From positions 62,001 through 126,000 of the forward strand of contig CAJTDS010000003.1 of the NCBI GenBank assembly GCA_910575165.1: a stretch of 64,000 bases of DNA. The letters run 5' to 3'. Each line of letters starts with the position of its first letter. The stretch's first letter is position 1. A program made the translations under genes and the position numbers. The notes under the pieces are model-generated. The model saw nothing but the letters and a program-made list of their open reading frames with translations, was not told the origin of the DNA and ran no database searches. This document shows, one piece after another, positions 1-64,000 of the stretch. The stretch comes from Eggerthellaceae bacterium (GTDB lineage Bacteria > Actinomycetota > Coriobacteriia > Coriobacteriales > Eggerthellaceae).

Positions 1-1
1 T

Positions 2-766
2 CTCTGCGTGGTGGTGTTGCTGTTGCAAACCTACAGCGAAGGGAAAACCGACAGCCCCGACGAACTTTTGTGGGTGGTTGCGGGCTTGGCGGTCAATGCG
101 GTGCTGTTCGTAGCGTCGGTTGTCAACCCAAAGCTCACCACGGCCTCCAATATTTCCAAGCTCATGCTCCCTTTGTTCGCCGTGGGGACGTTTCTGGTGT
201 TCGCCACCGACTTCGGTCAGCAGAGCGTGGAGGTGTTCGCAATCGGATGTGCGTGGGTGTATTACCGCATATTCACCTGGATTATCTGGCGGCTGGGAGC
301 GCTCGGCACCGACAAGGCCCCCGTGGCTGTCATCGCCGTAGGGCAGGCAATACTTACGGGCGGTTCCATGCTGGGCGAGTGGGCTTACGGGCTCATGGGC
401 GCCTGGGACCTGTCGTTTTTCGCTGCCGCCGCGGCCGTGTGCTTGCTGAGCGTATGCGTGGCTATGTTCTTCCTGGACACCCGCTACGTCGCTGAGCTAG
501 CCGATGAGACCGTGACGTTTGACCCCGAGAATCGCGCCGTCTGCGAGCTGTGCGCCGACAACGCCACGGCGACCTACGGGCTTTCGCGCCAGGAGAGGTC
601 CATCGCGCTTATGTTGGTGCGCGGCGATGACAACGAGGCCATCCAAGGCGAGCTGGTCATCGCCACCAATACCCTGCGGACCCATCTGCGAAACATGTAT
701 CGCAAGACCGATACCCACTCCCGCGAAGAGCTGGTCTTGCTGCTGCGCTCCCTCACGCAGAACTAG
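2..766 (+). CDS. LuxR-family transcriptional regulator with membrane domain (5' partial)
   Basis: The reading frame is open at the left edge, so only the C-terminal 254 residues are visible. The first two thirds are hydrophobic with several likely membrane helices. The last 60-65 residues form a LuxR-type helix-turn-helix (LSRQERSIALMLVRG, then NTLRTHLRNMYRKT). Membrane-domain LuxR proteins beside secreted flavin reductases are common in Eggerthellaceae, and the next gene downstream on the same strand is such a reductase, so it probably senses a substrate or redox cue for it. That role is inferred. The true start lies outside the window. Confidence 0.85.
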   Translation, partial: LCVVVLLLQTYSEGKTDSPDELLWVVAGLAVNAVLFVASVVNPKLTTASNISKLMLPLFAVGTFLVFATDFGQQSVEVFAIGCAWVYYRIFTWIIWRLGALGTDKAPVAVIAVGQAILTGGSMLGEWAYGLMGAWDLSFFAAAAAVCLLSVCVAMFFLDTRYVAELADETVTFDPENRAVCELCADNATATYGLSRQERSIALMLVRGDDNEAIQGELVIATNTLRTHLRNMYRKTDTHSREELVLLLRSLTQN

Positions 767-972
767 GGAAGCTGCGTTCGCTCGCTCGGCTTCGCCTGAA
801 CCTTCTGCCAATCTATCAGGCATGATAGCCGTCTACTCCAATAATACTTCGCTGGTTTTCGGCGCTACTCCACCTTTACCGCGCCACCGCCCTTCCTTCG
901 CGCCGTCCCCTTCGGTACAGTGCGGCCGTCCGATTTCGAGAGGTCGGAAAACCGTATGAGGAAGGGAGAACC

Positions 973-2868
973 ATGGAGGACGTACGCAGCGATTTGAGCC
1001 GTCGCGGGTTCATCGCAGGGGCCGGCGTGGCTGCGCTGGCGGCGGTGGGAGCCAGCTTGGCCGGATGCGGGAAGGCCGAGCAGCCTGCGCCCGCGAGCCA
1101 GGACGGGGCCGACGCGAAACCCGAAGCCGACGCGGCCGAGGCGAAGAAGAGCATCCCCGAGGTGTTCACCGACGGCGTCTACATCACCAACGGCATGAGC
1201 ATGCATGGACTCATCGACGTGAAGACCGTTATCGCCGACGGCGCTATCGCCGAGGTGAAGGTGCTCAACCACGGTGAGAGCCGCGTTATCGGTGAGTACG
1301 CGCTCGAGGCCATGCCAGCGCGCATCGTGGAGAGCCAGTGCGTTGACGCCGACGTGATCACCGGTGCCACGCTCACCAGCATGGCCATCAAGAGCGCAGT
1401 GAGTGAAGCCATCACCAACGCCGGTGGCGACCCCAGGGATTTCAGCGGCTACGTTGCCCCTGCGCCGGCTAAGCAGACCGTGGAGAAGTCGGCGGACGTG
1501 GCCATCATGGGCGCCGGCCCTGCGGGCCTTATGGCCGCTTGGGCTGCCGCCGAGCAGGGCAAGAGCGTGATCATCTGCGAGCGCATGGGCTATACCGGCG
1601 GCTGCGTGCCCATCACCGGCTGCGGCGTCTACGTGCAGGAGACCCAGATCCAGAAGGCGTGGGGCCTCGACCATGTTATGGAAAGCCATCGCACGGTGGA
1701 GCGTCGCCTAGAGGTTTATGCCGAACGCCTGGTGAAGCCCGACAGCCCCTACTACAACCCCGATATGCCCTTCATCAAGAACATCCTGTACTCGGCCCAG
1801 CGCGCTGTAGACAAGATGCTGCAGATCGGCGTGCCCTTCTGTCCCATCGGCAATACCGGCGTGCCGGTGCTCTCGCCGGGCGACTTCCAGATCGGCGGCA
1901 AGCATGCGGTGCAGATCCTCACGAACTACGTGACCACCCAGCTTGGGGTCGAGATCATCACCGAGGCGCCGGTCACCTCGCTTACTACCGAGGGCGGCAA
2001 GGTGGTCGGCTTCGTCGCCGAGGGCGCCGACGGCTCCGAGTACCACGTTTCCGCCGATGCGGTGATCCTGGCCAGCGGCGGCTATATCATGAACCGCGAC
2101 CTGATGGAGGAGTACCAGTCCGACGACTTGAAGTTCCCGCTCATGGGACCTCCTTGGGCCACGGGTGACGGCATGCTGCTGGCCAAGGACGCAGGTGCTG
2201 CCTGGTGCTGCATGGACAAGGGCGTGACCAGCCACTACCATGCGGGCGTGTCGCTGGCGGAAACCTCCTACATCCACTATTGCGTGCCGGGCGTGGTGGT
2301 CAACGGCAACGGCGACCGTTTTGTGGACGAGACCATCTCCTACATCATCGCCCTGCGCAAGTTCAAGGAAGAGCCCACCACCGACTTCTACTGGATCTTC
2401 GACGATTCGGCCAGTTACGGTCTGTACCCCAACGGCAACAACTTCGGGATCGACTACGAGTTCTTGCTGGAGACCGGGGACATCATCAAGGGCGAGAACT
2501 ACCAGGACCTAGCCGAGAAGACAGGGCTCTCGGGTCTGGTGGACGCACTGGATACGGTCAACGACTGCGCGCTCAACGGCGCCGAGGACCCGTGCGGCAA
2601 CAAGAGCCTGGCGGCTATGCAGCTGGACGGCCCCATGTACGCCATGAAGATCGTCCCCACGCCCTACATCGCCCAGGGCGGCGTGAAGATCGATCTGGAC
2701 GGCCACGTGCAGCGCGAGGACGATTCGATCATCGAGGGCCTCTATGCTGTCGGCGACGTGACGGGCGCGCTTGAGAACCGCGACGGTGCCGACTACATGA
2801 TCGGCCTGACCCAGGCGCTCGGCTACGGGCTTATCGTGGGCGAGACGGTAGCCGGCGACCTGGCCTAA
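973..2868 (+). CDS. Tat-exported FMN-binding/FAD-dependent reductase (fumarate/urocanate reductase-like)
   Basis: 631 aa. The N-terminus has a twin-arginine motif (SRRGFIAG), a hydrophobic stretch and a lipobox (LAGC), which predicts a Tat-exported lipoprotein. Residues about 62-148 form an FMN-binding domain with the DVITGATLTS motif, whose threonine normally carries covalent FMN. From about residue 172 an FAD_binding_2 flavoprotein begins with the dinucleotide motif GAGPAGLMAAW. The FMN domain would pass electrons to FAD for reduction of an organic acceptor outside the membrane. The substrate cannot be read from sequence. The start is supported by AAGGGAG upstream. It follows a LuxR gene by 206 bp and converges with the next gene with only 3 bp between the stops. 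Confidence 0.93.
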   Translation: MEDVRSDLSRRGFIAGAGVAALAAVGASLAGCGKAEQPAPASQDGADAKPEADAAEAKKSIPEVFTDGVYITNGMSMHGLIDVKTVIADGAIAEVKVLNHGESRVIGEYALEAMPARIVESQCVDADVITGATLTSMAIKSAVSEAITNAGGDPRDFSGYVAPAPAKQTVEKSADVAIMGAGPAGLMAAWAAAEQGKSVIICERMGYTGGCVPITGCGVYVQETQIQKAWGLDHVMESHRTVERRLEVYAERLVKPDSPYYNPDMPFIKNILYSAQRAVDKMLQIGVPFCPIGNTGVPVLSPGDFQIGGKHAVQILTNYVTTQLGVEIITEAPVTSLTTEGGKVVGFVAEGADGSEYHVSADAVILASGGYIMNRDLMEEYQSDDLKFPLMGPPWATGDGMLLAKDAGAAWCCMDKGVTSHYHAGVSLAETSYIHYCVPGVVVNGNGDRFVDETISYIIALRKFKEEPTTDFYWIFDDSASYGLYPNGNNFGIDYEFLLETGDIIKGENYQDLAEKTGLSGLVDALDTVNDCALNGAEDPCGNKSLAAMQLDGPMYAMKIVPTPYIAQGGVKIDLDGHVQREDDSIIEGLYAVGDVTGALENRDGADYMIGLTQALGYGLIVGETVAGDLA

Positions 2869-2871
2869 GCT

Positions 2872-3468
2872 TCAGGCCGCCTGAGCGCAGACCCTGCGGC
2901 GGGAGGCTGGTTGCACCTGGGGGCCCTGAGCTCCCAGGGTCAGCCGGCCTCCGTCGCTCATGCGGGCTTCGATGCAGGTCAGCAGCCCTTCGGCGTCGGT
3001 GCCGAAGGCGAACGACGACACGCGCCGGCCCGCGGCGAAATCGCAGAAGGTGAGGGGGTGCAGCTTGTCGGCGCCGCCGGCGGGCTGCATGTTGCCGCCT
3101 TCCGGGCCGTCAACCGCCCCTTTGTCCCTCTCGACGGCTTCCCGCAGCTGGGCGTTGCTGAGCACGGCGGCGGCCACGTGCACGCTGTCCACCGGGGTGA
3201 GCACGATGGCGCAGCGCTCCATGACCACCAGCATGGAGCCGCCGTCCCCCTCGCCGCGCTTCACCGCCACGATGTTCTGGCTGGCCGCGTCGATGACCTT
3301 CTGCATGGACCGTAGGCTGCAGGCGCGGCTGTCGAACTTCCAGCTGCTCCTGAGCATCGACGCCTGGGAGGTAAGCGCGCTGGCGGAGCGGCGGGGTGCC
3401 GGTGCGCTGATGGGAGCTGCAGAAGCGCTGGCAGGGGCGCTTGCGACGGTTGCGTTGGCTGCGGTCAT
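2872..3468 (-). CDS. hypothetical protein, Ala-rich N-terminus
   Basis: 198 aa. I do not recognise a family. The first 35 residues are Ala/Ser/Pro-rich. The rest looks like a compact alpha/beta domain (QKVIDAASQNIVAVKRGEGD, then SMLVVMERCAIVLTPVDSV), with a stretch mentioning neither a membrane helix nor a metal motif. A good ribosome binding site (GGAGG, about 7 nt before the ATG at 3468) supports translation. It ends 3 bp from the stop of the convergent flavin reductase, so the two share a transcription end with no room for a separate terminator. Confidence 0.7.
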   Translation of the reverse strand: MTAANATVASAPASASAAPISAPAPRRSASALTSQASMLRSSWKFDSRACSLRSMQKVIDAASQNIVAVKRGEGDGGSMLVVMERCAIVLTPVDSVHVAAAVLSNAQLREAVERDKGAVDGPEGGNMQPAGGADKLHPLTFCDFAAGRRVSSFAFGTDAEGLLTCIEARMSDGGRLTLGAQGPQVQPASRRRVCAQAA

Positions 3469-3625
3469 GGGGTGCCTCCGATCGAGTGGTGTGGTTGGCG
3501 TCTGTGTTCGATGGATGGCATCTTAGACGAGCTGTCATGCGTGCGAGGCGATACTATGGGACACCCCGGCGCTTTCTGCCGGAGAGGGGGCCGGGCTTCT
3601 CTGCGAACGGGGACGCGCTTCCAAA

Positions 3626-3656
3626 AAAAGACGCGCCAGGGCGGGGCGCGTCTTTT
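3626..3656 (-). terminator. Rho-independent terminator of ettA
   Basis: A 12-bp stem (AAAAGACGCGCC pairing with GGCGCGTCTTTT) with a 7-nt loop lies 34 bp beyond the ettA stop. On the minus strand it runs into a T-tract (TCTTTTTTT). Confidence 0.85.
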
Positions 3657-3689
3657 CTCGGGCTTGCGGGACTTTGCGTCGGCGGGGAT

Positions 3690-5369
3690 TTAATCCCTGG
3701 TCAGCTTGCGGTGCACGCGGTGAGGCTTGGCGGCTTCGGCTCCTAGGCGCTCGATGCGGTTCTTCTGGTAGTCGTCGAAGTTGCCCTCGAACCAGTACCA
3801 GGCGCCCGGGTTCTCGTCGGTGCCCTCCCAAGCCAGGATATGGGTGGCCACGCGGTCAAGGAAGAAGCGGTCGTGGCTGGTGACCACAGAGCAGCCGGGG
3901 AAGGCCAGCAGTGCCTCCTCCAAAGACGACAGCGTTTCCACGTCCAGGTCGTTGGTGGGCTCGTCCAGCAGCAGGACGTTGCCGCCCTGGGCCAGGGTCA
4001 GCGCCAGGTTCAGGCGGTTGCGCTCGCCGCCGGAGAGCACGTCGGCGGGCTTCTGCTGGTCGGAGCCCTTGAAGCCGAAGCTGGCCACGTAGGCGCGGCT
4101 AGGCACCTCGGTCTCGCCCACCATCATGTAGTCAAGGCCGCCCGACACCACTTCCCACAGCGTCTTGCCCGCTTCCAGGCCCTGACGGTTCTGGTCCACG
4201 TAGGAAAGCTTCACGGTCTCTCCCACGTCAAGCGTGCCCGAGGTAGGCTCTTCCAGCCCCATGATCATCTTGAACAGGGTGGACTTGCCCACGCCGTTGG
4301 GGCCGATGACGCCCACGATGCCGCCCTGGGGCAGGCTGAAGGACAAGTCGTCGATGAGCACGCGGTCGCCGAAGGTCTTGTGCAGGTGGCTCACCTCCAG
4401 CACCTTCGCACCCAAGCGCGGGCCGGTAGGAATCTGAATCTCGGAGAAGTCCAGCTTCTTGGCGTTGCGCGCCTCGGCGGACATCTGCTCGAAGTTCGCC
4501 AGACGGGCTTTGCTCTTAGCTTGGCGGGCCTTCGGTGAGGAGCGCACCCATTCCAGCTCGCGGGCCATGCGCTTGGCAAGCTTGGCCTGCTGCTGGCCCT
4601 GGGCCTCGATGCGAGCAGCCTTGGTCTCCAGGTAGGTGGAGTAGTTGCCCTTGTAGGGGAACAGCTGGCCGCGGTCCACCTCGCAGATCCATTCGGCCAC
4701 GTTGTCCAGGAAGTAGCGGTCGTGGGTGACGGCCAGCACCGCGCCCGGGTAGCGCTTCAGGAACTGCTCCAGCCACAGCACCGACTCGGCGTCCAGATGG
4801 TTGGTGGGCTCGTCTAGAAGCAGCAGGTCGGGGGCTTCCAGCAGCAGCTTGCACAGGGCCACGCGCCTGCGCTCGCCGCCGGAGAGCACGTTCACGGGCA
4901 TGTCCGGGTCGGGGCACTGCAGCGCGTCCATGGCCTGGGACAGCTGGCTGTCCAGGTCCCAGCCGTTGGCGGCGTCGATTTCGTCCTGCAGGCGGCCCAT
5001 CTCGTCCATAAGGGCGTCGAAGTCGGCATCCGGGTCGCCCATCTCGGCGCTCACCTGGTTGAAGCGGTCGATCTTGGCCAGCACGTCGGCGAAGGCCTGG
5101 CGGATGTTCTCGATGACCGTGGCGTCCTCGTCAAGCGGCGGCTCCTGCTGCAGGATGCCCACGGTGTAGCCGGGGGTGAGCCGCGCCTCCCCGTTGGAAA
5201 CCTCCTCCAGACCGGCCATGAGCTTGAGCAGCGTTGACTTGCCCATGCCGTTGGGGCCGACCACGCCGATCTTGGCACCGGGGTAGAAGGACAGCGACAC
5301 GTCGTCCAGAATGACCTTGTCGCCATGGGCCTTGCGAGCCTTGTACATTTGGTAGATGAACTCCGCCAT
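3690..5369 (-). CDS. ettA: ABC-F protein, energy-dependent translational throttle EttA
   Basis: 559 aa, close to the 555 aa of E. coli EttA. It has two ABC ATPase domains without membrane segments: first Walker A GPNGMGKST near residue 38 and signature LSGGERRRVALCKLL; second Walker A GPNGVGKST, signature LSGGERNRLNLALTLA and Walker B LLLLDEPTND. Family members bind the ribosomal E site and gate the first peptide bond according to ATP/ADP. The start at 5369 (MAEFIYQMYKARK) has AAGGAG just upstream and matches EttA N-termini; a longer frame to 5426 exists but lacks support. A strong terminator follows. Confidence 0.95.
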   Translation of the reverse strand: MAEFIYQMYKARKAHGDKVILDDVSLSFYPGAKIGVVGPNGMGKSTLLKLMAGLEEVSNGEARLTPGYTVGILQQEPPLDEDATVIENIRQAFADVLAKIDRFNQVSAEMGDPDADFDALMDEMGRLQDEIDAANGWDLDSQLSQAMDALQCPDPDMPVNVLSGGERRRVALCKLLLEAPDLLLLDEPTNHLDAESVLWLEQFLKRYPGAVLAVTHDRYFLDNVAEWICEVDRGQLFPYKGNYSTYLETKAARIEAQGQQQAKLAKRMARELEWVRSSPKARQAKSKARLANFEQMSAEARNAKKLDFSEIQIPTGPRLGAKVLEVSHLHKTFGDRVLIDDLSFSLPQGGIVGVIGPNGVGKSTLFKMIMGLEEPTSGTLDVGETVKLSYVDQNRQGLEAGKTLWEVVSGGLDYMMVGETEVPSRAYVASFGFKGSDQQKPADVLSGGERNRLNLALTLAQGGNVLLLDEPTNDLDVETLSSLEEALLAFPGCSVVTSHDRFFLDRVATHILAWEGTDENPGAWYWFEGNFDDYQKNRIERLGAEAAKPHRVHRKLTRD

Positions 5370-5508
5370 GATTCTCCTTGGGAACGGGTCGAACTGAAGC
5401 AGGCGCAGCGGCGAGACGCCCTGCACGCGCCGCAGCTGCGCTGATTGTGCCCGCTATTTTCGCATGGAACGCCGCGCCCGAGAAACACGTTCGCCAAAAC
5501 CCCACTGC

Positions 5509-5540
5509 CCAGGACGTCGACGGGCATGCCGCCGTCCTGG
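5509..5540 (+). terminator. possible hairpin in the ettA/ATPase divergent region
   Basis: CCAGGACG and CGTCCTGG form an 8-bp stem around a 16-nt loop, followed by CGGTTTTCCGTTT. No upstream plus-strand gene needs a terminator, so it could end a short unannotated transcript or insulate the divergent promoters. Confidence 0.3.
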
Positions 5541-5597
5541 CGGTTTTCCGTTTCGTGCCAGATGACGGGCGTGGCGGCGCTGCGGCGGGCTCCGAGG

Positions 5598-5603
5598 GAT
5601 AAT
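5598..5603 (+). promoter_or_regulatory. possible -10 box (GATAAT) for the HerA-like ATPase
   Basis: GATAAT lies 45 bp before the ATG at 5648. No convincing -35 box is seen. Confidence 0.35.
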
Positions 5604-5647
5604 CGAGTCCAGCCTGTACGGCTGCCGTTTCGTCGAGAGGACCTGCC

Positions 5648-7237
5648 ATGCTGTCCACCGAACCTGCCGCCATCTGGGTCGCCCAGGGCGAAAACCCCTG
5701 CTACCTGCTGCTGAACCAGGCGAACCGCCACGGCCTTGTAGCCGGCGCGTCGGGAACGGGCAAGACGGTTACCGTGAAAGCCCTGGCCCAAGGGTTCTCC
5801 CAAGCGGGCGTGCCGGTGTTCGTGGCGGATGTGAAGGGCGATGTGACCGGCGTGGGCCAGGCCGCGGAGCCCGACGACGCCCTGCGTGAGAGGCTGGAAA
5901 AGCTCGGCGCAACCGATTGGCAGCCGGCCGCCTGCCCTATGCGCCTGTGGGATGTCATGGGGGACCGCGGCATTCCCGTTCGCATCACCATCTCCGACAT
6001 GGGCCCGCTGCTGCTGGGTCGTATGCTGGGCCTCACCGACGTGCAGCAGGGGGTGCTCGACATCGTCTTCCGCGTTGCCGACGAACAGGGGCTTCTGCTC
6101 ATCGACCTGAAGGACTTGCGCTCCATGCTCTCCTACGTGAGCGACCATGCCAAGGAGATTGAGACCGTCTACGGGCGCGTGTCGTCCCAGTCGGTGGGGG
6201 CGATCCTGCGGTCGCTTCTTGCGGTGGAGGACCAGGGCGGCAGCATGTTCTTCGGCGAACCGGCGATCGACCTGGCGGACATGATGGCCTGCGACGAGTC
6301 GGGCCAGGGTTACGTGAACGTGCTGCGCGCCGAGAAGCTTGTCTCTTCGCCCCAGGTGTACGCGATGTTTCTGCTGTGGATGATCACCGAGCTCTACGAA
6401 TCCCTGCCCGAGGTGGGCGATCCGGACAAACCCAAGCTCGTGTTCTTCTTCGACGAAGCCCATCTGCTGTTCGACGACATGCCGAAAGCGTTGCGCGACA
6501 AGCTGGTGCAGGTGGTGAAGCTCATTCGCTCGAAGGGCGTCGGGCTGTACTTCATCAGCCAGTCGCCCTCCGACATCCCCGACGAGGTGCTGGCCCAGCT
6601 GTCGAACCGCATCCAGCACGGGCTCCGCGCCTACACGCCCGCCGAGCAGAAGACGGTGCGCGCCACCGCCGAGGCCTTCCGCGAGAACCCGGCCTTCGAC
6701 GCCGCCGACGCGCTGCTGGAGCTGGGAACCGGCGAGGCGCTGGTGTCGTGCCTGGACGAGGACGGCAAGCCCAGCATGGTTGAGCGGGCCATGGTGCTTG
6801 CGCCCGAATGCACCATGGGCGCCGCGCATGAGGAAACCGTGCAGGCGGCCGTCGACGGGCATCCGGAGCTGATGGCGAAGCTTGGCGGTGCCGTCGACCG
6901 GGAAAGCGCCTACGAGAAGCTGGCCGCCCAAGCTGCCGAGGCGTCTCAGGCGGCAGAGCTTGCCGAGGAACGGGCGAAGCTTGAGGCAGAGCGGGCGGCC
7001 TTCGAGAAGCAGAAGGCCGACGAGGAGGCGAAGGCGGCGAAAGCGGCGGCCAAGGAGGCGGCTCGGGCTCAGGCTGCAGCCGAGAAGGCAGCTGCCAAGG
7101 AGGCCGAGCGCCAGGCCAAGGCCGAGCAGAAGCAGCGCGAGCAAGTGGCCAAAACCGTGAACTCGGTTATCGGGCAGATAGGCCGGGAAACCAGCCGCCA
7201 GCTGATTCGCGGTCTCTTCGGCTCGCTACGCCGCTAG
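5648..7237 (+). CDS. HerA-like ATPase, DUF853 family
   Basis: 529 aa. The DUF853 (E. coli YjgR) fold is recognised from Walker A GASGTGKTVTVKAL near residue 32, Walker B KLVFFFDEAHLLFD, and the sensor-like motif LYFISQSPSDIP. It is a soluble hexameric-type P-loop NTPase relative of HerA/FtsK. The biological role of the family is poorly defined; DNA processing is likely. The C-terminal 100 residues are a charged Ala/Glu/Lys coiled coil ending in a short basic tail. The start is preceded by GAGAGGA. It is divergent from ettA and stands alone. Confidence 0.88.
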   Translation: MLSTEPAAIWVAQGENPCYLLLNQANRHGLVAGASGTGKTVTVKALAQGFSQAGVPVFVADVKGDVTGVGQAAEPDDALRERLEKLGATDWQPAACPMRLWDVMGDRGIPVRITISDMGPLLLGRMLGLTDVQQGVLDIVFRVADEQGLLLIDLKDLRSMLSYVSDHAKEIETVYGRVSSQSVGAILRSLLAVEDQGGSMFFGEPAIDLADMMACDESGQGYVNVLRAEKLVSSPQVYAMFLLWMITELYESLPEVGDPDKPKLVFFFDEAHLLFDDMPKALRDKLVQVVKLIRSKGVGLYFISQSPSDIPDEVLAQLSNRIQHGLRAYTPAEQKTVRATAEAFRENPAFDAADALLELGTGEALVSCLDEDGKPSMVERAMVLAPECTMGAAHEETVQAAVDGHPELMAKLGGAVDRESAYEKLAAQAAEASQAAELAEERAKLEAERAAFEKQKADEEAKAAKAAAKEAARAQAAAEKAAAKEAERQAKAEQKQREQVAKTVNSVIGQIGRETSRQLIRGLFGSLRR

Positions 7238-7426
7238 GCCGTTCGGGCATAGAAGAAAAGTCTTCGCAAACGTTGCTTGGTGCGCTAGAATGCTGCAAGT
7301 GCGTTGGCTTCATATTTGAATACATCCGATGGGCCTTGCCAAGGTTGCATGCGGTGCGTCTGGGACGCATTCGGCGCGGAATGCTGACGCGAGAATGTTT
7401 TTCGCAATGCTAAGGGGGGGCGGACG

Positions 7427-8209
7427 ATGGGCCAACTCGAGTTGATGCCTCGCGAGGTTATTCTGAGGCGTGACTCCAGCATCTCCTATGATCCCAGGGG
7501 GAAGGGATGTTCTCCTAATGCCGAGCTCTGCCTTACCAACGAAGCTCTCTTGGTGGGAATCAAGGGAATGTTTGGCGGCATCAAGAAAACGCTGAGATTC
7601 CCTTTGAGCGGCATAGTGGTTGACAACGGTGTTCCTCGCGTATGCGAGGGCCGGTCGCGAGACGGTAGCCGGCAGCTGCACGTGTTTTTCTCCCACGGGG
7701 TGGAGTCGTTCGCCCTCGGCGAGGCCGACGTCGAGGGCGGCGATTTGAAGTCTGCCCTCAAAAGCGTGCTTACTTCTCAGTCGGAAAAGGAGCAGCAAAA
7801 CATTGCCCAGTGGTGCCAGGCAATCACGATGGCTGTGCGTGGCGCGCGCTCGGCCGTTTGCCCGGTTGCGCCTCCTCCGCCGGTGGCTTCCATGCGGGTC
7901 GAGCCGGCGGCAAGCCCGATTAGACCTGCTGTTGCGCCGGTTGCGAAGGGCGATTGCTGCGACGAAGAAGGCGGCTCGGAAACGCTCGCCTATCAGGTCG
8001 GCAGTCTTATTGCTACCGCCTCGAAGGGCATCGTAGGCGCGGCGGCTTTCGCTTCCGAACGAGCGGCATCGGCTGCTTCCGAGCGGAGCAAGCCCGCGGA
8101 ACACGTCAACGTCACAGACCGCTGCATCGGCTGTGGTGCGCCGCTTGCGGGCTTCAAGGGGCAGCGGATAGTCTGCCGGTATTGTGACACGGACCAAACC
8201 ATAGACTAG
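7427..8209 (+). CDS. zinc-ribbon protein with PH-like N-terminus (YdjG-like partner of SPFH protein)
   Basis: 260 aa. The N-terminal 120 residues look like a beta-rich PH/GRAM-type domain (EALLVGIKGMFGGIKKTLRF). A Pro/Ala-rich linker follows. The last 30 residues carry a CxxC...CxxC zinc ribbon (CIGCGAPLAGF, then CRYCDTD). Start context TAAGGGGGGG is a strong ribosome binding site. The stop lies 9 bp before the SPFH gene. In B. subtilis, ydjG (zinc ribbon) and ydjI (SPFH) encode a membrane module that recruits PspA; the same gene order suggests a comparable role. Domain calls are by eye. Confidence 0.7.
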   Translation: MGQLELMPREVILRRDSSISYDPRGKGCSPNAELCLTNEALLVGIKGMFGGIKKTLRFPLSGIVVDNGVPRVCEGRSRDGSRQLHVFFSHGVESFALGEADVEGGDLKSALKSVLTSQSEKEQQNIAQWCQAITMAVRGARSAVCPVAPPPPVASMRVEPAASPIRPAVAPVAKGDCCDEEGGSETLAYQVGSLIATASKGIVGAAAFASERAASAASERSKPAEHVNVTDRCIGCGAPLAGFKGQRIVCRYCDTDQTID

Positions 8210-8218
8210 GGGGATTGC

Positions 8219-9376
8219 ATGGGAATCATTCAGGCTGCCTCCGACTCGGTTCGGGGAACCCTTGCCGACCAGTGGAAAGAGGTCTTTACTGCGGGCCCCT
8301 TTGGGGAGCATGCGGTGCTTGTTCCGGGCATTCTCAAGAACAGGGCGGCCGGTCGGGGCTCGAACGCCTACGGAACGCAAGGGGTCATCAGCAACGGGTC
8401 ACGTATTTTTGTTCCAGAAAACACGGTCGCCTGTATATACAGCGAAGGCGAAATCGAGGAGATGATATTCGAGCCGGGCAACTACGAATATACCGATGGG
8501 GAAGAGAGCATGTTTAGCGGGGACGGAGTGGGAAGCCTGATTGGGCAGGTGGCAAGCCGCATAGGGTTCGGCGGGGTTCCTGCGATGGACAAGCGTGTCT
8601 CTTTCGTCAACATGCGAGAGATACGGCATATACCGTTTGGTACCCGCGGCCCACAAATGTACAACGATGGGTATTATCACTGCGATTTGGAGGTTCACGC
8701 ATACGGCAACTTTTCCATCCAGGTGGCTGATCCCTACGTTTTCCTGCGTAACTTCGTTCCCCCCAACGCGTATTTCTATACGTTCGACGACACTTCGGCG
8801 CGCAAGCAGATACTGTCTGAGTTCCTTCAGTCGTTCATCGTTGCGCTGAACCGTCTTTCCAACGAGTTTCGCATCTCCCAGCTCCCAAGCCAGGCCCGTG
8901 TTGTTGCCGAACGGGTTGCTGCAGACGAGGCTTACGTTGGCAGTTGGCCGAAGCGGTTCGGATTCGAGCTCAAGCGAGTGGCTGTCGAGAGCATTGAATT
9001 CTCCGACGAGTCGAGAGAGCTGGTGCACGGCTTCAACCGCAAGCGCATGGAGGTCAACGCGTTCGAGGGGGTGTCCCAGCATGCTGCCAACATTGCTGCG
9101 CAGCAAAGGATTGCTCAAGGTGTGCAGGAGAACGGGCTGGGCGAGGGCGGCGGCATGTTGTTCGGCATGAACCTGGCCTCAGCGCTCTCGTCGAGTGGGG
9201 TTGTGACTTCGGGTTCCGAGGCGCGATCGGACAGCGCCTCCGCAGTCGGCTCTCCTATTGGCGGCGATCTCGACGATTGCATCGAGGCTGTGAAAAAGCT
9301 CAAGGAGCTTCTTGATCTGGGTGCGCTCACTCAGGACGAATTCGATGCGAAGAAGCGAGAGGTCTTGAATCTGTAG
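8219..9376 (+). CDS. SPFH-domain (virion core/YdjI-like) protein with SHOCT tail
   Basis: 385 aa. The N-terminal 300 residues match the SPFH/YdjI type (GTRGPQMYNDGYYHCDLEV, then FSIQVADPYVFLRNFVP), a membrane-microdomain family often annotated as virion core protein. The last 32 residues form a SHOCT motif (LKELLDLGALTQDEFDAKK), a short C-terminal oligomerisation or interaction helix pair. It probably works with the zinc-ribbon protein 9 bp upstream in envelope-stress sensing. No pspA is nearby. Start ATG follows GGGGGATTGC. Confidence 0.85.
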   Translation: MGIIQAASDSVRGTLADQWKEVFTAGPFGEHAVLVPGILKNRAAGRGSNAYGTQGVISNGSRIFVPENTVACIYSEGEIEEMIFEPGNYEYTDGEESMFSGDGVGSLIGQVASRIGFGGVPAMDKRVSFVNMREIRHIPFGTRGPQMYNDGYYHCDLEVHAYGNFSIQVADPYVFLRNFVPPNAYFYTFDDTSARKQILSEFLQSFIVALNRLSNEFRISQLPSQARVVAERVAADEAYVGSWPKRFGFELKRVAVESIEFSDESRELVHGFNRKRMEVNAFEGVSQHAANIAAQQRIAQGVQENGLGEGGGMLFGMNLASALSSSGVVTSGSEARSDSASAVGSPIGGDLDDCIEAVKKLKELLDLGALTQDEFDAKKREVLNL

Positions 9377-9443
9377 GCGCCTTTCCTTATGGCGGCATGC
9401 GGTCGGCTCGTCTTCCTCGTCAGTGCGGCCGAAGGGCTTGCGG

Positions 9444-9449
9444 TACAAT
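9444..9449 (+). promoter_or_regulatory. likely -10 box TACAAT of the HIT gene
   Basis: CGGTACAATGG lies 51 bp before the HIT start. The same TACAAT box occurs before proC, helD, a luxR gene and the desulfoferrodoxin gene in this window. Confidence 0.5.
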
Positions 9450-9499
9450 GGCGGGCGGTAGGAAACGCGCCCGTGCGGCAGCTGACGAAAGGAATCCCC

Positions 9500-9877
9500 A
9501 TGGCTGACGATTGCCTGTTCTGCAAGATCGTGTCCGGCGACATCCCCTCGGCGAAGGTCTACGAGGACGACCTGTGCTACGCCTTCGACGATATCGAGCC
9601 CGAGGCGCCGGTGCACACGCTCATCGTGCCGAAGCAGCACTACGACAACCTGCAGGACGGCGTGCCGGCCGAGCTGTTGGGGCATCTGCTGTCCGTGGTG
9701 CCGCAGGTGGCGAAGGCCAAGGGCGTCTACGAGAGCGGCTATCGCACGGTGATCAACACCGGTCCTGATTCCGCGGCTACGGTGCCCCACCTGCATCTGC
9801 ATATCCTGGGCGGCACCAAGATGGGCCGCTTCACCTTCGAAGGCAGCGCTCGAGACGGTGCGTCGGCGGCCGAGTAG
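9500..9877 (+). CDS. HIT-family nucleotide hydrolase
   Basis: 125 aa. A full histidine triad (HLHLHILGG) and the N-terminal zinc-type motif CLFCKIVSGDIPS identify a Hint-like HIT protein, which hydrolyses AMP-linked or dinucleoside substrates. Length is typical. An upstream in-frame ATG at 9389 is rejected because the family begins at MADDCLFCK and GAAAGGAA precedes the ATG at 9500. It is a single gene between the SPFH operon and a helicase. Confidence 0.95.
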   Translation: MADDCLFCKIVSGDIPSAKVYEDDLCYAFDDIEPEAPVHTLIVPKQHYDNLQDGVPAELLGHLLSVVPQVAKAKGVYESGYRTVINTGPDSAATVPHLHLHILGGTKMGRFTFEGSARDGASAAE

Positions 9878-10059
9878 CAGCGCGCGGTGAGGGGAAGATG
9901 CCGCCGCACTTCCCGAGAACAGCAGGTAGCACCGCTGCGTTTTTGCCTTGGCGGCTCGCAACGGGGCGAAAGGTTTCGGCTGTTGGCGACAATGGCCGGG
10001 TGTGGTTGTGTGCCGAGCGGCAAGGACCGTAGCGGCGATGGAGGACGAAAGAGCAGAAG

Positions 10060-12687
10060 ATGGCGAAAGACGAGCAGCCCAACGAGCCCTTGGAGGCCAC
10101 CCCCGTGGAGCTGATTCCCGGCACCGACGTCGACCCTTGGGAGCCGGGCAGCTTGGGCTGGCTTCTGCCGTGGGCCGAAACCGGCGAGGGCGACCTTATG
10201 ACGGCCGACCAGGCTCTGGAAACCTTCTTGACCTGGGTGGAGGCCCGCGGCATTCAGCCGTGGCCCCATCAGGAGGATGCGCTGGTGGACCTGGCGGCGG
10301 GCGATCACGTGGTGCTGGGCACGCCTACGGGTTCGGGCAAGTCGCTCGTGGCAATGGGTCTGTGCTTCGTCGCCATGGCAACGGGCAAGCGCGCCTACTA
10401 CACGGCCCCCATCAAGGCGCTTGTGAGCGAGAAGTTCTTCGCCATGGTGGAGGTCATGGGCAAGGACAACGTGGGCATGCTCACTGGAGATGCCTCCATC
10501 AACCCGGATGCCCCCATCGTCTGCTGCACGGCCGAGATCCTGGCCAACATCGCCTTGGCCGAAGGGGAGGATGCTCGGGCGGACTGCGTGGTCATGGACG
10601 AGTTCCACTACTACGGCGAGCCGGATCGTGGCTGGGCTTGGCAGGTGCCGCTGCTCATTTTGAAGAAAGCCCAGTTCCTGCTGATGAGCGCCACGCTCGG
10701 CGACATGTCGGCCATCGCCGGCGCGCTGCAGGAGCGTACGGGCCGTTCGGTCGACCTGGTGCTTGACGCCCCGCGCCCGGTGCCCCTTTCCTTCGAATAC
10801 GCCACCACTTTTCTGGAAGCCACAGTCGAGCTTGCCCTGCGCGCCGGCGAGGAGCCGCTCTACGCGGTCCACTTCTCCCAAGACGAGGCGTTCGGTTCGG
10901 CCCAGAAGCTTTCGAACTTCGGCATAGCCACCAAAGAGCAGCGCGAGGGTATCAAGAAGGTCATGCGCGGCACGCGATTCACCACCCCCTTCGGCAAGGC
11001 ACTGCAGCGGTTGCTGCTGGCCGGCGTGGGCGTGCACCATGCGGGGATGCTTCCGCGCTATCGCCTGCTGGTGGAGAAGCTGGCGCAGAAGGGGCTGCTG
11101 TCGGTCATCTGCGGGACCGATACGCTGGGCGTGGGCATCAACGTGCCCATCCATACCGTGGTGTTCACGAGCCTGGCGAAGTTCGACGGCGTGAAGCAGC
11201 GCCGGCTGCGGGCGCGCGAGTTCCACCAGATCGCGGGCAGGGCGGGCCGTTCTGGCTTCGACACCGAAGGCGTGGTCATCGCCGAGGCCCCCGACCACGA
11301 GATCGCCAACCTGAAGGCTGTGGAGAAAGCGGGGGGCGACCCCAAGAAGCTGCGGAAGGTGAAGAAGAAGCAACCGCCCGAGGGTTTCGTCAGCTGGTCG
11401 GAGAAGACCTTCGAGCGTTTGGTGGAGGCGCAGCCGGAAACGCTGGTCCCCCGCATGAAGATGACCCACGGCATGGTGCTCGGCGTGGTGGGTCGCGGCG
11501 GGGATGCGCGCGCCAACGTGCAGGAGCTCATTGACGAGTCCGCCCAGACGCCGGAGGAGAAGGCGGCGCTTTCCCAGCGCGCCGACGAGATCTTCAAAAC
11601 GCTCGTCGACACCGACGTCGTGGTGATAGGCGAGGACGAGGCGGGCAACCCGGACTATCGCCTGACCGTTGAGCTGCCGGAAGACTTCGCGCTGGACCAG
11701 CCGCTTTCCCCGTTTCTGCTCAGTGCGCTGGCATTGTTCTCGCCCGACGAGCCGAACTACGCGCTGGACGTGATATCGCTGGTGGAGGCTACGCTCGAGG
11801 ACCCGCGCCAAGTGCTGCGCGCCCAGCAGCGCAAAGCCCGCGACCGCGCCATGGCCCAGATGAAGGCCGACGGGGTCGACTACGAGGAGCGCCTGGAGCG
11901 CTTGCGGGAAGTCACCTACCCGCGCCCGCTGGAAGACGAGCTCGATGCCGCCTTCGAGCTGTACTGCAAAGAGGTTCCCTGGGCGCGCGACTTCCAACTC
12001 ATGCCGAAGTCGGTGCTGCGCGACATGGTGGAGACGGCGGCCGACTTCAAGACCTACGTGAACACCTACGGTATCGCTCGCTCGGAGGGCACGCTGCTGC
12101 GCTACCTGTCCGACGCCTACCGCGTGTTGGAGAAGACGGTGCCGCCCGCCGCCCGCGACGAGCAGCTGGAGGAAATCGTCGATTGGCTTGGCCTTTTGGT
12201 GCGCACCACCGACTCGTCCCTGGTGGACGAGTGGGCGCGCGCAGGTCAGCTTCCCGAAGCCGACGTTGCCGGGTTCGGCGCCGAGGACGCCGTGGTGCGC
12301 GATCGCCGCGGCATGGAGCTGATGGTGCGAAACGCCCTGTTCACGCGTGTGAAGCTGATCGCTGCCGACAAAGCCGATGCGCTGGGCGCCCTCGACGAGG
12401 ACTGGGGGTACGGCGCGCGGAAGTGGGGCCAGGTGCTGGATGACTTCTACGACGCCCACGCCGATGCGCGCATCGACGCCGACGCCCGGTCGAAGCAGTA
12501 CGTGCTGCTGGACACCGCCCGGGAAGAGGTCGACCACACCTGGCATGTGCGCCAGATCGTGCTGGACACCGAAGGGGACTGCGACTTCTGCATCGACGCC
12601 GACGTGGACTTGGACGCCTCCCAGGAGGAAGGCGAGGTGGTGTTCGCGAACTATCGCGCCGCGTTCGCGGACGAACTGGGCGAATAG
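10060..12687 (+). CDS. Ski2-like DEAD/DEAH-box helicase (DUF3516 type)
   Basis: 875 aa. Motif I GTPTGSGKS near residue 87, motif II DEFH near residue 178, motif III SATLGDMS and motif VI QIAGRAGRSGFD define a superfamily 2 Ski2-like helicase. The C-terminal 400 residues match the actinobacterial DUF3516 extension. Members are presumed RNA helicases involved in RNA turnover. The start has only a weak ribosome binding site (GAGCAGAAG). It is followed within 18 bp by the first copy of an unusual core-plus-arms hairpin, then by convergent proC. Confidence 0.9.
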   Translation: MAKDEQPNEPLEATPVELIPGTDVDPWEPGSLGWLLPWAETGEGDLMTADQALETFLTWVEARGIQPWPHQEDALVDLAAGDHVVLGTPTGSGKSLVAMGLCFVAMATGKRAYYTAPIKALVSEKFFAMVEVMGKDNVGMLTGDASINPDAPIVCCTAEILANIALAEGEDARADCVVMDEFHYYGEPDRGWAWQVPLLILKKAQFLLMSATLGDMSAIAGALQERTGRSVDLVLDAPRPVPLSFEYATTFLEATVELALRAGEEPLYAVHFSQDEAFGSAQKLSNFGIATKEQREGIKKVMRGTRFTTPFGKALQRLLLAGVGVHHAGMLPRYRLLVEKLAQKGLLSVICGTDTLGVGINVPIHTVVFTSLAKFDGVKQRRLRAREFHQIAGRAGRSGFDTEGVVIAEAPDHEIANLKAVEKAGGDPKKLRKVKKKQPPEGFVSWSEKTFERLVEAQPETLVPRMKMTHGMVLGVVGRGGDARANVQELIDESAQTPEEKAALSQRADEIFKTLVDTDVVVIGEDEAGNPDYRLTVELPEDFALDQPLSPFLLSALALFSPDEPNYALDVISLVEATLEDPRQVLRAQQRKARDRAMAQMKADGVDYEERLERLREVTYPRPLEDELDAAFELYCKEVPWARDFQLMPKSVLRDMVETAADFKTYVNTYGIARSEGTLLRYLSDAYRVLEKTVPPAARDEQLEEIVDWLGLLVRTTDSSLVDEWARAGQLPEADVAGFGAEDAVVRDRRGMELMVRNALFTRVKLIAADKADALGALDEDWGYGARKWGQVLDDFYDAHADARIDADARSKQYVLLDTAREEVDHTWHVRQIVLDTEGDCDFCIDADVDLDASQEEGEVVFANYRAAFADELGE

Positions 12688-12704
12688 AGCTCGGCTGCTT
12701 CGGG

Positions 12705-12803
12705 CTTCGGCCGAAGGATCCGTCGCTTGTCCTCGCTCGCGCGGGTGCTGCGGCTCGCCGCTTCTCGCCGCTGCGGAATCGCTCCTTGACCCTTCGGCCG
12801 AAG
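12705..12803 (+). repeat. core-plus-arms hairpin element, copy 1
   Basis: Perfect 13-bp arms (CTTCGGCCGAAGG at 12705-12717, complement at 12791-12803) enclose a 73-nt core. The core holds CGCTTGTCCTCGCTCG near its 5' end and GCTGCGGAATCGCTC near its 3' end. It starts 18 bp after the helicase stop. There is no T-tract after it, so it is not a plain intrinsic terminator. Confidence 0.8.
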
Positions 12804-12837
12804 CTCTCCGCTGCTTGCTGGCGCCCTGGCCGCTTCG

Positions 12838-12940
12838 GCGCGGTCGGGAAAGGCGCGTTGCTTGTCCTCGCTCGCGCGGGTGTTGCGGGTTGCTCCTCTT
12901 TGCCGCTGCGGAATCGCTCCTTAGCCTTTCCCGACCGCGC
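12838..12940 (+). repeat. core-plus-arms hairpin element, copy 2
   Basis: Arms are a perfect 17-bp inverted repeat (GCGCGGTCGGGAAAGGC at 12838-12854, complement at 12924-12940), unrelated in sequence to the arms of copy 1. The enclosed core (69 nt) is nearly the same as in copy 1 over both conserved blocks. It lies 34 bp downstream of copy 1 and 32 bp before the convergent proC stop. Confidence 0.8.
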
Positions 12941-12972
12941 CTGCGCTACCTGCGGGCTGTGCTCCCGCTGCT

Positions 12973-13767
12973 TTAGAGTTGCTTCGACTTTTGGACGCAG
13001 GCGTCGATGGCGTCCATGACGGCGCCGCGAAAGCCCGCTTCTTCCAGCACGCGCACGCCCTCGATGGTGGTGCCGCCGGGGGAGCATACCATGTCCTTCA
13101 GCTCGCCGGGGTGCTTGCCGCTTTCCAGCACCAGCTTCGCGCTGCCCAGAAGCGATTGGGCGGCGAACTCGTAGGATTGGGCGCGGGGCATGCCCGCAGC
13201 TACGGCGCCGTCGGCCAAGGCCTCGATGAACATGAAGGCGAAGGCCGGCGAGCTGCCGCCCACGGCGCCTTCCGCGTCCATGAGCCGCTCGGGGATGGCG
13301 ATGGCCCGGCCGAAGCTGCCCATGAGCTGCAGGCAGAGGGCCTCGTCGTCGGGCTGCGCGTTCGGTCCGGCGCAGACAGCGGTGCAGCCGGCCCCCACGA
13401 GCGCTGGCGTGTTCGGCATGCAGCGCACCAGGCGCACCGGGTGGCCGAACAGCTCTTCGATGCGCTGGCAGGTAAGCCCCGCGGCGATGCTCACCACCAG
13501 CTTGTCGCTGGCCGTGCTGGTGACTACTTCGTCAATGACCTGGGGGAAGAACACCGGTTTCACCGCCAGGATCAGCACGTCGGCGGCATTGGCAACTTCG
13601 ACGTTCGAAAGCGAGGCGTCTATCCCGAAGCGCTCTTGCATGCGGGCGCGGGTTTCCCGGGTCTTCGCCGAGCCCACGATGTCCGCAGGCGTCGCGATGC
13701 CCGACTCCAGCAAGCCGCCGATGATGGCCGCTGCCATGTTCCCCAACCCGATGAACCCTATTTTCAT
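12973..13767 (-). CDS. proC: pyrroline-5-carboxylate reductase
   Basis: 264 aa. It has the N-terminal NAD(P)-binding motif GFIGLGNMAAAIIGG and the C-terminal ProC signature (SSPAFAFMFIEALADGAVAAG, shown in part; then LKDMVCSPGGTTIEGV). The enzyme makes the last step of proline synthesis. Length is normal. It is a single gene with its own promoter (TACAAT at 13801-13806) and converges with the helicase gene and its two hairpin elements. Confidence 0.96.
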   Translation of the reverse strand: MKIGFIGLGNMAAAIIGGLLESGIATPADIVGSAKTRETRARMQERFGIDASLSNVEVANAADVLILAVKPVFFPQVIDEVVTSTASDKLVVSIAAGLTCQRIEELFGHPVRLVRCMPNTPALVGAGCTAVCAGPNAQPDDEALCLQLMGSFGRAIAIPERLMDAEGAVGGSSPAFAFMFIEALADGAVAAGMPRAQSYEFAAQSLLGSAKLVLESGKHPGELKDMVCSPGGTTIEGVRVLEEAGFRGAVMDAIDACVQKSKQL

Positions 13768-14077
13768 GATGTTCCTTCCGCTGCGCTTCGATACGGAGGC
13801 ATTGTAACTAAAAACGAGCAGCCCGCCCCCGCCAAAGCGGAGACAGACCGCTTCGACAAGCCGAAAACTTGATTGAGGCTTGGTTGCTGCGGGATGACTG
13901 CCGCGGCTGGGGTGGCGGCGCCCGGTGCTTGCGCTTCGCCTTCCACTGCGGTTTTCGATGGCGCGACAAGTCTTGCTCCTGCCCGTCCGTTTGCGACGAT
14001 TTCATAACGGGGATGTGCCGATGGGGGATATGCCGTACAATCGAATATCGCTTTTTCACCCGAGACCTATGTGAGGA
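13768..14077. promoter_or_regulatory. divergent proC/helD promoter region
   Basis: 310 bp without a gene. On the minus strand a TACAAT -10 box at 13801-13806 serves proC. On the plus strand TACAAT at 14036-14041 is placed for helD. Neither has a recognisable -35 box. The middle is GC-rich and I see no hairpin or repeat in it. Confidence 0.45.
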
Positions 14078-16321
14078 ATGCGCATGATGGCCGATGAGCA
14101 GAGAAAATCGCAGGGATCCGCCGAGGATTTTGCCGACGAGCCCGAGTTCGCCGCCGAGCAGGCGCACCTAAACGCCACGTACGACACCATTCAGCGGGTG
14201 GCGCGCCTTGCTGCGGCCAAGCTCGAGCGGGTGGCGGCCCAGGCCGCGGCGGACAAGGAGTCCATGGCCTCCGAGGTGACCATGAACACCGCCACCGAAG
14301 ACGACGCCACCGAGATGTGGGCCGACTTCCACGCCATCAACCAGGTCATTGCCGGATACAACCTCTCCCACGACCTGGAGGCGAAGAAGCTGGCCGCCTG
14401 CGAGCTGCTGCTGCGCCAGCCCTATTTCGCCCGCATCACCCTGCGCTATCGCGAAGGCGCCGAGCCCAAGGAGCTGTACCTGGGCACCGCGGGCCTTTCC
14501 GACGAGAACTACAAGCGCGTGGTGGTGGACTGGCGAAGTCCCGTGGCCGAGGTGTACTACAACCAGGAGATGGGGCGTACGTCCTACGTGGCTGAGGGGC
14601 GCACGATCGCCGTCGACATGCTGGGACGGCGCCAGTACGACATCGAAGGCAGCCGCCTGAACGCATACTTCGATACCGACGTGGCCATTCAGGACTCGCT
14701 GCTGCTGGCCTCGCTGTCCCACGAGCGCACCAGCCAGATGAAGGCCATCACCGCCACCATCCAGAAGGAGCAGAACCGCGTCATCCGCGCCGATGACGTT
14801 GCGGCTCTTGCCGTGTGGGGCGTGGCCGGCTCGGGCAAGACCAGCGTCATGATGCAGCGGCTCGCCTATCTGTTCTTCCAGCAGCGCGAGACGCTGGATG
14901 CCAGCCGCGTGTTCCTCATCAGCCCGAATCCGGTGTTCTCTCACTACATATCGGGGGTGCTGCCCGACATGGGCGAGCGCAACCCCCAGACGTTTACCTG
15001 GGACCAGTTCGCGGCGCTGGTGATGCCCGAGGGCCGCGGCGCGGGCAACGTGGCCGTGCCGGTGGGCAACCTGCACAAGATCGAGCGCGCCCTGGACTCT
15101 TTCGAGTTCGACCAGCGCGACTTCCGCGATGTCGAGCAGGACGGCCTTCGCATCGTCAGCGCCGACCAGGCGTGGCGCGCGGTGCAGAAGTTCGCCAACG
15201 TGCCAGCGGGGCCGCGCCGCGTGAACCTGGTGCGCGAGGAGCTTCTGTCCCGCGCCGAAGCGCGCATCGGCCAGCTGGCGGCCGACGACTCGGTGCTCGA
15301 GGAGATAGAGGCGCTACCCTTCGACATGCAGATCCGCATCTTCGATGAGCTGGTGACCGTTATCTCCGAAGAGGAGGAGCAGGCGGTACGCTTGCGCTAC
15401 GTGCGCTGGAAGTACCGCGATGCGTTGCGGGCCGTCGCCGACGACCAGTGGCTGCGCATCGACCGCATAGCCATGCGCATGCTGGGCGCGTCGGGCGTGG
15501 TGCCGCTGGAGTGGCTCTACGCGAAGATGGTGGTGACCGGCTACGGCAACAGCGACGCGCAGTACGTGATGATCGACGAGGTGCAGGACTACACGGCGGC
15601 CCAGCTGCTCACATTGGCCCGCTACTTCAACCGCGCGAAGTTCATGACGTTGGGAGACGCCAACCAGGCTATCAAGGCCGACTGTGCCTCGGCTGCCGAG
15701 GTGGAGTCGGTGCTGCATGCTGCGCGCGGCTCGGTAACCACCTGCGAGCTTCTGACCAGCTACCGCTCCACGCCCGAGATCACGGCGCTGTTCGCCTCGC
15801 TGGCGCATGGAGTGGGGTCGGATTCGCGGGATGCGCATCTGACGGTGCAGTCGGTTCAGCGCGATTCCGAAAAGCCCGCAGCGGTCGAATGCGCCGACGA
15901 CGAGCTATGGCTGGAGGCGCTTCGGGAGGCGGTGAGCCAGGCGCGTCAGAGGTGCGCGTCCCCCGACACGCCGGCTGCCGACGCGTCTGCGGGCCTCACG
16001 GCGCTCGTGGTGCCCAACGGCTACGAGGCGGACAAGCTGGCGGCCACACTGGGCGAGGCGTGCCCTGCGCGGGTTGAGGACACCAGCCAGCTTCCCGATA
16101 CAGGGGCGGTGCTCATCACGTTGAAGCTGGCCAAGGGCCTGGAGTTCGACCACGTCATCGTGCCCGACGCAAGCGAGCGGTCGTTCCCCGTCGCCACGGG
16201 CGCCACCGAGGCCGACCGCGACTTGGCTCGCCGCAGGCTCTACACCACCATCTCGCGCGCAACGCGGCGCCTGACTCTGCTGGCTCGCGGCGAGGTGACG
16301 CCGGCGCTGAACCTGGGGTAG
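14078..16321 (+). CDS. HelD-like superfamily 1 helicase/RNA polymerase recycling factor
   Basis: 747 aa. The N-terminal coiled-coil region precedes a UvrD-type ATPase: motif I GVAGSGKTSVMMQ near residue 249, MIDEVQDYTAAQ (motif II), GDANQAIK, and C-terminal LKLAKGLEFDHVIVPD and YTTISRATRRL. A wide gap between motif I and II with an insert is typical of HelD, which frees stalled RNA polymerase from DNA and rifamycins. Start could also be 14084 or 14087; the ATGs are clustered behind GTGAGGA. Two base pairs separate it from vsr, so they are probably cotranscribed. Confidence 0.88.
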   Translation: MRMMADEQRKSQGSAEDFADEPEFAAEQAHLNATYDTIQRVARLAAAKLERVAAQAAADKESMASEVTMNTATEDDATEMWADFHAINQVIAGYNLSHDLEAKKLAACELLLRQPYFARITLRYREGAEPKELYLGTAGLSDENYKRVVVDWRSPVAEVYYNQEMGRTSYVAEGRTIAVDMLGRRQYDIEGSRLNAYFDTDVAIQDSLLLASLSHERTSQMKAITATIQKEQNRVIRADDVAALAVWGVAGSGKTSVMMQRLAYLFFQQRETLDASRVFLISPNPVFSHYISGVLPDMGERNPQTFTWDQFAALVMPEGRGAGNVAVPVGNLHKIERALDSFEFDQRDFRDVEQDGLRIVSADQAWRAVQKFANVPAGPRRVNLVREELLSRAEARIGQLAADDSVLEEIEALPFDMQIRIFDELVTVISEEEEQAVRLRYVRWKYRDALRAVADDQWLRIDRIAMRMLGASGVVPLEWLYAKMVVTGYGNSDAQYVMIDEVQDYTAAQLLTLARYFNRAKFMTLGDANQAIKADCASAAEVESVLHAARGSVTTCELLTSYRSTPEITALFASLAHGVGSDSRDAHLTVQSVQRDSEKPAAVECADDELWLEALREAVSQARQRCASPDTPAADASAGLTALVVPNGYEADKLAATLGEACPARVEDTSQLPDTGAVLITLKLAKGLEFDHVIVPDASERSFPVATGATEADRDLARRRLYTTISRATRRLTLLARGEVTPALNLG

Positions 16322-16323
16322 CC

Positions 16324-16935
16324 ATGGCGGCTGCGAGAAAGAAGGCGCGGCCTGTTGCTGGAAGCAGGTCGGGCGTCAAGGCCGAGAGCGACGCTGCAAG
16401 CGGGGGCTCTGTCGCGGGCGAGGGCTCCGGCATCGCCGAGGACGCTGCTGAGAGCGAGAAAGCGCGAAGGCGGAAAACGCCTGTTGCGCCGCCTGCTACC
16501 AACGAGCACGTGCGCAAGTCCATGCAGGGCAACAAGCGCGCGAACACCAAGCCCGAGCTGCTGGTGCGCCAACGCCTGCGCGAGGCGGGGCTGACCGGCT
16601 ACCGGCTGCAATGGAAGGTGCCGGGGCATCCCGACATCGCTTGGCCCGGCAAGAAGGTGTGCATTGAGGTGCGCGGCTGCTTTTGGCACCGCTGCCCCCA
16701 CTGCCAGCTGTCCATGCCCAAGTCGCACGTGGAATACTGGGCAATGAAGTTCGATCGCAACGTGGAGCGCGACGCCGAGACCACGGCGCGCCTGGCGGAG
16801 TTGGGATGGAAGGTGCACGTCATCTGGGAGTGCCAGCTGAAGAAGAAGGTTATCGACGCCACCTTCGCCGAGCTGCTGCCGGTGCTTTCCGAAGAGCTGG
16901 GCAAGCCGCTCAAGGGGGCACCCGACTGCTCGTAG
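16324..16935 (+). CDS. vsr: very short patch repair (Vsr) endonuclease
   Basis: 203 aa. The Vsr core spans residues about 58-190: NKRANTKPELLVRQRLR, GHPDIAW (catalytic Asp), GCFWHRCPHC (catalytic His and zinc ligands) and the family-typical NVERD and LGWKVHVIWEC. Vsr nicks at T:G mismatches left by deamination of 5-methylcytosine. An extra Ala/Lys-rich N-terminus of about 55 residues is present. The residue before GCFWH is Arg where E. coli Vsr has His (THGCFWH). No cytosine-5 methyltransferase lies nearby. It starts 2 bp after helD. Confidence 0.9.
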   Translation: MAAARKKARPVAGSRSGVKAESDAASGGSVAGEGSGIAEDAAESEKARRRKTPVAPPATNEHVRKSMQGNKRANTKPELLVRQRLREAGLTGYRLQWKVPGHPDIAWPGKKVCIEVRGCFWHRCPHCQLSMPKSHVEYWAMKFDRNVERDAETTARLAELGWKVHVIWECQLKKKVIDATFAELLPVLSEELGKPLKGAPDCS

Positions 16936-17011
16936 GCGCGCACGGCTGCTTGCGAGCGGGCGCAGTGTGCGATATGCGGCATGCGGGATGCACGACGGAA
17001 CGGAAGGGAGC

Positions 17012-18796
17012 ATGATGGACAAACCGTCGCTTACGCGGCGAACGCTGCATTACTACTGGCTGGTCACGCGGAGGCACCTCGGGCTGTTCACGGGGCTGGT
17101 GGTGTCCACCATTGGGTTCGTGGCGCTTCTGCAGTACGGCAACCCCTATCTCATGAGCCTGGTGGTCGACCGGGTGTCGGAAGGATTGACGGTGGCTCCC
17201 GACCAGGTGTTTTCCGCCTTCGGGCCGCTTGTTTTGGCGCTCGTGCTGGTGAATCTGGTGGGGCAGGCGTGCAGCAAGCTGCAGGACTACACCCTGTGGA
17301 AACTCGAAATCGCCGTGAACTACGACCTGGCCACCATGGCTTTCGACGCGCTTGCCAACCAGTCCATGAGCTTTCACTCCAACCGCTTCGGCGGCACGCT
17401 GGTGTCGCAGACCACGAAGTTCCTGAGCGGTTACAACCAGCTGGTGGAAGTGGTCATGTTCCCGTTTTTGCCGGTGATCTGCTCGGTGGTGTGCACGGTA
17501 GCGTTCCTGGCGCCGGTGGTGCCGTTGTACGTGGTCATCCTGCTGGTGCTGCTGGCGGGCTATGGCACCATCTCCTACGTCATGTACAAGCGCATCCTGC
17601 ATCTGAACGAGGCGGCGGCGGGAGCCCAGAACGCCCTGTCCGGCGAGCTTTCCGACGCGGTCACCAACATCCTTGCCGTGAAGACTTACGGACGCGAGGA
17701 CTACGAGCGGGGGCTGTTCGACGCCGCCAACAGGGAAGTGGTGGCCAAGGACTCCAAGCGCATGTGGTCGAGCATGGCGCGCGGCATCATCACTGCGGCC
17801 GTCACCGTGGTCATCATGAGCGTGGTGTCGGTGTTCATCGCGGGCGGCAACGCGTGGTTCGGCATCACTCCGGGCGTGCTCATCATGATGTTCACCTACA
17901 CCAACACCGTGGCGAACCAGTTCAACTTCATCAACACCGGCCTGCAGCGCATCAACCGGGCTTTCGGCGACGCGAGCGGCCTTACGGCGGTACTCGACGA
18001 GCCGCGGCTGGTGGCCGACTCCCCCGGCGCGAGGCCGCTGGTGGTGACCGAGGGCGCCATCGACTTTTCCGACATCGGCTTTTGCTACCAGGACGGCGGC
18101 GCCAAGACGTGCGTGTTCGACGACTTCAACCTGCATATCCCCGGAGGCCAGCGCGTGGGGCTCGTGGGCATGAGCGGGGCGGGCAAGACCACGCTCACGA
18201 AGCTGCTGCTGCGCCTGGCCGACATCCAGGAGGGTCGCATCACCGTGGACGGTCAGTCCATAGCCGATGTGACCCAGCAGAGCCTGCGCCGCCAGATCGC
18301 CTACGTGCCCCAGGAGGCGCTGCTGTTTCATCGCACCATTGCCGAGAACATCGGCTACGGCAAGCCCGACGCCACCATGGACGAGATTCGCGAGGCGGCT
18401 CGTCTTGCCAACGCGCTGGAGTTCATCGAGCGGCTGCCCCAGGGCTTCGACACCGTGACCGGCGAGCGCGGCATCAAGCTGTCGGGCGGTCAGCGCCAGC
18501 GTATCGCCATCGCCCGCGCCATGCTGGCCAACGCTCCCATCCTGGTGCTCGACGAGGCCACAAGCGCGCTGGATTCCGAAAGCGAGGCCCTGGTGCAGGA
18601 GGCACTCGGGCGCTTGATGCGGGGGCGCACCTCCATCGTGGTGGCTCACCGGCTGTCCACCGTGGCCAGCCTCGACCGCATCGTGGTGCTTTCCGACGGG
18701 CGGGTGGTGGAGGACGGCCCTCACGCCCAGCTGGTGGAGCGAAACGGCGACTACGCCAAGCTCTGGTCCATGCAGACCGGCGCCTACCTGGAGTAG
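17012..18796 (+). CDS. ABC exporter, fused permease-ATPase
   Basis: 594 aa. A six-helix type I exporter domain occupies residues 1-320 and an ATPase domain the rest: Walker A GMSGAGKTTL, Q-loop YVPQEALLF, signature LSGGQRQRIAIARAML, Walker B ILVLDEATSALD and H-loop VAHRLST. The substrate is unknown; such single-gene half-transporters act as homodimers on lipids, peptides or drugs. GGAAGGGAG precedes the ATG at 17012, so an upstream in-frame ATG at 16967 is not used. It lies downstream of vsr and 88 bp before the PARG-like gene. Confidence 0.93.
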   Translation: MMDKPSLTRRTLHYYWLVTRRHLGLFTGLVVSTIGFVALLQYGNPYLMSLVVDRVSEGLTVAPDQVFSAFGPLVLALVLVNLVGQACSKLQDYTLWKLEIAVNYDLATMAFDALANQSMSFHSNRFGGTLVSQTTKFLSGYNQLVEVVMFPFLPVICSVVCTVAFLAPVVPLYVVILLVLLAGYGTISYVMYKRILHLNEAAAGAQNALSGELSDAVTNILAVKTYGREDYERGLFDAANREVVAKDSKRMWSSMARGIITAAVTVVIMSVVSVFIAGGNAWFGITPGVLIMMFTYTNTVANQFNFINTGLQRINRAFGDASGLTAVLDEPRLVADSPGARPLVVTEGAIDFSDIGFCYQDGGAKTCVFDDFNLHIPGGQRVGLVGMSGAGKTTLTKLLLRLADIQEGRITVDGQSIADVTQQSLRRQIAYVPQEALLFHRTIAENIGYGKPDATMDEIREAARLANALEFIERLPQGFDTVTGERGIKLSGGQRQRIAIARAMLANAPILVLDEATSALDSESEALVQEALGRLMRGRTSIVVAHRLSTVASLDRIVVLSDGRVVEDGPHAQLVERNGDYAKLWSMQTGAYLE

Positions 18797-18884
18797 CTGC
18801 CCGTCGCTTGCTTCCGCGGTGTACATGCACGCAGGTTTTGGTCTATGATGAGTGAAGCATCTGCGAGAGATTCAGGAGGCGGTT

Positions 18885-19775
18885 ATGGCGGTGAATGCAG
18901 CGGATAGGGACGCGCAGCGAGCGGAACGCAAGGCTCAGGCGGCGAAGCACAGTGCGCTTATGAAGGGCGCCTTCGCGTCGGATACGGCGAAGACCGTTGG
19001 TGCCGCCGTGATTTACGAGGACGGCCAGGCGCGCACGCTGGAATTGCCCGAAGCCGCTTTCGAAGGTACGGAAACCGTGGTCACCACGGCGTTCGCCCCC
19101 GAGGCGCTCTTCCGCTTCGGCAAGGGCAAGACCATGGTGGTGGACCCGGCGTCGGCCACCCGTCCCGGCGGTGCCTACGAGGACGGAGCGTTCGGCCCCG
19201 AGCAGGTGCTGTGCGCGGAAAGCAACCTCTACGAAGTGCTGCAGGGAATGCGGCAGGAGTTTCACCAGGGCAACCGCGGCACCCAGACCGGCATGCTGTT
19301 CACCGACCGCGCCGCCTACCTGCCTGACGTGGCGTTTCTGCGGGGCGGTACCGTGCGCAAGGCCGACGTGCTGGCCATTCCCGAGCCGGTGCGCGCCCGG
19401 GCGCTTGAGAATCATCGCTCCGAGCGCGAATGCGACTTGGCGCTTGCGAACCGCGTGGAGTCCATCCTGCGCGCGGCGGCCGCCAACGGCTGCGAGACCG
19501 TGGTGGTGGGCGCCTTCGGATGCGGCCGCAACGGCTACCCGGCGTCGCAGGTCGTAAGCCTGTTCCAGGATTGGATTGCGGCACACCCGGGCGCCATCGG
19601 CCAGCTGGTGTTCGCGGTGCCCCGCGCCTTCGCCGACCAGTTCCGCGAGGCCTTCGGCCAGCCCGAGCCCGAGGTAGCTCCCGTAGTGGCCGCACCGGAA
19701 GCCGGCAACGACAGCGACTCCGACGAGTTCGACTGGCGAAGCGTAGAGCTGCCCGAAGGCATCACCGTCCGCTAG
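18885..19775 (+). CDS. microbial-type poly(ADP-ribose) glycohydrolase-like protein (TIGR02452)
   Basis: 296 aa. The macro-fold signature of the TIGR02452/PARG family is visible: DPASATRPGGAYEDGA, LCAESNLYEVL and the downstream GAFGCGRNGYPASQVV. The family removes ADP-ribose from proteins or processes related ADP-ribosylated molecules. The start at 18885 has AGGAGG 7 nt upstream; a GTG at 18852 is a weaker alternative. The tail (about 40 residues, acidic) is not conserved. It converges with ldh over a hairpin. Confidence 0.88.
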   Translation: MAVNAADRDAQRAERKAQAAKHSALMKGAFASDTAKTVGAAVIYEDGQARTLELPEAAFEGTETVVTTAFAPEALFRFGKGKTMVVDPASATRPGGAYEDGAFGPEQVLCAESNLYEVLQGMRQEFHQGNRGTQTGMLFTDRAAYLPDVAFLRGGTVRKADVLAIPEPVRARALENHRSERECDLALANRVESILRAAAANGCETVVVGAFGCGRNGYPASQVVSLFQDWIAAHPGAIGQLVFAVPRAFADQFREAFGQPEPEVAPVVAAPEAGNDSDSDEFDWRSVELPEGITVR

Positions 19776-19824
19776 ATCCGTTGGGTCGTCGACCTCGTTT
19801 CTTGGCGGCTGAAATCACACTCGC

Positions 19825-19850
19825 AGGGGCGTCGCTTCGGCGGCGCCCCT
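19825..19850. terminator. bidirectional hairpin between PARG-like gene and ldh
   Basis: AGGGGCGTCGC and GCGGCGCCCCT form an 11-bp stem (one G-T pair) around TTCG in the 78-bp convergent gap. There is no T-tract on either side, so termination efficiency is uncertain. Confidence 0.5.
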
Positions 19851-19853
19851 TCG

Positions 19854-20891
19854 CTACTCCAGCCCCAGGTCAAGCCCGGCTATCACGTCTTTGAGCGTGG
19901 CAGCCGAGGCCCTCAGGTCGGCGAGCTCCCGGTAGTTCAGCGACGGGGGCATGCGGGCCTCGATGCCGCGTTTGCCCACGATGCAGGGGGTGGACAGCGC
20001 CACGTCCGAGAGGCCGTACTCGCCGTTCAGGAAGTTCGACACCGACAGCACCGACTTCTCGTCGCGGGCGATGGCCCCGCAGATGCGCGTGACCGCCATG
20101 GCGATGCCGTAGTAGGTGGCCTTCTTCTTCGCGATGATCTCGTAGGCGGCGTTCACCACGGTGCCGGCCACCTCGCGGCGGAACTGCTCGTAGGAGCCGC
20201 CGGCGCGCATGGTGAAGTAGTCCTCTAGGGGGATGCCGGCCACGTGCGCGCTCGACCAGGCGATGAGCTCGCTGTCGCCATGCTCGCCCAGGATGCGCGC
20301 GTGCACGTTGCGCGGGTCCACCTGCAGCCGCTCGCCCAGGATGTGCTTCAGGCGCCCCGTGTCCAGCACCGTGCCCGACCCGATGACCCGTTCCTCGGGC
20401 ATGCCGGAGAGCTTCACGGAGACGTAGGTGAGCACGTCCACCGGGTTCGATACCACCAACAAGATGCCGCCGCAATGGCGCGAGCGGATTTCGGCCATGA
20501 TGTCCTTGAAGATGGCCACGTTCTTGTTTACCAGGTCGATGCGCGTCTCGCCGGGCTTCTGCCCAAGGCCCGCGGTAACCACGATCACGCCCGCATCGGC
20601 CACGTCGTCGTAGGTGCCGGCATGGATGTCGCAGGGGCTTGCGAAGGCAGTGCCGTGGGAGATGTCGAGCGCCTCGCCCTCCGCGCGATCGGCGTCCACG
20701 TCGATGAGCACCATTTCCGAGAACAGCCCCGACTGCATGAGCGCGAATGCCGTGGCCGACCCCACGAATCCGCAGCCTACAATGGCTATCTTGCGGTCGT
20801 TGACGGCGGTGGGTGCTGCCGGGTCTTGCGCGCTGCTCATTGCTGCTTCTTCGCTTGCGGTGGGCGTTGCCTGGCCCAGTGTGCTGTCCAT
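19854..20891 (-). CDS. ldh: L-lactate dehydrogenase
   Basis: 345 aa. The NAD-binding motif (KIAIVGCGFVGSATAFALMQ), GLGQKPGETRIDLV with Gln at the specificity position typical of lactate dehydrogenase, and catalytic ILGEHGDSELIAWS are present. It interconverts pyruvate and lactate. About 35 non-conserved residues precede the Rossmann fold. The start at 20891 has GAAGGAG upstream; a frame continuing to 20960 lacks a ribosome binding site. A separate malate dehydrogenase lies at 56.4 kb with Arg at the same specificity position. A candidate -10 (TATACT, minus strand) lies at 20944-20949. Confidence 0.95.
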   Translation of the reverse strand: MDSTLGQATPTASEEAAMSSAQDPAAPTAVNDRKIAIVGCGFVGSATAFALMQSGLFSEMVLIDVDADRAEGEALDISHGTAFASPCDIHAGTYDDVADAGVIVVTAGLGQKPGETRIDLVNKNVAIFKDIMAEIRSRHCGGILLVVSNPVDVLTYVSVKLSGMPEERVIGSGTVLDTGRLKHILGERLQVDPRNVHARILGEHGDSELIAWSSAHVAGIPLEDYFTMRAGGSYEQFRREVAGTVVNAAYEIIAKKKATYYGIAMAVTRICGAIARDEKSVLSVSNFLNGEYGLSDVALSTPCIVGKRGIEARMPPSLNYRELADLRASAATLKDVIAGLDLGLE

Positions 20892-21308
20892 AGGTGCTCC
20901 TTCGTTGGTGGTGCGCCGGTTGCGTGGATTGGTTTTCGAAGCAAGTATATCGGGCGTCATCCATGCGGCAGCTCCGACTTGGCTGGCCGCAACGCAACGG
21001 TTACGGATGCGCTGGCTTGGCGATGGTGCTGCGGGGCGACAGGGCGGTAGGGCGGCAGGGCGACGGGGCGACGGGGCGGCAGGGATGCCTCGCCCCTTGG
21101 AGCGAGCAGAAACTACCCATATCCGAGAGGGCGGCGCCAGTTCGGGCGGAGGCGTCCGAGGCTGCTGCTTTTACGTGGTTCACCGTGGCGGACGGCGCGC
21201 ATCGGTGGGTCGTGCTATGCTGGGTGGGCTAGGATACATTCGGGCGCGAGAAAACCTAACGGAACGCCTCGGTATGGCGCTGACGGGGTAATTACCAGGA
21301 GTGGGACT
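20892..21308. other. ldh/groEL-like divergent intergenic region
   Basis: 417 bp without a convincing gene. It holds the ldh promoter side, an 8-bp tandem repeat (21036-21083), and on the plus strand possible -10 sequences (TATGCT near 21216, GGATACAT near 21232) ahead of the GroEL-like gene. I see no CIRCE operator (TTAGCACTC-N9-GAGTGCTAA). Confidence 0.6.
21036..21083. repeat. tandem 8-bp repeat, six units
   Basis: Six consecutive units fit GCGRYRGG (GCGACAGG, GCGGTAGG, GCGGCAGG, GCGACGGG twice, GCGGCAGG). G-rich on the plus strand. Confidence 0.8.
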
Positions 21309-22892
21309 ATGCGTGGTCGTGGCAAGCAGATAACGTTCGGCGTGGCGGCTCAGGAGGGGTTGGCGGCCGGTGAGCGCATGATGGCTCGGACGGTGGCGGC
21401 CACCTTGGGTCCGCGCGGGCGCTATGTGGCCTGGGACGCGAAGGACAAGCGCACCCCCAGCTTGTCGAACGACGGCGCCCTGGTGGCGGGCAACATCGAC
21501 CTGCCCGACTCGCTGCAAAACGTGGGGATGAAGGTGGTGCGCGAGGCGGCCATGGCGGCTAACCTGGGGGCGGGTGACGGCACCACCACGGCCACCGTCC
21601 TGGCCAACGCCCTTGTAACCGAGGGCGTGAGGGCGGTGGTTGCGGGCGCCGAGCCGCTGGCGTTGCGCCGCGGCATGCAGAAGGCGTGCGATGCGCTGGT
21701 GGAGGCGCTGCGAGCGTCCGCCCAGCCGGTGACCACTGCCGAGCGGCTGGCGGAAGTAGCCATCGTGGCCGCCGGCGACGAGAAGATAGGCCGCACCGTG
21801 GCCGACGCGCTGGCCAGCGTGGGGACCGAGGGCGTGGTCTCGGTGGAGAAGAGCAACGTGTTTGGCATCTCCCATAAGGTGCAGAAGGGCATGATGTGGG
21901 GCTTCGGCTTCATCTCCCCCCAGATGGCCGACGACATGGGCGCCATGGTCACCGAGCTGCACCAGCCCTACATCCTTATAACCGACCAGCGTCTGGCCGA
22001 CAACTTCGACGACGTCATCCCGGTGCTTGAAGAGGTGGCGAAATCGGGGCACCCGCTGCTCATCTGCGCTGACGACGTGCGCGGTGTGTCGTTGAAATCG
22101 CTTCTGGCCAACAACGCCCGCGGCAAGCTGAAGACCGTGGCCGTGAAGGCGCCCGGGCTGGGCGAGCGCCGTAAGAACGAGGCGGAGGATCTGGCCGTGC
22201 TCACCGGGGGCACCTTCGTCACCGAAGCCCAGGGGCTGCGCCTGAAGGATGCAACCAAGGCCATGCTCGGGCGGGCCGAGAGCGCCATCATCACGAAGGA
22301 GTCATGCGTGGTGGTGGGCGGTAAGGGCAAGCAGGAGGCCGTCGACGCGCGCAAGGCGTCCATCCGCGCGCAGCTGGATGACACGGTTGCCGGCGAGAGC
22401 CATGACGTGTTGCGCGAGCGCCTGGGGAAGCTTTCGGGCGGCATCGCCGTCATCTCGGTGGGCGCCGCTACCGAGACCGAACAGGACGAGATTCGCAGCC
22501 GTATCCAGGACGCTCTGCGGGCTACGCGCTCGGCGGCGGAAGAAGGCCTGGTAGCAGGCGGAGGGGTGGCGCTCGGCCAGGCGGCGCAGGCGTTTGGTGC
22601 GCGCGATTTCGCCAGCGAGGACGAACGGCTCGGCGCCGAGATCGTGCGTAGGGCAGCCTGGGCGCCCGCGAAGGCCATCGCCGCCAACGCCGGCTTCGAC
22701 CCGGAGGTGGTGGCTCGCAGGATTGCGAGCGCTCCGGCAGGCGAAGGTCTCGACGCTGCCACCGGCGAGTGGGGCCCTATGATTGCCCGCGGCATCGCCG
22801 ACCCCGCCAAGGTCACCCGCGTGGCCTTGGAATCCGCCGTTTCCGTGGCGGGCCTCATCCTGATAACGGATGCGGCGGTGGTAGGGAACTAG
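21309..22892 (+). CDS. divergent GroEL-type (Hsp60) chaperonin
   Basis: 527 aa. A full group I chaperonin: GDGTTTATVLANALV near residue 88, apical domain segment ILITDQRLADNFDDVIPVLE, TVAVKAPGLGERR, and ATPase Asp in QDALRATRSAAEEG followed by GLVAGGGVAL. Key ATPase residues appear intact (SNDG, GDGTTT). It differs from housekeeping GroEL: the KDGVS region is altered and the protein ends at ITDAAVVGN without the Gly-Gly-Met tail. No groES is adjacent and no CIRCE operator is seen, so it is probably a specialised paralogue. AGGAG precedes the ATG. Confidence 0.92.
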   Translation: MRGRGKQITFGVAAQEGLAAGERMMARTVAATLGPRGRYVAWDAKDKRTPSLSNDGALVAGNIDLPDSLQNVGMKVVREAAMAANLGAGDGTTTATVLANALVTEGVRAVVAGAEPLALRRGMQKACDALVEALRASAQPVTTAERLAEVAIVAAGDEKIGRTVADALASVGTEGVVSVEKSNVFGISHKVQKGMMWGFGFISPQMADDMGAMVTELHQPYILITDQRLADNFDDVIPVLEEVAKSGHPLLICADDVRGVSLKSLLANNARGKLKTVAVKAPGLGERRKNEAEDLAVLTGGTFVTEAQGLRLKDATKAMLGRAESAIITKESCVVVGGKGKQEAVDARKASIRAQLDDTVAGESHDVLRERLGKLSGGIAVISVGAATETEQDEIRSRIQDALRATRSAAEEGLVAGGGVALGQAAQAFGARDFASEDERLGAEIVRRAAWAPAKAIAANAGFDPEVVARRIASAPAGEGLDAATGEWGPMIARGIADPAKVTRVALESAVSVAGLILITDAAVVGN

Positions 22893-23077
22893 CGGCGGGC
22901 GCGTGAGGACGCTTTCGCGGGCCGCGCTCTCCACGTTTTCGCAAGAATTAACGTTGTCGTCTCCTGTTGCAGCGGAGTGGCTGGTAAACTTGCATATCCG
23001 TGCATAAGATACAGGGCGACTGCTTCGCCGCACGGCAACGAGGCAATCCGATGGTTTCCGAAGGGAAGGAAGCATCT

Positions 23078-24199
23078 ATGCGTCTTATAGGGCTGGAGGA
23101 TGTGGAGGACATTGCGCTGGGGGCTTCGCTTCTGGGCGCGGGTGGCGGAGGCGACCCTTACGTGGGCAAGCTTGCCGCCATGGCCGCTATCCGCGAGTGC
23201 GGGCCGGTCACGCTGCTGGACGCCGACGAGGTGCCCGACGACGCCTTCGTGGTGCCCTCGGCCGGCATGGGCGCGCCCACGGTGCTTACCGAGAAGGGCT
23301 TCGGCAGCAACACGGAAATACAGGCGCTCAAGGACAACGTCCAGCGCTTCTTCGGCCGCGAGGTCTACGCTACGCTTCCCGCCGAGGCTGGCGGCGTGAA
23401 CTCCATGTTCCCGCTGATCGTGGCGGCGCGCCTGGGCATCCCCATGGTGGACGCCGACGGCATGGGCCGGGCGTTCCCCGAGCTGCAGATGGTCACCTTC
23501 ACCATCGGCGGCGTCCGCACCACCCCCATGGCCTGGGCCGACGAGAAGGGCAACTTCGGCGTTCTCGACACCATCTCGAACAAGTGGGCCGAAGACGTGG
23601 CGCGCTCGGTCACCATGGTCTGCGGCGGTGCGGTATCCATCATGCTGTTCGGCATGGACGGGGCCAAGCTGAAGGAATGCGGCGTGCACGGCATCGTCAC
23701 CCGCAGCCAGCAGCTGGGCCGTGCCATCCGCCAGGCCAAGCACCTGGCAGCCGAGGAGGGGCTTACCCCCGAGGAGTTCTTCCTGCGGTTCACCGGCGGT
23801 CACAAGCTGTTCAAGGGCAAGATTTCCGACGTGCTGCGTGAGATGCGCGGCGCCTTCAACTACGGGCGCGTGAAGCTGGCCGGCATCGGCGACTACAAGG
23901 GCTCGGCGGCCTACGTGGACTTCCAGAACGAGAACCTGTGCTGCGTGGTGGACGATCGCATGGTGGCCACCACCCCCGACATGATCTGTCTGGTGGACGC
24001 CGAGACCTTCATGCCCGTGCCCACCGACGCCCTGAAGTACGGCAAGCGCGTGATGGTGGTGGGCCTGGAGTGCTTCCACCTGTGGCGCACGCCGGAGGGG
24101 CTGGAGCTGGCGGGCCCGCGCTACTTCGGGCTTGACACCGACTACATACCCGTGGAGGAGCGCTGCAAGATGGCGGTTGCGGAAGGCGAGGTGGCTTAA
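23078..24199 (+). CDS. DUF917 family protein
   Basis: 373 aa. It matches DUF917 by its N-terminus (ALGASLLGAGGGGDPYVGK) and conserved VDADGMGRAFPELQM. DUF917 genes are usually found beside hydantoinase/oxoprolinase genes, as here, and are taken to be a partner of ATP-dependent cyclic amide hydrolysis or a related metabolism; the exact reaction is not known. Start at 23078 has GGAAGGA upstream; a frame from 23000 is longer than the family. HyuA follows after 3 bp. Confidence 0.9.
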   Translation: MRLIGLEDVEDIALGASLLGAGGGGDPYVGKLAAMAAIRECGPVTLLDADEVPDDAFVVPSAGMGAPTVLTEKGFGSNTEIQALKDNVQRFFGREVYATLPAEAGGVNSMFPLIVAARLGIPMVDADGMGRAFPELQMVTFTIGGVRTTPMAWADEKGNFGVLDTISNKWAEDVARSVTMVCGGAVSIMLFGMDGAKLKECGVHGIVTRSQQLGRAIRQAKHLAAEEGLTPEEFFLRFTGGHKLFKGKISDVLREMRGAFNYGRVKLAGIGDYKGSAAYVDFQNENLCCVVDDRMVATTPDMICLVDAETFMPVPTDALKYGKRVMVVGLECFHLWRTPEGLELAGPRYFGLDTDYIPVEERCKMAVAEGEVA

Positions 24200-24202
24200 G
24201 CC

Positions 24203-25756
24203 ATGTACAGACTGGGAATCGACGTCGGGGGAACCAACACCGACGCAGCGCTGATCGACGAGAACCTGCAGGTAGTGGCGGCGGTGAAGAGCCCCACTAC
24301 CGAGAACGTGGAAGATGGCATCGTTGCTGCCATGAACGCGGTGCTGGAAGCCGCAGCCATCGACCGCGACCAGGTGGGCTGGGCTATGCTTGGCACCACC
24401 CAGTGCACGAACGCCATCGTGGAGCGCAAGGGGCTCTCTCCTGTGGCCATCCTGCGCATCGGCGCGCCAGCAAGCGTGTCCATGCCGCCCATGGTGGACT
24501 GGGCGCCGGACATCGCCTCGGCGTGCGTGGCCGACGTCATCGTGGGCGGCGGCTTCGAGGCGGACGGCAAGCGCATCGCCCCCTTCGACGAGGCGGCTGC
24601 CCGCGCGTTCTTCGAGAGCGTGAAGGGCAAGGTGGAGGCCGTGGCTATCAGCTGCGTGTTCGCCACGGTGCGCGCCGACGACGAGCTGGCCGCCGCCGTC
24701 ATCGCCCGCGAGGTGCTCGGGCCCGAGATGCCCCTGTCGCTGTCCCACGAGATCGGCAGCATGGGGCTTATCGAGCGCGAGAACGCCACCATCCTAAACG
24801 CTGCCCTGGACCGCGTGTCGAAGCGCTTCACCGAAAGCTTTGCCCGGGCGCTTCGGGAGGCCGGCGTCGCCTGCGCCCAGGCCTATCTGTCCCAGAACGA
24901 CGGTACGCTCATGACCTTGGAATATGCGCGTCGCTACCCGATTCTCACCATCGCCTGCGGTCCCACCAACTCCATCTGCGGCGCCAGCCGCCTTACCCAG
25001 GTGGACAACGCCATCGTCATCGATGTGGGCGGCACCACCACCGACCTGGGCGTGCTTCAGCTGGGCTTCCCGCGCGAGAGCGGCGTGGCCGTCACCATCG
25101 GCGGCGTGCGCACGAACTTCCGCATGCCCGACGTGGTGTCCATCGGGCTCGGCGGCGGCTCCATCGTCCGCGTGGGCGAGGACGGCTCGGTTACCGTGGG
25201 CCCCGACTCCGTGGGCTTCCGCATCGCCCAGGAGGCGCGGGTGTTCGGCGGCTCCACGCTGACCGCCACCGACGTGGCCGTGCGCCTGGGCATGGCGCAG
25301 GTGGGCGATCCAGCCCTGGTGGCCGATGTGCCTCAGGAGCTTGCCGAAGCGGCCATGGCGGTCATCCGCGAGCTGGCCGAGGACGCCATCGACGCCATGA
25401 AGACCTCCAGCGATCCCATCGACGTCATCCTGGTGGGCGGCGGCTCGATCATCCTGCCCTCCGATTTGGCGGGCACCAGCACGGTGTACGCCCCCGAGCA
25501 TGCCGGGTGCGCCAACGCCGTGGGCTCGGCGCTTGCGAAGGTGGGCGGCGAGGCGGAAATCCTCGTTAGCTACGACCAGGTTCCGCGCGACGAGGCCATA
25601 GCCAACGCTACCGAGGCGGCCATCGCTGCGGCCCATGCGGCCGGCGCCGTGCCCGGAACGGTGACGGTGGTGGACGCGGAAGACGTGCCATTGGCCTACA
25701 TGACGGGCCATACCTGCCGCATCAAGGTGAAGGCCGCAGGCGACCTGCAGGCTTAA
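24203..25756 (+). CDS. hydantoinase/oxoprolinase N-terminal family protein (HyuA-like)
   Basis: 517 aa. The actin-like ATPase fold of HyuA is clear: phosphate motif RLGIDVGGTNTDAALID at the N-terminus, VIDVGGTTTDLGVLQLG and GLGGGSIVRVG in the middle, and LVGGGSIILPSDLAGT near the end. The family couples ATP hydrolysis to opening of cyclic amides such as hydantoin or 5-oxoproline. It forms a two-gene operon with DUF917. HyuB is absent. The substrate is not readable. It converges with the C39-type peptidase gene, 12 bp apart. Confidence 0.92.
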   Translation: MYRLGIDVGGTNTDAALIDENLQVVAAVKSPTTENVEDGIVAAMNAVLEAAAIDRDQVGWAMLGTTQCTNAIVERKGLSPVAILRIGAPASVSMPPMVDWAPDIASACVADVIVGGGFEADGKRIAPFDEAAARAFFESVKGKVEAVAISCVFATVRADDELAAAVIAREVLGPEMPLSLSHEIGSMGLIERENATILNAALDRVSKRFTESFARALREAGVACAQAYLSQNDGTLMTLEYARRYPILTIACGPTNSICGASRLTQVDNAIVIDVGGTTTDLGVLQLGFPRESGVAVTIGGVRTNFRMPDVVSIGLGGGSIVRVGEDGSVTVGPDSVGFRIAQEARVFGGSTLTATDVAVRLGMAQVGDPALVADVPQELAEAAMAVIRELAEDAIDAMKTSSDPIDVILVGGGSIILPSDLAGTSTVYAPEHAGCANAVGSALAKVGGEAEILVSYDQVPRDEAIANATEAAIAAAHAAGAVPGTVTVVDAEDVPLAYMTGHTCRIKVKAAGDLQA

Positions 25757-25768
25757 GGGGCGTCGGGT

Positions 25769-26782
25769 TTAGGCGCTGATCGCCCAGAAGCACAGCGCCT
25801 GACCGATGATGGTGTCGATATCCCAGGTGGTAGCCGAGCGCGTGGGGCTGTTCGGGTCGTAGACCACGGCCCGCCCCTGGGAATCCAGCCCGTTCATCAC
25901 GATGAAATGCCCTTCCTCGGTGAAGTCGCCCGGGCCCATGATGGCCACCACCGGGGTGCCCTCCGACAGGGCGTTCTCTATTTGGAAGGCGTCGGCGCCC
26001 AGCTCTTCGGATTGCAGTCCCAGCATACGGGCGCCCTCGCTCATGAAGACCCATCGGGTGCTGCCATCCTCTACGAATCCGTTGCTCTCGGAGAATTGCG
26101 CCATGGCTACCGGGTCGTAGGAGGCGTCGCCGGTCAGGTAGACGTAGACCATGGAAAGGCACGTGGGGCCGCAGCCGGCGATGCCCAGGGTGCTGTCGGC
26201 GTAGGGGGTTTCAGCCCAGTTCGCGTCCTTCTGGTACAGGTGGGGCATCGTTCCGCGCGCCCATTCCGACGCCGGCGTGCTCGCGGGATTTTCGTCGGAT
26301 CCGGACCGGTCGCGCGCTTCGTCCAACGCGCCCTGGAATGCGCCGGCTGCGTCCACGCCGGCAGCGGCGGTAGTAGTGCCCGAAAGGAACGAGAGAGGGC
26401 TTTCCTGGCCCGAGGCGCGCAGAAGGCCGCTCCCTATGAGCAGCAGCACGACCAGTGCCAGCGCTATGCAGCCGAAGCTCTTCAGCTTGTCCGATATGCG
26501 CAGGGGTTCGTAGGCGAAGGCGGGCTGCGCCGCTCGGCGACCGGCTTGCCGAGGGCGCGACGAGGCTTGGGCTGCTGCTGCGCTTCGGCGCACCGTGTCC
26601 GTCCGCTGCTCGGGAATGCGCGCGAACGAGCGCGGGGGCGCGAAGCTCTCTGTCACGCCGTAGCGCGGGTTCTGCGTGCTGTAGTAGTCCAGGTCGTCTA
26701 CGTCCAGGTTGTCGTAGGAGAAGCCGGCGGTCTGGGGGCCCAGGTCGGCGAAGGTGGCATGGCGTGCGTTTCGGTGGTCCAT
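25769..26782 (-). CDS. membrane-anchored C39-type cysteine peptidase
   Basis: 337 aa. A cytoplasmic N-terminus of about 100 residues, rich in Arg/Ala/Gln, precedes one membrane helix (CIALALVVLLLIGSGLL, about residues 106-123). The extracellular part is a Peptidase_C39_2 domain with the Cys motif GIAGCGPTCLSM, the His motif GHFIVMNGL and the Asp in VVYDPNSP. The likely function is cleavage of a peptide or peptide-like bond at the cell surface. AGGAGGG precedes the ATG at 26782; an ATG at 26878 is less likely. It is divergent from the two-component system, which may regulate it. Confidence 0.85.
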   Translation of the reverse strand: MDHRNARHATFADLGPQTAGFSYDNLDVDDLDYYSTQNPRYGVTESFAPPRSFARIPEQRTDTVRRSAAAAQASSRPRQAGRRAAQPAFAYEPLRISDKLKSFGCIALALVVLLLIGSGLLRASGQESPLSFLSGTTTAAAGVDAAGAFQGALDEARDRSGSDENPASTPASEWARGTMPHLYQKDANWAETPYADSTLGIAGCGPTCLSMVYVYLTGDASYDPVAMAQFSESNGFVEDGSTRWVFMSEGARMLGLQSEELGADAFQIENALSEGTPVVAIMGPGDFTEEGHFIVMNGLDSQGRAVVYDPNSPTRSATTWDIDTIIGQALCFWAISA

Positions 26783-27077
26783 CGTGCCCTCCTGCGGTGC
26801 GTCGTGACGGCTGCGGCGCGTTTCGAGGTGTAGCGCCTTGCTCCTAAACCTACCATCGCGTTCGGTTTGGTGTCCCATAGGGAATGCTTAGCAATTTCTT
26901 ATCGGGCTGTACTTTCTGGGAAATACCCGCCAAACAGCCTGGTAAAGGCAGTGTTTCAGTAGATACTGTGGAAAGCGGGCTGCAGCGCTTTCGCTTGCGC
27001 AAAGGCTCGCGTATCTAGGAGCGTGCACGGATGCGCAGGCTGCTTGGCGGCGTGCGCGCAGAGGGAAGGAGCATGCC

Positions 27078-27851
27078 GTGGAGGAGCGGGCCCTGCGTAT
27101 TCTCGCTGTCGACGACGATGCCGCCATCGCCGACATGGTGGCGCGCATGCTGGAGGCGGAATGCTACGACGTGACCGCCTGCTATTCCGGAGGGGAGGCC
27201 TTGGCGCTGTTCGCCGCCGAGCCTTACGATTTGGTGCTGCTCGACATCATGATGCCCGGCATGGACGGGTTGGAGGTGTGCCGGCAGATCCGGCAGACCA
27301 GCGAGGTGCCCATCGTGTTCTTGTCCGCCAAGGACGAGGAGACCGACAAGGTGCTGGGGCTGCTCATGGGCGCCGACGACTATATCGTGAAGCCATTTCG
27401 CCAACGGGAGCTGGTGGCGCGTGTGAAGGCGCGGCTGCGACGGTTGGAGGCGAGCCGCAGCGCCGGTGCCGCCGACGGCTCCGGCTTGGGCCGAGCTGGC
27501 GATGAAGGTGCCGACGAGGGCGCGCCCGGCATCCGGCGCGTGGGCGACCTTGAGATCAACGAGCGCGGTCATGTAGCTCACTTCCAGGGCGTGGAGGTTT
27601 CGCTGGCCCCGAAGGAGTTCGGCGTGCTGGCCATGCTGGTCCGCAACGCCGGCGCCACGGTTTCGGCGGCCGAGCTCTACGAGTCCGTCTGGGAGCAGTC
27701 CTACGACAAGACGGCCAACAACTCCGTCATGGTGTGTATCCGCGGAATACGCCGCAAGCTGGCCGAGGTGGACTCGTCCATGGACGTGGTGCACACGGTG
27801 TGGGGCGTGGGCTACAAGATCGAAGGCTCCGCGACGAAAGCGGGGAGGTAG
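27078..27851 (+). CDS. OmpR/PhoB-family response regulator
   Basis: 257 aa. The receiver has acidic residues DDD, phospho-Asp in LVLLDIMMPGMDG and Lys in DDYIVKPF. A winged-helix DNA-binding domain ends with VMVCIRGIRRKL and VHTVWGVGYKIE. An Ala/Gly/Asp-rich linker of about 30 residues joins them. The start is GTG behind GAAGGAG; the nearby ATG is out of frame. It is followed after 2 bp by its kinase. The arrangement resembles VanR/VanS-type pairs, but the signal is unknown. Confidence 0.95.
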   Translation: MEERALRILAVDDDAAIADMVARMLEAECYDVTACYSGGEALALFAAEPYDLVLLDIMMPGMDGLEVCRQIRQTSEVPIVFLSAKDEETDKVLGLLMGADDYIVKPFRQRELVARVKARLRRLEASRSAGAADGSGLGRAGDEGADEGAPGIRRVGDLEINERGHVAHFQGVEVSLAPKEFGVLAMLVRNAGATVSAAELYESVWEQSYDKTANNSVMVCIRGIRRKLAEVDSSMDVVHTVWGVGYKIEGSATKAGR

Positions 27852-27853
27852 CC

Positions 27854-29305
27854 GTGGCCTTGGAGAACGCCCAGTCGCGTCAGCTGTGGTGGAACCTGCT
27901 GGGGCGCTTCGCCGGGTTTCTTATGCTGTGGACGGCGCTGTGCATAGCGGCCGCCTTCCTGCTTGAGCAGTTCGCGTTCCCCGCCTTCGGCGAGTTCGTG
28001 GCTTCTTCCACGAGCAACTGGCGGGGCGTCAGCCAAACCGAGTTGAACGATCTCGCCATGTCGTTGGGCTACGAATCCATGTACGGCAACCGTGGCGAGA
28101 TATTCCGCTACCAGACCACTGTCGGTTGGGACGGCGCCCTGCTGGTGCGCGACATAACCCTGTACGAAAGGCTGCGGCAGCTCAAGCTTCCGGTCTTCTT
28201 CGCCGTGTACCTGATCGGCACCCTTGTCGTTGCGATGCTGGTTCTGCGCCGGTCGGTCCGCGACTTCGACAAGCTGGCGCTGGCGGTCACGGGCCTGGCG
28301 CGGGAGCGGACCCAGGCGCCGAAGCTGCCGGAGGGCCTGTCCATCATACAGTCGGAGCTGCTGCAGATCCAGTCGGCCGCCATCGCCGACGAGATGGCCT
28401 CGGTGGAGGAGGAGCGCCGTAAGAACGAGATGGTGGCCTACCTGGCCCACGACATCCGCTCGCCTCTGACCTCGGTGACCGGCTATCTTGAGCTTCTGAA
28501 GGACACGCCGGACATGCCGCTTGAGGCCCGTCAGCGCTACGCCGAAGTGGCCTTCTCCAAGGCGTGCCGCATGGAGAGCCTGGTCAACGAGTTCTTCGAG
28601 ATCACCCGCTACAACGTGGTGCGCATGCCCATCGAGCGGGAGCGGCTGGATGCGGCGCTGTTCTGCCAGCAGGTGGCCGAGGGCTACGACATCCAGGCGG
28701 CAGCGCGCAACCTGACCATCGAGGTGGACGCGCCGGAGGGGCTTGAGTTTCTGGGCGACCCGGACAAGCTCTCGCGGGCGCTGGGCAACGTCATCCGCAA
28801 CGCCATCGCCTTCGCCGACGAGGGCACGGTCATATCGGTGTCCGCGGCGAGGACCGCATCGCTTGGCGGCGAGCCCATGGTGGACGTGGCGCTCCCTGCG
28901 CGGTTGCAGCCGCCTGTGCCGGCGACCCGGGTGGGGGTTGCCCAGGCGGAAGAGGACGCCGCGGACGCGAAGCCCCTTCTCGGCGGCGAGTCGTCTGCTG
29001 CTCCGGTGCCGCCGGGGCCTTCGGCGTTTTCCATGGTGCCGCGGCCGGCGAGCGCTTCGGTGGTGCCCGGCGGACAATACGTGCGCTTTGCGGTGACCGA
29101 CCACGGCAAGGAGATTTCGAAGCTGCATCTGACCAGCATCTTCGATAAGTTCTTCCGCGAAGACAGCTCGCGCGGCCAGGAAAACGGCGGCGCGGGGCTG
29201 GGACTTGCTATCGCCAAGGAGATCGTGCAGGCCCACAAAGGCGAGATCGCCGCCGTCAGCGACCACGGCGTCACCACCTTCACCATCACACTGCCCTTAG
29301 TGTAG
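27854..29305 (+). CDS. sensor histidine kinase with insert in the ATPase domain
   Basis: 483 aa starting at GTG 27854. Two membrane helices (about 15-37 and 110-130) flank a small extracellular loop, followed by a HisKA motif (AYLAHDIRSPLTSVTGYLEL) and a HATPase domain with N box (ALGNVIRNAIAFAD). About 70 Pro/Ala/Ser-rich residues (sequence PPVPATRVG to PASASVVPGG) interrupt the ATPase fold before the D box, VTDHGKEIS, which departs from the usual DxGxG. The G2 box GGAGLGLAIAKEIV is intact. It partners the response regulator upstream. Confidence 0.93.
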   Translation: MALENAQSRQLWWNLLGRFAGFLMLWTALCIAAAFLLEQFAFPAFGEFVASSTSNWRGVSQTELNDLAMSLGYESMYGNRGEIFRYQTTVGWDGALLVRDITLYERLRQLKLPVFFAVYLIGTLVVAMLVLRRSVRDFDKLALAVTGLARERTQAPKLPEGLSIIQSELLQIQSAAIADEMASVEEERRKNEMVAYLAHDIRSPLTSVTGYLELLKDTPDMPLEARQRYAEVAFSKACRMESLVNEFFEITRYNVVRMPIERERLDAALFCQQVAEGYDIQAAARNLTIEVDAPEGLEFLGDPDKLSRALGNVIRNAIAFADEGTVISVSAARTASLGGEPMVDVALPARLQPPVPATRVGVAQAEEDAADAKPLLGGESSAAPVPPGPSAFSMVPRPASASVVPGGQYVRFAVTDHGKEISKLHLTSIFDKFFREDSSRGQENGGAGLGLAIAKEIVQAHKGEIAAVSDHGVTTFTITLPLV

Positions 29306-29430
29306 CGCGCGGGGGGTGTAGCGCGGGGGGGGGCTCGGCTTGCCGTGGCCGCGCCGCCTGCATGACCGAAAGCCTATCGTTTCCCGAAGAGGGGTTGCCG
29401 TGCGCCTGGGGCGGTGGTATGCTTTCCATC

Positions 29431-29456
29431 GCTTTAGTACAGTAGAGTGATAAAGC
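29431..29456 (+). promoter_or_regulatory. possible promoter/operator of amino-acid ABC operon
   Basis: GCTTTA (29431-29436) and TAAAGC (29451-29456) are inverted around TACAGT, a possible -10 box. It lies about 100 bp before the solute-binding protein gene. Confidence 0.35.
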
Positions 29457-29556
29457 ACCGAACCAGGCAGCACCTGCAGCCTTCTGGGCCGCGATACGCT
29501 CCCGGTCGGTGCAGCGGACCTGCGGGCCCGCAGATGTTCGAAAGGCAAGGTTTGCG

Positions 29557-30381
29557 ATGAAGAAGAAGTTCGCGGCGGTTGTCGCCTGCGTGGCGGCGCT
29601 GGCCCTTTCGGTGGCGGCGCTGGCCGGGTGCTCGGGCGGCAGCCAGGGCGGCACCGACGGCACCCAGAAGCTGATCGTCGGTTTCGACCAGGGGTACCCG
29701 CCCTACGGCTACGTGGACGACAGCGGCCAGTTCGCCGGGTTTGACCTGGACTTGGCCCAGGCCGTAGCCGACAAGAACGGCTGGGAGGTAGAGCTTGTCC
29801 CCATCGATTGGGACGCCAAGGACGCGCTTCTGGGCAGCGGCGCCATCAACTGCATCTGGAACGGCTTCACCATGGAAGGCCGCGAGGACGGTTACACCTT
29901 CAGTGACCCCTACATGCTCAACGAGCAGGTGGTGGTTGTGAAGGCCGACAGCGGCATCAACTCCCTTGATGACCTGGCCGGCAAGGTGGTTATGACCCAG
30001 GTCGATTCCGCCGCGCTCGACGTGCTGCAAAACGACGACGCCGAAGAGGGCGGCCAGGCCGAGCTCGCCGCTACCTTCAAGGACCTGCAGACCATCGGCG
30101 ACTACAACAACGCCTTCATGCAGCTAGAGTCCGGTGCTGTGGACGCCGTGGCCTGCGATCTGTCCATCGCCGCCTACCAGATGGCCGCCAAGCCCGACGT
30201 GTACAAGCAGCTGGGCACGCTTTCCAGCGAGCACTACGCCGTGGGCTTCGCCAAGGGCAACGACGCCCTTGCCAAGCAGGTGACCGATGCGCTCAAGCAG
30301 CTGGACGAGGAAGGCGCGGTCCAGCAGCTGTGCGATAAGTACGCCGATCAGGGCATCACTTACGACAACTGGGTGCTGTAG
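29557..30381 (+). CDS. polar amino-acid ABC transporter, solute-binding lipoprotein
   Basis: 274 aa. Signal peptide with lipobox LAGCSGG, then a family 3 solute-binding fold (GFDQGYPPYGYVDDSGQF, FDLDLAQAVADKNG, and VPIDWDAKDALL). It should capture a polar amino acid at the cell surface and deliver it to the permease encoded 107 bp downstream. The start at 29557 is chosen because the signal peptide begins there (MKKKFAAVV); 29509 gives a charged extension. The ligand cannot be decided. Confidence 0.93.
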   Translation: MKKKFAAVVACVAALALSVAALAGCSGGSQGGTDGTQKLIVGFDQGYPPYGYVDDSGQFAGFDLDLAQAVADKNGWEVELVPIDWDAKDALLGSGAINCIWNGFTMEGREDGYTFSDPYMLNEQVVVVKADSGINSLDDLAGKVVMTQVDSAALDVLQNDDAEEGGQAELAATFKDLQTIGDYNNAFMQLESGAVDAVACDLSIAAYQMAAKPDVYKQLGTLSSEHYAVGFAKGNDALAKQVTDALKQLDEEGAVQQLCDKYADQGITYDNWVL

Positions 30382-30393
30382 CGCTACACTGCT

Positions 30394-30458
30394 AGGGCGG
30401 CGTCTCTCGCGGCGGGGCGAAGCTTCGGTTTCGGCTCCCCGAGCGAAGGCGTCGCCCT
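30394..30458 (+). terminator. intra-operon hairpin between binding protein and permease genes
   Basis: AGGGCGGCG pairs with CGTCGCCCT (one G-T pair) and inner segments also pair, followed by TTCTGTTTCGTTT. It probably lowers permease expression relative to the binding protein. Confidence 0.55.
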
Positions 30459-30488
30459 TCTGTTTCGTTTCGTGCGGAAAGGACAGGC

Positions 30489-31142
30489 ATGGACTTCTCC
30501 ACCATGATGGGGATTCTGCTCTCGGGTCTGGGCTTCACGGTCCAGATCTTCCTCATTACCCTTGCGGGTTCGCTGCCGCTGGGCGTTCTGGTGGCTTTGG
30601 GGCGCATGAGCAAGTGCAAGCCCGTGGCGCTGCTGGTGCGGTTCTACATCTCCATCATGCGCGGTACGCCGCTGATGCTGCAGCTGATGTTCTTCATGTT
30701 CGGCCCGTACTATATCTTCGGGCTGTCCTTGGGCAACGACTGGAAGTACTGGGCCTGCTCCATCGGCTTCATCCTGAACTACGCCGCCTACTTCGGCGAG
30801 ATCTACCGCAGCGGCATCCAGTCCATTCCCCGCGGCCAATACGAGGCTGCCGAGGTGCTGGGCTACACCAAGTTCCAGACCTTCACGAAGATCGTGCTGC
30901 CCCAGGTGGTCAAGCGCATCCTGCCTGCCATGAGCAACGAGGTCATCACGCTGGTGAAGGACACGTCGCTGGCCTTCGTGCTGGGCATCATGGAGCTGTT
31001 CAGCCAGGCCAAGGCGCTGGCCGCCTCCCAGGTGAGCATGGTGCCCTACATCTTGGCCGGCGTGATCTACTGGGTGTTCAACTTCATCGTTGAAATTGTG
31101 CTCACGCGTATCGAGAAGCGGATGAACTACTACCACGACTAG
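30489..31142 (+). CDS. polar amino-acid ABC transporter permease
   Basis: 217 aa with about five membrane helices. The EAA-loop motif is EAAEVLGYTKFQTFTKIVLPQ, seen in part as YEAAEVLGYTKF, which contacts the ATPase. It belongs to the HisM/GlnP family. Start preceded by GGAAAGGAC. It lies between the binding-protein and ATPase genes and should form the membrane channel. Confidence 0.94.
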   Translation: MDFSTMMGILLSGLGFTVQIFLITLAGSLPLGVLVALGRMSKCKPVALLVRFYISIMRGTPLMLQLMFFMFGPYYIFGLSLGNDWKYWACSIGFILNYAAYFGEIYRSGIQSIPRGQYEAAEVLGYTKFQTFTKIVLPQVVKRILPAMSNEVITLVKDTSLAFVLGIMELFSQAKALAASQVSMVPYILAGVIYWVFNFIVEIVLTRIEKRMNYYHD

Positions 31143-31195
31143 GGCGCCCCGGACGTTTGTGCTGTCTGCAAGCCCGCTACCGAAAGCTGTGACCT

Positions 31196-31963
<768 letters not shown>

Positions 31964-31985
31964 GCCGCCCCTCTGCCACCTGGCC

Positions 31986-32100
31986 GGCGCCCGTGGGCGG
32001 CGCAGTGCACCTTCGCTTGTCCTCGCCCGCTCGGGTGTGGGGTTTGCGGCTTTTCGCTGCTGCGGAATCGCTCAGGTGCACCGTGCCGCCCACGGGCGCC
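31986..32100 (+). repeat. core-plus-arms hairpin element, copy 3
   Basis: 27-nt arms (31986-32012 and 32074-32100, 25 of 27 complementary) enclose a 61-nt core. The core carries CGCTTGTCCTCGC and GCTGCGGAATCGCTC, as at 12.7 and 12.8 kb, but the arms (GGCGCCCGTGGGCGGC...) are different. It begins 23 bp after the ATPase stop, in the same orientation as the gene. Confidence 0.8.
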
Positions 32101-32146
32101 TGCTCTTTCGTGCTTGGCCGGCTCGGCGAGGGTCGGGCTCGTGGGT

Positions 32147-33844
32147 TTATTCGCCCAGGCGGTTTCCCGTGGCTATTGCTTTGCCCAGCAGTGCGCCGAG
32201 CGTTAGGCAGCGGCCGTGGCTGAGGCCCGGCGCGCAGATGGGGTAGTCGTTGGCGAAGAAGTTGCCCATGACGTTGCCCACTGCGTAAAGGCCTTCGATC
32301 GGATCGCCGTCGCGGCTGAGCACCTGCATCTGGCTGTCGACGTTCAGGCCCGATGCGATGACGAGCACCTTTGCCGTCAGCGCCGAGGCGTAGAACGGGC
32401 CCTGGACGATGGGCTGCAGGTCGGCGGCGTCCTTGCCGAAGTCTTCGTCGACGCCGGCCTCCACCAGCTCGTTGTAGCGGGCAACCGTCGCCTCGAGCGC
32501 GTCTGTCGGCACGTCGATGGCTGCGGCTAGCTCTGCGATCGTGTCTCCCTTCACGGTGCTGCCGTCCTCCAGGCAGTACTCCACTACTTCGCTATGGCTC
32601 GGCGGGTTAGCGGGGTCGGCTGCTCCGCTGGAGAACATCGCCGTCAGCGGGCCTGCGGTATTGTTGTTGTAGTTGGACAGCGGGGACATCTTGGGCATCT
32701 GCTCTTCGAAGTTGCTGTCGAAGATGGCCCAGACCTTGTGGCCCTTGCTGGTCAGGTACATGTTCGAGATGCCGGGGAGCGTCGTGTTCTCGTTGCAGAA
32801 GCGCACGCCGTCGCTGTTGACCTTCAGATACGATGCCGCGCTCAGCGCGCCGCCGCCGAAGATGGGATGGATCATGGCTGCATGGGCGCCCGGCTGGATG
32901 GCCGCACCTGCCCACATGGCCATATTGATGCCGTCGCCGGTGTTGGCGGTCGAGTCCGGGTACACGCTTCCCTCGGCGCCGGCGGCCAGGGGGCACCACG
33001 CCTCCACCATCTCCTGGTTGCTGCCGTAGTCGCCCGTTGCCAGGACGACGCCCTTGGCCGCGTTGATCTTGACGGTGTTGCCGTCCGGGTCGGTGGCATA
33101 TACGGCGGTGATGCGGTCGCCGTCCTTCAGAAGCTGCTCGGCCTTCATCTTGAAGTAGGATCGGCCGCCTGCGTCCTCGCCTGCCTTCATCATGCGCTCG
33201 ATCAGCGCGCAGGGCCCTTCCACCAGACCGCCGAACATGTGGTCGGTGGGGTAGGTGCGCGTGGCGAAGTCCTCTGCTCCGGCAGACGCCGAGGAACCGG
33301 ACCCCAGCACCACTTCGCCCCCGTCGGCCACGGTCATGTCTATGAGCCGGTCGAAGATGGGGCCGGAATGGTCCGCCCACAGCTTCAGCAGCGAGCCGTC
33401 GGCTTTGTATCCCGATGATTTCACCAGGTCGTTGACGAGCTGACCTTTGTCGATGGCGATGCCGGCCTCTTTCTGCACCTTGGTGTCGATGGCGGCGAAG
33501 TCCAGTCCTCGGCCGCTGATGGAATCGCGCTTCTCGATGATCACCGTGCTTGCCCCGGCCTCGGCCGCATGCATGAAGGCCGCAGCACCCGCCATGCCGG
33601 CGCCGACCACCACCACGTCTGCGTCGATGGTCTCGCTGACGCTGCTGTCGTCGATGGGCTCGGGAGCAACCTCCCACGAATGACCGGCGCTCGCGGCCGC
33701 CGCCGTGGTGGCGCTCCCTCCCTTCGCTGCATTGGCGGTCGGGCTGGGGGAGGCGCATCCTGCCAGCGTTGCCGCTCCTGCGGCGGCGCCTATGGCTGCG
33801 ATGCCTTTCAGAAACCCGCGACGTTCCATGGTTGCGTTGATCAT
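32147..33844 (-). CDS. Tat-exported FAD-dependent reductase (fumarate/urocanate reductase-like)
   Basis: 565 aa. Twin-arginine motif ERRGFLKG and lipobox LAGCASP predict a Tat lipoprotein. FAD_binding_2 features include VVVGAGMAGAAAFMHAAEAG and SGRGLDFAAIDTKVQ, and a C-terminal LYAVGNVMGNFFANDYPI. It lacks the N-terminal FMN-binding domain seen in the reductase at 973, so it needs a separate electron donor. The acceptor is unknown. GAGGAAGGGG lies before the ATG at 33844; MERRG at 33829 is possible. It is divergent from a membrane LuxR gene. Confidence 0.92.
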   Translation of the reverse strand: MINATMERRGFLKGIAAIGAAAGAATLAGCASPSPTANAAKGGSATTAAAASAGHSWEVAPEPIDDSSVSETIDADVVVVGAGMAGAAAFMHAAEAGASTVIIEKRDSISGRGLDFAAIDTKVQKEAGIAIDKGQLVNDLVKSSGYKADGSLLKLWADHSGPIFDRLIDMTVADGGEVVLGSGSSASAGAEDFATRTYPTDHMFGGLVEGPCALIERMMKAGEDAGGRSYFKMKAEQLLKDGDRITAVYATDPDGNTVKINAAKGVVLATGDYGSNQEMVEAWCPLAAGAEGSVYPDSTANTGDGINMAMWAGAAIQPGAHAAMIHPIFGGGALSAASYLKVNSDGVRFCNENTTLPGISNMYLTSKGHKVWAIFDSNFEEQMPKMSPLSNYNNNTAGPLTAMFSSGAADPANPPSHSEVVEYCLEDGSTVKGDTIAELAAAIDVPTDALEATVARYNELVEAGVDEDFGKDAADLQPIVQGPFYASALTAKVLVIASGLNVDSQMQVLSRDGDPIEGLYAVGNVMGNFFANDYPICAPGLSHGRCLTLGALLGKAIATGNRLGE

Positions 33845-34084
33845 AGGTGGCCCCTTCCTCTCCGGAGCGCTCGCGCGCTCCTTTCTGTCTCCGGCGGCCT
33901 GCGCCCTTGTGTACTCTCCGGCGCGGCCTTTGCCCATGGTCGCCCGCTTTGCCGTTTCGCGCATCGCCGGTTTCGCTTGCTTCGGCCCGAGAGCCATCAC
34001 TGGATTCCATTGATTTTCGCGCCCACCTGGCAGTTTTCGTCCGCAGGGGCGAAAGCGCCGCTGTCGGGCGCAGACGGCTCGGGT

Positions 34085-34090
34085 TACAAT
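34085..34090 (+). promoter_or_regulatory. likely -10 box TACAAT of the luxR gene
   Basis: GGTTACAATGG lies 27 bp before the TTG start, giving a very short leader. No clear -35 box. Confidence 0.5.
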
Positions 34091-34116
34091 GGCTTCGTCG
34101 AGAGAGGAGGGTTCGG

Positions 34117-35553
34117 TTGAGTCCGAACGCCGCACGAAGTCTGCGCCGCGTCCTGGGTTTGGCGCTTTGTCTTGCCTGGGCGTTCTGCGCATACCCGCCC
34201 ACCAATGCCGAGGGGACGTTTCTGCAAGGCGCCTCTCCCGCCGTCCAAACGCTCATGCGCCTGGGGATCGTGGGGCTGGTGCCCTCGGTGGCGCTCCCTG
34301 TGTTCCCCGCCTTGTTCGTCGTACGGCGCGTCCGCCGCGTTGCCGCTGTCGTTGTGACGGGGCTTTGGGTGGCTGGATGGCTTGGGAGCTGCCTGTTGGC
34401 GGCGAGCGGTTCCCCTGTTGTTGCTTTTGCGATGGTTGCCGTTACGGGAGGCTGCGCGGCCTACTTCCTCGTGTCCTGGGGTTTGGAGTTCTGCGCGGGC
34501 GATGCCGAAACCGCCGAGCGCGACTTCGTGTTCGTGCTTATCGCCACAGGCGCGATCTCCGTCTTCGCTTTCGAGCTGCCCGAAGGCGCGTTCTCCGCGC
34601 TGCTGGTCATCGTGGCGGTCGCCGTGGGAGCGCTGGCCTTGCTCGAATGCGGTTGCCCCGATTCGGATGCGGAAAGAGAGAGGAGCTCGGCGGTTTGCGG
34701 GGCGCTCGTCTTGCCGGAAAGGCAGATGCTCGCCTCCCTCGTCCCCTTGGTTTTGCGCACGGCGCTGACCGTCACCCTGGTGAGCTTCGTGTGGTGCGTG
34801 TTCTCCATGCGCCATCAAACGCTGATCGTCTCGAAGACCTTGGTGTTCGGTGTCGGGTTCGTCCTTGCCGGCGTCGCCATCCGCCTGTTCCTGAAGCATT
34901 CCCCCAGCGTCGGTTTCGCGGCCGCTACCCGCTGGGTGCTTCCCGCCATGGCCGTTGGCCTGCTTCTGAACGATTCTCGTTTCCCCTGGCTGCTGGTGTC
35001 GGCGTGCCTGATGCTTTCCGTAGCCCACGCTGCCTTCGAGATGACCCTCCGCATGCAGGTGGTTTCGTTTGCGCGCCGTCACGATGCCTCGCGGGTCTTC
35101 TGCGTGGCGTGGGGTTTTGCCGCTATCATGGCCGGCGCGTTCTTCGGGCCGAGCCTGTATCTGGCGCTTGCGTCCGCCGTCGCCGTGGACACGCTGCACC
35201 TTACCCTGGCGGTGCTTGCCGTACTGGTGATCGTCGGGTCGCTGATCCCCCTGGTGCCCGACCAGCAGCCCGAAGAGCGCAGGGTGCTGATCGCGGAAGC
35301 GGCTGGCAAGACGGACGATTCGGCAGCGAACGATCCTGCTCGGCTCGCCCTTCTCATGGGCATGCGCTACGGGCTGACCAATCGCGAGGCGGAGATCTTG
35401 CGTATGCTGCTGGAAGGGCGGAGCCGCCCCTATATCCGCGACACGCTCTACGTTTCCATCAGCACCGTCGACACCCACGTGCGCCATATTTACGCGAAGG
35501 TCGGCGTGCACAACAAGCAGGACCTCATCGACTTGTCCCGTGCTTGCGAATAG
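34117..35553 (+). CDS. membrane-domain LuxR-family regulator
   Basis: 478 aa starting at TTG, with GAGAGGAGG 6 nt upstream; the frame further upstream reads through low-quality sequence. About 12 membrane helices fill the first 390 residues, and the C-terminal 65 residues are a LuxR helix-turn-helix (LTNREAEILRMLLEGRSRPY, then SISTVDTHVRHIYAKVGV). Proteins of this design are presumed to sense a small molecule or redox state in the membrane and regulate a neighbour. The divergent reductase 272 bp away is the obvious target. Confidence 0.88.
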   Translation: MSPNAARSLRRVLGLALCLAWAFCAYPPTNAEGTFLQGASPAVQTLMRLGIVGLVPSVALPVFPALFVVRRVRRVAAVVVTGLWVAGWLGSCLLAASGSPVVAFAMVAVTGGCAAYFLVSWGLEFCAGDAETAERDFVFVLIATGAISVFAFELPEGAFSALLVIVAVAVGALALLECGCPDSDAERERSSAVCGALVLPERQMLASLVPLVLRTALTVTLVSFVWCVFSMRHQTLIVSKTLVFGVGFVLAGVAIRLFLKHSPSVGFAAATRWVLPAMAVGLLLNDSRFPWLLVSACLMLSVAHAAFEMTLRMQVVSFARRHDASRVFCVAWGFAAIMAGAFFGPSLYLALASAVAVDTLHLTLAVLAVLVIVGSLIPLVPDQQPEERRVLIAEAAGKTDDSAANDPARLALLMGMRYGLTNREAEILRMLLEGRSRPYIRDTLYVSISTVDTHVRHIYAKVGVHNKQDLIDLSRACE

Positions 35554-35614
35554 GGCGCCGTGCTTCTTTGCGTTCGGCTTCTTTGCCACCTGGCCAGCGC
35601 TCTTTTGCGGCTTG

Positions 35615-36226
35615 CTACTGCGCGAGGGGGCGCGGTTCGCCTTCGAAGGAGCCTATGGGCTTGCGGACGTATACCAGGTCGTGCCAGCGGCCGAGCTTGT
35701 AGCCGGCGTTCGGATGGTAGCCCACCTGGGTAAACCCCAGCTTCTCGTGCAAACGCAGGCTTGCTTCGTTGTCGGCGGTGATCAGGCTGAACAGGTTGCG
35801 AATGCCCATGGCGGCCAGCTCTTTCTCCAACTGCCTCACCAGACGCTCTCCCAAGCCTTGCCCGCGCGCTTCGGGAGCCAGATACACTGCCAGTTCCGCG
35901 TTCCATTGGAAGGCCGCCCGCTCTCCCATGCGGTGGGCGTAGGCGTAACCGACCACGCGCCTGCTTGCCGTCGGTTCGGCTTCTCCTGGTTGCTGCGCCT
36001 GCTCTGCCACCAGGTAGGGGTAGGTGCCGATGATGGAGGCCATCCGCGCGCGGAATTCGTCGAGGGATGGCACCGCGTACTCGAAGGTGACGGCGGTGTG
36101 CTCGATGAACGGCCGGTAGATGGCCAGTATGCCGGGTGCGTCCTCCAAGGTGGCGGGACGGATTCTTGGCGAGTTTTCGTCGGCTTGCCGAGGTACGTTC
36201 GTCTCGGCGACGCTTTCGCAAAGCAC
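35615..36226 (-). CDS. GNAT-family N-acetyltransferase (phosphinothricin acetyltransferase-like)
   Basis: 203 aa. N-terminal IRPATLEDAPGILAIYRPFI and acetyl-CoA motif APEARGQGLGERLVRQLE mark a GNAT enzyme; FIEHTAVTFEYAVPSLDEF is typical of the PAT/MnaT subgroup, which acetylates amino-acid analogues such as methionine sulfoximine. A GTG start at 36226 is chosen because AAAGGAGGG lies 5 nt upstream; the frame continues to 36298 without such a site. It converges with the luxR gene. Confidence 0.88.
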   Translation of the reverse strand: MLCESVAETNVPRQADENSPRIRPATLEDAPGILAIYRPFIEHTAVTFEYAVPSLDEFRARMASIIGTYPYLVAEQAQQPGEAEPTASRRVVGYAYAHRMGERAAFQWNAELAVYLAPEARGQGLGERLVRQLEKELAAMGIRNLFSLITADNEASLRLHEKLGFTQVGYHPNAGYKLGRWHDLVYVRKPIGSFEGEPRPLAQ

Positions 36227-36312
36227 GGCTTCCCTCCTTTGCCGGTTTTGTGGGCGCCCCTCCGCGCCTTTCCGCCCATGCTCGGCCCATGGTACCAATC
36301 ACCGTGGCGAGA

Positions 36313-36374
36313 AATCGTGCATACCAGGCAGGTTGGTGCAGAAAAACGTATGAACCTGCCCGGCATGCACGATT
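36313..36374. repeat. long hairpin, family with the 37.56-kb copy (copy 1)
   Basis: 22-nt arms (36313-36334 and 36353-36374), 20 complementary, around an 18-nt loop. The inner part GGCAGGTTGGTG and the loop end TATG recur in the hairpin at 37557-37612, while the outer arms differ. Confidence 0.7.
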
Positions 36375-36388
36375 CACGGGGAATGTGC

Positions 36389-36498
36389 TATCATGCCATC
36401 GCTTGAATACATAGCCTGCCGCCGGGTAGGTGCAAGCGCCCAAAGGATGGACGTCGTTAGGCCTTTGAAGACGTTCGCCCCTTGGGCGCTTTTGTTTT
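36389..36498 (+). ncRNA. candidate structured RNA or leader with two alternative folds
   Basis: A TATCAT box (36389-36394) precedes about 100 nt that fold into two exclusive shapes. Fold A: CGCTTG/CAAGCG (36400-36405/36433-36438) enclosing CCTGCC/GGTAGG. Fold B: GCGCCCAA (36436-36443) pairing with TTGGGCGC (36482-36489), with inner ACGTC/GACGT, then a U-tract (TTTTGTTTT), i.e. an intrinsic terminator. The two folds share GCG at 36436-36438. It matches no riboswitch class I recognise. The next gene starts 256 bp downstream. Confidence 0.5.
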
Positions 36499-36753
36499 CC
36501 GCAGCGGCTCGGGCGGGGAGGGTCACTCGCGAGAGAGGCTATCTTTCTGCGACGTGCCGACGAGCGGCGGGGCGGGCTTGCATTTGGCGGGAAGGAGTCT
36601 CGCCGGCCTCCGTCTTCCTGCAGCGGTGCGGGGAGGGCCCTGCTGGGGCGTCGTCTTCTCGTGTGGGCGCGGGGGGTGCTGCGCGTTGCCGCGGGATGTA
36701 GAGAAGGTCGAGCCGGCCTTGGCTTCGCGAGGCCGCATCTGAGGAAAGGACGC
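36499..36753. other. intergenic stretch before the B3/4-domain gene
   Basis: GC-rich with no convincing gene; only GAGGAAAGGA upstream of the next ATG is notable. Confidence 0.5.
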
Positions 36754-37482
36754 ATGATGAAGCAGTTTGTGACCGAGGATTCGTTCTGGGAGCTGTTCCC
36801 CGACGCGCGCATCGGCGTGGTGGTGGCCCACGGCATGAAGAGCGCCGACCAGGTGCCGCCCGAGGACGCGTCTGCCCTGGCCCGCGCGCTTGCCGAGGCT
36901 AACGGCAAGGCCGACCAGCACCTCAACAGCAACACCATCTCGCAGAACCAGGTGGTGGCCGTCTGGCGCGACGCCTACCAGAGGTTCAAGACGAAGAAGG
37001 GCGCGCGCTGCTCGGTGGAGAACCTGCTCAAGCGCGTGCTGAAGGGCAACTCCGTGGGCTCCATCACCCCTTCCGTCGACGTGTACAACATCGTGTCGCT
37101 CACCCATGCGCTTCCCGTGGGCGGCGAGGACATCGACGCCATGGAAGGCGACATCCGCCTGGGTATCACCCGGGGCGGCGATCCGTTCCGCCCGCTGGGG
37201 GAGGACGAGGACGCCCCTACGCTGGAAGGCGAGCTGTGCTACCGCGACGACGCGGGCGCCATCTGCCGATGCTGGAACTGGCGCGACGGCGAGCGCACGG
37301 CCCTTACCGACGACTCGCAGAAGGCCTTCCTCATCATCGAGTCCGTCGACCCCTCCCGGGCGGACGATCTGGAGGCGGCCGTCGACCAGCTTGCCGAGCT
37401 GGTGCAGCGCTATCTGGGCGCCAGCATTTTCGCGAAGCAGATCGTCACGCGCGACAACCCTTCCATGGTGATCGACGAGTAG
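36754..37482 (+). CDS. B3/4 (tRNA synthetase-like) domain protein
   Basis: 242 aa. The central region (NTISQNQVVAVWRDAYQRF, VENLLKRVLKGNSVGSITP and ALPVGGEDIDAM) matches the free-standing B3/B4 domain of phenylalanyl-tRNA synthetase beta. Such proteins are thought to edit or bind mischarged tRNA or amino acids, but their role is not established. Start at 36754 (or 36757) has AGGAAAGGA upstream. It stands alone between two hairpin-containing spacers. Confidence 0.85.
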   Translation: MMKQFVTEDSFWELFPDARIGVVVAHGMKSADQVPPEDASALARALAEANGKADQHLNSNTISQNQVVAVWRDAYQRFKTKKGARCSVENLLKRVLKGNSVGSITPSVDVYNIVSLTHALPVGGEDIDAMEGDIRLGITRGGDPFRPLGEDEDAPTLEGELCYRDDAGAICRCWNWRDGERTALTDDSQKAFLIIESVDPSRADDLEAAVDQLAELVQRYLGASIFAKQIVTRDNPSMVIDE

Positions 37483-37556
37483 GCGCTGCGCGTCTGGAGG
37501 CGAAGCTGGTTGCGGGTCGGCCGGCGGGCGGCGGGTGGCGGTCAGCAGTCGGAAAT

Positions 37557-37612
37557 CCCGCACAATCGGCAGGTTGGTGAGTTTTTATGCACCAACATGC
37601 CGATTGTGCGGG
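37557..37612. repeat. long hairpin, family with the 36.31-kb copy (copy 2)
   Basis: 23-nt arms (37557-37579 and 37590-37612), 22 complementary, around a 10-nt loop (AGTTTTTATG). It shares GGCAGGTTGGTG and TATG with the 36.3-kb hairpin but has other outer arms. It begins 74 bp after the B3/4 gene stop. Confidence 0.75.
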
Positions 37613-37625
37613 CTGCGGGGCCGGC

Positions 37626-37676
37626 CCGGCTGATGCACGACTGGAAGGTGAGGCCGGCTGATGCGCGGCTGGAAGG
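37626..37676. repeat. direct repeat, two 28-bp units
   Basis: CCGGCTGATGC(A/G)CG(A/G)CTGGAAGG occurs at 37626-37648 and 37654-37676, period 28. No other feature is seen between the hairpin and the promoter of the NifU-like gene. Confidence 0.7.
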
Positions 37677-37798
37677 GGCGATCGGCCGCCGAGCGCCGTC
37701 GGCTTGCGCGCCCGCAAGCGGTCGTGGGCTTTCTGCGATGCGGCGGTTACGAATGGCCCGCGCTGGCGCATTCCGGCGCCGAATGTGGGCTGCTGTGG

Positions 37799-37804
37799 TA
37801 GAAT
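37799..37804 (+). promoter_or_regulatory. possible -10 box TAGAAT of the NifU-like gene
   Basis: TAGAAT lies 60 bp before the ATG at 37865. Confidence 0.35.
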
Positions 37805-37864
37805 CCCGACGAACGAAACGATGGGGTTCCCGCTTCGGCGGCGCAACCCGGAAAAGAGGTAGAC

Positions 37865-38101
37865 ATGGTTGAGAAGACCGACGTTGCGGCTGTGCTCGAG
37901 CTCATTCGCCCCAGCCTGCAGGCCGATGGCGGCGACGTGCGCCTGGTGGACGTGAGCGAGGACGGCGTGGTGTCCGTGGAGCTGCAGGGCGCTTGCAAGG
38001 GTTGCCCCATGTCCCAGATGACCTTGGCGAACGGCGTCGAGCGCATTCTGAAGGAGCGCGTGCCCGGCGTGACCCGCGTGGTCCCCGCCGACATGATGTA
38101 G
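37865..38101 (+). CDS. NifU-like C-terminal domain protein, Fe-S scaffold/carrier
   Basis: 78 aa. The whole protein is a NifU C-terminal domain with the cluster-binding motif GACKGCPMSQMTL (CxxC) and the usual LQADGGDVRLVDV. It should carry or assemble [4Fe-4S] clusters. Length fits stand-alone Nfu proteins. It starts a run of small same-strand genes ending with lgt. Confidence 0.93.
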   Translation: MVEKTDVAAVLELIRPSLQADGGDVRLVDVSEDGVVSVELQGACKGCPMSQMTLANGVERILKERVPGVTRVVPADMM

Positions 38102-38121
38102 GCACCGCGGCAGACGCAACC

Positions 38122-38409
38122 ATGAGCTGTTGGACTTTGCGCGGCTGCGATGACGAGATGCAGTCGCGCTGCCCCCACAACATTCCCGGCGAGCCGTGCC
38201 CGGCCGATTGCCTGTATTCCCAGTGCGACCGGCCTACCCATGTGAACTGCGAGGACTTCGGCAAGATGCTGAACCCCGAACGGGATTACGACGCCGCCGT
38301 CAAAGAGGTCTGCCGCATCTGCGAGCATTTCCTCGACCATGGGCCCGCCCTGGTCGACCGACCGGAGGGCTTCTCTCGCCAGGGGAACCCCAACCGCTTT
38401 CTTCTGTAG
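38122..38409 (+). CDS. small cysteine-rich hypothetical protein
   Basis: 95 aa with nine cysteines, including PCPADCLYSQC and VCRIC. The spacing suggests metal or Fe-S binding but fits no family I know. It lies 20 bp after the NifU-like gene, which may supply its cluster. The start is the first ATG that keeps the Cys-rich frame, before MSCWTLRGCDD. Confidence 0.7.
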   Translation: MSCWTLRGCDDEMQSRCPHNIPGEPCPADCLYSQCDRPTHVNCEDFGKMLNPERDYDAAVKEVCRICEHFLDHGPALVDRPEGFSRQGNPNRFLL

Positions 38410-38421
38410 GCCGCGGTCGTT

Positions 38422-38655
38422 ATGGCCAATCGCCGGATAAGCTGCCCCAGCTGCCGCGAGTCGACGCTGGATGTGACGCGCTACGATTCCATGATGGTGC
38501 TGAAAAGCGACGTGGCGCTGTTCTCGTTGCACTGTCCGGCGTGCGGCGCTCGCGTGTCCGCGATCCAATCCATCCCGTTTTCGCTGCGGGGACAAGTTGC
38601 CGAAGCCGCGGCGAAGGTCCACGCAGGCATGCTGAAGGACTCCCATGCTGAATGA
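38422..38655 (+). CDS. small zinc-ribbon-like hypothetical protein
   Basis: 77 aa. Two CxxC pairs (SCPSCRES and HCPACGAR) predict a zinc ribbon. It starts 12 bp after the previous gene and overlaps the lgt start by 11 bp, which suggests coupled translation. Function unknown. Confidence 0.7.
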   Translation: MANRRISCPSCRESTLDVTRYDSMMVLKSDVALFSLHCPACGARVSAIQSIPFSLRGQVAEAAAKVHAGMLKDSHAE

Positions 38656-39682
38656 CATCTACCAGAGCATCGACCCCGTAGCGTTTTCCTTCGGCCCCTT
38701 CGCCGTGCGCTGGTACGGGCTGGCCTACCTGGCCGGTTTCGTGTGCGCGGCGCTGGTCATGTGGAACGTGTCGAAGCGCTGGAAGGTGCGCATCGATGCG
38801 GATTCCCTGCTCACTGTGGTGTTCTGCGCTATCGTCGGCATCATCTTGGGCGGCCGGTTGGGCTACGTGCTGGTGTACGGCGACGGCTATTACCTGCAGC
38901 ACCCCGAAGAGATTTTGGCCTTCAGCCACGGAGGCATGAGCTTCCACGGAGGGCTGATCGGCGCGCTTCTTGCCGGCATCGTGGCCGCGAAGCTCACGCG
39001 CATCCCGTATCTGACCTTGGCCGACATGGCGGTGATCGGCGCTCCTTTGGGTCTGTTCTTCGGCCGGTGCGCCAACTTCATCAACGGCGAGCTCTACGGC
39101 GCCCCCACTGACCTGCCCTGGGGCGTGGTCTTCGGCGGTGCGGCGGGCGCGGTTCCGCACCATCCCTCGCAGCTCTACGAGGCGCTGCTGGAGGGGGTCG
39201 TCATCTTCGTCGTGCTGTTCGCGCTTTCGCGCAAGCAGCCGCCCCGGCCCCGCGGCACGTTTCTGGGCCTGTTCCTAATCATGTACGGAACCTTCCGCTT
39301 CCTGGTGGAGTTCGTGCGCCTTCCCGACCCTCAGATCGGCTATCTGTGGGGCGATTGGCTCACCATGGGCCAGGTGCTCAGCTTGCCGCTGGTGGTTGTG
39401 GGCGTCGTGGTGCTCGCCTACGCCTGTGTGAAGAAGCTGCCGCAGCAGGGTCTGCCCGAGTTGCCTGCTGCCAGCGGTCCCGAGGGGCCTGACGGCGGCG
39501 ACGGTGCTGGCTACGACCGCGCCCCTCTGCCGGAATCCGGCGACGGAGAAAGCGGCACGGTTGGGCGAGACGATTCGGGTGAGCCGGAAGGCAGGGACGA
39601 CGCGGGTGATCGCGACGGGGCCTTGGAGCCCAAAGGCGGAAGCGGGGCGCGTCAACATGACGGTTCGGAAGCGAATCTGTAG
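38645..39682 (+). CDS. lgt: phosphatidylglycerol-prolipoprotein diacylglyceryl transferase
   Basis: 345 aa. Membrane enzyme with the Lgt signatures MSFHGGLIGALLAG and GRCANFINGELYG, and conserved HHPSQLYEALLEG. It attaches diacylglycerol to the lipobox cysteine of lipoproteins, including the three reductases in this window. About 75 C-terminal residues (from LPELPAASG) are an acidic Gly/Asp/Glu-rich tail absent from ordinary Lgt. It overlaps the preceding zinc-ribbon gene. Confidence 0.95.
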   Translation: MLNDIYQSIDPVAFSFGPFAVRWYGLAYLAGFVCAALVMWNVSKRWKVRIDADSLLTVVFCAIVGIILGGRLGYVLVYGDGYYLQHPEEILAFSHGGMSFHGGLIGALLAGIVAAKLTRIPYLTLADMAVIGAPLGLFFGRCANFINGELYGAPTDLPWGVVFGGAAGAVPHHPSQLYEALLEGVVIFVVLFALSRKQPPRPRGTFLGLFLIMYGTFRFLVEFVRLPDPQIGYLWGDWLTMGQVLSLPLVVVGVVVLAYACVKKLPQQGLPELPAASGPEGPDGGDGAGYDRAPLPESGDGESGTVGRDDSGEPEGRDDAGDRDGALEPKGGSGARQHDGSEANL

Positions 39683-39732
39683 CGAATCAGTCAGCTTCGC
39701 GGCGAGCGCGCGGGAATCGTTGCTGCCGGCGG

Positions 39733-39738
39733 TACAAT
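39733..39738 (+). promoter_or_regulatory. likely -10 box TACAAT of the desulfoferrodoxin gene
   Basis: CGGTACAATAG lies 44 bp before the ATG. TATAAG at 39749-39754 is another candidate. Confidence 0.5.
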
Positions 39739-39781
39739 AGCCGTGTTTTATAAGTACCTACCGCGATTTTAGGAGGCTGCT

Positions 39782-40162
39782 ATGGCTTTGAAGTTCTACC
39801 TGTGCAAGCATTGCGGGAACATCGCAGTGAAGCCCTTCGATTCCGGTGTGCCGCTGGTGTGCTGTGGCGAGAAGATGGAAGAGATTGTCCCCAACACCGA
39901 GGATGCCGCCGTCGAGAAGCACGTGCCTGTGGTGACGGTGGACGGGCAGAGCGTCCATGTGCAGGTGGGCGGCGTGCTGCATCCCATGACCCCCGAGCAC
40001 TGGATTACCTTCATCTGCCTTGAGACCGAGCAGGGTTATCAGATCAAGCAGCTGACCAGCGACGATCAGCCTATGGCTGACTTCGCCGTGGCAGAGGGCG
40101 ACCGTCCGCTGCGCGTGTACGAGCACTGCAACATCCATGGTCTGTGGGTGGCCGAGATCTAG
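39782..40162 (+). CDS. dfx: desulfoferrodoxin (superoxide reductase)
   Basis: 126 aa. N-terminal desulforedoxin domain with CKHCGN and CCGEKM (four Fe ligands) and C-terminal superoxide reductase centre with EKHVPVV, HPMTPEHWI and YEHCNIHGLW (His/Cys ligands). It reduces superoxide to peroxide without making oxygen, a defence typical of anaerobes. AGGAGG precedes the ATG. It is a single gene with its own promoter and terminator. Rubredoxin-type donors could be the fusion protein at 43.9 kb. Confidence 0.96.
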   Translation: MALKFYLCKHCGNIAVKPFDSGVPLVCCGEKMEEIVPNTEDAAVEKHVPVVTVDGQSVHVQVGGVLHPMTPEHWITFICLETEQGYQIKQLTSDDQPMADFAVAEGDRPLRVYEHCNIHGLWVAEI

Positions 40163-40191
40163 GGTCCGTCCGAGCACAGGCGACGAACCAC

Positions 40192-40229
40192 AAAGCGCCC
40201 CGTTCCTCGTCCGAGGGCGGGGTGCTTTT
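40192..40229 (+). terminator. Rho-independent terminator after desulfoferrodoxin
   Basis: AAAGCGCCCCG pairs with CGGGGTGCTTT (one G-T pair) followed by TTTTC, 30 bp after the stop and just before the pyk ribosome binding site. Confidence 0.75.
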
Positions 40230-40248
40230 CTCGAAGGGAGGTACTCCC

Positions 40249-41709
40249 ATGAAGCGCCGAACGAAAATCGTATGCACTTTGGGTCCCGCCGTCGATGGGG
40301 AGGGCATGATCGGCCAGCTGCTGGATGCCGGCATGGACGTGGCCCGGCTGAATTTCTCCCACGGCAGCCATCAGGAGCACGGCGAGCGCATCCGCCGCGT
40401 TCGCGAGGCGGCCGAAGCGCGCCAGAGCCCTTGTGCTATCCTGCTGGACACCCGTGGCCCTGAGATTCGCACGGGACTTTTGGCTGGGGGAGAGCCTGTG
40501 TGCCTGGAGGAGGGCGCGCAGCTGGTGTTGACCGAGCAGCCGGTGGAGGGAACGGCCCAGCGCGTGAGCCAAAGCTGTGCCGGCCTGGGCAGCTACGTGC
40601 ACCCGGGCACGCCCATCCTGCTCGACGACGGGCGCGTTGAGCTTTCGGTGCTAGCTGTGGGCGAGAACGGCGACATCCGTTGCGTCGTTCGCAACAGCGC
40701 CGTGCTGGGCCAGCGCAAGTCGGTGAACCTGCCGGGCACCACGGTGCCGCTTCCGGAGATGACCGACCAGGACAAGGCTGACTTGCTCTTCGGCATTCAG
40801 CAGGATGTGGACTTCGTGGCGCTTTCGTTCGTGCGCAGCGCTGCCGATGTGCGCCGGGTGCGGGCGTTTCTGGCCGAGCATGGCGGCGAGCACATCAGCC
40901 TTATCGCGAAGATCGAGTCGGCCCAGGCCATCGAGAACTTCGACGAGATTCTGGAAGCAGCCGACGGTATCATGGTGGCTCGCGGCGATCTGGGCGTGGA
41001 GGTGGAAACGGCGCGCGTGCCTCATATGCAGAAGCGCATCATCCGCCAATGCGTGCGCATGTCTAAGCCGGTGATCACCGCTACGCAGATGCTGGAGTCC
41101 ATGATCGCCAATCCGCGTCCCACCCGCGCCGAGGTGGCCGACATCGCCAACGCCATCTACGACGGAACCGATGCCGTGATGCTTTCGGGCGAGACGGCCA
41201 ACGGGGCCTACCCGGTGCAGGCCGTGCGCATGATGGCCCAGGTGGCCGAAGCCAGCGAACGCCATTACTTCGAGGAGCACGAGCCCGACCGCACCCGCGA
41301 CCGCGCCCGCGTGGCCATGGCCGTGGGCATTGCGGCGGTGACTACGGCCGAGACTATCGGTGCGCGCTGCATCGTGGCTCCCACCATGTCGGGGCGCACC
41401 ACGCGCCTGCTCTCGCATTTGCGGCCTCGCGTGCCCATCTACGCGGTGACGCCGTTTCCCCGCGTCATGCGTCAGCAGCAGCTGAACTGGGGCGTGAAGC
41501 CCTTGCTGGGAGACGTGGAAGGCCGCATGCGCGACGTGGTGAGCCATGCCCAGCGAGCGGTGCTCGACGCGGGGTTGTGCCTGCCGGGCGACGTGGCGGT
41601 GCTGACGGCGGGCGACCCTGCCACCAGCCCATCCATCGCCACGGGCAACGGCGACGGCACGGCGGGCGTTGCGGCCACCAACGTGATGTACGTAGTGGAG
41701 TTGCGTTAG
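40249..41709 (+). CDS. pyk: pyruvate kinase
   Basis: 486 aa. N-terminal RRTKIVCTLGPA, active-site region MVARGDLGVE, and the signature SLIAKIES region are present; the C-terminal domain is of normal size with no added PEP-utilising domain. It makes pyruvate and ATP from phosphoenolpyruvate. The start at 40249 has GAAGGGAGG upstream. It lies downstream of a terminator, so it probably has its own promoter inside that spacer. Confidence 0.96.
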   Translation: MKRRTKIVCTLGPAVDGEGMIGQLLDAGMDVARLNFSHGSHQEHGERIRRVREAAEARQSPCAILLDTRGPEIRTGLLAGGEPVCLEEGAQLVLTEQPVEGTAQRVSQSCAGLGSYVHPGTPILLDDGRVELSVLAVGENGDIRCVVRNSAVLGQRKSVNLPGTTVPLPEMTDQDKADLLFGIQQDVDFVALSFVRSAADVRRVRAFLAEHGGEHISLIAKIESAQAIENFDEILEAADGIMVARGDLGVEVETARVPHMQKRIIRQCVRMSKPVITATQMLESMIANPRPTRAEVADIANAIYDGTDAVMLSGETANGAYPVQAVRMMAQVAEASERHYFEEHEPDRTRDRARVAMAVGIAAVTTAETIGARCIVAPTMSGRTTRLLSHLRPRVPIYAVTPFPRVMRQQQLNWGVKPLLGDVEGRMRDVVSHAQRAVLDAGLCLPGDVAVLTAGDPATSPSIATGNGDGTAGVAATNVMYVVELR

Positions 41710-41737
41710 CGGCGCGCAGCCGACGTGCTGCATGCGC

Positions 41738-41841
41738 CGACGAGCCGCCAGGCCGCGTGCCGGCGACGAGCCGCCAGGCCGCGTGCCGGCGACGAGCTGC
41801 CAGGCCGCGTGCCGGCGACGAGCTGCCAGGCCGCGTGCCGG
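41738..41841. repeat. tandem 26-bp repeat, four units plus a decayed fifth
   Basis: Four contiguous units of CGACGAGC(C/T)GCCAGGCCGC+GTGCCGG begin at 41738, 41764, 41790 and 41816. A fifth, degraded unit starts at 41842. It lies 29 bp after the pyk stop. Two unit versions (C or T at position 9) alternate as CC-TT. Confidence 0.9.
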
Positions 41842-41921
41842 CGACGAGCTGCTTGCCGTCCTGCCGCGTGCCTCCAGCGCTCCAGTGGGCGGCAATCCGG
41901 CTGTCTGCCGGGGCTCGAACG

Positions 41922-42031
41922 TTGAAAATCGGATATTTTGGGCAGAGAAAAACACTGCGCTCATCTGGGACTTTCTATATAACGCCAGGTAAAACCACCT
42001 TTTTCTGACGCCCAAATAATCCGATTTTCAA
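41922..42031. repeat. AT-rich 110-bp inverted-repeat element
   Basis: Terminal arms of 31-32 nt (TTGAAAATCGGAT... at 41922-41952 and its complement at 42000-42031) are about 85% matched and surround a 47-nt AT-rich centre with CTATATAACG. It is strikingly AT-rich against the surrounding GC-rich DNA and lies 53 bp before the aldolase gene. It could be a MITE-like remnant or a leader structure. Confidence 0.75.
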
Positions 42032-42084
42032 TAGGTTTCATGAGGAAGAAGAGCGATAGAGCAATAGGGCGAAAGGGAGCTTAC

Positions 42085-43020
42085 ATGGGTTTTCTCGACG
42101 AGGCGTCAGATCTTCTGGGCAAGGGCATGAATGCGGCGAAGGACATGGTGACCGAAGGGGCCGTGGTGGCCAAGGGGGCCGTGGCCGGCATGGCCGTGGA
42201 ACAGCGGCCGTTTATGAAGGCGTTCGTGCGGATGTGCTCCGACGGGTGGGCCCAGGGCTGGAACGAGCGCAACGGCGGCAACGCCAGCTACCGCATGACG
42301 GTGGAAGAGGCGACGGCGTGCAAGCCGTACTTCTACGACACGCCCAGTTCCTGGGTACCTCTGAAAACCGCCGTGCCGCAGCTGGGCGGCGCCTTCTTCG
42401 CCTGCACCGCCGCGGGCAGCTTTATGCGCAACCTGGCGGGTGATGTGGCCGGCAACATGGGTATCGTGGAGCTGTCCGAGGCGGGCGACTCGTGGCGCGT
42501 GGTGTGGGGGTTCAAGGACGGTGGACGCCCGACCAGCGAGCTTGAGGCGCATCTGGCCTGCCACAGGGTTCGCATGGAGGTGACCTATGGTGTGTCGCGG
42601 GTGGTCTACCATGCCCACCCCGCCCATACGGTGGCGCTCTCGCTGCTGCTGCCCGCCACGCCCCGGGCGCTGTCGAGGGCGCTGTGGTGCGCTATGACCG
42701 AGTGCGCCATGGTGTTTCCCGAAGGCGTGGGGGCGGTGGACGTCATGGTTCCCGGAGGCGAGGCGCTTGCCCAGGCGACGGCTCGCGAGGCCGAGCGCCA
42801 TGGAGCGGTGGTATGGGCGGCCCATGGGCTGCTGGTCACGGGGGCTACCTTCGACGAGGCGTTCGGGCTCATGCACACCATCGAGAAGGCGGCGCAGATC
42901 TGCTTGCTGGCTCGCGCGGCCGACGGCGGGTCGGCCCGGTTCGATACCCAGGTGTCCGACGACATCCTGCGCGCCATCGCCGCCAGCGTGGGCAAGACCC
43001 TCGACGAGTCGCTGCTCTAA
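42085..43020 (+). CDS. class II aldolase, rhamnulose-1-phosphate aldolase-like
   Basis: 311 aa. The class II aldolase/RhaD fold is indicated by NERNGGNASYRM, the zinc-site stretch VVYHAHPAHTVAL, and VVWAAHGLLVTG. RhaD splits rhamnulose-1-phosphate into dihydroxyacetone phosphate and lactaldehyde, but no other rhamnose gene lies here. A 40-residue N-terminal extension (MGFLDEASDLLGKGMNAAKD...) is Ala/Val-rich and amphipathic, not part of the family. Start at 42085 has AAAGGGAG upstream. Confidence 0.85.
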   Translation: MGFLDEASDLLGKGMNAAKDMVTEGAVVAKGAVAGMAVEQRPFMKAFVRMCSDGWAQGWNERNGGNASYRMTVEEATACKPYFYDTPSSWVPLKTAVPQLGGAFFACTAAGSFMRNLAGDVAGNMGIVELSEAGDSWRVVWGFKDGGRPTSELEAHLACHRVRMEVTYGVSRVVYHAHPAHTVALSLLLPATPRALSRALWCAMTECAMVFPEGVGAVDVMVPGGEALAQATAREAERHGAVVWAAHGLLVTGATFDEAFGLMHTIEKAAQICLLARAADGGSARFDTQVSDDILRAIAASVGKTLDESLL

Positions 43021-43235
43021 GGGCCGCCGAATGAAGAGAGATACGGGGCAACGAGGCGTTCGGCCGCTCCCGGTGTAAGGCGAGGTGATTTGGCACTGTC
43101 TCGCGGAGACAGCCGTGGTCTTTTCATGGAAGGGCTGCTGCGGTGCTACCATATACAAGCTTGCGCGATTCCCTGTGGGCAAGCGAACATCGTGTCCGCC
43201 TTGGTCGGAAACCAAGGCACGAAAAGGAGCCTACC

Positions 43236-43721
43236 ATGAAGGAAAACATCCATCCGGAGTACATGGAGTGCGTCGTGAAGTGCAGCTGCGGCAACACTTT
43301 CACCACCCGTTCCACCAAGCCGGAGCTCAAGATCGACATCTGCAACGTGTGCCACCCGTTCTACACGGGCCAGCAGCGTTTCGTTGATACCGGCGGACGC
43401 GTGCAGCGCTTCGCCGACAAATTCGGTTCGGCCAAGGATGCCGTGGCTGCTCGCGAGGCCGAGAAGAAGGCCAAGCGCGCTGCCGAGGTCGCCGCTCGCG
43501 AGGAGGCCAAGCGCGCCGAGCGCGAGGCCAAGGCCGCCGAGAAGGCCAAGCGTGCCGAGGAGTTCGCCAAGAAGGCCGAGGAAGCTGCTGCTAAGGCTGC
43601 TGCTCGCGAGGCTGAGGAAGCCGCCAATGCCGAGGCCGACCTGGTGGAGGCCGCTGCCGAGGACGCTGCCGCCCTGGACGCCATGGTGGAAACCCCGGCC
43701 GAGGAAGCTGCTGCTGAGTAG
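43236..43721 (+). CDS. rpmE: 50S ribosomal protein L31 with long C-terminal extension
   Basis: 161 aa against about 70 in most bacteria. Residues 1-67 are a normal zinc-type L31 ([12 protein letters not shown] and [11 protein letters not shown] provide the CxC...CxxC ligands; then [13 protein letters not shown]). The remaining 90 residues are Ala/Lys/Glu-rich and predicted coiled coil, turning acidic at the end. The start (MKENIHPEY) follows AAAAGGAG. A strong terminator follows. The tail would protrude from the ribosome. Confidence 0.95.
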
Positions 43722-43749
43722 CGAACAATAGGTTGCTGCGTTGCCAAGG

Positions 43750-43777
43750 TCCGCCCCGAAAGGGGCGGATTTTTTTT
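43750..43777 (+). terminator. Rho-independent terminator after rpmE
   Basis: TCCGCCCC-GAAA-GGGGCGGA hairpin followed directly by eight T. Confidence 0.95.
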
Positions 43778-43951
43778 GCTGCGGTAGAGGCTTGCAGTCA
43801 ATGACGAGGAATCGGCTCGTTCTTCGTTTTCATCTTGCTTTCAGCATGTCTCTGCTGAAACATCTCGTGTTTTGTTGTGATAGGCTGACGCAAGCTGTGC
43901 GATGGTGCGCGCCCGTCTTATCGGGCGCTGGGATTCGAAGGGGGCGGCACT

Positions 43952-44728
43952 ATGATAGATAGCAGCGCTTTCCATAGTTTGAGCTACGGGCTCTACGTTA
44001 TCGGCACGACCGGGGCAGGCGGCCCTGCGGGGTGTATCGCGAATACGTTCCAGCAGGTTACGTCTTCGCCGTTCCAGGTAAGCGTGGCGCTGAACAACGA
44101 CAACGTCACTACGGAGCGCATCTTGGAGTCGGGCCGCTTCACGGCCGCCTGCCTGTCAGAGGAGGCGCCGATGGAGCTTATCGGGCGCTTCGGCTTCCAT
44201 ACCAGTGCCGATACGGACAAGTTCGACGGCGTGGCCCATGGGCGGGATGCTGCCGGCGTGCCCTATGTGACCGAGACCAGCTGTTCGTGGTTCTCGGCGC
44301 GCGTGGTGTCGTCGATGAACCTCGGCAGCCATACCATGATCGTGGGCGAGGTGGAGGAAGCCGGCACGCTGGATTCCGATGCTCCCATGACCTACGCCTA
44401 CTACCACATGGTGAAAGGCGGCAAGACCCCTCCGAAGGCCTCCAGCTTTATCCCCGGCGATGCGCAGACGTCTCCTGCACCTTCCGATGCGGCCCAGGCG
44501 GTGTCGGCCGAGGCGGGAGCGAAGGCGGCCCGCACCTTGGAGTGCGTGGCGGCATCGGTGGAGGCCGAGGCGGCCCGAGAGGGGGCGGCATCCGGCGGTC
44601 CCTCCACCGGCTGGCGCTGCAAGGTGTGCGGCTACATCGTGTCTGGATACCCCGACGGCCTGCCTGCCGATTTCACGTGCCCTTGCTGCGGCGTGGGCCC
44701 CGAAATGTTCGAGCGGGTGGAGCTGTAG
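43952..44728 (+). CDS. flavin reductase-rubredoxin fusion (Hrb-like high-molecular-weight rubredoxin)
   Basis: 258 aa. The N-terminal 165 residues are a flavin reductase-like FMN-binding domain (SLSYGLYVIGTTGAGGPAGC, NTFQQVTSSPFQVSVALN). An Ala/Glu-rich linker leads to a rubredoxin domain with CKVCGYIV and CPCCGVGPEMFE. Fusions of this kind pass electrons to flavodiiron proteins or reductases for NO, O2 or peroxide removal. It may serve the desulfoferrodoxin or the exported reductases; this is inferred. It converges with a luxR gene over a hairpin terminator. Confidence 0.92.
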   Translation: MIDSSAFHSLSYGLYVIGTTGAGGPAGCIANTFQQVTSSPFQVSVALNNDNVTTERILESGRFTAACLSEEAPMELIGRFGFHTSADTDKFDGVAHGRDAAGVPYVTETSCSWFSARVVSSMNLGSHTMIVGEVEEAGTLDSDAPMTYAYYHMVKGGKTPPKASSFIPGDAQTSPAPSDAAQAVSAEAGAKAARTLECVAASVEAEAAREGAASGGPSTGWRCKVCGYIVSGYPDGLPADFTCPCCGVGPEMFERVEL

Positions 44729-44766
44729 GCCCGGCTGCACGTCTCTGCAAAGCGGCAGAAGCGGAA

Positions 44767-44794
44767 GCGGCGCAGTCCTCAATAGCTGCGCCGC
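44767..44794. terminator. bidirectional hairpin after flavin reductase-rubredoxin gene
   Basis: GCGGCGCAG and CTGCGCCGC form a 9-bp stem around TCCTCAATAG, 38 bp after the stop. Stem and loop are shared with the hairpin at 48383-48428. Confidence 0.75.
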
Positions 44795-44877
44795 CTTTAC
44801 GTGATTGGCTCTTCGCGCGGAAGCAGTCCGGCTCGAGCGCGGTGCTTCTTTACGGGGCGACTTTTGCTTGCCCTGCT

Positions 44878-46317
44878 CTATTTCGCATTACGCGCAGCCT
44901 GCTCTTTTTCGTCGACTTCTCCGTCTCTTCGATGACGCCAAAGGTCGACGACCTCCTGTCGCGTGTGCACGTTCATTTTCCGGTAAACGCTTTTCATGTG
45001 GCTTTGCACTGTGCTCGGCGCGACGAACAGGAGGGCGCTTATCTTCTTCACGGTGTTTCCTTCGACGATCAGCGAGACGATTTCTTGCTCTCGCTGGGTG
45101 AGCCCGTATACTTGCCCCAGTTCTTCGAGGATGTCATCGTCAGAGACAGGGGGCGCGACGACGCTGGGTCTCTCTTCGAATAGATGGCTTCCCAAAATGC
45201 CGTAGGAAGCAATAACGAGCACGAAGCAGACGATTGCCGCGCAAGGGGCAATGTAGGATTCGAGAGGCTCTGATGCAAACCCTACCACGAAAGGCACCAC
45301 GCCATAGCTCAGGAACGAGGACGCAGCGTCGATCAGGAGAAACGCGGAGGCGAGGAACGTCGGAGGCTTTTGGCGCTCGCCGTTGCGCGAAAGGCAGAGG
45401 CAGGCGAAGAGGAACACGTTGAGTATCGTGCGCGATGCGATGACCACGGCTCTGCCTATGTTGACGCCGTTTTGATCGTTGACGACCAAGAGAAGAAGGC
45501 CCAAGAAGAAAACGACTATGATGCCTCTCCAAAGATTGCCGAGAACTCTTTGCTCCATGCTTGAGCGGGCAATGAGGGGGATGAGTAACGCGGTTAGCAA
45601 GGCCGCGATGCAGGAAGGGGCAATTGTGCTTTGCGTTGAAAGGCCGTCGACGGCGCCTCCATACAGGAGTCCGCGCAGGATGCTGCTCAGAAGAAGAAAG
45701 AGCGCGAGAATCCAAAATGCCCTTGGCAGACGGCGTCCGACGAGAACCTGCTTTTCAACCGGCGTCTCTGTCCTTTTGGGGCGTATTGCGAGCCAGCATC
45801 CGCAGGACAGTGCGGGGGCGAGCGAGGAAAGTAGTCCTGGGAAAGGCGCAGCAAGAAGGAAGCCGGTGCTGATGGCGCAGGTGACAAGGAAGGACGCCAA
45901 GCAGGCTCCCAAGACGTAGCGCGGTTTCCTGGCGACGAGCGATTCGGCCCAAGCGCACGCAAGGCCGACGAAAGACAATCCGAGAAACAGAATCGAGGCG
46001 ATTGCGAGCGGTTGCCATGCTTCGCCCAAGAGCACGAGGGCGCATGAGAATGTGGATGCACAGGCGCATACGAGGGTTACGGCCATCCTGCTTTGGCGAA
46101 GGGCACCTTCGGAGAGGTTGCCGAATAGGAGCAGGGCTCCCGCGGCGATTGCGGTGGTGAAGATGAATATCCAATGGCATTCTTGCGAGAAGACGCTGAG
46201 GTTCGCCAGCAGCGAGCTGAAGAAGGGACGCCGAAGGAATAGCCAGAAAAACGATAGACCGATCGCCATCGCCGTCGCTTCGGCTCTGCTTGCCGACGAT
46301 GCTGGGCCTTGCGTCAT
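44878..46317 (-). CDS. membrane-domain LuxR-family regulator
   Basis: 479 aa. About 12 membrane helices (for instance LACLCLSRN... and IAVVCFVLVIASYGILG) come before the C-terminal LuxR helix-turn-helix (LTQREQEIVSLIVEGNTVKK, then SALLFVAPSTVQSHMKSVYR). Start at 46317 has GGAGGGGA upstream. It is divergent from the FAD reductase at 46567 (249 bp between), so that gene is the likely target. Same design as the protein at 34117. Confidence 0.9.
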   Translation of the reverse strand: MTQGPASSASRAEATAMAIGLSFFWLFLRRPFFSSLLANLSVFSQECHWIFIFTTAIAAGALLLFGNLSEGALRQSRMAVTLVCACASTFSCALVLLGEAWQPLAIASILFLGLSFVGLACAWAESLVARKPRYVLGACLASFLVTCAISTGFLLAAPFPGLLSSLAPALSCGCWLAIRPKRTETPVEKQVLVGRRLPRAFWILALFLLLSSILRGLLYGGAVDGLSTQSTIAPSCIAALLTALLIPLIARSSMEQRVLGNLWRGIIVVFFLGLLLLVVNDQNGVNIGRAVVIASRTILNVFLFACLCLSRNGERQKPPTFLASAFLLIDAASSFLSYGVVPFVVGFASEPLESYIAPCAAIVCFVLVIASYGILGSHLFEERPSVVAPPVSDDDILEELGQVYGLTQREQEIVSLIVEGNTVKKISALLFVAPSTVQSHMKSVYRKMNVHTRQEVVDLWRHRRDGEVDEKEQAARNAK

Positions 46318-46566
46318 GCTTTCGATCCCCTCCCTCTCAATCTGTGCTTACAGGATAGCACGATGGCTAGGAAGCGACCGTATTCTCTTTGGCGACGAAC
46401 ACTGGTCTCACCTGGTGATTTCTTCAAATCCCATATTTCATGGGGCTTGATTGCCTCTTCTTTCCTCTTCTTCATGGTATGCCGACGCAATCGCGGGAGG
46501 CTAAGCTGGAGCGCGCCGGGACGCTTTCCTGGCAAATACTTCAGCAGGGGAACGGAGGAGAAGAGC

Positions 46567-48258
46567 ATGACAGGAAACATGAATCGCAGAAGCTTTCTTA
46601 AGGGAACCGCGTTGGCAATCGGGGCGTCCGCCGCTGTGGGAGCGCTCAGTGGCTGTGCGACGGGTCCACAGCCCGTCGCCCAAGCGGAAGCAGCGTTGCC
46701 AGAGGGCTTTACCGCAGAGGACTTCGAAGCTTCTGCGGCCGAATACGAGCCCATTAGTGATTTCAGCGACGAGAAAACCTATGACGTCGTGGTGGTGGGA
46801 GCCGGCACGGCGGGCCTTCCCGCAGTTCTGACGGCGCTCGAAGAGGGGGCGACCGTCGCTTGTCTGCAAAAGGAGCCGACCACCATCTCGCAAGGGAACA
46901 ACTCGTCGGGCATGATTCTTGAGGAGAGCACGGAAAACGCCGTTAACAAGTGGATGCAGGCTTACCGTAAGGCAGTGCAATATCGAACGAACCTGGCGCA
47001 ACTTCAGTTCTTCGCGCTTCATTCAGGCGAGACGTTGTGCTGGTTGGACAAAATGGCCGAAGAGGTCGGATACCCCGCCTGCACCTACAACGATACCACG
47101 CGTACCTACGAAGAAGAGGTTGCTTCGTTTCGCCGGCACACTTTCGGCGAGAAGCCAGAGAATCACGGAAAGCTTATTGAGGCTTTGGCGGGGCTCGCCG
47201 AGCAGAGGGGAGCCGATTTCTTTTACAGCACTCCCGGCGTGCAGCTGCTGATGGAGGACGGGGCGTGCGTGGGCGTTGTGGGCAAAGCGCAAGATGGCTA
47301 CATCAAGTTCAACGCGACGCAGGCGGTCATTGTTGCGACGGGAGATTACCAGAACAACGAGTCTCTCGTCAGGCGATACTCTCCCGATGCCGCGCCGTTT
47401 GCTCGCAAACAGGTCAACAAGACTGGCGATGGAATCCTCATGTGTGCCTTGGCCGGAGGATGGATGAGCCATGTTGGTCATGCGAAACAGTTCCACGATA
47501 TGGATTCCGCTCCCAAGCCCATCGCTGAGCTGCCCTTCCTTGCGGTCGATATGAACGGCGAGCGCTTTATGAACGAGGACATTCCCATGATTTCGTGGAA
47601 CCTGACCCTGTCCGAGAAGAACACGGCCGGCGACGACCCCGGAGTGTTCTGCAGGATCTTCGATAGCTCCTATCCAGAGAAGATTGCAACATGGGGAGGT
47701 ACCGCTCCCAAACCCGAGGCACTTGAGAAATACATTCCAGGCCTCGTAGAGAACCCGAAGGGGGTCTACCCCGACCTCGTCAACACGCATCGCTGCGACA
47801 CTCTTGACGAGTTGGCTGGCGAGCTCGGCATCCCAGCAGACAACCTGAAGGCTAGCGTTGCCCGCTTCAACGAAATGTGCGCAAAAGGAAAGGACACCGA
47901 CTTCGGGCTCGACGAGCGGTTTCTTCAACCAATCGATACTCCGCCGTACTGGGGTGTGTCGCAATGGGTGCGGGTCTCCGCGATTTGCAGCGGCCTTGTC
48001 GTGGACGGAAACTATCAGGTAGTGGACCGTGAGCGGAATCCGATTCCGGGGCTCTACGCCGTCGGCTTCTGTGCCGGTGAGCTATGCGGCAATCATGACT
48101 GGATCTACACCGATGGTATGGCAGCGGGGTCGTGCTTCACTTCCGGACGCTATGCCACGATTCATGCAATTACCGGTGCTCTTTCTCCGGCGAAGCCAGT
48201 GGCGTGGGACGAAGTGAAGGGCCTCTATGCGGATGCTCCGAAGGCGGTAGGGGCTTAG
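46567..48258 (+). CDS. Tat-exported FAD-dependent reductase (fumarate/urocanate reductase-like)
   Basis: 563 aa. Twin-arginine motif NRRSFLKG and lipobox LSGCATG give a Tat-exported lipoprotein. FAD_binding_2 features are VVVGAGTAGLPAVLTALEEG, SQGNNSSGMILEE and the C-terminal LYAVGFCAGELCGNHDW. It has no FMN-binding domain. Codon use and base composition are somewhat less GC-rich than neighbours, so the luxR/reductase pair may be acquired. GGAGGAGAAGAGC precedes the ATG; an upstream in-frame ATG at 46309 is rejected. Confidence 0.92.
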   Translation: MTGNMNRRSFLKGTALAIGASAAVGALSGCATGPQPVAQAEAALPEGFTAEDFEASAAEYEPISDFSDEKTYDVVVVGAGTAGLPAVLTALEEGATVACLQKEPTTISQGNNSSGMILEESTENAVNKWMQAYRKAVQYRTNLAQLQFFALHSGETLCWLDKMAEEVGYPACTYNDTTRTYEEEVASFRRHTFGEKPENHGKLIEALAGLAEQRGADFFYSTPGVQLLMEDGACVGVVGKAQDGYIKFNATQAVIVATGDYQNNESLVRRYSPDAAPFARKQVNKTGDGILMCALAGGWMSHVGHAKQFHDMDSAPKPIAELPFLAVDMNGERFMNEDIPMISWNLTLSEKNTAGDDPGVFCRIFDSSYPEKIATWGGTAPKPEALEKYIPGLVENPKGVYPDLVNTHRCDTLDELAGELGIPADNLKASVARFNEMCAKGKDTDFGLDERFLQPIDTPPYWGVSQWVRVSAICSGLVVDGNYQVVDRERNPIPGLYAVGFCAGELCGNHDWIYTDGMAAGSCFTSGRYATIHAITGALSPAKPVAWDEVKGLYADAPKAVGA

Positions 48259-48273
48259 GGTGGCCCGATTCGG

Positions 48274-48355
48274 GTGCCCCAGGTCCTATTCGCCGGTTTC
48301 GTCTGCCCCCTGCTGCGGTGAGGATTTCGAGATGTCCGAGCTGGTGGGGCCGTAG
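48274..48355 (+). pseudogene. frameshifted remnant of a rubredoxin domain
   Basis: After removing one C from the C-run at 48305-48309, the sequence reads FAGFVCPCCGEDFEMSELVGP and stops at TAG 48353, matching LPADFTCPCCGVGPEMFERVEL of the intact gene at 44.7 kb (about 75% identity over the last 48 bp). The upstream part is lost at the reductase stop. It is followed, at the same distance as in the intact gene, by the shared hairpin. Confidence 0.75.
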
Positions 48356-48382
48356 ACGCCGGCAGCCTGCCGAAAGCCAACC

Positions 48383-48428
48383 GTAGCGAAGGCGGCGCAG
48401 TCCTCGATGGCTGCGCCGCCTTCGCTAC
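48383..48428. terminator. strong bidirectional hairpin between reductase and methyltransferase
   Basis: An 18-bp perfect stem (GTAGCGAAGGCGGCGCAG and complement) with a 10-nt loop TCCTCGATGG. The inner stem and loop match the hairpin at 44767-44794. Confidence 0.8.
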
Positions 48429-48441
48429 AACTTCGCAGGGT

Positions 48442-49335
48442 TTACTTTTCCCAGGCAATAAACGCCCAGGCCACTATACGAGGTTGCTTCAGGTGCCAGG
48501 CGCCTTGGGGCACCCCTTTTTGATCGGATTCTCCGGCGTGGGGGTTCGGCTCCAAATTTTCTTCCAGCCAGCCGCGCAGGCGATCGCAGGCGGCGGCAAG
48601 CTCGGCTTCGGTGGCGCCCACCGACCCGGCGTCGCGAATCATCTTGGCGAAGTCGTCGTAGGCGTCCTCGGGCGTGGCGAAGGTGTCCTCGCGGGTGCTG
48701 TTGATATAGTCCACCTGCGGCTTCAGCCCTTCGTCCGCCAGGATGTTGAAGGCGTACAGGTAGTCGCGCCCCAGCACTTGCGAAAGCCCTACGGCCGAGA
48801 GTATCCGCTCGTCCACCCGCGGGCTCGACCCGGTGGACAGCGTGATGCATACGCGGCGACGCGCCACATCGGTCAGTCGCATCAGCGAGTCGCGCAGGTC
48901 GTCGGTGGCGATGGAGCGCGAGGCGATGGCCACGTCGACCATGCCGGTCCGCACGCCGAAGGCAGCCCAGTCGTCGTCCCAGCTCATGCACTTCGGAAAT
49001 ACCGTCGTCACTCCAGCGGTGTCAAGGTTTCGCTGCATGGCGTCCAGCATCCCTTGGGAGAAGTCGGCGGCCACCACCTTGTGTCCGGCCTGCCCCAGCG
49101 GCACGGCCAGCGCTCCGGTGCCGCAGCCCATGTCGAACACCGTCTCGCCGGGCTTGATGTCGGCCAGGTGCAGGAAGTCCTCTACGTAGCGATTCGGCGC
49201 GTCCTTGGTGGTGAAGGTGGCGGCGCGCTTGTCCCAGTAGGCGGAATCGTCCTTGCGGCGGCGCAACCGCTGCAGCTCCTGCCACTCCGCGTTCCAGTCG
49301 TAGCTGGTCAGCAGGGGAGTAAAGTTATCGCTCAT
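48442..49335 (-). CDS. class I SAM-dependent methyltransferase
   Basis: 297 aa. The SAM-binding motif I is ETVFDMGCGTGALAVPLGQ and the post-motif acid is VVAADFSQGML. The N-terminus (SDNFTPLLTSYDWNAEWQEL) and the LRDSLMRLTDVARRR region are recognisable only as a methyltransferase of unknown target. GGAAAGGAAGG precedes the ATG. It converges with the reductase gene. Confidence 0.88.
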   Translation of the reverse strand: MSDNFTPLLTSYDWNAEWQELQRLRRRKDDSAYWDKRAATFTTKDAPNRYVEDFLHLADIKPGETVFDMGCGTGALAVPLGQAGHKVVAADFSQGMLDAMQRNLDTAGVTTVFPKCMSWDDDWAAFGVRTGMVDVAIASRSIATDDLRDSLMRLTDVARRRVCITLSTGSSPRVDERILSAVGLSQVLGRDYLYAFNILADEGLKPQVDYINSTREDTFATPEDAYDDFAKMIRDAGSVGATEAELAAACDRLRGWLEENLEPNPHAGESDQKGVPQGAWHLKQPRIVAWAFIAWEK

Positions 49336-49363
49336 GGCCTTCCTTTCCGCATTGCTCGCATCA

Positions 49364-49470
49364 GGCCCGAAGGACAGGGGTCCACGCGCAGTTCCGCACG
49401 AGGGCAGAACGCGAAGCGTTCGGTGCCCGAGCTCAGGACTGTTCGAGTATGGACTCCTGTCCTTCGGGCC
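49364..49470 (-). repeat. probable diverged core-plus-arms hairpin element (copy 4)
   Basis: Arms of 20 nt (49364-49383 and 49451-49470, 19 complementary with one G-T pair) enclose a 67-nt core. On the minus strand the core shares GTCCT, GCTCGGG and TGCGGAAC with the cores at 12.7-12.9 and 32.0 kb in the same order. It starts 24 bp after the DUF1385 stop, in the same orientation as that gene. Confidence 0.55.
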
Positions 49471-49493
49471 CCTCCGCGAAATTCAGGTTGGTA

Positions 49494-50831
49494 CTACGAG
49501 GCACCTTCGGCAACAGGCTTGCCGCCAGCCGCGGCCGCTGCCTCTTCCCGCTGCTCCCGCTCCAGCACCAGCTTCATGGCCTCGATGGCGCATTCGATCT
49601 GGCCGTCGTCGGGCTCGTTGGTAGTCAGGTACTGCAGCTGCATACCGGGCCACAGCACCACCTTCACCAGCGGGTTGTCCGGGTGGCTGCCGGCCCACTT
49701 CACCGTGATCTCGTAGGCGATGCCGGCAATGACGGGCACGAACAGGATGCGGATGGCGATAACTAGCGCCAGTTTCGGCGCCCCGTCGGGGATGCCCCAG
49801 GCGCTGATGAGCGCCGGCACCGGAATGACGGTGTACACGAAGATGGCGATGATCATGACCATGATCAGGAACGCCGTGCCGCAGCGCACGTGCAGGCGCG
49901 GGAAGCTGCGGGCGTTCTCGGGCGTGAGGGGCAGTCCGTGCTCGAAGCAGTGGATGGTCTTGTGCTCGGCGCCGTGGTAGCCGAACATGCGCTTGATGTC
50001 GCTCATGCGGCCGATCAGCCACAGGTAGCCCACGAATACCGCCACGCGCAGGATGCCGTCCACGATGTTCCAGGCGATGGGGTTGCCATCGTACTCGCCC
50101 ACCAGCAGGTTCGTGATGAAGGCCGGCGCCACGATGAACAGCACCACGCCCAGCACCAGTCCGAACACCATGGAGACCACCATCTCCTTGTGCCCGAACT
50201 CCACCTCCTCGTCCATGAAACCCTTCTTGGGCTCGGCTGACTCGCTGCCCTCGGCGGTGGGGGAGGCCTGCGCTTCGCCGGCGGGCGCGGGCTCGCTCAC
50301 TACCTCCAAGGTGCGTTGGGCTCCCAGGGCGTCGATGACGGTGTCGGGACGGCCGAAGTCGTCCTTCCAGCTGAAGGCACGCTCGTTGGCGGCGGCCAGA
50401 GCAGCAGGGTCGACGCCGGTGTTTCGGCCGGCCCCGTCGCCGAACTCGTCTTCGAAGGCGTTGTCCAGCAGCACCGCTTCCAGCTCTTCCTGGTGAAGAT
50501 TCTCCTTCGCGCGCTCGGTGTCGGCCTGGCCTGCGCTCTCGTCGAAGGCGTGCATGGCCGCGATCTCGAGCGCCTTGAACCCCAGCGCCAGCGACTCCAC
50601 CATGGCGCGGCATCCGCGCACCAGCGGCCAGTACATCCAGCCGTTCTTCTTCCTGCCGCTGGCCAGGTCGTGTTCTTCCGTGTAAACCTGGCCGTTGGGC
50701 TGGCGCACCGCCACCGACCAGTTGTACTTCCCGCGCATCATGATCCCCTCGATGAGCGCCTGGCCGCCCACGTGGGTCTTCAGCGCCCCGTCTTCGGAGA
50801 AGGCGCGGGATGCGTCGCTCTTCTTGGCCAT
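49494..50831 (-). CDS. DUF1385 family membrane protein
   Basis: 445 aa. The DUF1385 N-terminus (HVGGQALIEGIMMRGKYNWS) and C-terminal membrane part (HGAEHKTIHCFEHGLPLTPE, RCGTAFLIMVMIIAIF) are present. An acidic stretch of about 100 residues is inserted after the first helix. Conserved His/Glu residues suggest a metal site; the function is unknown. It is 4 bp from the thyX stop and is probably translationally coupled to it. A core-plus-arms hairpin follows. Confidence 0.9.
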   Translation of the reverse strand: MAKKSDASRAFSEDGALKTHVGGQALIEGIMMRGKYNWSVAVRQPNGQVYTEEHDLASGRKKNGWMYWPLVRGCRAMVESLALGFKALEIAAMHAFDESAGQADTERAKENLHQEELEAVLLDNAFEDEFGDGAGRNTGVDPAALAAANERAFSWKDDFGRPDTVIDALGAQRTLEVVSEPAPAGEAQASPTAEGSESAEPKKGFMDEEVEFGHKEMVVSMVFGLVLGVVLFIVAPAFITNLLVGEYDGNPIAWNIVDGILRVAVFVGYLWLIGRMSDIKRMFGYHGAEHKTIHCFEHGLPLTPENARSFPRLHVRCGTAFLIMVMIIAIFVYTVIPVPALISAWGIPDGAPKLALVIAIRILFVPVIAGIAYEITVKWAGSHPDNPLVKVVLWPGMQLQYLTTNEPDDGQIECAIEAMKLVLEREQREEAAAAAGGKPVAEGAS

Positions 50832-50835
50832 GGTG

Positions 50836-51528
50836 CTAGGCCCCCAGGGCGTCGCGCGACACGCGGGGGTAGGGGTTTCCGCAGGTCATTTTCCCTTCGG
50901 GGCAGGCACCGCTCACGCAGGGAGCCCCGGCGTCGGCGAAGATGAACGGCGCGGTGGGCCGGGCCAGCTCCAGCATCTTGTGGGCCATGTCGCGAATCTC
51001 CCATTGGGCGCGGTTGCAGCAGCGCAGCTTGAAGAAGTGCAGCAGCTCGCGCACGTTCATGGTGATGACGATCTTGCTCTCGGCGGCGTTGGGCAGCAGA
51101 TAGCGCGCATCTTCCGCGGGAACGCCTAGCTCAAGCAGTTTCTGGTAGCCGTCCACCGCCGCCTGCACCGCATCGTCGAAGGCGGCCGAGGCCTCGGGGT
51201 CCTGGGCCACGGAGTCGGGCTTGACCACGGGCACGCCGTTTCTGAACTTCACGTAGCGCTGGCTCTGCTGATTGAAGCTGGCGATGCGGTGGCGCACCAG
51301 CTGGTGGGTGAGGGCTCGCGAGACGCCGTCCACGGCGAAGGTGTAGCTGGCGTGCTCAAGGGTGGAGAAGTGGCCGCTGCCCATGATGGTGGAAAGCACG
51401 CTTCTCACGCGCTCCTCGGGCATGGTCTCCATCAGCTCGCTGGCGCCCACCGGGGCGTAGCACAGGCGTGCTGCGGTGGCGATGGCGCGCTCGGGGTCGG
51501 GGGTGTGGTACAGAAGCTCAACTTGCAT
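50836..51528 (-). CDS. thyX: FAD-dependent thymidylate synthase
   Basis: 230 aa. ThyX motif RHRIASFNQQSQRYV and the FAD-binding HFSTLEHASYTF are present. It methylates dUMP to dTMP with FAD, without the ThyA mechanism. The start at 51528 (MQVELLYHT) has GAGGAG upstream; the longer frame to 51627 is rejected. It forms an operon with DUF1385 4 bp downstream. Confidence 0.96.
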   Translation of the reverse strand: MQVELLYHTPDPERAIATAARLCYAPVGASELMETMPEERVRSVLSTIMGSGHFSTLEHASYTFAVDGVSRALTHQLVRHRIASFNQQSQRYVKFRNGVPVVKPDSVAQDPEASAAFDDAVQAAVDGYQKLLELGVPAEDARYLLPNAAESKIVITMNVRELLHFFKLRCCNRAQWEIRDMAHKMLELARPTAPFIFADAGAPCVSGACPEGKMTCGNPYPRVSRDALGA

Positions 51529-51674
51529 GGGGGCTCCTCGAGGGTGGGGTGCCGGCAGGATTGTTCGCGCTTCAGTATAGCAAGCGCGGCGAACCCTGCT
51601 TCGGCGAAGGCCCCAGGCAACACCCAATGCGCACGGCGGGTCGGCGGGTGCCGTGCCGCCGTGCGGCTGCGTCT

Positions 51675-52196
51675 CTAGCCCAGCATCGAGGCGTAGGCCA
51701 GGTAGTCCTGGGCGTCGGGCGGAATGGCGAAGGTGATCTCCTGCCCGTAGGCCTCCACGGTGACGTAGCCCGGGTCGTCGTAGAGGGTGACGGTGCCGTC
51801 CACCCCCATGGCGCTCCCGGAGAACGAGCCGGTCTCAGCGGCGGAGTCGGGCAGCGTGGTGGCTTGCCAGTCCTCCACGTTGATGGCGCTCACGGCGCTC
51901 TGCACGGTGTCGGCGGGGATGCCCGTGGCCTCGGCGATGCGGTCCACGTTGGAGTCCAGTGCGCTTTGCACCCGGGTCTTGATGCCGCTCGCGTCGATGG
52001 CCGCGTTGACCGCGCCGTCCTTGGCACCGCCCACGGCGTTCTCGAAGCCGCTCTTCAGGTCGTCCACCGCCTCCACGATGCCGGCAAGGGGCGAATCGTC
52101 CAGCAGGTCGTCCAGCGACGGCACGGCGATAACCGCCACGCAGGCGAGCACGAGGGCGCCGATCAGGCCGAGGAACAGAGCGAGTACTTTCTTCAT
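51675..52196 (-). CDS. hypothetical exported or membrane-anchored protein
   Basis: 173 aa. A single N-terminal hydrophobic segment (VLALFLGLIGALVLACVAVI) is either a signal peptide or an anchor. The exposed part has no family I recognise; the end (VTLYDDPGYVTVEAYGQEIT) looks beta-rich. GGAAAGGAAGG precedes the ATG. It sits between thyX and cysE on the same strand. Confidence 0.75.
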   Translation of the reverse strand: MKKVLALFLGLIGALVLACVAVIAVPSLDDLLDDSPLAGIVEAVDDLKSGFENAVGGAKDGAVNAAIDASGIKTRVQSALDSNVDRIAEATGIPADTVQSAVSAINVEDWQATTLPDSAAETGSFSGSAMGVDGTVTLYDDPGYVTVEAYGQEITFAIPPDAQDYLAYASMLG

Positions 52197-52315
52197 GGGT
52201 GGACCTTCCTTTCCTGTTGCTCCTTAAGGGAAAAGCGGTTCTCCTGGTAAGGCGGCGCCGCGGTTGCGCCCGGGCTGCATTCGGCGCGGGCGCAACCGGC
52301 AGACGTTGCGGTTCT

Positions 52316-53269
52316 CTAGTCCAGCTCGCCGGGGCGGCGCACGGTAACCTCCTGCGCCTTCACCGACACGCGGGAATGGGGCGGCACCGAGGCGGTGATG
52401 AATGTGGAGCCGGCGATGACCGACCCCTCGCCGATGACCGTCTCGCCGCCAAGGACGCTGGCGTTCGAGTAGATGGTCACGTTGTTCTCGATGGTGGGAT
52501 GGCGCTTCACGCCCGAAAGCCGCTGGCCTCCGCGGGTGGAGAGCGCGCCCAGGGTCACGCCCTGGTAGAGCTTCACGTGGTCGCCGATGGCGGTGGTCTC
52601 GCCGATCACCACGCCCGTGCCGTGGTCGATGAAGAAGTACTCGCCTATGTGCGCGCCGGCGCCGATGTCGATGCCGGTGGACGAGTGGGCGATCTCGGTC
52701 ATCACCCGGGGCAGGATGGGCACGTCCTGCTGGAAGAGCACGTGGGCGATGCGGTACACGTAGATGGCGTAGAGCCCCGGGTAGGTGAAGATGACCTCCT
52801 CCTTCGAGCCGGCCGCCGGGTCGCCGTCGAAGAGCGCCTGCACGTCGGTGAGCAGGACGCGCTGGATTTCCGGCAGCTCGTTGAAGAAGGCGGCGCACAC
52901 CTCGTCGGCACGCTTCTGCACCTCGTCGTCGGAGCAGAAACGGCAGGGGCGGCAGTCGTCGTCGCAGCTGCTGCCAGCGCCGGAGGCCGCGTCGGTGGCG
53001 GTGTAGGCGAAGGCCAGCACCAGCTGCTCGCGCAGGGCGCGCTCAACTTCGATGAGCGTCTGCCCGATGAAGTAGGAGGGGCTGGTGGAGGACGTGAGCA
53101 TCTCCTGGCCGAAGTAGCCCGGGAACATCACGCGCCGCAGCTCGGTGATGATGCCCTTGATGGCCGTGCGGTTGGGGAAGCGCCGGCCCGGCTTGGTGAA
53201 GAATATCTCGTCGGCTTCGTAGTTCTTCTCGATGCGTGCGACGATGCGCTCCAGGTCCTCTCCGAACAT
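52316..53269 (-). CDS. cysE: serine O-acetyltransferase with cysteine-rich insert
   Basis: 317 aa. The hexapeptide left-handed beta helix is clear ([20 protein letters not shown]) with the catalytic HSSTGIDIG and DHGTGV. It makes O-acetylserine for cysteine synthesis. About 120 extra N-terminal residues contain the cluster [11 protein letters not shown], which could bind metal. The start at 53269 has GAGGAGG upstream; the frame to 53491 has no support. It is divergent from the topoisomerase gene. Confidence 0.92.
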
Positions 53270-53511
53270 AGGGCCTCCTCGGTTCGATAACGTGAACGAT
53301 GCCCGGCTGCGCCGCTCTTGGGCTGGTTCGCGGCGGTCCTGCGGCAGGCGGATAGCTTTCCATGGTATCCCACTGCGCGGGCTGTCGGGACCGCGGCGGG
53401 TGCGTTTCCACGGCGGGTGCAAAGGTTTTGCATAGGGCCTCCGCGGGGAATTAGGGGGTTTCGCTCGCCGGAAAAATGTGTATGCTAACAAGCTTGCGGG
53501 AACTTTCGAGC

Positions 53512-53552
53512 TTCCCCCTGAGGCAGGCCCTAGAGCGAAACTTCAGGGGGAA
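53512..53552 (+). promoter_or_regulatory. leader hairpin of the topoisomerase gene
   Basis: TTCCCCCTGA and TCAGGGGGAA form a perfect 10-bp stem with a 21-nt loop, 85 nt before the GTG start. A TATGCT box lies upstream near 53481. It could be a leader structure or an operator. Confidence 0.4.
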
Positions 53553-53636
53553 ATCGTGCAGAATATACTGTCGAGCTGCGGCTTTCGCGGCATAAAGGCG
53601 CGTTTTCGTGGGGCGCCAAGGGAAAGGAAGGCTTGC

Positions 53637-56192
53637 GTGAGGCTGGTCATCACCGAGAAGAACGACGCGGCTCAGAAAATCGCCGACCTGTTGGGCGCCG
53701 GCAAGCCGAAGGCGGACAAGGTCTACACCACGCCCGTGTACCGGTTCACCGTCGACGGCGAGGAGTGGGTGACCATCGGCCTTCGGGGCCATATACTGGG
53801 GCCGGACTTCGCGCCCTCGCTTATATATAGGCAGCGCGGCGGCTGGCAGGCAGTGGATGCCGAAGGCTCGCGCATCCCGGCGTCCATCCCTGCGTCGCTT
53901 CCGCGCCCCCCGTTCAAGAAGAAGAAGCCCTTCACCGCCGACGGCGTGGAGCTGAAGACGTGGAAGATGGAGGCTCTGCCGTATTTGGTGTACGCTCCCA
54001 TCGAGAAGCTGCCCAAGGAGAAGGACATCATCCGCAGCCTGAAGAACCTGGCGAAGAAGGCCGATTCAGTCATCATCGCCACCGACTTCGACCGCGAGGG
54101 CGAGCTTATCGGCTCGGACGCCCTTTCCTGCGTGCAGGAGGTGAATCCCTCCATCCCGGTGTCGCGCGCCCGCTACTCCGCCTTCACGAAGGAGGAGATC
54201 GCCCATGGCTTCGGCAACCTGGTGGACCTGGACGCCAATTTGGCCGCAGCCGGCGGTTCGCGCCAGGACATCGACCTTATCTGGGGCGCAGTGCTCACCC
54301 GCTACCTGACGCTGGTGAAGTTCGCCGGCTACGGCAACGTGCGCAGCTCCGGGCGCGTGCAGACTCCCACGCTGGCGCTGATCGTGGCCCGCGAGCGGGA
54401 GCGCATGGCCTTCGTGCCCGAGGACTACTGGGTGATCAAGGGCGCCTTCGACGCCGAAGCCACCGCCGGGCCCACCGCCGGCGACGGCCCGCTTTCCTTC
54501 GAGGCCACCCACACCACGGCTCGCTTCAAGAGCCAGGCCGAGGCCCAGGCTGTCATGGAGGCGGTTTCCGGCGCCGTCAGCGCCACGGTGACCGACGTCG
54601 AGAAGAAGAAGCGCACGGTGCCGGCCCCTGTCCCCTTCAACACCACCAGCCTCATGGCCGCGGCTTCGGCCGAGGGCATCTCGCCGGCGCGCACCATGCG
54701 CATCGCCGAGAGCCTGTACATGAGCGGCTACATCTCCTACCCGCGCGTTGACAACACAGTGTACCCCAGCTCGATGGACCTGGCCGAGACCGTCCGCGCC
54801 ATCTCGGGCAACCCGGCCTACGCGCCCTATTGCCGCGAGCTTCTGGCGAAAGGCGAGCTGCACGCCACCCGCGGCAAGAAGGAGACCACCGACCACCCGC
54901 CCATCTACCCGGTGCGCGCCGCCACCCCCGACGACCTGTCGGCCGGCGACTACAAGCTGTACAACCTTATCGCGCGCCGCTTCCTGGCCACGCTGTCCGA
55001 TGCGGCCGTGGTGGAGGGCACGAAGGTGACCTTGGACGTTGCCGGGCAGCCTTTCGTGGCCAAGGGGGACGTGCTGGTGAAGCCGGGGTTTAGGGCCATC
55101 TACCCCTACGGGCTCAAGAAGGACGAGACGCTGCCGGCTCTGGAGGCGGGGCAGCTCGTGGCCTTCAACGGCGCCGACTGCGCCCACAAGCAGACCGAGC
55201 CGCCGGCCCGCTACAGCCAGGGCAAGCTCATCCAGGAGATGGAGAAGCTGGGGCTGGGCACGAAGTCCACGCGCCATGCCATCATCGAGCGCTTGTACCA
55301 GGTGAAGTACATCCAGAACGACCCCATCGAGCCCAGCCAGCTGGGGATCGCGGTGGTGGACGCCCTGGACAAGTTCGCGCCGCACATCACCCATTCGCAG
55401 ATGACCTCCGACCTGGAGGCCCAGATGGATGCCATCGCCGCCGGCAGCGCCACCAAGGAGAAGGTGGTGGACACCAGCCGCAACCTGCTGGCCCGGGAGC
55501 TTGCGGTGCTCATGCCCCATTCCGAAGAGGTGAAGGACGCCCTGGCCGACGCCGTGGCCGCCGACGCCTACGTGGGGCCGTGCCCGAAGTGCGGCAAGGA
55601 CCTGCAGATTCGCGTGAGCCAGAAGACCCGCGGCATGTTCATCGGCTGCGCCGGTTGGCCGGACTGCGATGTCACCTTCCCGCTGCCCCAGGGCAAGATC
55701 GAGGCGGTGGAGGAGAAGTGCCCGGTCTGCGGCATGCCCCAGGTGAAGGTGACGGCGTTTCGCAGTAAACCGCGCATTGTGTGCATCGATCCCAACTGCT
55801 CCACCAACGCCGAGCCCGACGTGGTGGTGGGCAAGTGCCCCACCTGTGCGGCCCGCGGCGTGGACGCGAACCTGATTGCCCAACGCAACCCCCGCTCGCT
55901 CAAGCGCTTCATTCGCTGCGAGAACTACGACACCTGCGAGACCAGCTACCCGCTGCCGCAGTACGGCAAGCTCTCGGCCACCGATGAGGTGTGCGAGCAT
56001 TGCGGCGCGCCTCTTGTGGTGGTGACTACCAACCGGGGGCCGTGGAAGCTGTGCCCGAACTTCAACTGCCCCGGCAAGGAGAAGGACGACGCCGACAAGG
56101 GGGCGAAGCGGTCCGGGTCGAAGAGCGCTTCGAAGGGCGCGTCCCGAGGCAAGGCGAAATCGACGAAGCGCACGACGAAGGCCAAGGGCTAG
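53637..56192 (+). CDS. type IA DNA topoisomerase with C-terminal zinc ribbons
   Basis: 851 aa from GTG 53637. TOPRIM motif DFDREGELIGSDAL is near residue 150, and the active-site Tyr lies in MSGYISYPRVDNTVYP (variant of the usual YPRTDS). Four cysteine-containing zinc ribbons follow: CPKCGKDL, CPVCGMP, CPTCAARG and CEHCGAP, and the protein ends in a Lys/Ser-rich tail. It relaxes or decatenates DNA by single-strand passage. GGAAAGGAAG precedes the GTG. The longer frame from 53478 would include the leader hairpin and is rejected. Confidence 0.93.
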   Translation: MRLVITEKNDAAQKIADLLGAGKPKADKVYTTPVYRFTVDGEEWVTIGLRGHILGPDFAPSLIYRQRGGWQAVDAEGSRIPASIPASLPRPPFKKKKPFTADGVELKTWKMEALPYLVYAPIEKLPKEKDIIRSLKNLAKKADSVIIATDFDREGELIGSDALSCVQEVNPSIPVSRARYSAFTKEEIAHGFGNLVDLDANLAAAGGSRQDIDLIWGAVLTRYLTLVKFAGYGNVRSSGRVQTPTLALIVARERERMAFVPEDYWVIKGAFDAEATAGPTAGDGPLSFEATHTTARFKSQAEAQAVMEAVSGAVSATVTDVEKKKRTVPAPVPFNTTSLMAAASAEGISPARTMRIAESLYMSGYISYPRVDNTVYPSSMDLAETVRAISGNPAYAPYCRELLAKGELHATRGKKETTDHPPIYPVRAATPDDLSAGDYKLYNLIARRFLATLSDAAVVEGTKVTLDVAGQPFVAKGDVLVKPGFRAIYPYGLKKDETLPALEAGQLVAFNGADCAHKQTEPPARYSQGKLIQEMEKLGLGTKSTRHAIIERLYQVKYIQNDPIEPSQLGIAVVDALDKFAPHITHSQMTSDLEAQMDAIAAGSATKEKVVDTSRNLLARELAVLMPHSEEVKDALADAVAADAYVGPCPKCGKDLQIRVSQKTRGMFIGCAGWPDCDVTFPLPQGKIEAVEEKCPVCGMPQVKVTAFRSKPRIVCIDPNCSTNAEPDVVVGKCPTCAARGVDANLIAQRNPRSLKRFIRCENYDTCETSYPLPQYGKLSATDEVCEHCGAPLVVVTTNRGPWKLCPNFNCPGKEKDDADKGAKRSGSKSASKGASRGKAKSTKRTTKAKG

Positions 56193-56437
56193 GGGCTCGG
56201 GCTGCGAGCGCTTGCGGAGGCGGGGAGGCGGGAGATGGGTCTCGGCGCTGCGGGTTCGCTGCGTTCGCGCGCTGGGGGAGCAGCTGGATTGAATCTCGAT
56301 TCTCCGTGCCGTCTGTGACTTGATGGAGCCGCGGGCGGCACGGAGCTTTATACTTGGGCACCGTCATCATTGTTCGCCCGCTTCAGCGCCGGTTCGCACT
56401 TTGCGCCGCAGCGGGGACTTTCGCGAAGGAGAAGCCC

Positions 56438-57364
56438 ATGCCCAAGGTAACCATTGTCGGCGCCGGCAACGTCGGAGCCACTGCTGCCCACATCATCGCC
56501 TCTAAGAACCTGGCCGACGTCGTGCTGGTGGACGTGGCGGAGGGGCTGCCCCAGGGCAAGGCGCTCGACATGATGCACATGCGCTCCGTGGAGGGCTTCA
56601 CCGTGAAGGTGACCGGCTCCAACGACTACGATGCCACGGCCGATTCCGATGTGGTGGTCATCACCGCCGGCATCGCCCGCAAGCCCGGCATGACCCGCGA
56701 GGATTTGCTGGGCGTGAACGCCGGTATCATGCGCTCGGTCATCTCCGCTGCAGTGGAGAAGTCGCCCAATGCCGTATACATCTGCGTCACCAACCCGCTG
56801 GACGTCATGACCTACCTGGCCTTCAAGGAGTCGGGGCTTCCCGATAGCCGCCTGATGGGCATGGGTGGCGTGCTGGATTCGTCCCGCCTGTCCTTCGCCG
56901 TGTGCGAGAAGCTGGGCTGCGACCCGGTCGACGTGACCGCCTGGGCCGTGGGCGCCCATGGCGAGGGCATGGTGTGCTGGCCCCGCTTCACCATGGTGGC
57001 CGGCCAGCCCATCACCGAGCTGCTGTCCGCCGAAGAGGTGGACGAGGTGGTGCGCCGCTGCGTGAAGGGCGGCGCCGAGGTGGTGGCCTTCCTGAAGACG
57101 GGCAGCGCCTACTACGCCCCCGGCGCCTCCATCGCCAAGATGGTGCAGGCGATCCTGACCGACTCCCATGAGGTGCTTTCGGTGTGCGCGCATCTGACCG
57201 GCCAGTACGGCATCGACGATGTGTACATGAACGTGCCGGTGCGCCTGGGCCGCGGCGGGGTGGAAGAGGTCGTGGAGTTCGACCTGAACGACGCCGAGCT
57301 TGCCGCCCTGCGCGAATCCGCCGACAGCGTGAAGGCTGGCCTGAAGGCGCTCGAGACGCTGTAG
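56438..57364 (+). CDS. mdh: malate dehydrogenase
   Basis: 308 aa. NAD motif KVTIVGAGNVGATAAHII, specificity loop GIARKPGMTREDLL with Arg typical for malate, and catalytic WAVGAHGEGMVCWPR are present. It interconverts malate and oxaloacetate in an LDH-like fold. GAAGGAG precedes the ATG. Together with the lactate enzyme at 19.9 kb it makes a paralogue pair with distinct substrate residues. A 60-bp palindrome lies 81 bp after its stop. Confidence 0.95.
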   Translation: MPKVTIVGAGNVGATAAHIIASKNLADVVLVDVAEGLPQGKALDMMHMRSVEGFTVKVTGSNDYDATADSDVVVITAGIARKPGMTREDLLGVNAGIMRSVISAAVEKSPNAVYICVTNPLDVMTYLAFKESGLPDSRLMGMGGVLDSSRLSFAVCEKLGCDPVDVTAWAVGAHGEGMVCWPRFTMVAGQPITELLSAEEVDEVVRRCVKGGAEVVAFLKTGSAYYAPGASIAKMVQAILTDSHEVLSVCAHLTGQYGIDDVYMNVPVRLGRGGVEEVVEFDLNDAELAALRESADSVKAGLKALETL

Positions 57365-57445
57365 CTTTCGATGGGCGGGTGGCGTGAGCGCCTGCTTTTG
57401 CCATCCGCCCATCAGTCCCCATCGCATTCCCTGGCGGGTGCTTCG

Positions 57446-57505
57446 ACAGTGCACGGGGGCTGGGTTCCGCAGGAATTCCCGCAGAACCCAGCCCCCGTGC
57501 ACTGT
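57446..57505. repeat. 60-bp palindromic element, copy A
   Basis: Perfect 21-bp arms (57446-57466 and 57485-57505, beginning ACAGTGCACGGGGGCTGGG) with an 18-nt centre CCGCAGGAATTCCCGCAG. It lies in the convergent gap of mdh and the RNA methyltransferase gene and is followed by TTTTT on the plus strand, so it may act as a terminator. Confidence 0.85.
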
Positions 57506-57547
57506 TTTTCCCGTCGTCCGCAAACGACAGGCTTGCGGCAGCCTTTT

Positions 57548-58915
57548 CTAGGCGCGCTCGAACAGGCTCGCCACTTCCACGTGGTAGGTTTGAGGGAATA
57601 GGTCCACGGGGCGTACGCGGGCCAGGCGGTAGCCGCTCGATTCGAAGCGGGCGACATCGCGGGCCCAGGTGGCCGGGTTGCAGCTGATGTATACGACCCG
57701 TTCCGGGCTCGCGGCGGCGATGCTTTCCACCACACCGTCGGCCAGGCCTGCGCGGGGCGGGTCCACCACCAGGGCGTCAAGCTCTCCCAGCTCGGGCAGC
57801 TCGCGAGCGGCGTCTCCCCCCACCACGTCCACGAACGCGCCGTTCGCATCGACGTTGCGCCGCAGATCGCGCACGGAGGAGCCGGCGGATTCCACAGCCA
57901 CTACTTCGGCGCCGGCCTGGGCGATTGGGATGCTGAAAGTACCGCCTCCGGCGTACAGGTCGGCGATGTAGAGGCCGTCCAGGCCGGTAGGGGCTTCCGG
58001 CTCACCGGTGCCGCCGTCGGGCCGGGCGCCGGGGGTGCCGCCCAGAAACTCGATGGCGGCATCGACCAGCCTCTCGGCCTGGGCGGTATTCACCTGGAAG
58101 AACGAAGGCGCCGCCACCATGTAGCGGGCCGCACCCAGCTGCTCTTCCCAAAACCCTTTGCCAGCCAGCACCTCTACGCCCTTGATCTTGCGGGCGTGGC
58201 CTGGGTCTGCCATGACGCGCACGATGCTGGTGGCTTTCAGGGCGCTGGACAGGGTCTTCGCCACATGGGCTCGGGGGAAGGCGCCGGCGGGCGTCCAAAG
58301 GGCGATCTCGGTCTCTCCGGTGCGAAGGCTGTTGCGCACCCCTACGCGGTAGATGCCCAGGCTGCCGGACCCTTGGGCGAAGCGCAGCGCCCCCTGCAGC
58401 GCCTTGGGCGCCTTCTGGATGGACCTGTGGGCCAAGGGGCAGGTGGGCGTGGCGATCACTTGGTCGCTTTCGGCGGGGCGGAAACCCAGGCAGAAGCGGC
58501 CGGCTTCGTCGGCGCAAGCGAGCTCCAGCTTGTTGCGGTAGCCCCAGCGGCGCTTGCTGGGCACGCAGGGCTCCACCACCGCTTCGGCGCGCTCTTCTGG
58601 CAGGTGGGCAGTGCGGACCAGCGCCGATGCCACGTTGTCGCGCTTGGCGCTTAGCTGCGCGTCGTAGGAGAGGTGCTGCCAGGGGGCGGCGCCGGTGGCG
58701 ATGCCGTCGAGCCATTCAGGGGCGACCCGCAAAGGCGAGGGCTCCACCAGCCGTTGGATGCGGGCGCGGGCGAAGCTGGCCTTTTCCTCGACCAGCTGCA
58801 CCTCGGCCACGTCTCCCGGTGCCCCGCCTTCGACGAAGACGGTTTTTCCGCTGGCCAGATGACCTACGGCCTCGGCTCCGTAGCCCATGCGCTCGATGGT
58901 GATGGTGTCGGTCAT
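57548..58915 (-). CDS. RNA (uracil-5-)methyltransferase, RlmD/RumA family, without the Fe-S cysteines
   Basis: 455 aa. N-terminal TRAM-like domain (TITIERMGYGAEAVGH), SAM motif DLYAGGGTFSIP, motif IV VVDPPRAGL and the catalytic Cys in VVYISCNPATWA. RlmD/RumA enzymes methylate uridine in 23S rRNA. Where RumA has CGGCxxQH this protein has TGAAPWQHLSYDAQ, so the [4Fe-4S] ligands are absent. Start at 58915 (MTDTITIERMG) has GGGAGG upstream; the frame above runs into a tRNA gene and is rejected. Confidence 0.9.
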   Translation of the reverse strand: MTDTITIERMGYGAEAVGHLASGKTVFVEGGAPGDVAEVQLVEEKASFARARIQRLVEPSPLRVAPEWLDGIATGAAPWQHLSYDAQLSAKRDNVASALVRTAHLPEERAEAVVEPCVPSKRRWGYRNKLELACADEAGRFCLGFRPAESDQVIATPTCPLAHRSIQKAPKALQGALRFAQGSGSLGIYRVGVRNSLRTGETEIALWTPAGAFPRAHVAKTLSSALKATSIVRVMADPGHARKIKGVEVLAGKGFWEEQLGAARYMVAAPSFFQVNTAQAERLVDAAIEFLGGTPGARPDGGTGEPEAPTGLDGLYIADLYAGGGTFSIPIAQAGAEVVAVESAGSSVRDLRRNVDANGAFVDVVGGDAARELPELGELDALVVDPPRAGLADGVVESIAAASPERVVYISCNPATWARDVARFESSGYRLARVRPVDLFPQTYHVEVASLFERA

Positions 58916-58988
58916 GCCGCCTCCCGCGTCGATGCCTTGCATTGCCAACGAAAAAGGCCGGGTATGCGCCCGGCCTGCGATTTCGTGG

Positions 58989-59061
58989 TGCCCTTGACAG
59001 GATTCGAACCTGCGGCTTTCTGCTCCGGAGGCAGACGCTCTATCCCCTGAGCTACAAGGGC
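58989..59061 (-). tRNA. tRNA-Arg (anticodon CCG)
   Basis: 73 nt on the minus strand. Acceptor stem GCCCTTG/CAAGGGC with discriminator A, anticodon loop CTCCGGA (anticodon CCG at 59026-59028), and T-loop TTCGAAT. CCA is not encoded. Confidence 0.95.
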
Positions 59062-59264
59062 ACGTGAGGGCATAGTATAGCGCAAAGCCGCTCCCCATGC
59101 GCAGCTAACTTCAATGTCGAAAAAGCTGCATATCCCTGCAGCGCTGACGCGGCGTCGACGCTGCTTCGGCGCAGTCTCGGCGAAGCGCTGGCGAAACACC
59201 AACGCAGTACTGACGAAGTCTCGGCGAAGTCGATGCGACCAACTTTTACCATTGCCGGCTGTTG

Positions 59265-59324
59265 ACAGTGCACGGGAGAGGGGTTCTGCGTAAAATCCTG
59301 CGGAACCCCTCTCCCGTGCACTGT
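59265..59324. repeat. 60-bp palindromic element, copy B
   Basis: Perfect 21-bp arms (59265-59285 and 59304-59324) around CTGCGTAAAATCCTGCGG. Outer 11 bp (ACAGTGCACGG) match copy A; the next four bases differ (AGAG versus GGCT) with matching change in the other arm. Confidence 0.85.
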
Positions 59325-59378
59325 GCCGCGATGTCCGAGGTCGGCAATCCCTCCAATTTCAAGCATGATCCAAGCAGA

Positions 59379-59485
59379 ATTTAGCCCCGATCCTTTCAGG
59401 GCTGCGGGCTGATTCTTTCAAAGTTGCAGGCTAAATCTCTCTGGATACTACATCGGTTCAAACAGAATGAAACATCCATTTGAAC
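59379..59485 (+). promoter_or_regulatory. AT-rich control region of the DUF559-like gene with nested repeats
   Basis: Two adjacent 22-bp direct repeats (59389-59410, 59411-59432, 17 of 22 identical, GAT(C/T)CTTTCA...) are flanked by inverted ATTTAGCC/GGCTAAAT (59379-59386, 59429-59436). Then inverted GTTCAAA/TTTGAAC lies at 59456-59462/59479-59485. It is much more AT-rich than its neighbours and looks like an operator and promoter region. Between the tRNA (59061) and here lie copy B and repeats of TCTCGGCGAAG. Confidence 0.45.
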
Positions 59486-59545
59486 TGGGAAAACAGTAAA
59501 ATCTTTTCCTTGAAATAAGCGATTTCTGATGCTAGGATTCCCTTC

Positions 59546-60760
59546 ATGACCATCGTTCTTGGAGGACATACGGCACTTGAGATAATGCGGGCGGCATCCC
59601 CTCTTGTCCTGCACGCCCTGTCGCATGGGCGCAAGCTTGCAAGTGCGACAGCCTATCCCGAAGCTCGTCTCGAAGCGCACTGCGGCGATGGCGGCCGTTG
59701 CGCTTCGATGGGGAGCGCGGACCCCCGATTCGTCGCAGGCTGCTGCCGCGGCGCACTAACAGGAAGTCGGGGCAACGGTAGTGTGGACCCTCGTTTCGCT
59801 GCAGACTGCCGCCCGATAACCGCAATCGGTTCTGCGGGGGCCACGCTCGCCGATCCGCCCTTCTTGCCCGAGCTGGCGGTCCGTCCTCGAGCCCGCGACA
59901 ACGACAGGGTGCGGGCCGTCTTTCCGTTCCTGTCCGAGGGACCGCTTGAGGTGGTTGTCCCCGAGGCGTCGCTGCGAAGCGGCTCCCGGCTGTTCTCATG
60001 TTGCGTGGAGCCGGCCTCCTTGCTAGGCTGGACTGTGCTTAAGATAGCGGACGGCGTGTACATCTGCCATCCGGCCCTGGTGCTTGTTCAGCTTGCCCGC
60101 ACTCACAAGGTGGAGCATGTTGCGTCTGTCGGTTCCGAGCTTTGCGGGGCGTACCGAAAGGCCTCGTTCGCTGCGGGCGGGTTCGTTTGCTCGCGACCGC
60201 TTGCCTCCCGTCAGCTCCTGCTGGATTGCATCGGAGGGCTAGAGGGGGTGAAGGGTCTGCCAGGTGCCAGATCGGCTATTCGTTGCACCTTCGATGGCGC
60301 TCGCTCGCCTATGGAGTCCGACCTTGCCGTGCTTTTTGGCGCGCCCACCTTGCGGGGAGGTTACGACCTGGGGCCGTTCGAGATGAACGGGTCGGCAGAG
60401 GTTCCGCGAGACAAGATGCTCCTGTGCGCAAAGTCCTACTACCTGTGCGACTTTCTTTGGCGTCGCGAGCGCGTGGTCGTGGAATACGATAGCGACCTGT
60501 GCCATACGGGATCAGGGCGAATAGCCGACGACGCTGCCAGACGCAATGCGCTTTCCGCTCTGGGCTTCAACGTACTTACCCTTACCAAGCGTCAGCTGCT
60601 CAACCGGTTCGAGTTCGCCCGCTTCATGGCTACCTTGGAGACGGCGCTCGGCAGGCGGCGTTCGCGCTGTTCTAGCGAGGTGCTTCGAAGAAAGGCCGAG
60701 CTGTGGTTTTCGCTGGTGGGGCATTTCGGGGCTGCGGAGGAGCTGGCCGAGGGCGCCTGA
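59546..60760 (+). CDS. DUF559/Vsr-like nuclease-fold protein with AbiEi-like N-terminus (hypothetical)
   Basis: 404 aa. The C-terminal 150 residues suggest a PD-(D/E)xK fold of DUF559/Vsr type: SPMESDLAVLF near residue 255, CDFLWRRERVVVEYDSD near residues 301-317 with a following His, then LSALGFNVLTLTKRQL. The middle part resembles AbiEi-type proteins (LKIADGVYICHPALVLVQLA). No partner gene is adjacent. An Arg/Gly/Cys-rich N-terminal region of 110 residues is not recognisable. The gene is flanked by palindromic elements on both sides. Confidence 0.65.
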   Translation: MTIVLGGHTALEIMRAASPLVLHALSHGRKLASATAYPEARLEAHCGDGGRCASMGSADPRFVAGCCRGALTGSRGNGSVDPRFAADCRPITAIGSAGATLADPPFLPELAVRPRARDNDRVRAVFPFLSEGPLEVVVPEASLRSGSRLFSCCVEPASLLGWTVLKIADGVYICHPALVLVQLARTHKVEHVASVGSELCGAYRKASFAAGGFVCSRPLASRQLLLDCIGGLEGVKGLPGARSAIRCTFDGARSPMESDLAVLFGAPTLRGGYDLGPFEMNGSAEVPRDKMLLCAKSYYLCDFLWRRERVVVEYDSDLCHTGSGRIADDAARRNALSALGFNVLTLTKRQLLNRFEFARFMATLETALGRRRSRCSSEVLRRKAELWFSLVGHFGAAEELAEGA

Positions 60761-60791
60761 CGGAGTGCTTTGGGACCGAGCTTCAGGAACA

Positions 60792-60851
60792 GCAGTGCAT
60801 GGGGGCGGGGTTGTGCGGCGATTCGTGCAGAACCCCGCCCCCGTGCACTGC
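60792..60851. repeat. 60-bp palindromic element, copy C
   Basis: 21-bp arms (60792-60812 and 60831-60851, one G-T mismatch) around GTGCGGCGATTCGTGCAG, 31 bp after the nuclease-like gene stop. Confidence 0.85.
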
Positions 60852-60859
60852 CGCAATGG

Positions 60860-60998
60860 GAGGGTGTGCCTGGCGGGGGGCTGTGCCTGGCGGGGGAGGG
60901 TGTGCCTGGCGGGGGCTGCGCCTGGCGGGGGAGGGTGCGCCTGGCGTAGGGCTGTGTCTGGGAGGGTGCGCCGCCGCAACGGGAGCTGTGTCTGGGGT
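60860..60998. repeat. degenerate G-rich tandem repeat before mreB
   Basis: Three units of 31-36 bp plus a partial fourth, starting at 60860, 60896, 60931 and 60962. Each starts GAGGGTGYGCC and contains two TGYGCCTGGCGGGG half-units. It is strongly G-rich on the plus strand and may form G-quadruplexes. No gene is seen between it and mreB. Confidence 0.75.
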
Positions 60999-61172
60999 GC
61001 GGCTTGTGTATGGCGGCGATGGGGGAAGGGAAGGGGCGGCAGAGTGCGGGAGGCTGCAACTCTTAAGTCGGGTTGTGTGCCCCGTGGATTTTGCGGTGGC
61101 ATCTGGGGGAAGGTTGCACCCTGTGATAAACTGCATAGCTACTTACTATCGAGAATCAAGGGGTACACCAGC

Positions 61173-62228
61173 ATGTCGTTCCTTGACGTTTTCTCTGGGT
61201 TGACGGGCCAGATGTCGGCAGATATGGCCATTGACCTGGGAACCGCTAATACGTTGGTAGCCATTCCCGGCGAGGGCATTGTTGTGAACGAGCCCTCCGT
61301 CGTTGCCATCGAGAAGAACACTCATCGTGTGCTGGCCGTGGGCCACGAAGCGAAGAACATGATCAACCACACGCCCGAGGCCTTCTCGGCCGAGCACCCC
61401 CTGCACGACGGCGTGGTGGCTGATTACGACGTGACCGAGGCCATGATCTCGGCCTTCATCAACAAGGCCGCACCCCGCAAGTACCCTTGGCAGGCCAAGC
61501 CGCGCATCGTCATCTGCATCCCCTGCGGTGCCACCTCGGTAGAGAAGCGCGCCGTGTTCGAGGCAGCGGTGCAGGCGGGCGCGCGCCAGGCGTACCTGAT
61601 CGAGGAGCCCATGGCCGCGGCTATGGGTGCCGACCTGCCCGTCACCGAGCCCACGGGATCCATGGTGGTGGACATCGGCGGCGGCACCACGGAAGTGGCC
61701 GTCATCTCCCTAGGCGGCATCGTCACCTCGTCCTCGCTGCGTCTGGCCGGCAACAAGATGGACGAGGCCATCGCCATGCACCTGCGCGACCTGCTGGGCA
61801 TCAAGATCGGCGAGCGCACGGCCGAGATTATCAAGATCAAGATCGGCTCCATCCTGCCCTTCGAGGACGGCCGCGAACGCGACATGATCATCTCGGGACA
61901 GGACGTCATCACCGAGCAGCCCAAAGAGGTCACCATCCAGTCCGAGGACGTGCGGGCGGCGCTTGTGGCCCCCTGCGAGGAGATGGTGCTGCACATCAAG
62001 GAGACGTTCAAGAAGACTAACCCCGACCTGGCCAGCGACATTATTCAGAACGGCATTCTGCTCACAGGCGGCGGTGGCCTGCTCTCGGGTCTCGACCGCT
62101 ACCTCACCGAGAAGCTGGAGATTCCCGTGTGGACCAGCGAGACAGCTCTCACCAACGTGGTCATGGGTTGTCTGAAGGTGCTCGAGACGCCAACCGCCTT
62201 GAAGCAGACGCTGATGCGATCGAAGTAA
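61173..62228 (+). CDS. mreB: rod-shape-determining protein MreB
   Basis: 351 aa. Actin fold with phosphate 1 AIDLGTANTLVAIPG, IGGGTTEVAVISLGG and GILLTGGGGLLSGLD. It makes cytoskeletal filaments guiding lateral wall synthesis. The start at 61173 matches MreB N-termini; an in-frame reading from 60546 runs through the repeat and overlaps the upstream gene, so it is rejected. First gene of mreBCD. Confidence 0.95.
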   Translation: MSFLDVFSGLTGQMSADMAIDLGTANTLVAIPGEGIVVNEPSVVAIEKNTHRVLAVGHEAKNMINHTPEAFSAEHPLHDGVVADYDVTEAMISAFINKAAPRKYPWQAKPRIVICIPCGATSVEKRAVFEAAVQAGARQAYLIEEPMAAAMGADLPVTEPTGSMVVDIGGGTTEVAVISLGGIVTSSSLRLAGNKMDEAIAMHLRDLLGIKIGERTAEIIKIKIGSILPFEDGRERDMIISGQDVITEQPKEVTIQSEDVRAALVAPCEEMVLHIKETFKKTNPDLASDIIQNGILLTGGGGLLSGLDRYLTEKLEIPVWTSETALTNVVMGCLKVLETPTALKQTLMRSK

Positions 62229-62246
62229 GGTTTACGCACTAGTCCT

Positions 62247-63383
62247 ATGGCTCTTAACTTTCAACAACGGGGCAGGTCGGGGGCAAGCTCTGGCCTGCTC
62301 GCCCTATTTCTGGCGGTATCGCTTATCCTGGTGATCATCTATACCCGCGAAGGGGACGTGGGCCCGCTTCATCGCGCTCAGGCGACCATGAGCGGCCTGC
62401 TTGCCCCGGTGCAGATGGCGGGCGCTCCCGTGGGGGCTGCCACGGCGCAGATGCAGGACGTGGTGGTGGACGCCACGGTGGACGAGGAGAGCTTGTCGGC
62501 GCTGCGCGAGCAGAATCGCCAGCTTGTAGCTCAGTACGCCCAGGGCGAGGAGGATCGTCTGGAAGCGGAGCGGCTGCGGGGGCTTTTGGGGCTGAAGGAC
62601 GCCTACGAGATGGAGGGCGTGGCGGCCCGCATCATCGGTCGTTCCACCCAGGCGTGGAGCCAGACGGTGACCGTCGACGCCGGCAGTGCCGAAGGCGTGG
62701 ACGCCGGGCAGACGGTCATGGGCGCCACGGGCGTGGTGGGGCAGGTCATCGACGTGGCCGACCACAGTGCCACGGTGCGCCTGCTCACCGATCCCAACAG
62801 CGGTGCGGCGGCCATGGTGCAGTCCAGCCGCGCGGAGGGCATCGTCCGCGGCTCCTTGGAGGGGCTGCTGTACCTGGAGGACGTGGCGGCGGACAAGCAG
62901 GTGAGCCTGGGCGACGTGGTCATCACGTCCGGTCTGGGCGGAAGCTACGTGAAGGGCCTCATCATCGGCACCGTTGCCAAGATAGACATGCGCCAGGGCG
63001 ATTCGCTGCGCCGCATCGTGGTGGCGGCCAACGATGCGCCCGAGCTTCTGGAAGAGGTGTTCGTGGTGTTCACCGTGGGTGCCGAGGATGCTGCGGCTGT
63101 TTCGGCCTCCACCCATCGGGAGCGCGTCCGCCAGCAGCAGGCGGCGGCCCAAGGCGACGGCCAGGGCTCGTCGGATGACGCTGCGGCGTCGGGCGAGGGC
63201 TCGGGAGGCGGCTCCGGAGACGACGCCGACGACGGCGCGGAATCGGGTGGCGGAGACCAGGGCGGAAGCGCCGGGGACGCCGCCGGCGACCAATCGGGAG
63301 ATACGGGCGCGGGTTCCCAGGGCGCCGAGGACGGGCAATCGGGAGATGAGGGCGTGAGTGCGGGCGAAGGCGGTGATCGGTGA
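62247..63383 (+). CDS. mreC: rod-shape-determining protein MreC with low-complexity tail
   Basis: 378 aa. One membrane helix (LLALFLAVSLILVIIYT), a coiled coil, then the MreC beta domain (GATGVVGQVIDV, VSLGDVVITSGLGGSYVKG). It bridges MreB and wall synthases outside the membrane. The last 85-90 residues are Gly/Asp/Ser/Glu-rich and not in the family. It follows mreB by 18 bp and overlaps mreD by a TGATG junction. Confidence 0.93.
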   Translation: MALNFQQRGRSGASSGLLALFLAVSLILVIIYTREGDVGPLHRAQATMSGLLAPVQMAGAPVGAATAQMQDVVVDATVDEESLSALREQNRQLVAQYAQGEEDRLEAERLRGLLGLKDAYEMEGVAARIIGRSTQAWSQTVTVDAGSAEGVDAGQTVMGATGVVGQVIDVADHSATVRLLTDPNSGAAAMVQSSRAEGIVRGSLEGLLYLEDVAADKQVSLGDVVITSGLGGSYVKGLIIGTVAKIDMRQGDSLRRIVVAANDAPELLEEVFVVFTVGAEDAAAVSASTHRERVRQQQAAAQGDGQGSSDDAAASGEGSGGGSGDDADDGAESGGGDQGGSAGDAAGDQSGDTGAGSQGAEDGQSGDEGVSAGEGGDR

Positions 63384-63904
63384 TGGAGCGGTCTATCGGG
63401 CGGATAGCCATAGGCGCCGTGGTGGCGTTTCTGCTGCAGATCGTCGCGGCGCCCAACATTGCCGTTGCCGGTGCGCAGCCGAACTTCGCCTTGGCTTACG
63501 TGCTGGTGGTAGCTATAGTCAGGCCCGACGAGGCCGGCAACGTCATGCCGTTTCTCCTGGGGCTTGCCTGCGACCTTATGGGCACCGGTCCTGTGGGCGC
63601 TGAGGCGTTCCTGTTCACGCTGGCGTCGTTCGGTGCCTCCCGGGCGTTCATGGTGCTGGACAACGACACGCTGTTCATGCCCCTTGCCATCTTCTCGGCG
63701 GCGACCCTGCTGGTGGAGCTGAGCTATGGCTGCCTGCTCATGCTGCTGGGTCTGCAGGCGTCCTTCGCCGACGCCTTCATGTACCGGGTGCTGCCGTGTT
63801 CCCTGTTCACCATCGTGGTGGGGCTCGTCCTGTATCCCATCCTGATGAGGCTGTTGCGGGTTGGCCAGATGACGCGCGGGGCCGGCATTCCCGTCATCAG
63901 GTAG
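63383..63904 (+). CDS. mreD: rod-shape-determining protein MreD
   Basis: 173 aa with five membrane helices (for instance VVAFLLQIVAAPNIAV and FLLGLACDLMGTGPVG). Start ATG overlaps the mreC stop (TGATG), so it is translated with it. It is the membrane partner of MreC. Confidence 0.9.
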   Translation: MERSIGRIAIGAVVAFLLQIVAAPNIAVAGAQPNFALAYVLVVAIVRPDEAGNVMPFLLGLACDLMGTGPVGAEAFLFTLASFGASRAFMVLDNDTLFMPLAIFSAATLLVELSYGCLLMLLGLQASFADAFMYRVLPCSLFTIVVGLVLYPILMRLLRVGQMTRGAGIPVIR

Positions 63905-63911
63905 GCGCGCC

Positions 63912-64000
63912 ATGGTAACCGCCCTTATAGCAGCAGCGATCGCGCTTGTGGCCGTGGCGGCCGTTGCCGTGGCCGTGGTTGTCCTGCGCCGCCGCAGCAA
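63912..64000 (+). CDS. start of next cell-shape operon gene (3' partial)
   Basis: An ATG at 63912 opens a frame that encodes one hydrophobic helix followed by LRRRS and runs off the edge. mreBCD is often followed by the penicillin-binding protein 2 gene mrdA, but too little is seen to name it. Confidence 0.45.
   Translation, partial: MVTALIAAAIALVAVAAVAVAVVVLRRRS

Follow-up and report, generated by a model that had tools for sequence, protein, structure and literature searches.

Palindromic repeats of Coriobacteriia with a conserved two-box motif and variable, self-matched stems

Two tandem hairpins and their surroundings

The window analysed here (the whole stretch of DNA, 64,000 nucleotides in length) contains two tandem hairpins that lie between a gene for a DEAD-box helicase and the convergent downstream gene proC, together with a third copy of the same element elsewhere. 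The relevant features, in window coordinates, are as follows.

10060-12687, + strand: DEAD-box helicase with DUF3516 (PF00270, PF12029), the upstream gene
12704-12720, + strand: copy 1 left arm, pairing with 12788-12804 (94% over 17 nt; outer 14 bp perfect)
12729-12736, + strand: copy 1 box 1, GTCCTCGC, invariant across a 33-row alignment
12770-12782, + strand: copy 1 box 2, GCTGCGGAATCGC, near-invariant across the 33-row alignment
12788-12804, + strand: copy 1 right arm, the partner of 12704-12720
12837-12854, + strand: copy 2 left arm, 18 nt, 100% complementary to 12924-12941
12864-12871, + strand: copy 2 box 1, GTCCTCGC
12905-12917, + strand: copy 2 box 2, GCTGCGGAATCGC
12924-12941, + strand: copy 2 right arm, the partner of 12837-12854
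12973-13767, - strand: proC, pyrroline-5-carboxylate reductase (PF14748, PF03807), the convergent downstream gene
31986-32100, + strand: third copy, with 16-bp outer arms (31986-32001 and 32085-32100), 8-bp inner arms (GTGCACCT/AGGTGCAC) and a core from about 32015 to 32073 (G000:C3:94015-94073)

The stop codon of the helicase gene lies 16 nt ahead of copy 1. The block enclosed by the arms is 84% identical between copies 1 and 2 over 75 nt, and the two core blocks have chance expectations in the window of 0.04 and 0.00; a search of the window with them led to the third, diverged copy at 32015, the arms of which differ from those of copies 1 and 2. Both tandem copies out-fold all of 200 shuffles on either strand, with z scores for copies 1 and 2, respectively, of -3.4 and -4.9 on the + strand, and of -4.6 and -4.9 on the - strand. 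An initial, sequence-only reading had described the arms of the two copies as self-complementary and unrelated to one another. The complementarity (94% and 100%) is clear, whereas 'unrelated' goes too far, since the arms can be aligned by eye (CGGCC-GAAGG versus CGGTCGGGAAAGG) and so seem to be related sequences that have diverged, a change in one arm being compensated in the other, rather than wholly unrelated ones.

The same reading held that the hairpins are not ordinary terminators, and this view stands; there is no T-tract 3' of copies 1 and 2, unlike the situation with intrinsic terminators, which combine a GC-rich hairpin with a U-tract, and at another locus (L050:4722) a copy is located right behind a true intrinsic terminator. 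The 64-kb window has 13 inverted repeats in total (arms of at least 12 bp, loops of up to 150), three of which are the two-box copies. Inverted repeats without the boxes are present at 48383-48428 (18-bp arms, loop of 10) and at 49364-49470 (15-bp arms, loop of 77). The window also contains members of another hairpin family (57446-57505, 59265-59324 and 60801-60842), with the outer stem ACAGTGCACGGG, a mid-stem that varies yet self-matches, and a partly conserved loop (TGCGG..ATT..GCA).

Anatomy, distribution and pairing of the family

A search for the core in the genome and its relatives, as had been proposed, gave at least 16 copies in the source genome, with more in relatives; the same family is present in the deer-gut Eggerthellaceae G117 and G125, which match the records Roe_deer RGIG4359 and Red_deer_4_mag_31, respectively, in coordinates and sequence. 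All copies have in common the box pair GTCCTCGC...GCTGCGGAA, or close variants thereof, with GTCCTCGC on the 5' side and GCTGCGGAA on the 3' side. From the outside in, a variable outer stem of about 15-40 bp is followed by the two near-fixed boxes, which form an internal loop on folding, then by a variable inner stem or loop. Covariance-model matches (E <= 1e-4) occur in 13 of the 138 genomes of the family search. A core-pattern scan of all genomes also matches proteins of other phyla, mostly by chance, and these matches, which lack stems, were used as the negative control.

The class also has a sister form, AGTCCTCGC...GCTGCGGAACT, in 58 of the 398 genomes, representing 31 of 153 genera, the reversed pattern, used as a control, giving 0 matches in each of the genomes listed. 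Genus g2 has 10-42 sister-form copies per genome; overall, copy number per genome in these draft assemblies (G117 carries 9% contamination) is patchy, ranging from 0 to 42. Both forms have the blocks GTCCTCGC and GCTGCGGAA and, in the deer genomes, the single outer frame TGTCCGC...GCTACGCTCTTCCGCTT, from which we infer that they are versions of the same element.

No autonomous versions, i.e. with an open reading frame between the boxes, were found. Rfam 15 gave no match above the gathering score for the window region and 11 loci; the matches up to an E value of 0.1 were solely to sub-threshold microRNA models, and that to MIR842 (48.7 bits, where the cutoff is 85) is an artefact of long hairpins. 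No description of these repeats in Coriobacteriia was found in the open-access literature, which is weak evidence for novelty, and we know of no bacterial family with these boxes. The best reading is that the repeats constitute an undescribed palindromic family with a conserved two-box motif.

The pairing of the arms is a general property, rather than one of the window copies. Arms are self-complementary in 63 of the 70 copies collected, their median length being 26 bp and the longest perfect one measuring 41 bp, and they differ between copies, so that elsewhere they are neither generally unpaired nor always the same. With 20-nt arms from 43 copies, 18.0 positions are paired within a copy versus 11.1 between copies. 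Covariation of the arms, the examination of which had also been proposed, is apparent in the 33-row alignment, where 82.3% of cells are paired versus 57.7% on shuffling and 39-56% on sliding, and where there are 144 double changes versus 49, with shuffles that treat the copies as independent, i.e. that ignore their relatedness. In a 40-copy alignment of the sister form from genus g2, double changes occur at 22 of 33 pairs, and both inner and outer helices covary, flanking two invariant strands. The 70 copies and the 40-copy alignment thus bear out the early description of a conserved core with variable, self-matched stems.

Arm identity and core identity are uncorrelated (Mantel r ~0), on which basis stepwise descent of arms together with cores was rejected. 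Within one lineage, copies have the inner arm motif GGGRAGGGGT in common, as well as the outer boxes. The arms of one tandem pair (C2:179 kb) are near-identical. At a further site (L044, G000:C15:8300-8560) the core and right flank are tandemly duplicated and the second copy has no matching left arm, which implies that arms are not always corrected.

Insertion sites, nesting and turnover of arms

Gene context was taken from codon-position GC, and the gene calls are approximate; on this basis many copies start 8-38 nt 3' of a stop codon, merely 2-3 of about 41 copies are in divergent gaps, and the orientation of the element relative to flanking genes is roughly symmetric (12 '++', 10 '--'). Dispersed copies have unrelated flanks. 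Some copies are in frame within genes. In birA of the source genome, one follows the KWPND motif, where two congeners have a short loop instead, the arms being absent too, as far as 75% identity permits; in hypF, one is within the YrdC-type domain in three species of another family; and at an ABC-ATPase gene start, the copy is in frame where read through.

The comparison of orthologous loci for empty sites, another of the early proposals, was productive. Four sites filled in G125 have neither the core nor either arm in the ~90% identical relative G117, which shows, for these sites, that the arms come with the element and not from the target. At three of the four, the same slot in G117 holds a different palindrome, ATGAGT..CAGGACGTTCC. 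The empty-site junctions are too diverged, or filled by another palindrome, to define a target-site duplication. Palindromes of a family with conserved arms and variable loops, AATGAGTnnCAGGACGTTCCTGnnACTCATT, are located at L267, L268 and L269 of G117, in the same intergenic slots as the two-box element of G125.

Several sites are common to species of one genus, and an element between mqnA and a CofH/MqnC-type radical SAM gene is present in different families of the class (L386, L387, L392), so mobility is not recent everywhere. In two genera (L172 and L205) the element is beside a homologous right-hand gene (73% identity), either through shared ancestry or repeated insertion. In three species of genus g2 (L460, L471, L476) pairs of elements face each other, about 134 nt apart and with related flanks, and this facing pair looks conserved in position; similar spacing also occurs in G007 and G028. 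No transposase or recombinase moving the elements was identified. A Y1 transposase was considered as the mover and rejected, because PF01797 has no match in the source genome (E <= 1e-6) and does not track with the element across the family, with matches in 69 of the 138 genomes of the family and none in high-copy ones, G001-G004 among them.

Palindromes can be nested. In G117, members of a TTGAACGT..ACCCC palindrome family are repeatedly found inside the loops of two-box elements, and half-copies at contig ends contain, at one site, a palindrome of another family within the loop. The outer boxes TGTCCGC...GCTACGC also bound two hairpins that have no core, at L059 6198 and L383 1474. The nesting and the core-less hairpins leave room for insertion into palindrome centres in some events. 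Very long perfect palindromes are usually unstable in bacteria; deer-gut Eggerthellaceae have several, each with a loop of 3 (L115:5507-5609, 50-bp arms; L122:3261-3341, 39-bp arms; L050:7030-7088, 28-bp arms), which belong to sequence families other than the two-box element.

Arms also differ between genomes where the site is fixed. G125 and G117 have the element in common 3' of one gene (L074/L121), with flanks that are 94% identical; the middle of the arms consists of a different block in each (GGGGCC versus CGCCTGTTGGCGGT), which is matched within its own copy, possibly by an independent second insertion at a preferred site instead of turnover. The ABC-ATPase site is common to five congeneric species with flanks ~87-90% identical; the arms differ in each of the five, all are self-matched, and one of the species has the core in the reverse orientation at this position. 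According to PMC8604942 (related reports, PMC8794818 and PMC7202029), template switching between inverted repeats homogenises the arms and inverts the spacer, and the multi-base changes on both arms at once and the loop inversion fit these reported outcomes.

Possible explanations and related systems

The reading that we favour, as a probable though far from certain one, is that these are dispersed mobile-type palindromic repeats of the gut bacteria Coriobacteriia, the arms of which are homogenised by copying at the DNA level and which are spread by a putative enzyme. Copies are inserted for the most part directly 3' of stop codons, and in some cases in frame within genes. From the sequence comparisons we infer that one arm may be repeatedly copied onto the other at the DNA level, so keeping the stems complementary, most likely through template switching by the polymerase or through repair of cruciforms, and this would also account for in-place inversion. 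The boxes would be conserved since something, most likely the putative spreading enzyme, recognises them in the folded hairpin; their near-fixed nature across the class could, instead, reflect a host function.

Selection on folding had been suggested at the outset, and folding itself is supported. It is unlikely, in our view, that the elements are cis-acting RNAs at transcript ends, terminator-like or 3'-protective, with a protein on the internal loop and selection pairing both stems, even though the frequent location shortly after stop codons and rarity in divergent gaps (on rough gene calls), the way in which the two stems covary while the internal loop between them stays fixed, a classic RNA signature, and the terminator-like inner hairpins of several class members, e.g. 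AAGAAAGCCCTCGCGGGCTTTTTT, are as such a role would predict. A selected RNA should tolerate G-U pairs far more than A-C pairs. The stems of the first set (1668 positions) have 22 G-U, 35 A-C and 1564 Watson-Crick pairs, and those of the sister form 4 G-U, 16 A-C and 844 Watson-Crick pairs, i.e. when pooled on the core strand, 26 G-U versus 51 A-C. The A-C excess equates to G-U on the opposite strand, yet the ratio is just 2:1, which is short of the usual wobble tolerance and far from RNA-like. As G-U wobble is not favoured over A-C, complementarity seems to be kept at the DNA level, and the RNA part of the early suggestion is disfavoured; the in-frame copies inside birA and hypF, the roughly symmetric orientation, the window copies without a T-tract, and the lack of an Rfam family match likewise argue against an RNA role.

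The early suggestion that a mobile core (of ~55 nt) enters the loops of pre-existing palindromes, such that the arms belong to the target, gains a little from the two core-less hairpins, from the repeated presence of TTGAACGT..ACCCC palindromes inside core loops, and from the absence of correlation between arm and core identity. It is, however, quite improbable, given that both arms are missing at the four empty sites, as well as in the birA congeners within the limit set by 75% identity, and that GGGRAGGGGT and the outer boxes are common to the copies of one lineage, so the arms travel with the element. Segmental duplication of a non-mobile element, followed by independent compensatory mutation of the copies, can be regarded as very improbable: tandem duplication does occur (the C2:179 kb pair, and that at C15:8.4 kb, where the second copy lost its left arm), but the copies are dispersed with unrelated flanks, are in frame within genes, and are missing at orthologous sites in relatives, and multi-base replacements have occurred on both arms together between flanks that are 94% identical.

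The favoured reading, of mobile-type repeats with homogenised arms, can be compared with known systems. Rickettsia palindromic elements (RPEs) are palindromic repeats of ~100-150 nt, present between genes and in frame inside protein genes, with copies that are related over their whole length. The two-box element is similar, as compared by description, in being also in frame in coding genes (birA, hypF and the ABC-ATPase start), but differs in that only the two boxes are fixed, with stems that vary by copy, and in coming from a different phylum. MITEs have terminal repeats common to all copies of a family, because the transposase reads them. Like MITEs, the two-box element is small, non-coding and dispersed, with inverted-repeat ends; by contrast, its inverted repeats differ per copy (11.1/20 between versus 18.0/20 within) and the conserved part is internal, terminal sequence being shared between copies solely as short outer boxes in one genus. 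Closest in spirit, likened by description alone, are the double-hairpin elements of fungal and algal mitochondria, i.e. mobile hairpins of organelle genomes in which the stems vary and the fold persists.

The REP, REPIN and BIME elements are likewise multi-copy extragenic palindromes, often near gene ends and with lineage-specific subfamilies. REPs are 20-40 bp long with a family-specific conserved end tag, according to PMC3733652, whereas the two-box element exceeds 100 nt and its stems are free in sequence; unlike elements of these types that are moved by RAYT (Y1) enzymes, it has no accompanying Y1 transposase match in the source genome. Inverted repeats homogenised by template switching (quasipalindrome correction) match with respect to the arm changes and in-place inversion, but template switching is a mutational process that acts on any inverted repeat, and leaves the conserved boxes and the dispersal unexplained.

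It may be, although we consider this broader proposal rather doubtful, that the boxes are the recognition site of a putative Coriobacteriia-wide enzyme whose action on DNA hairpins depends on their structure, and which would move, invert and nest palindromes with any stem sequence; the long perfect palindromes of other families would then be products of the same system. In the two-box element the usual design of small mobile palindromes is inverted, in that it is the interior that is conserved and the inverted repeats that are free to vary. DNA-level covariation of this type can pass for a conserved RNA, the missing G-U wobble being the tell-tale. As the repeats number tens per genome, occur at orthologous sites of differing divergence and include examples inverted in place, they provide a natural record from which the copying, perfecting and movement of palindromes in living bacteria can be measured, and one that is also useful in the search for the factor recognising the boxes.
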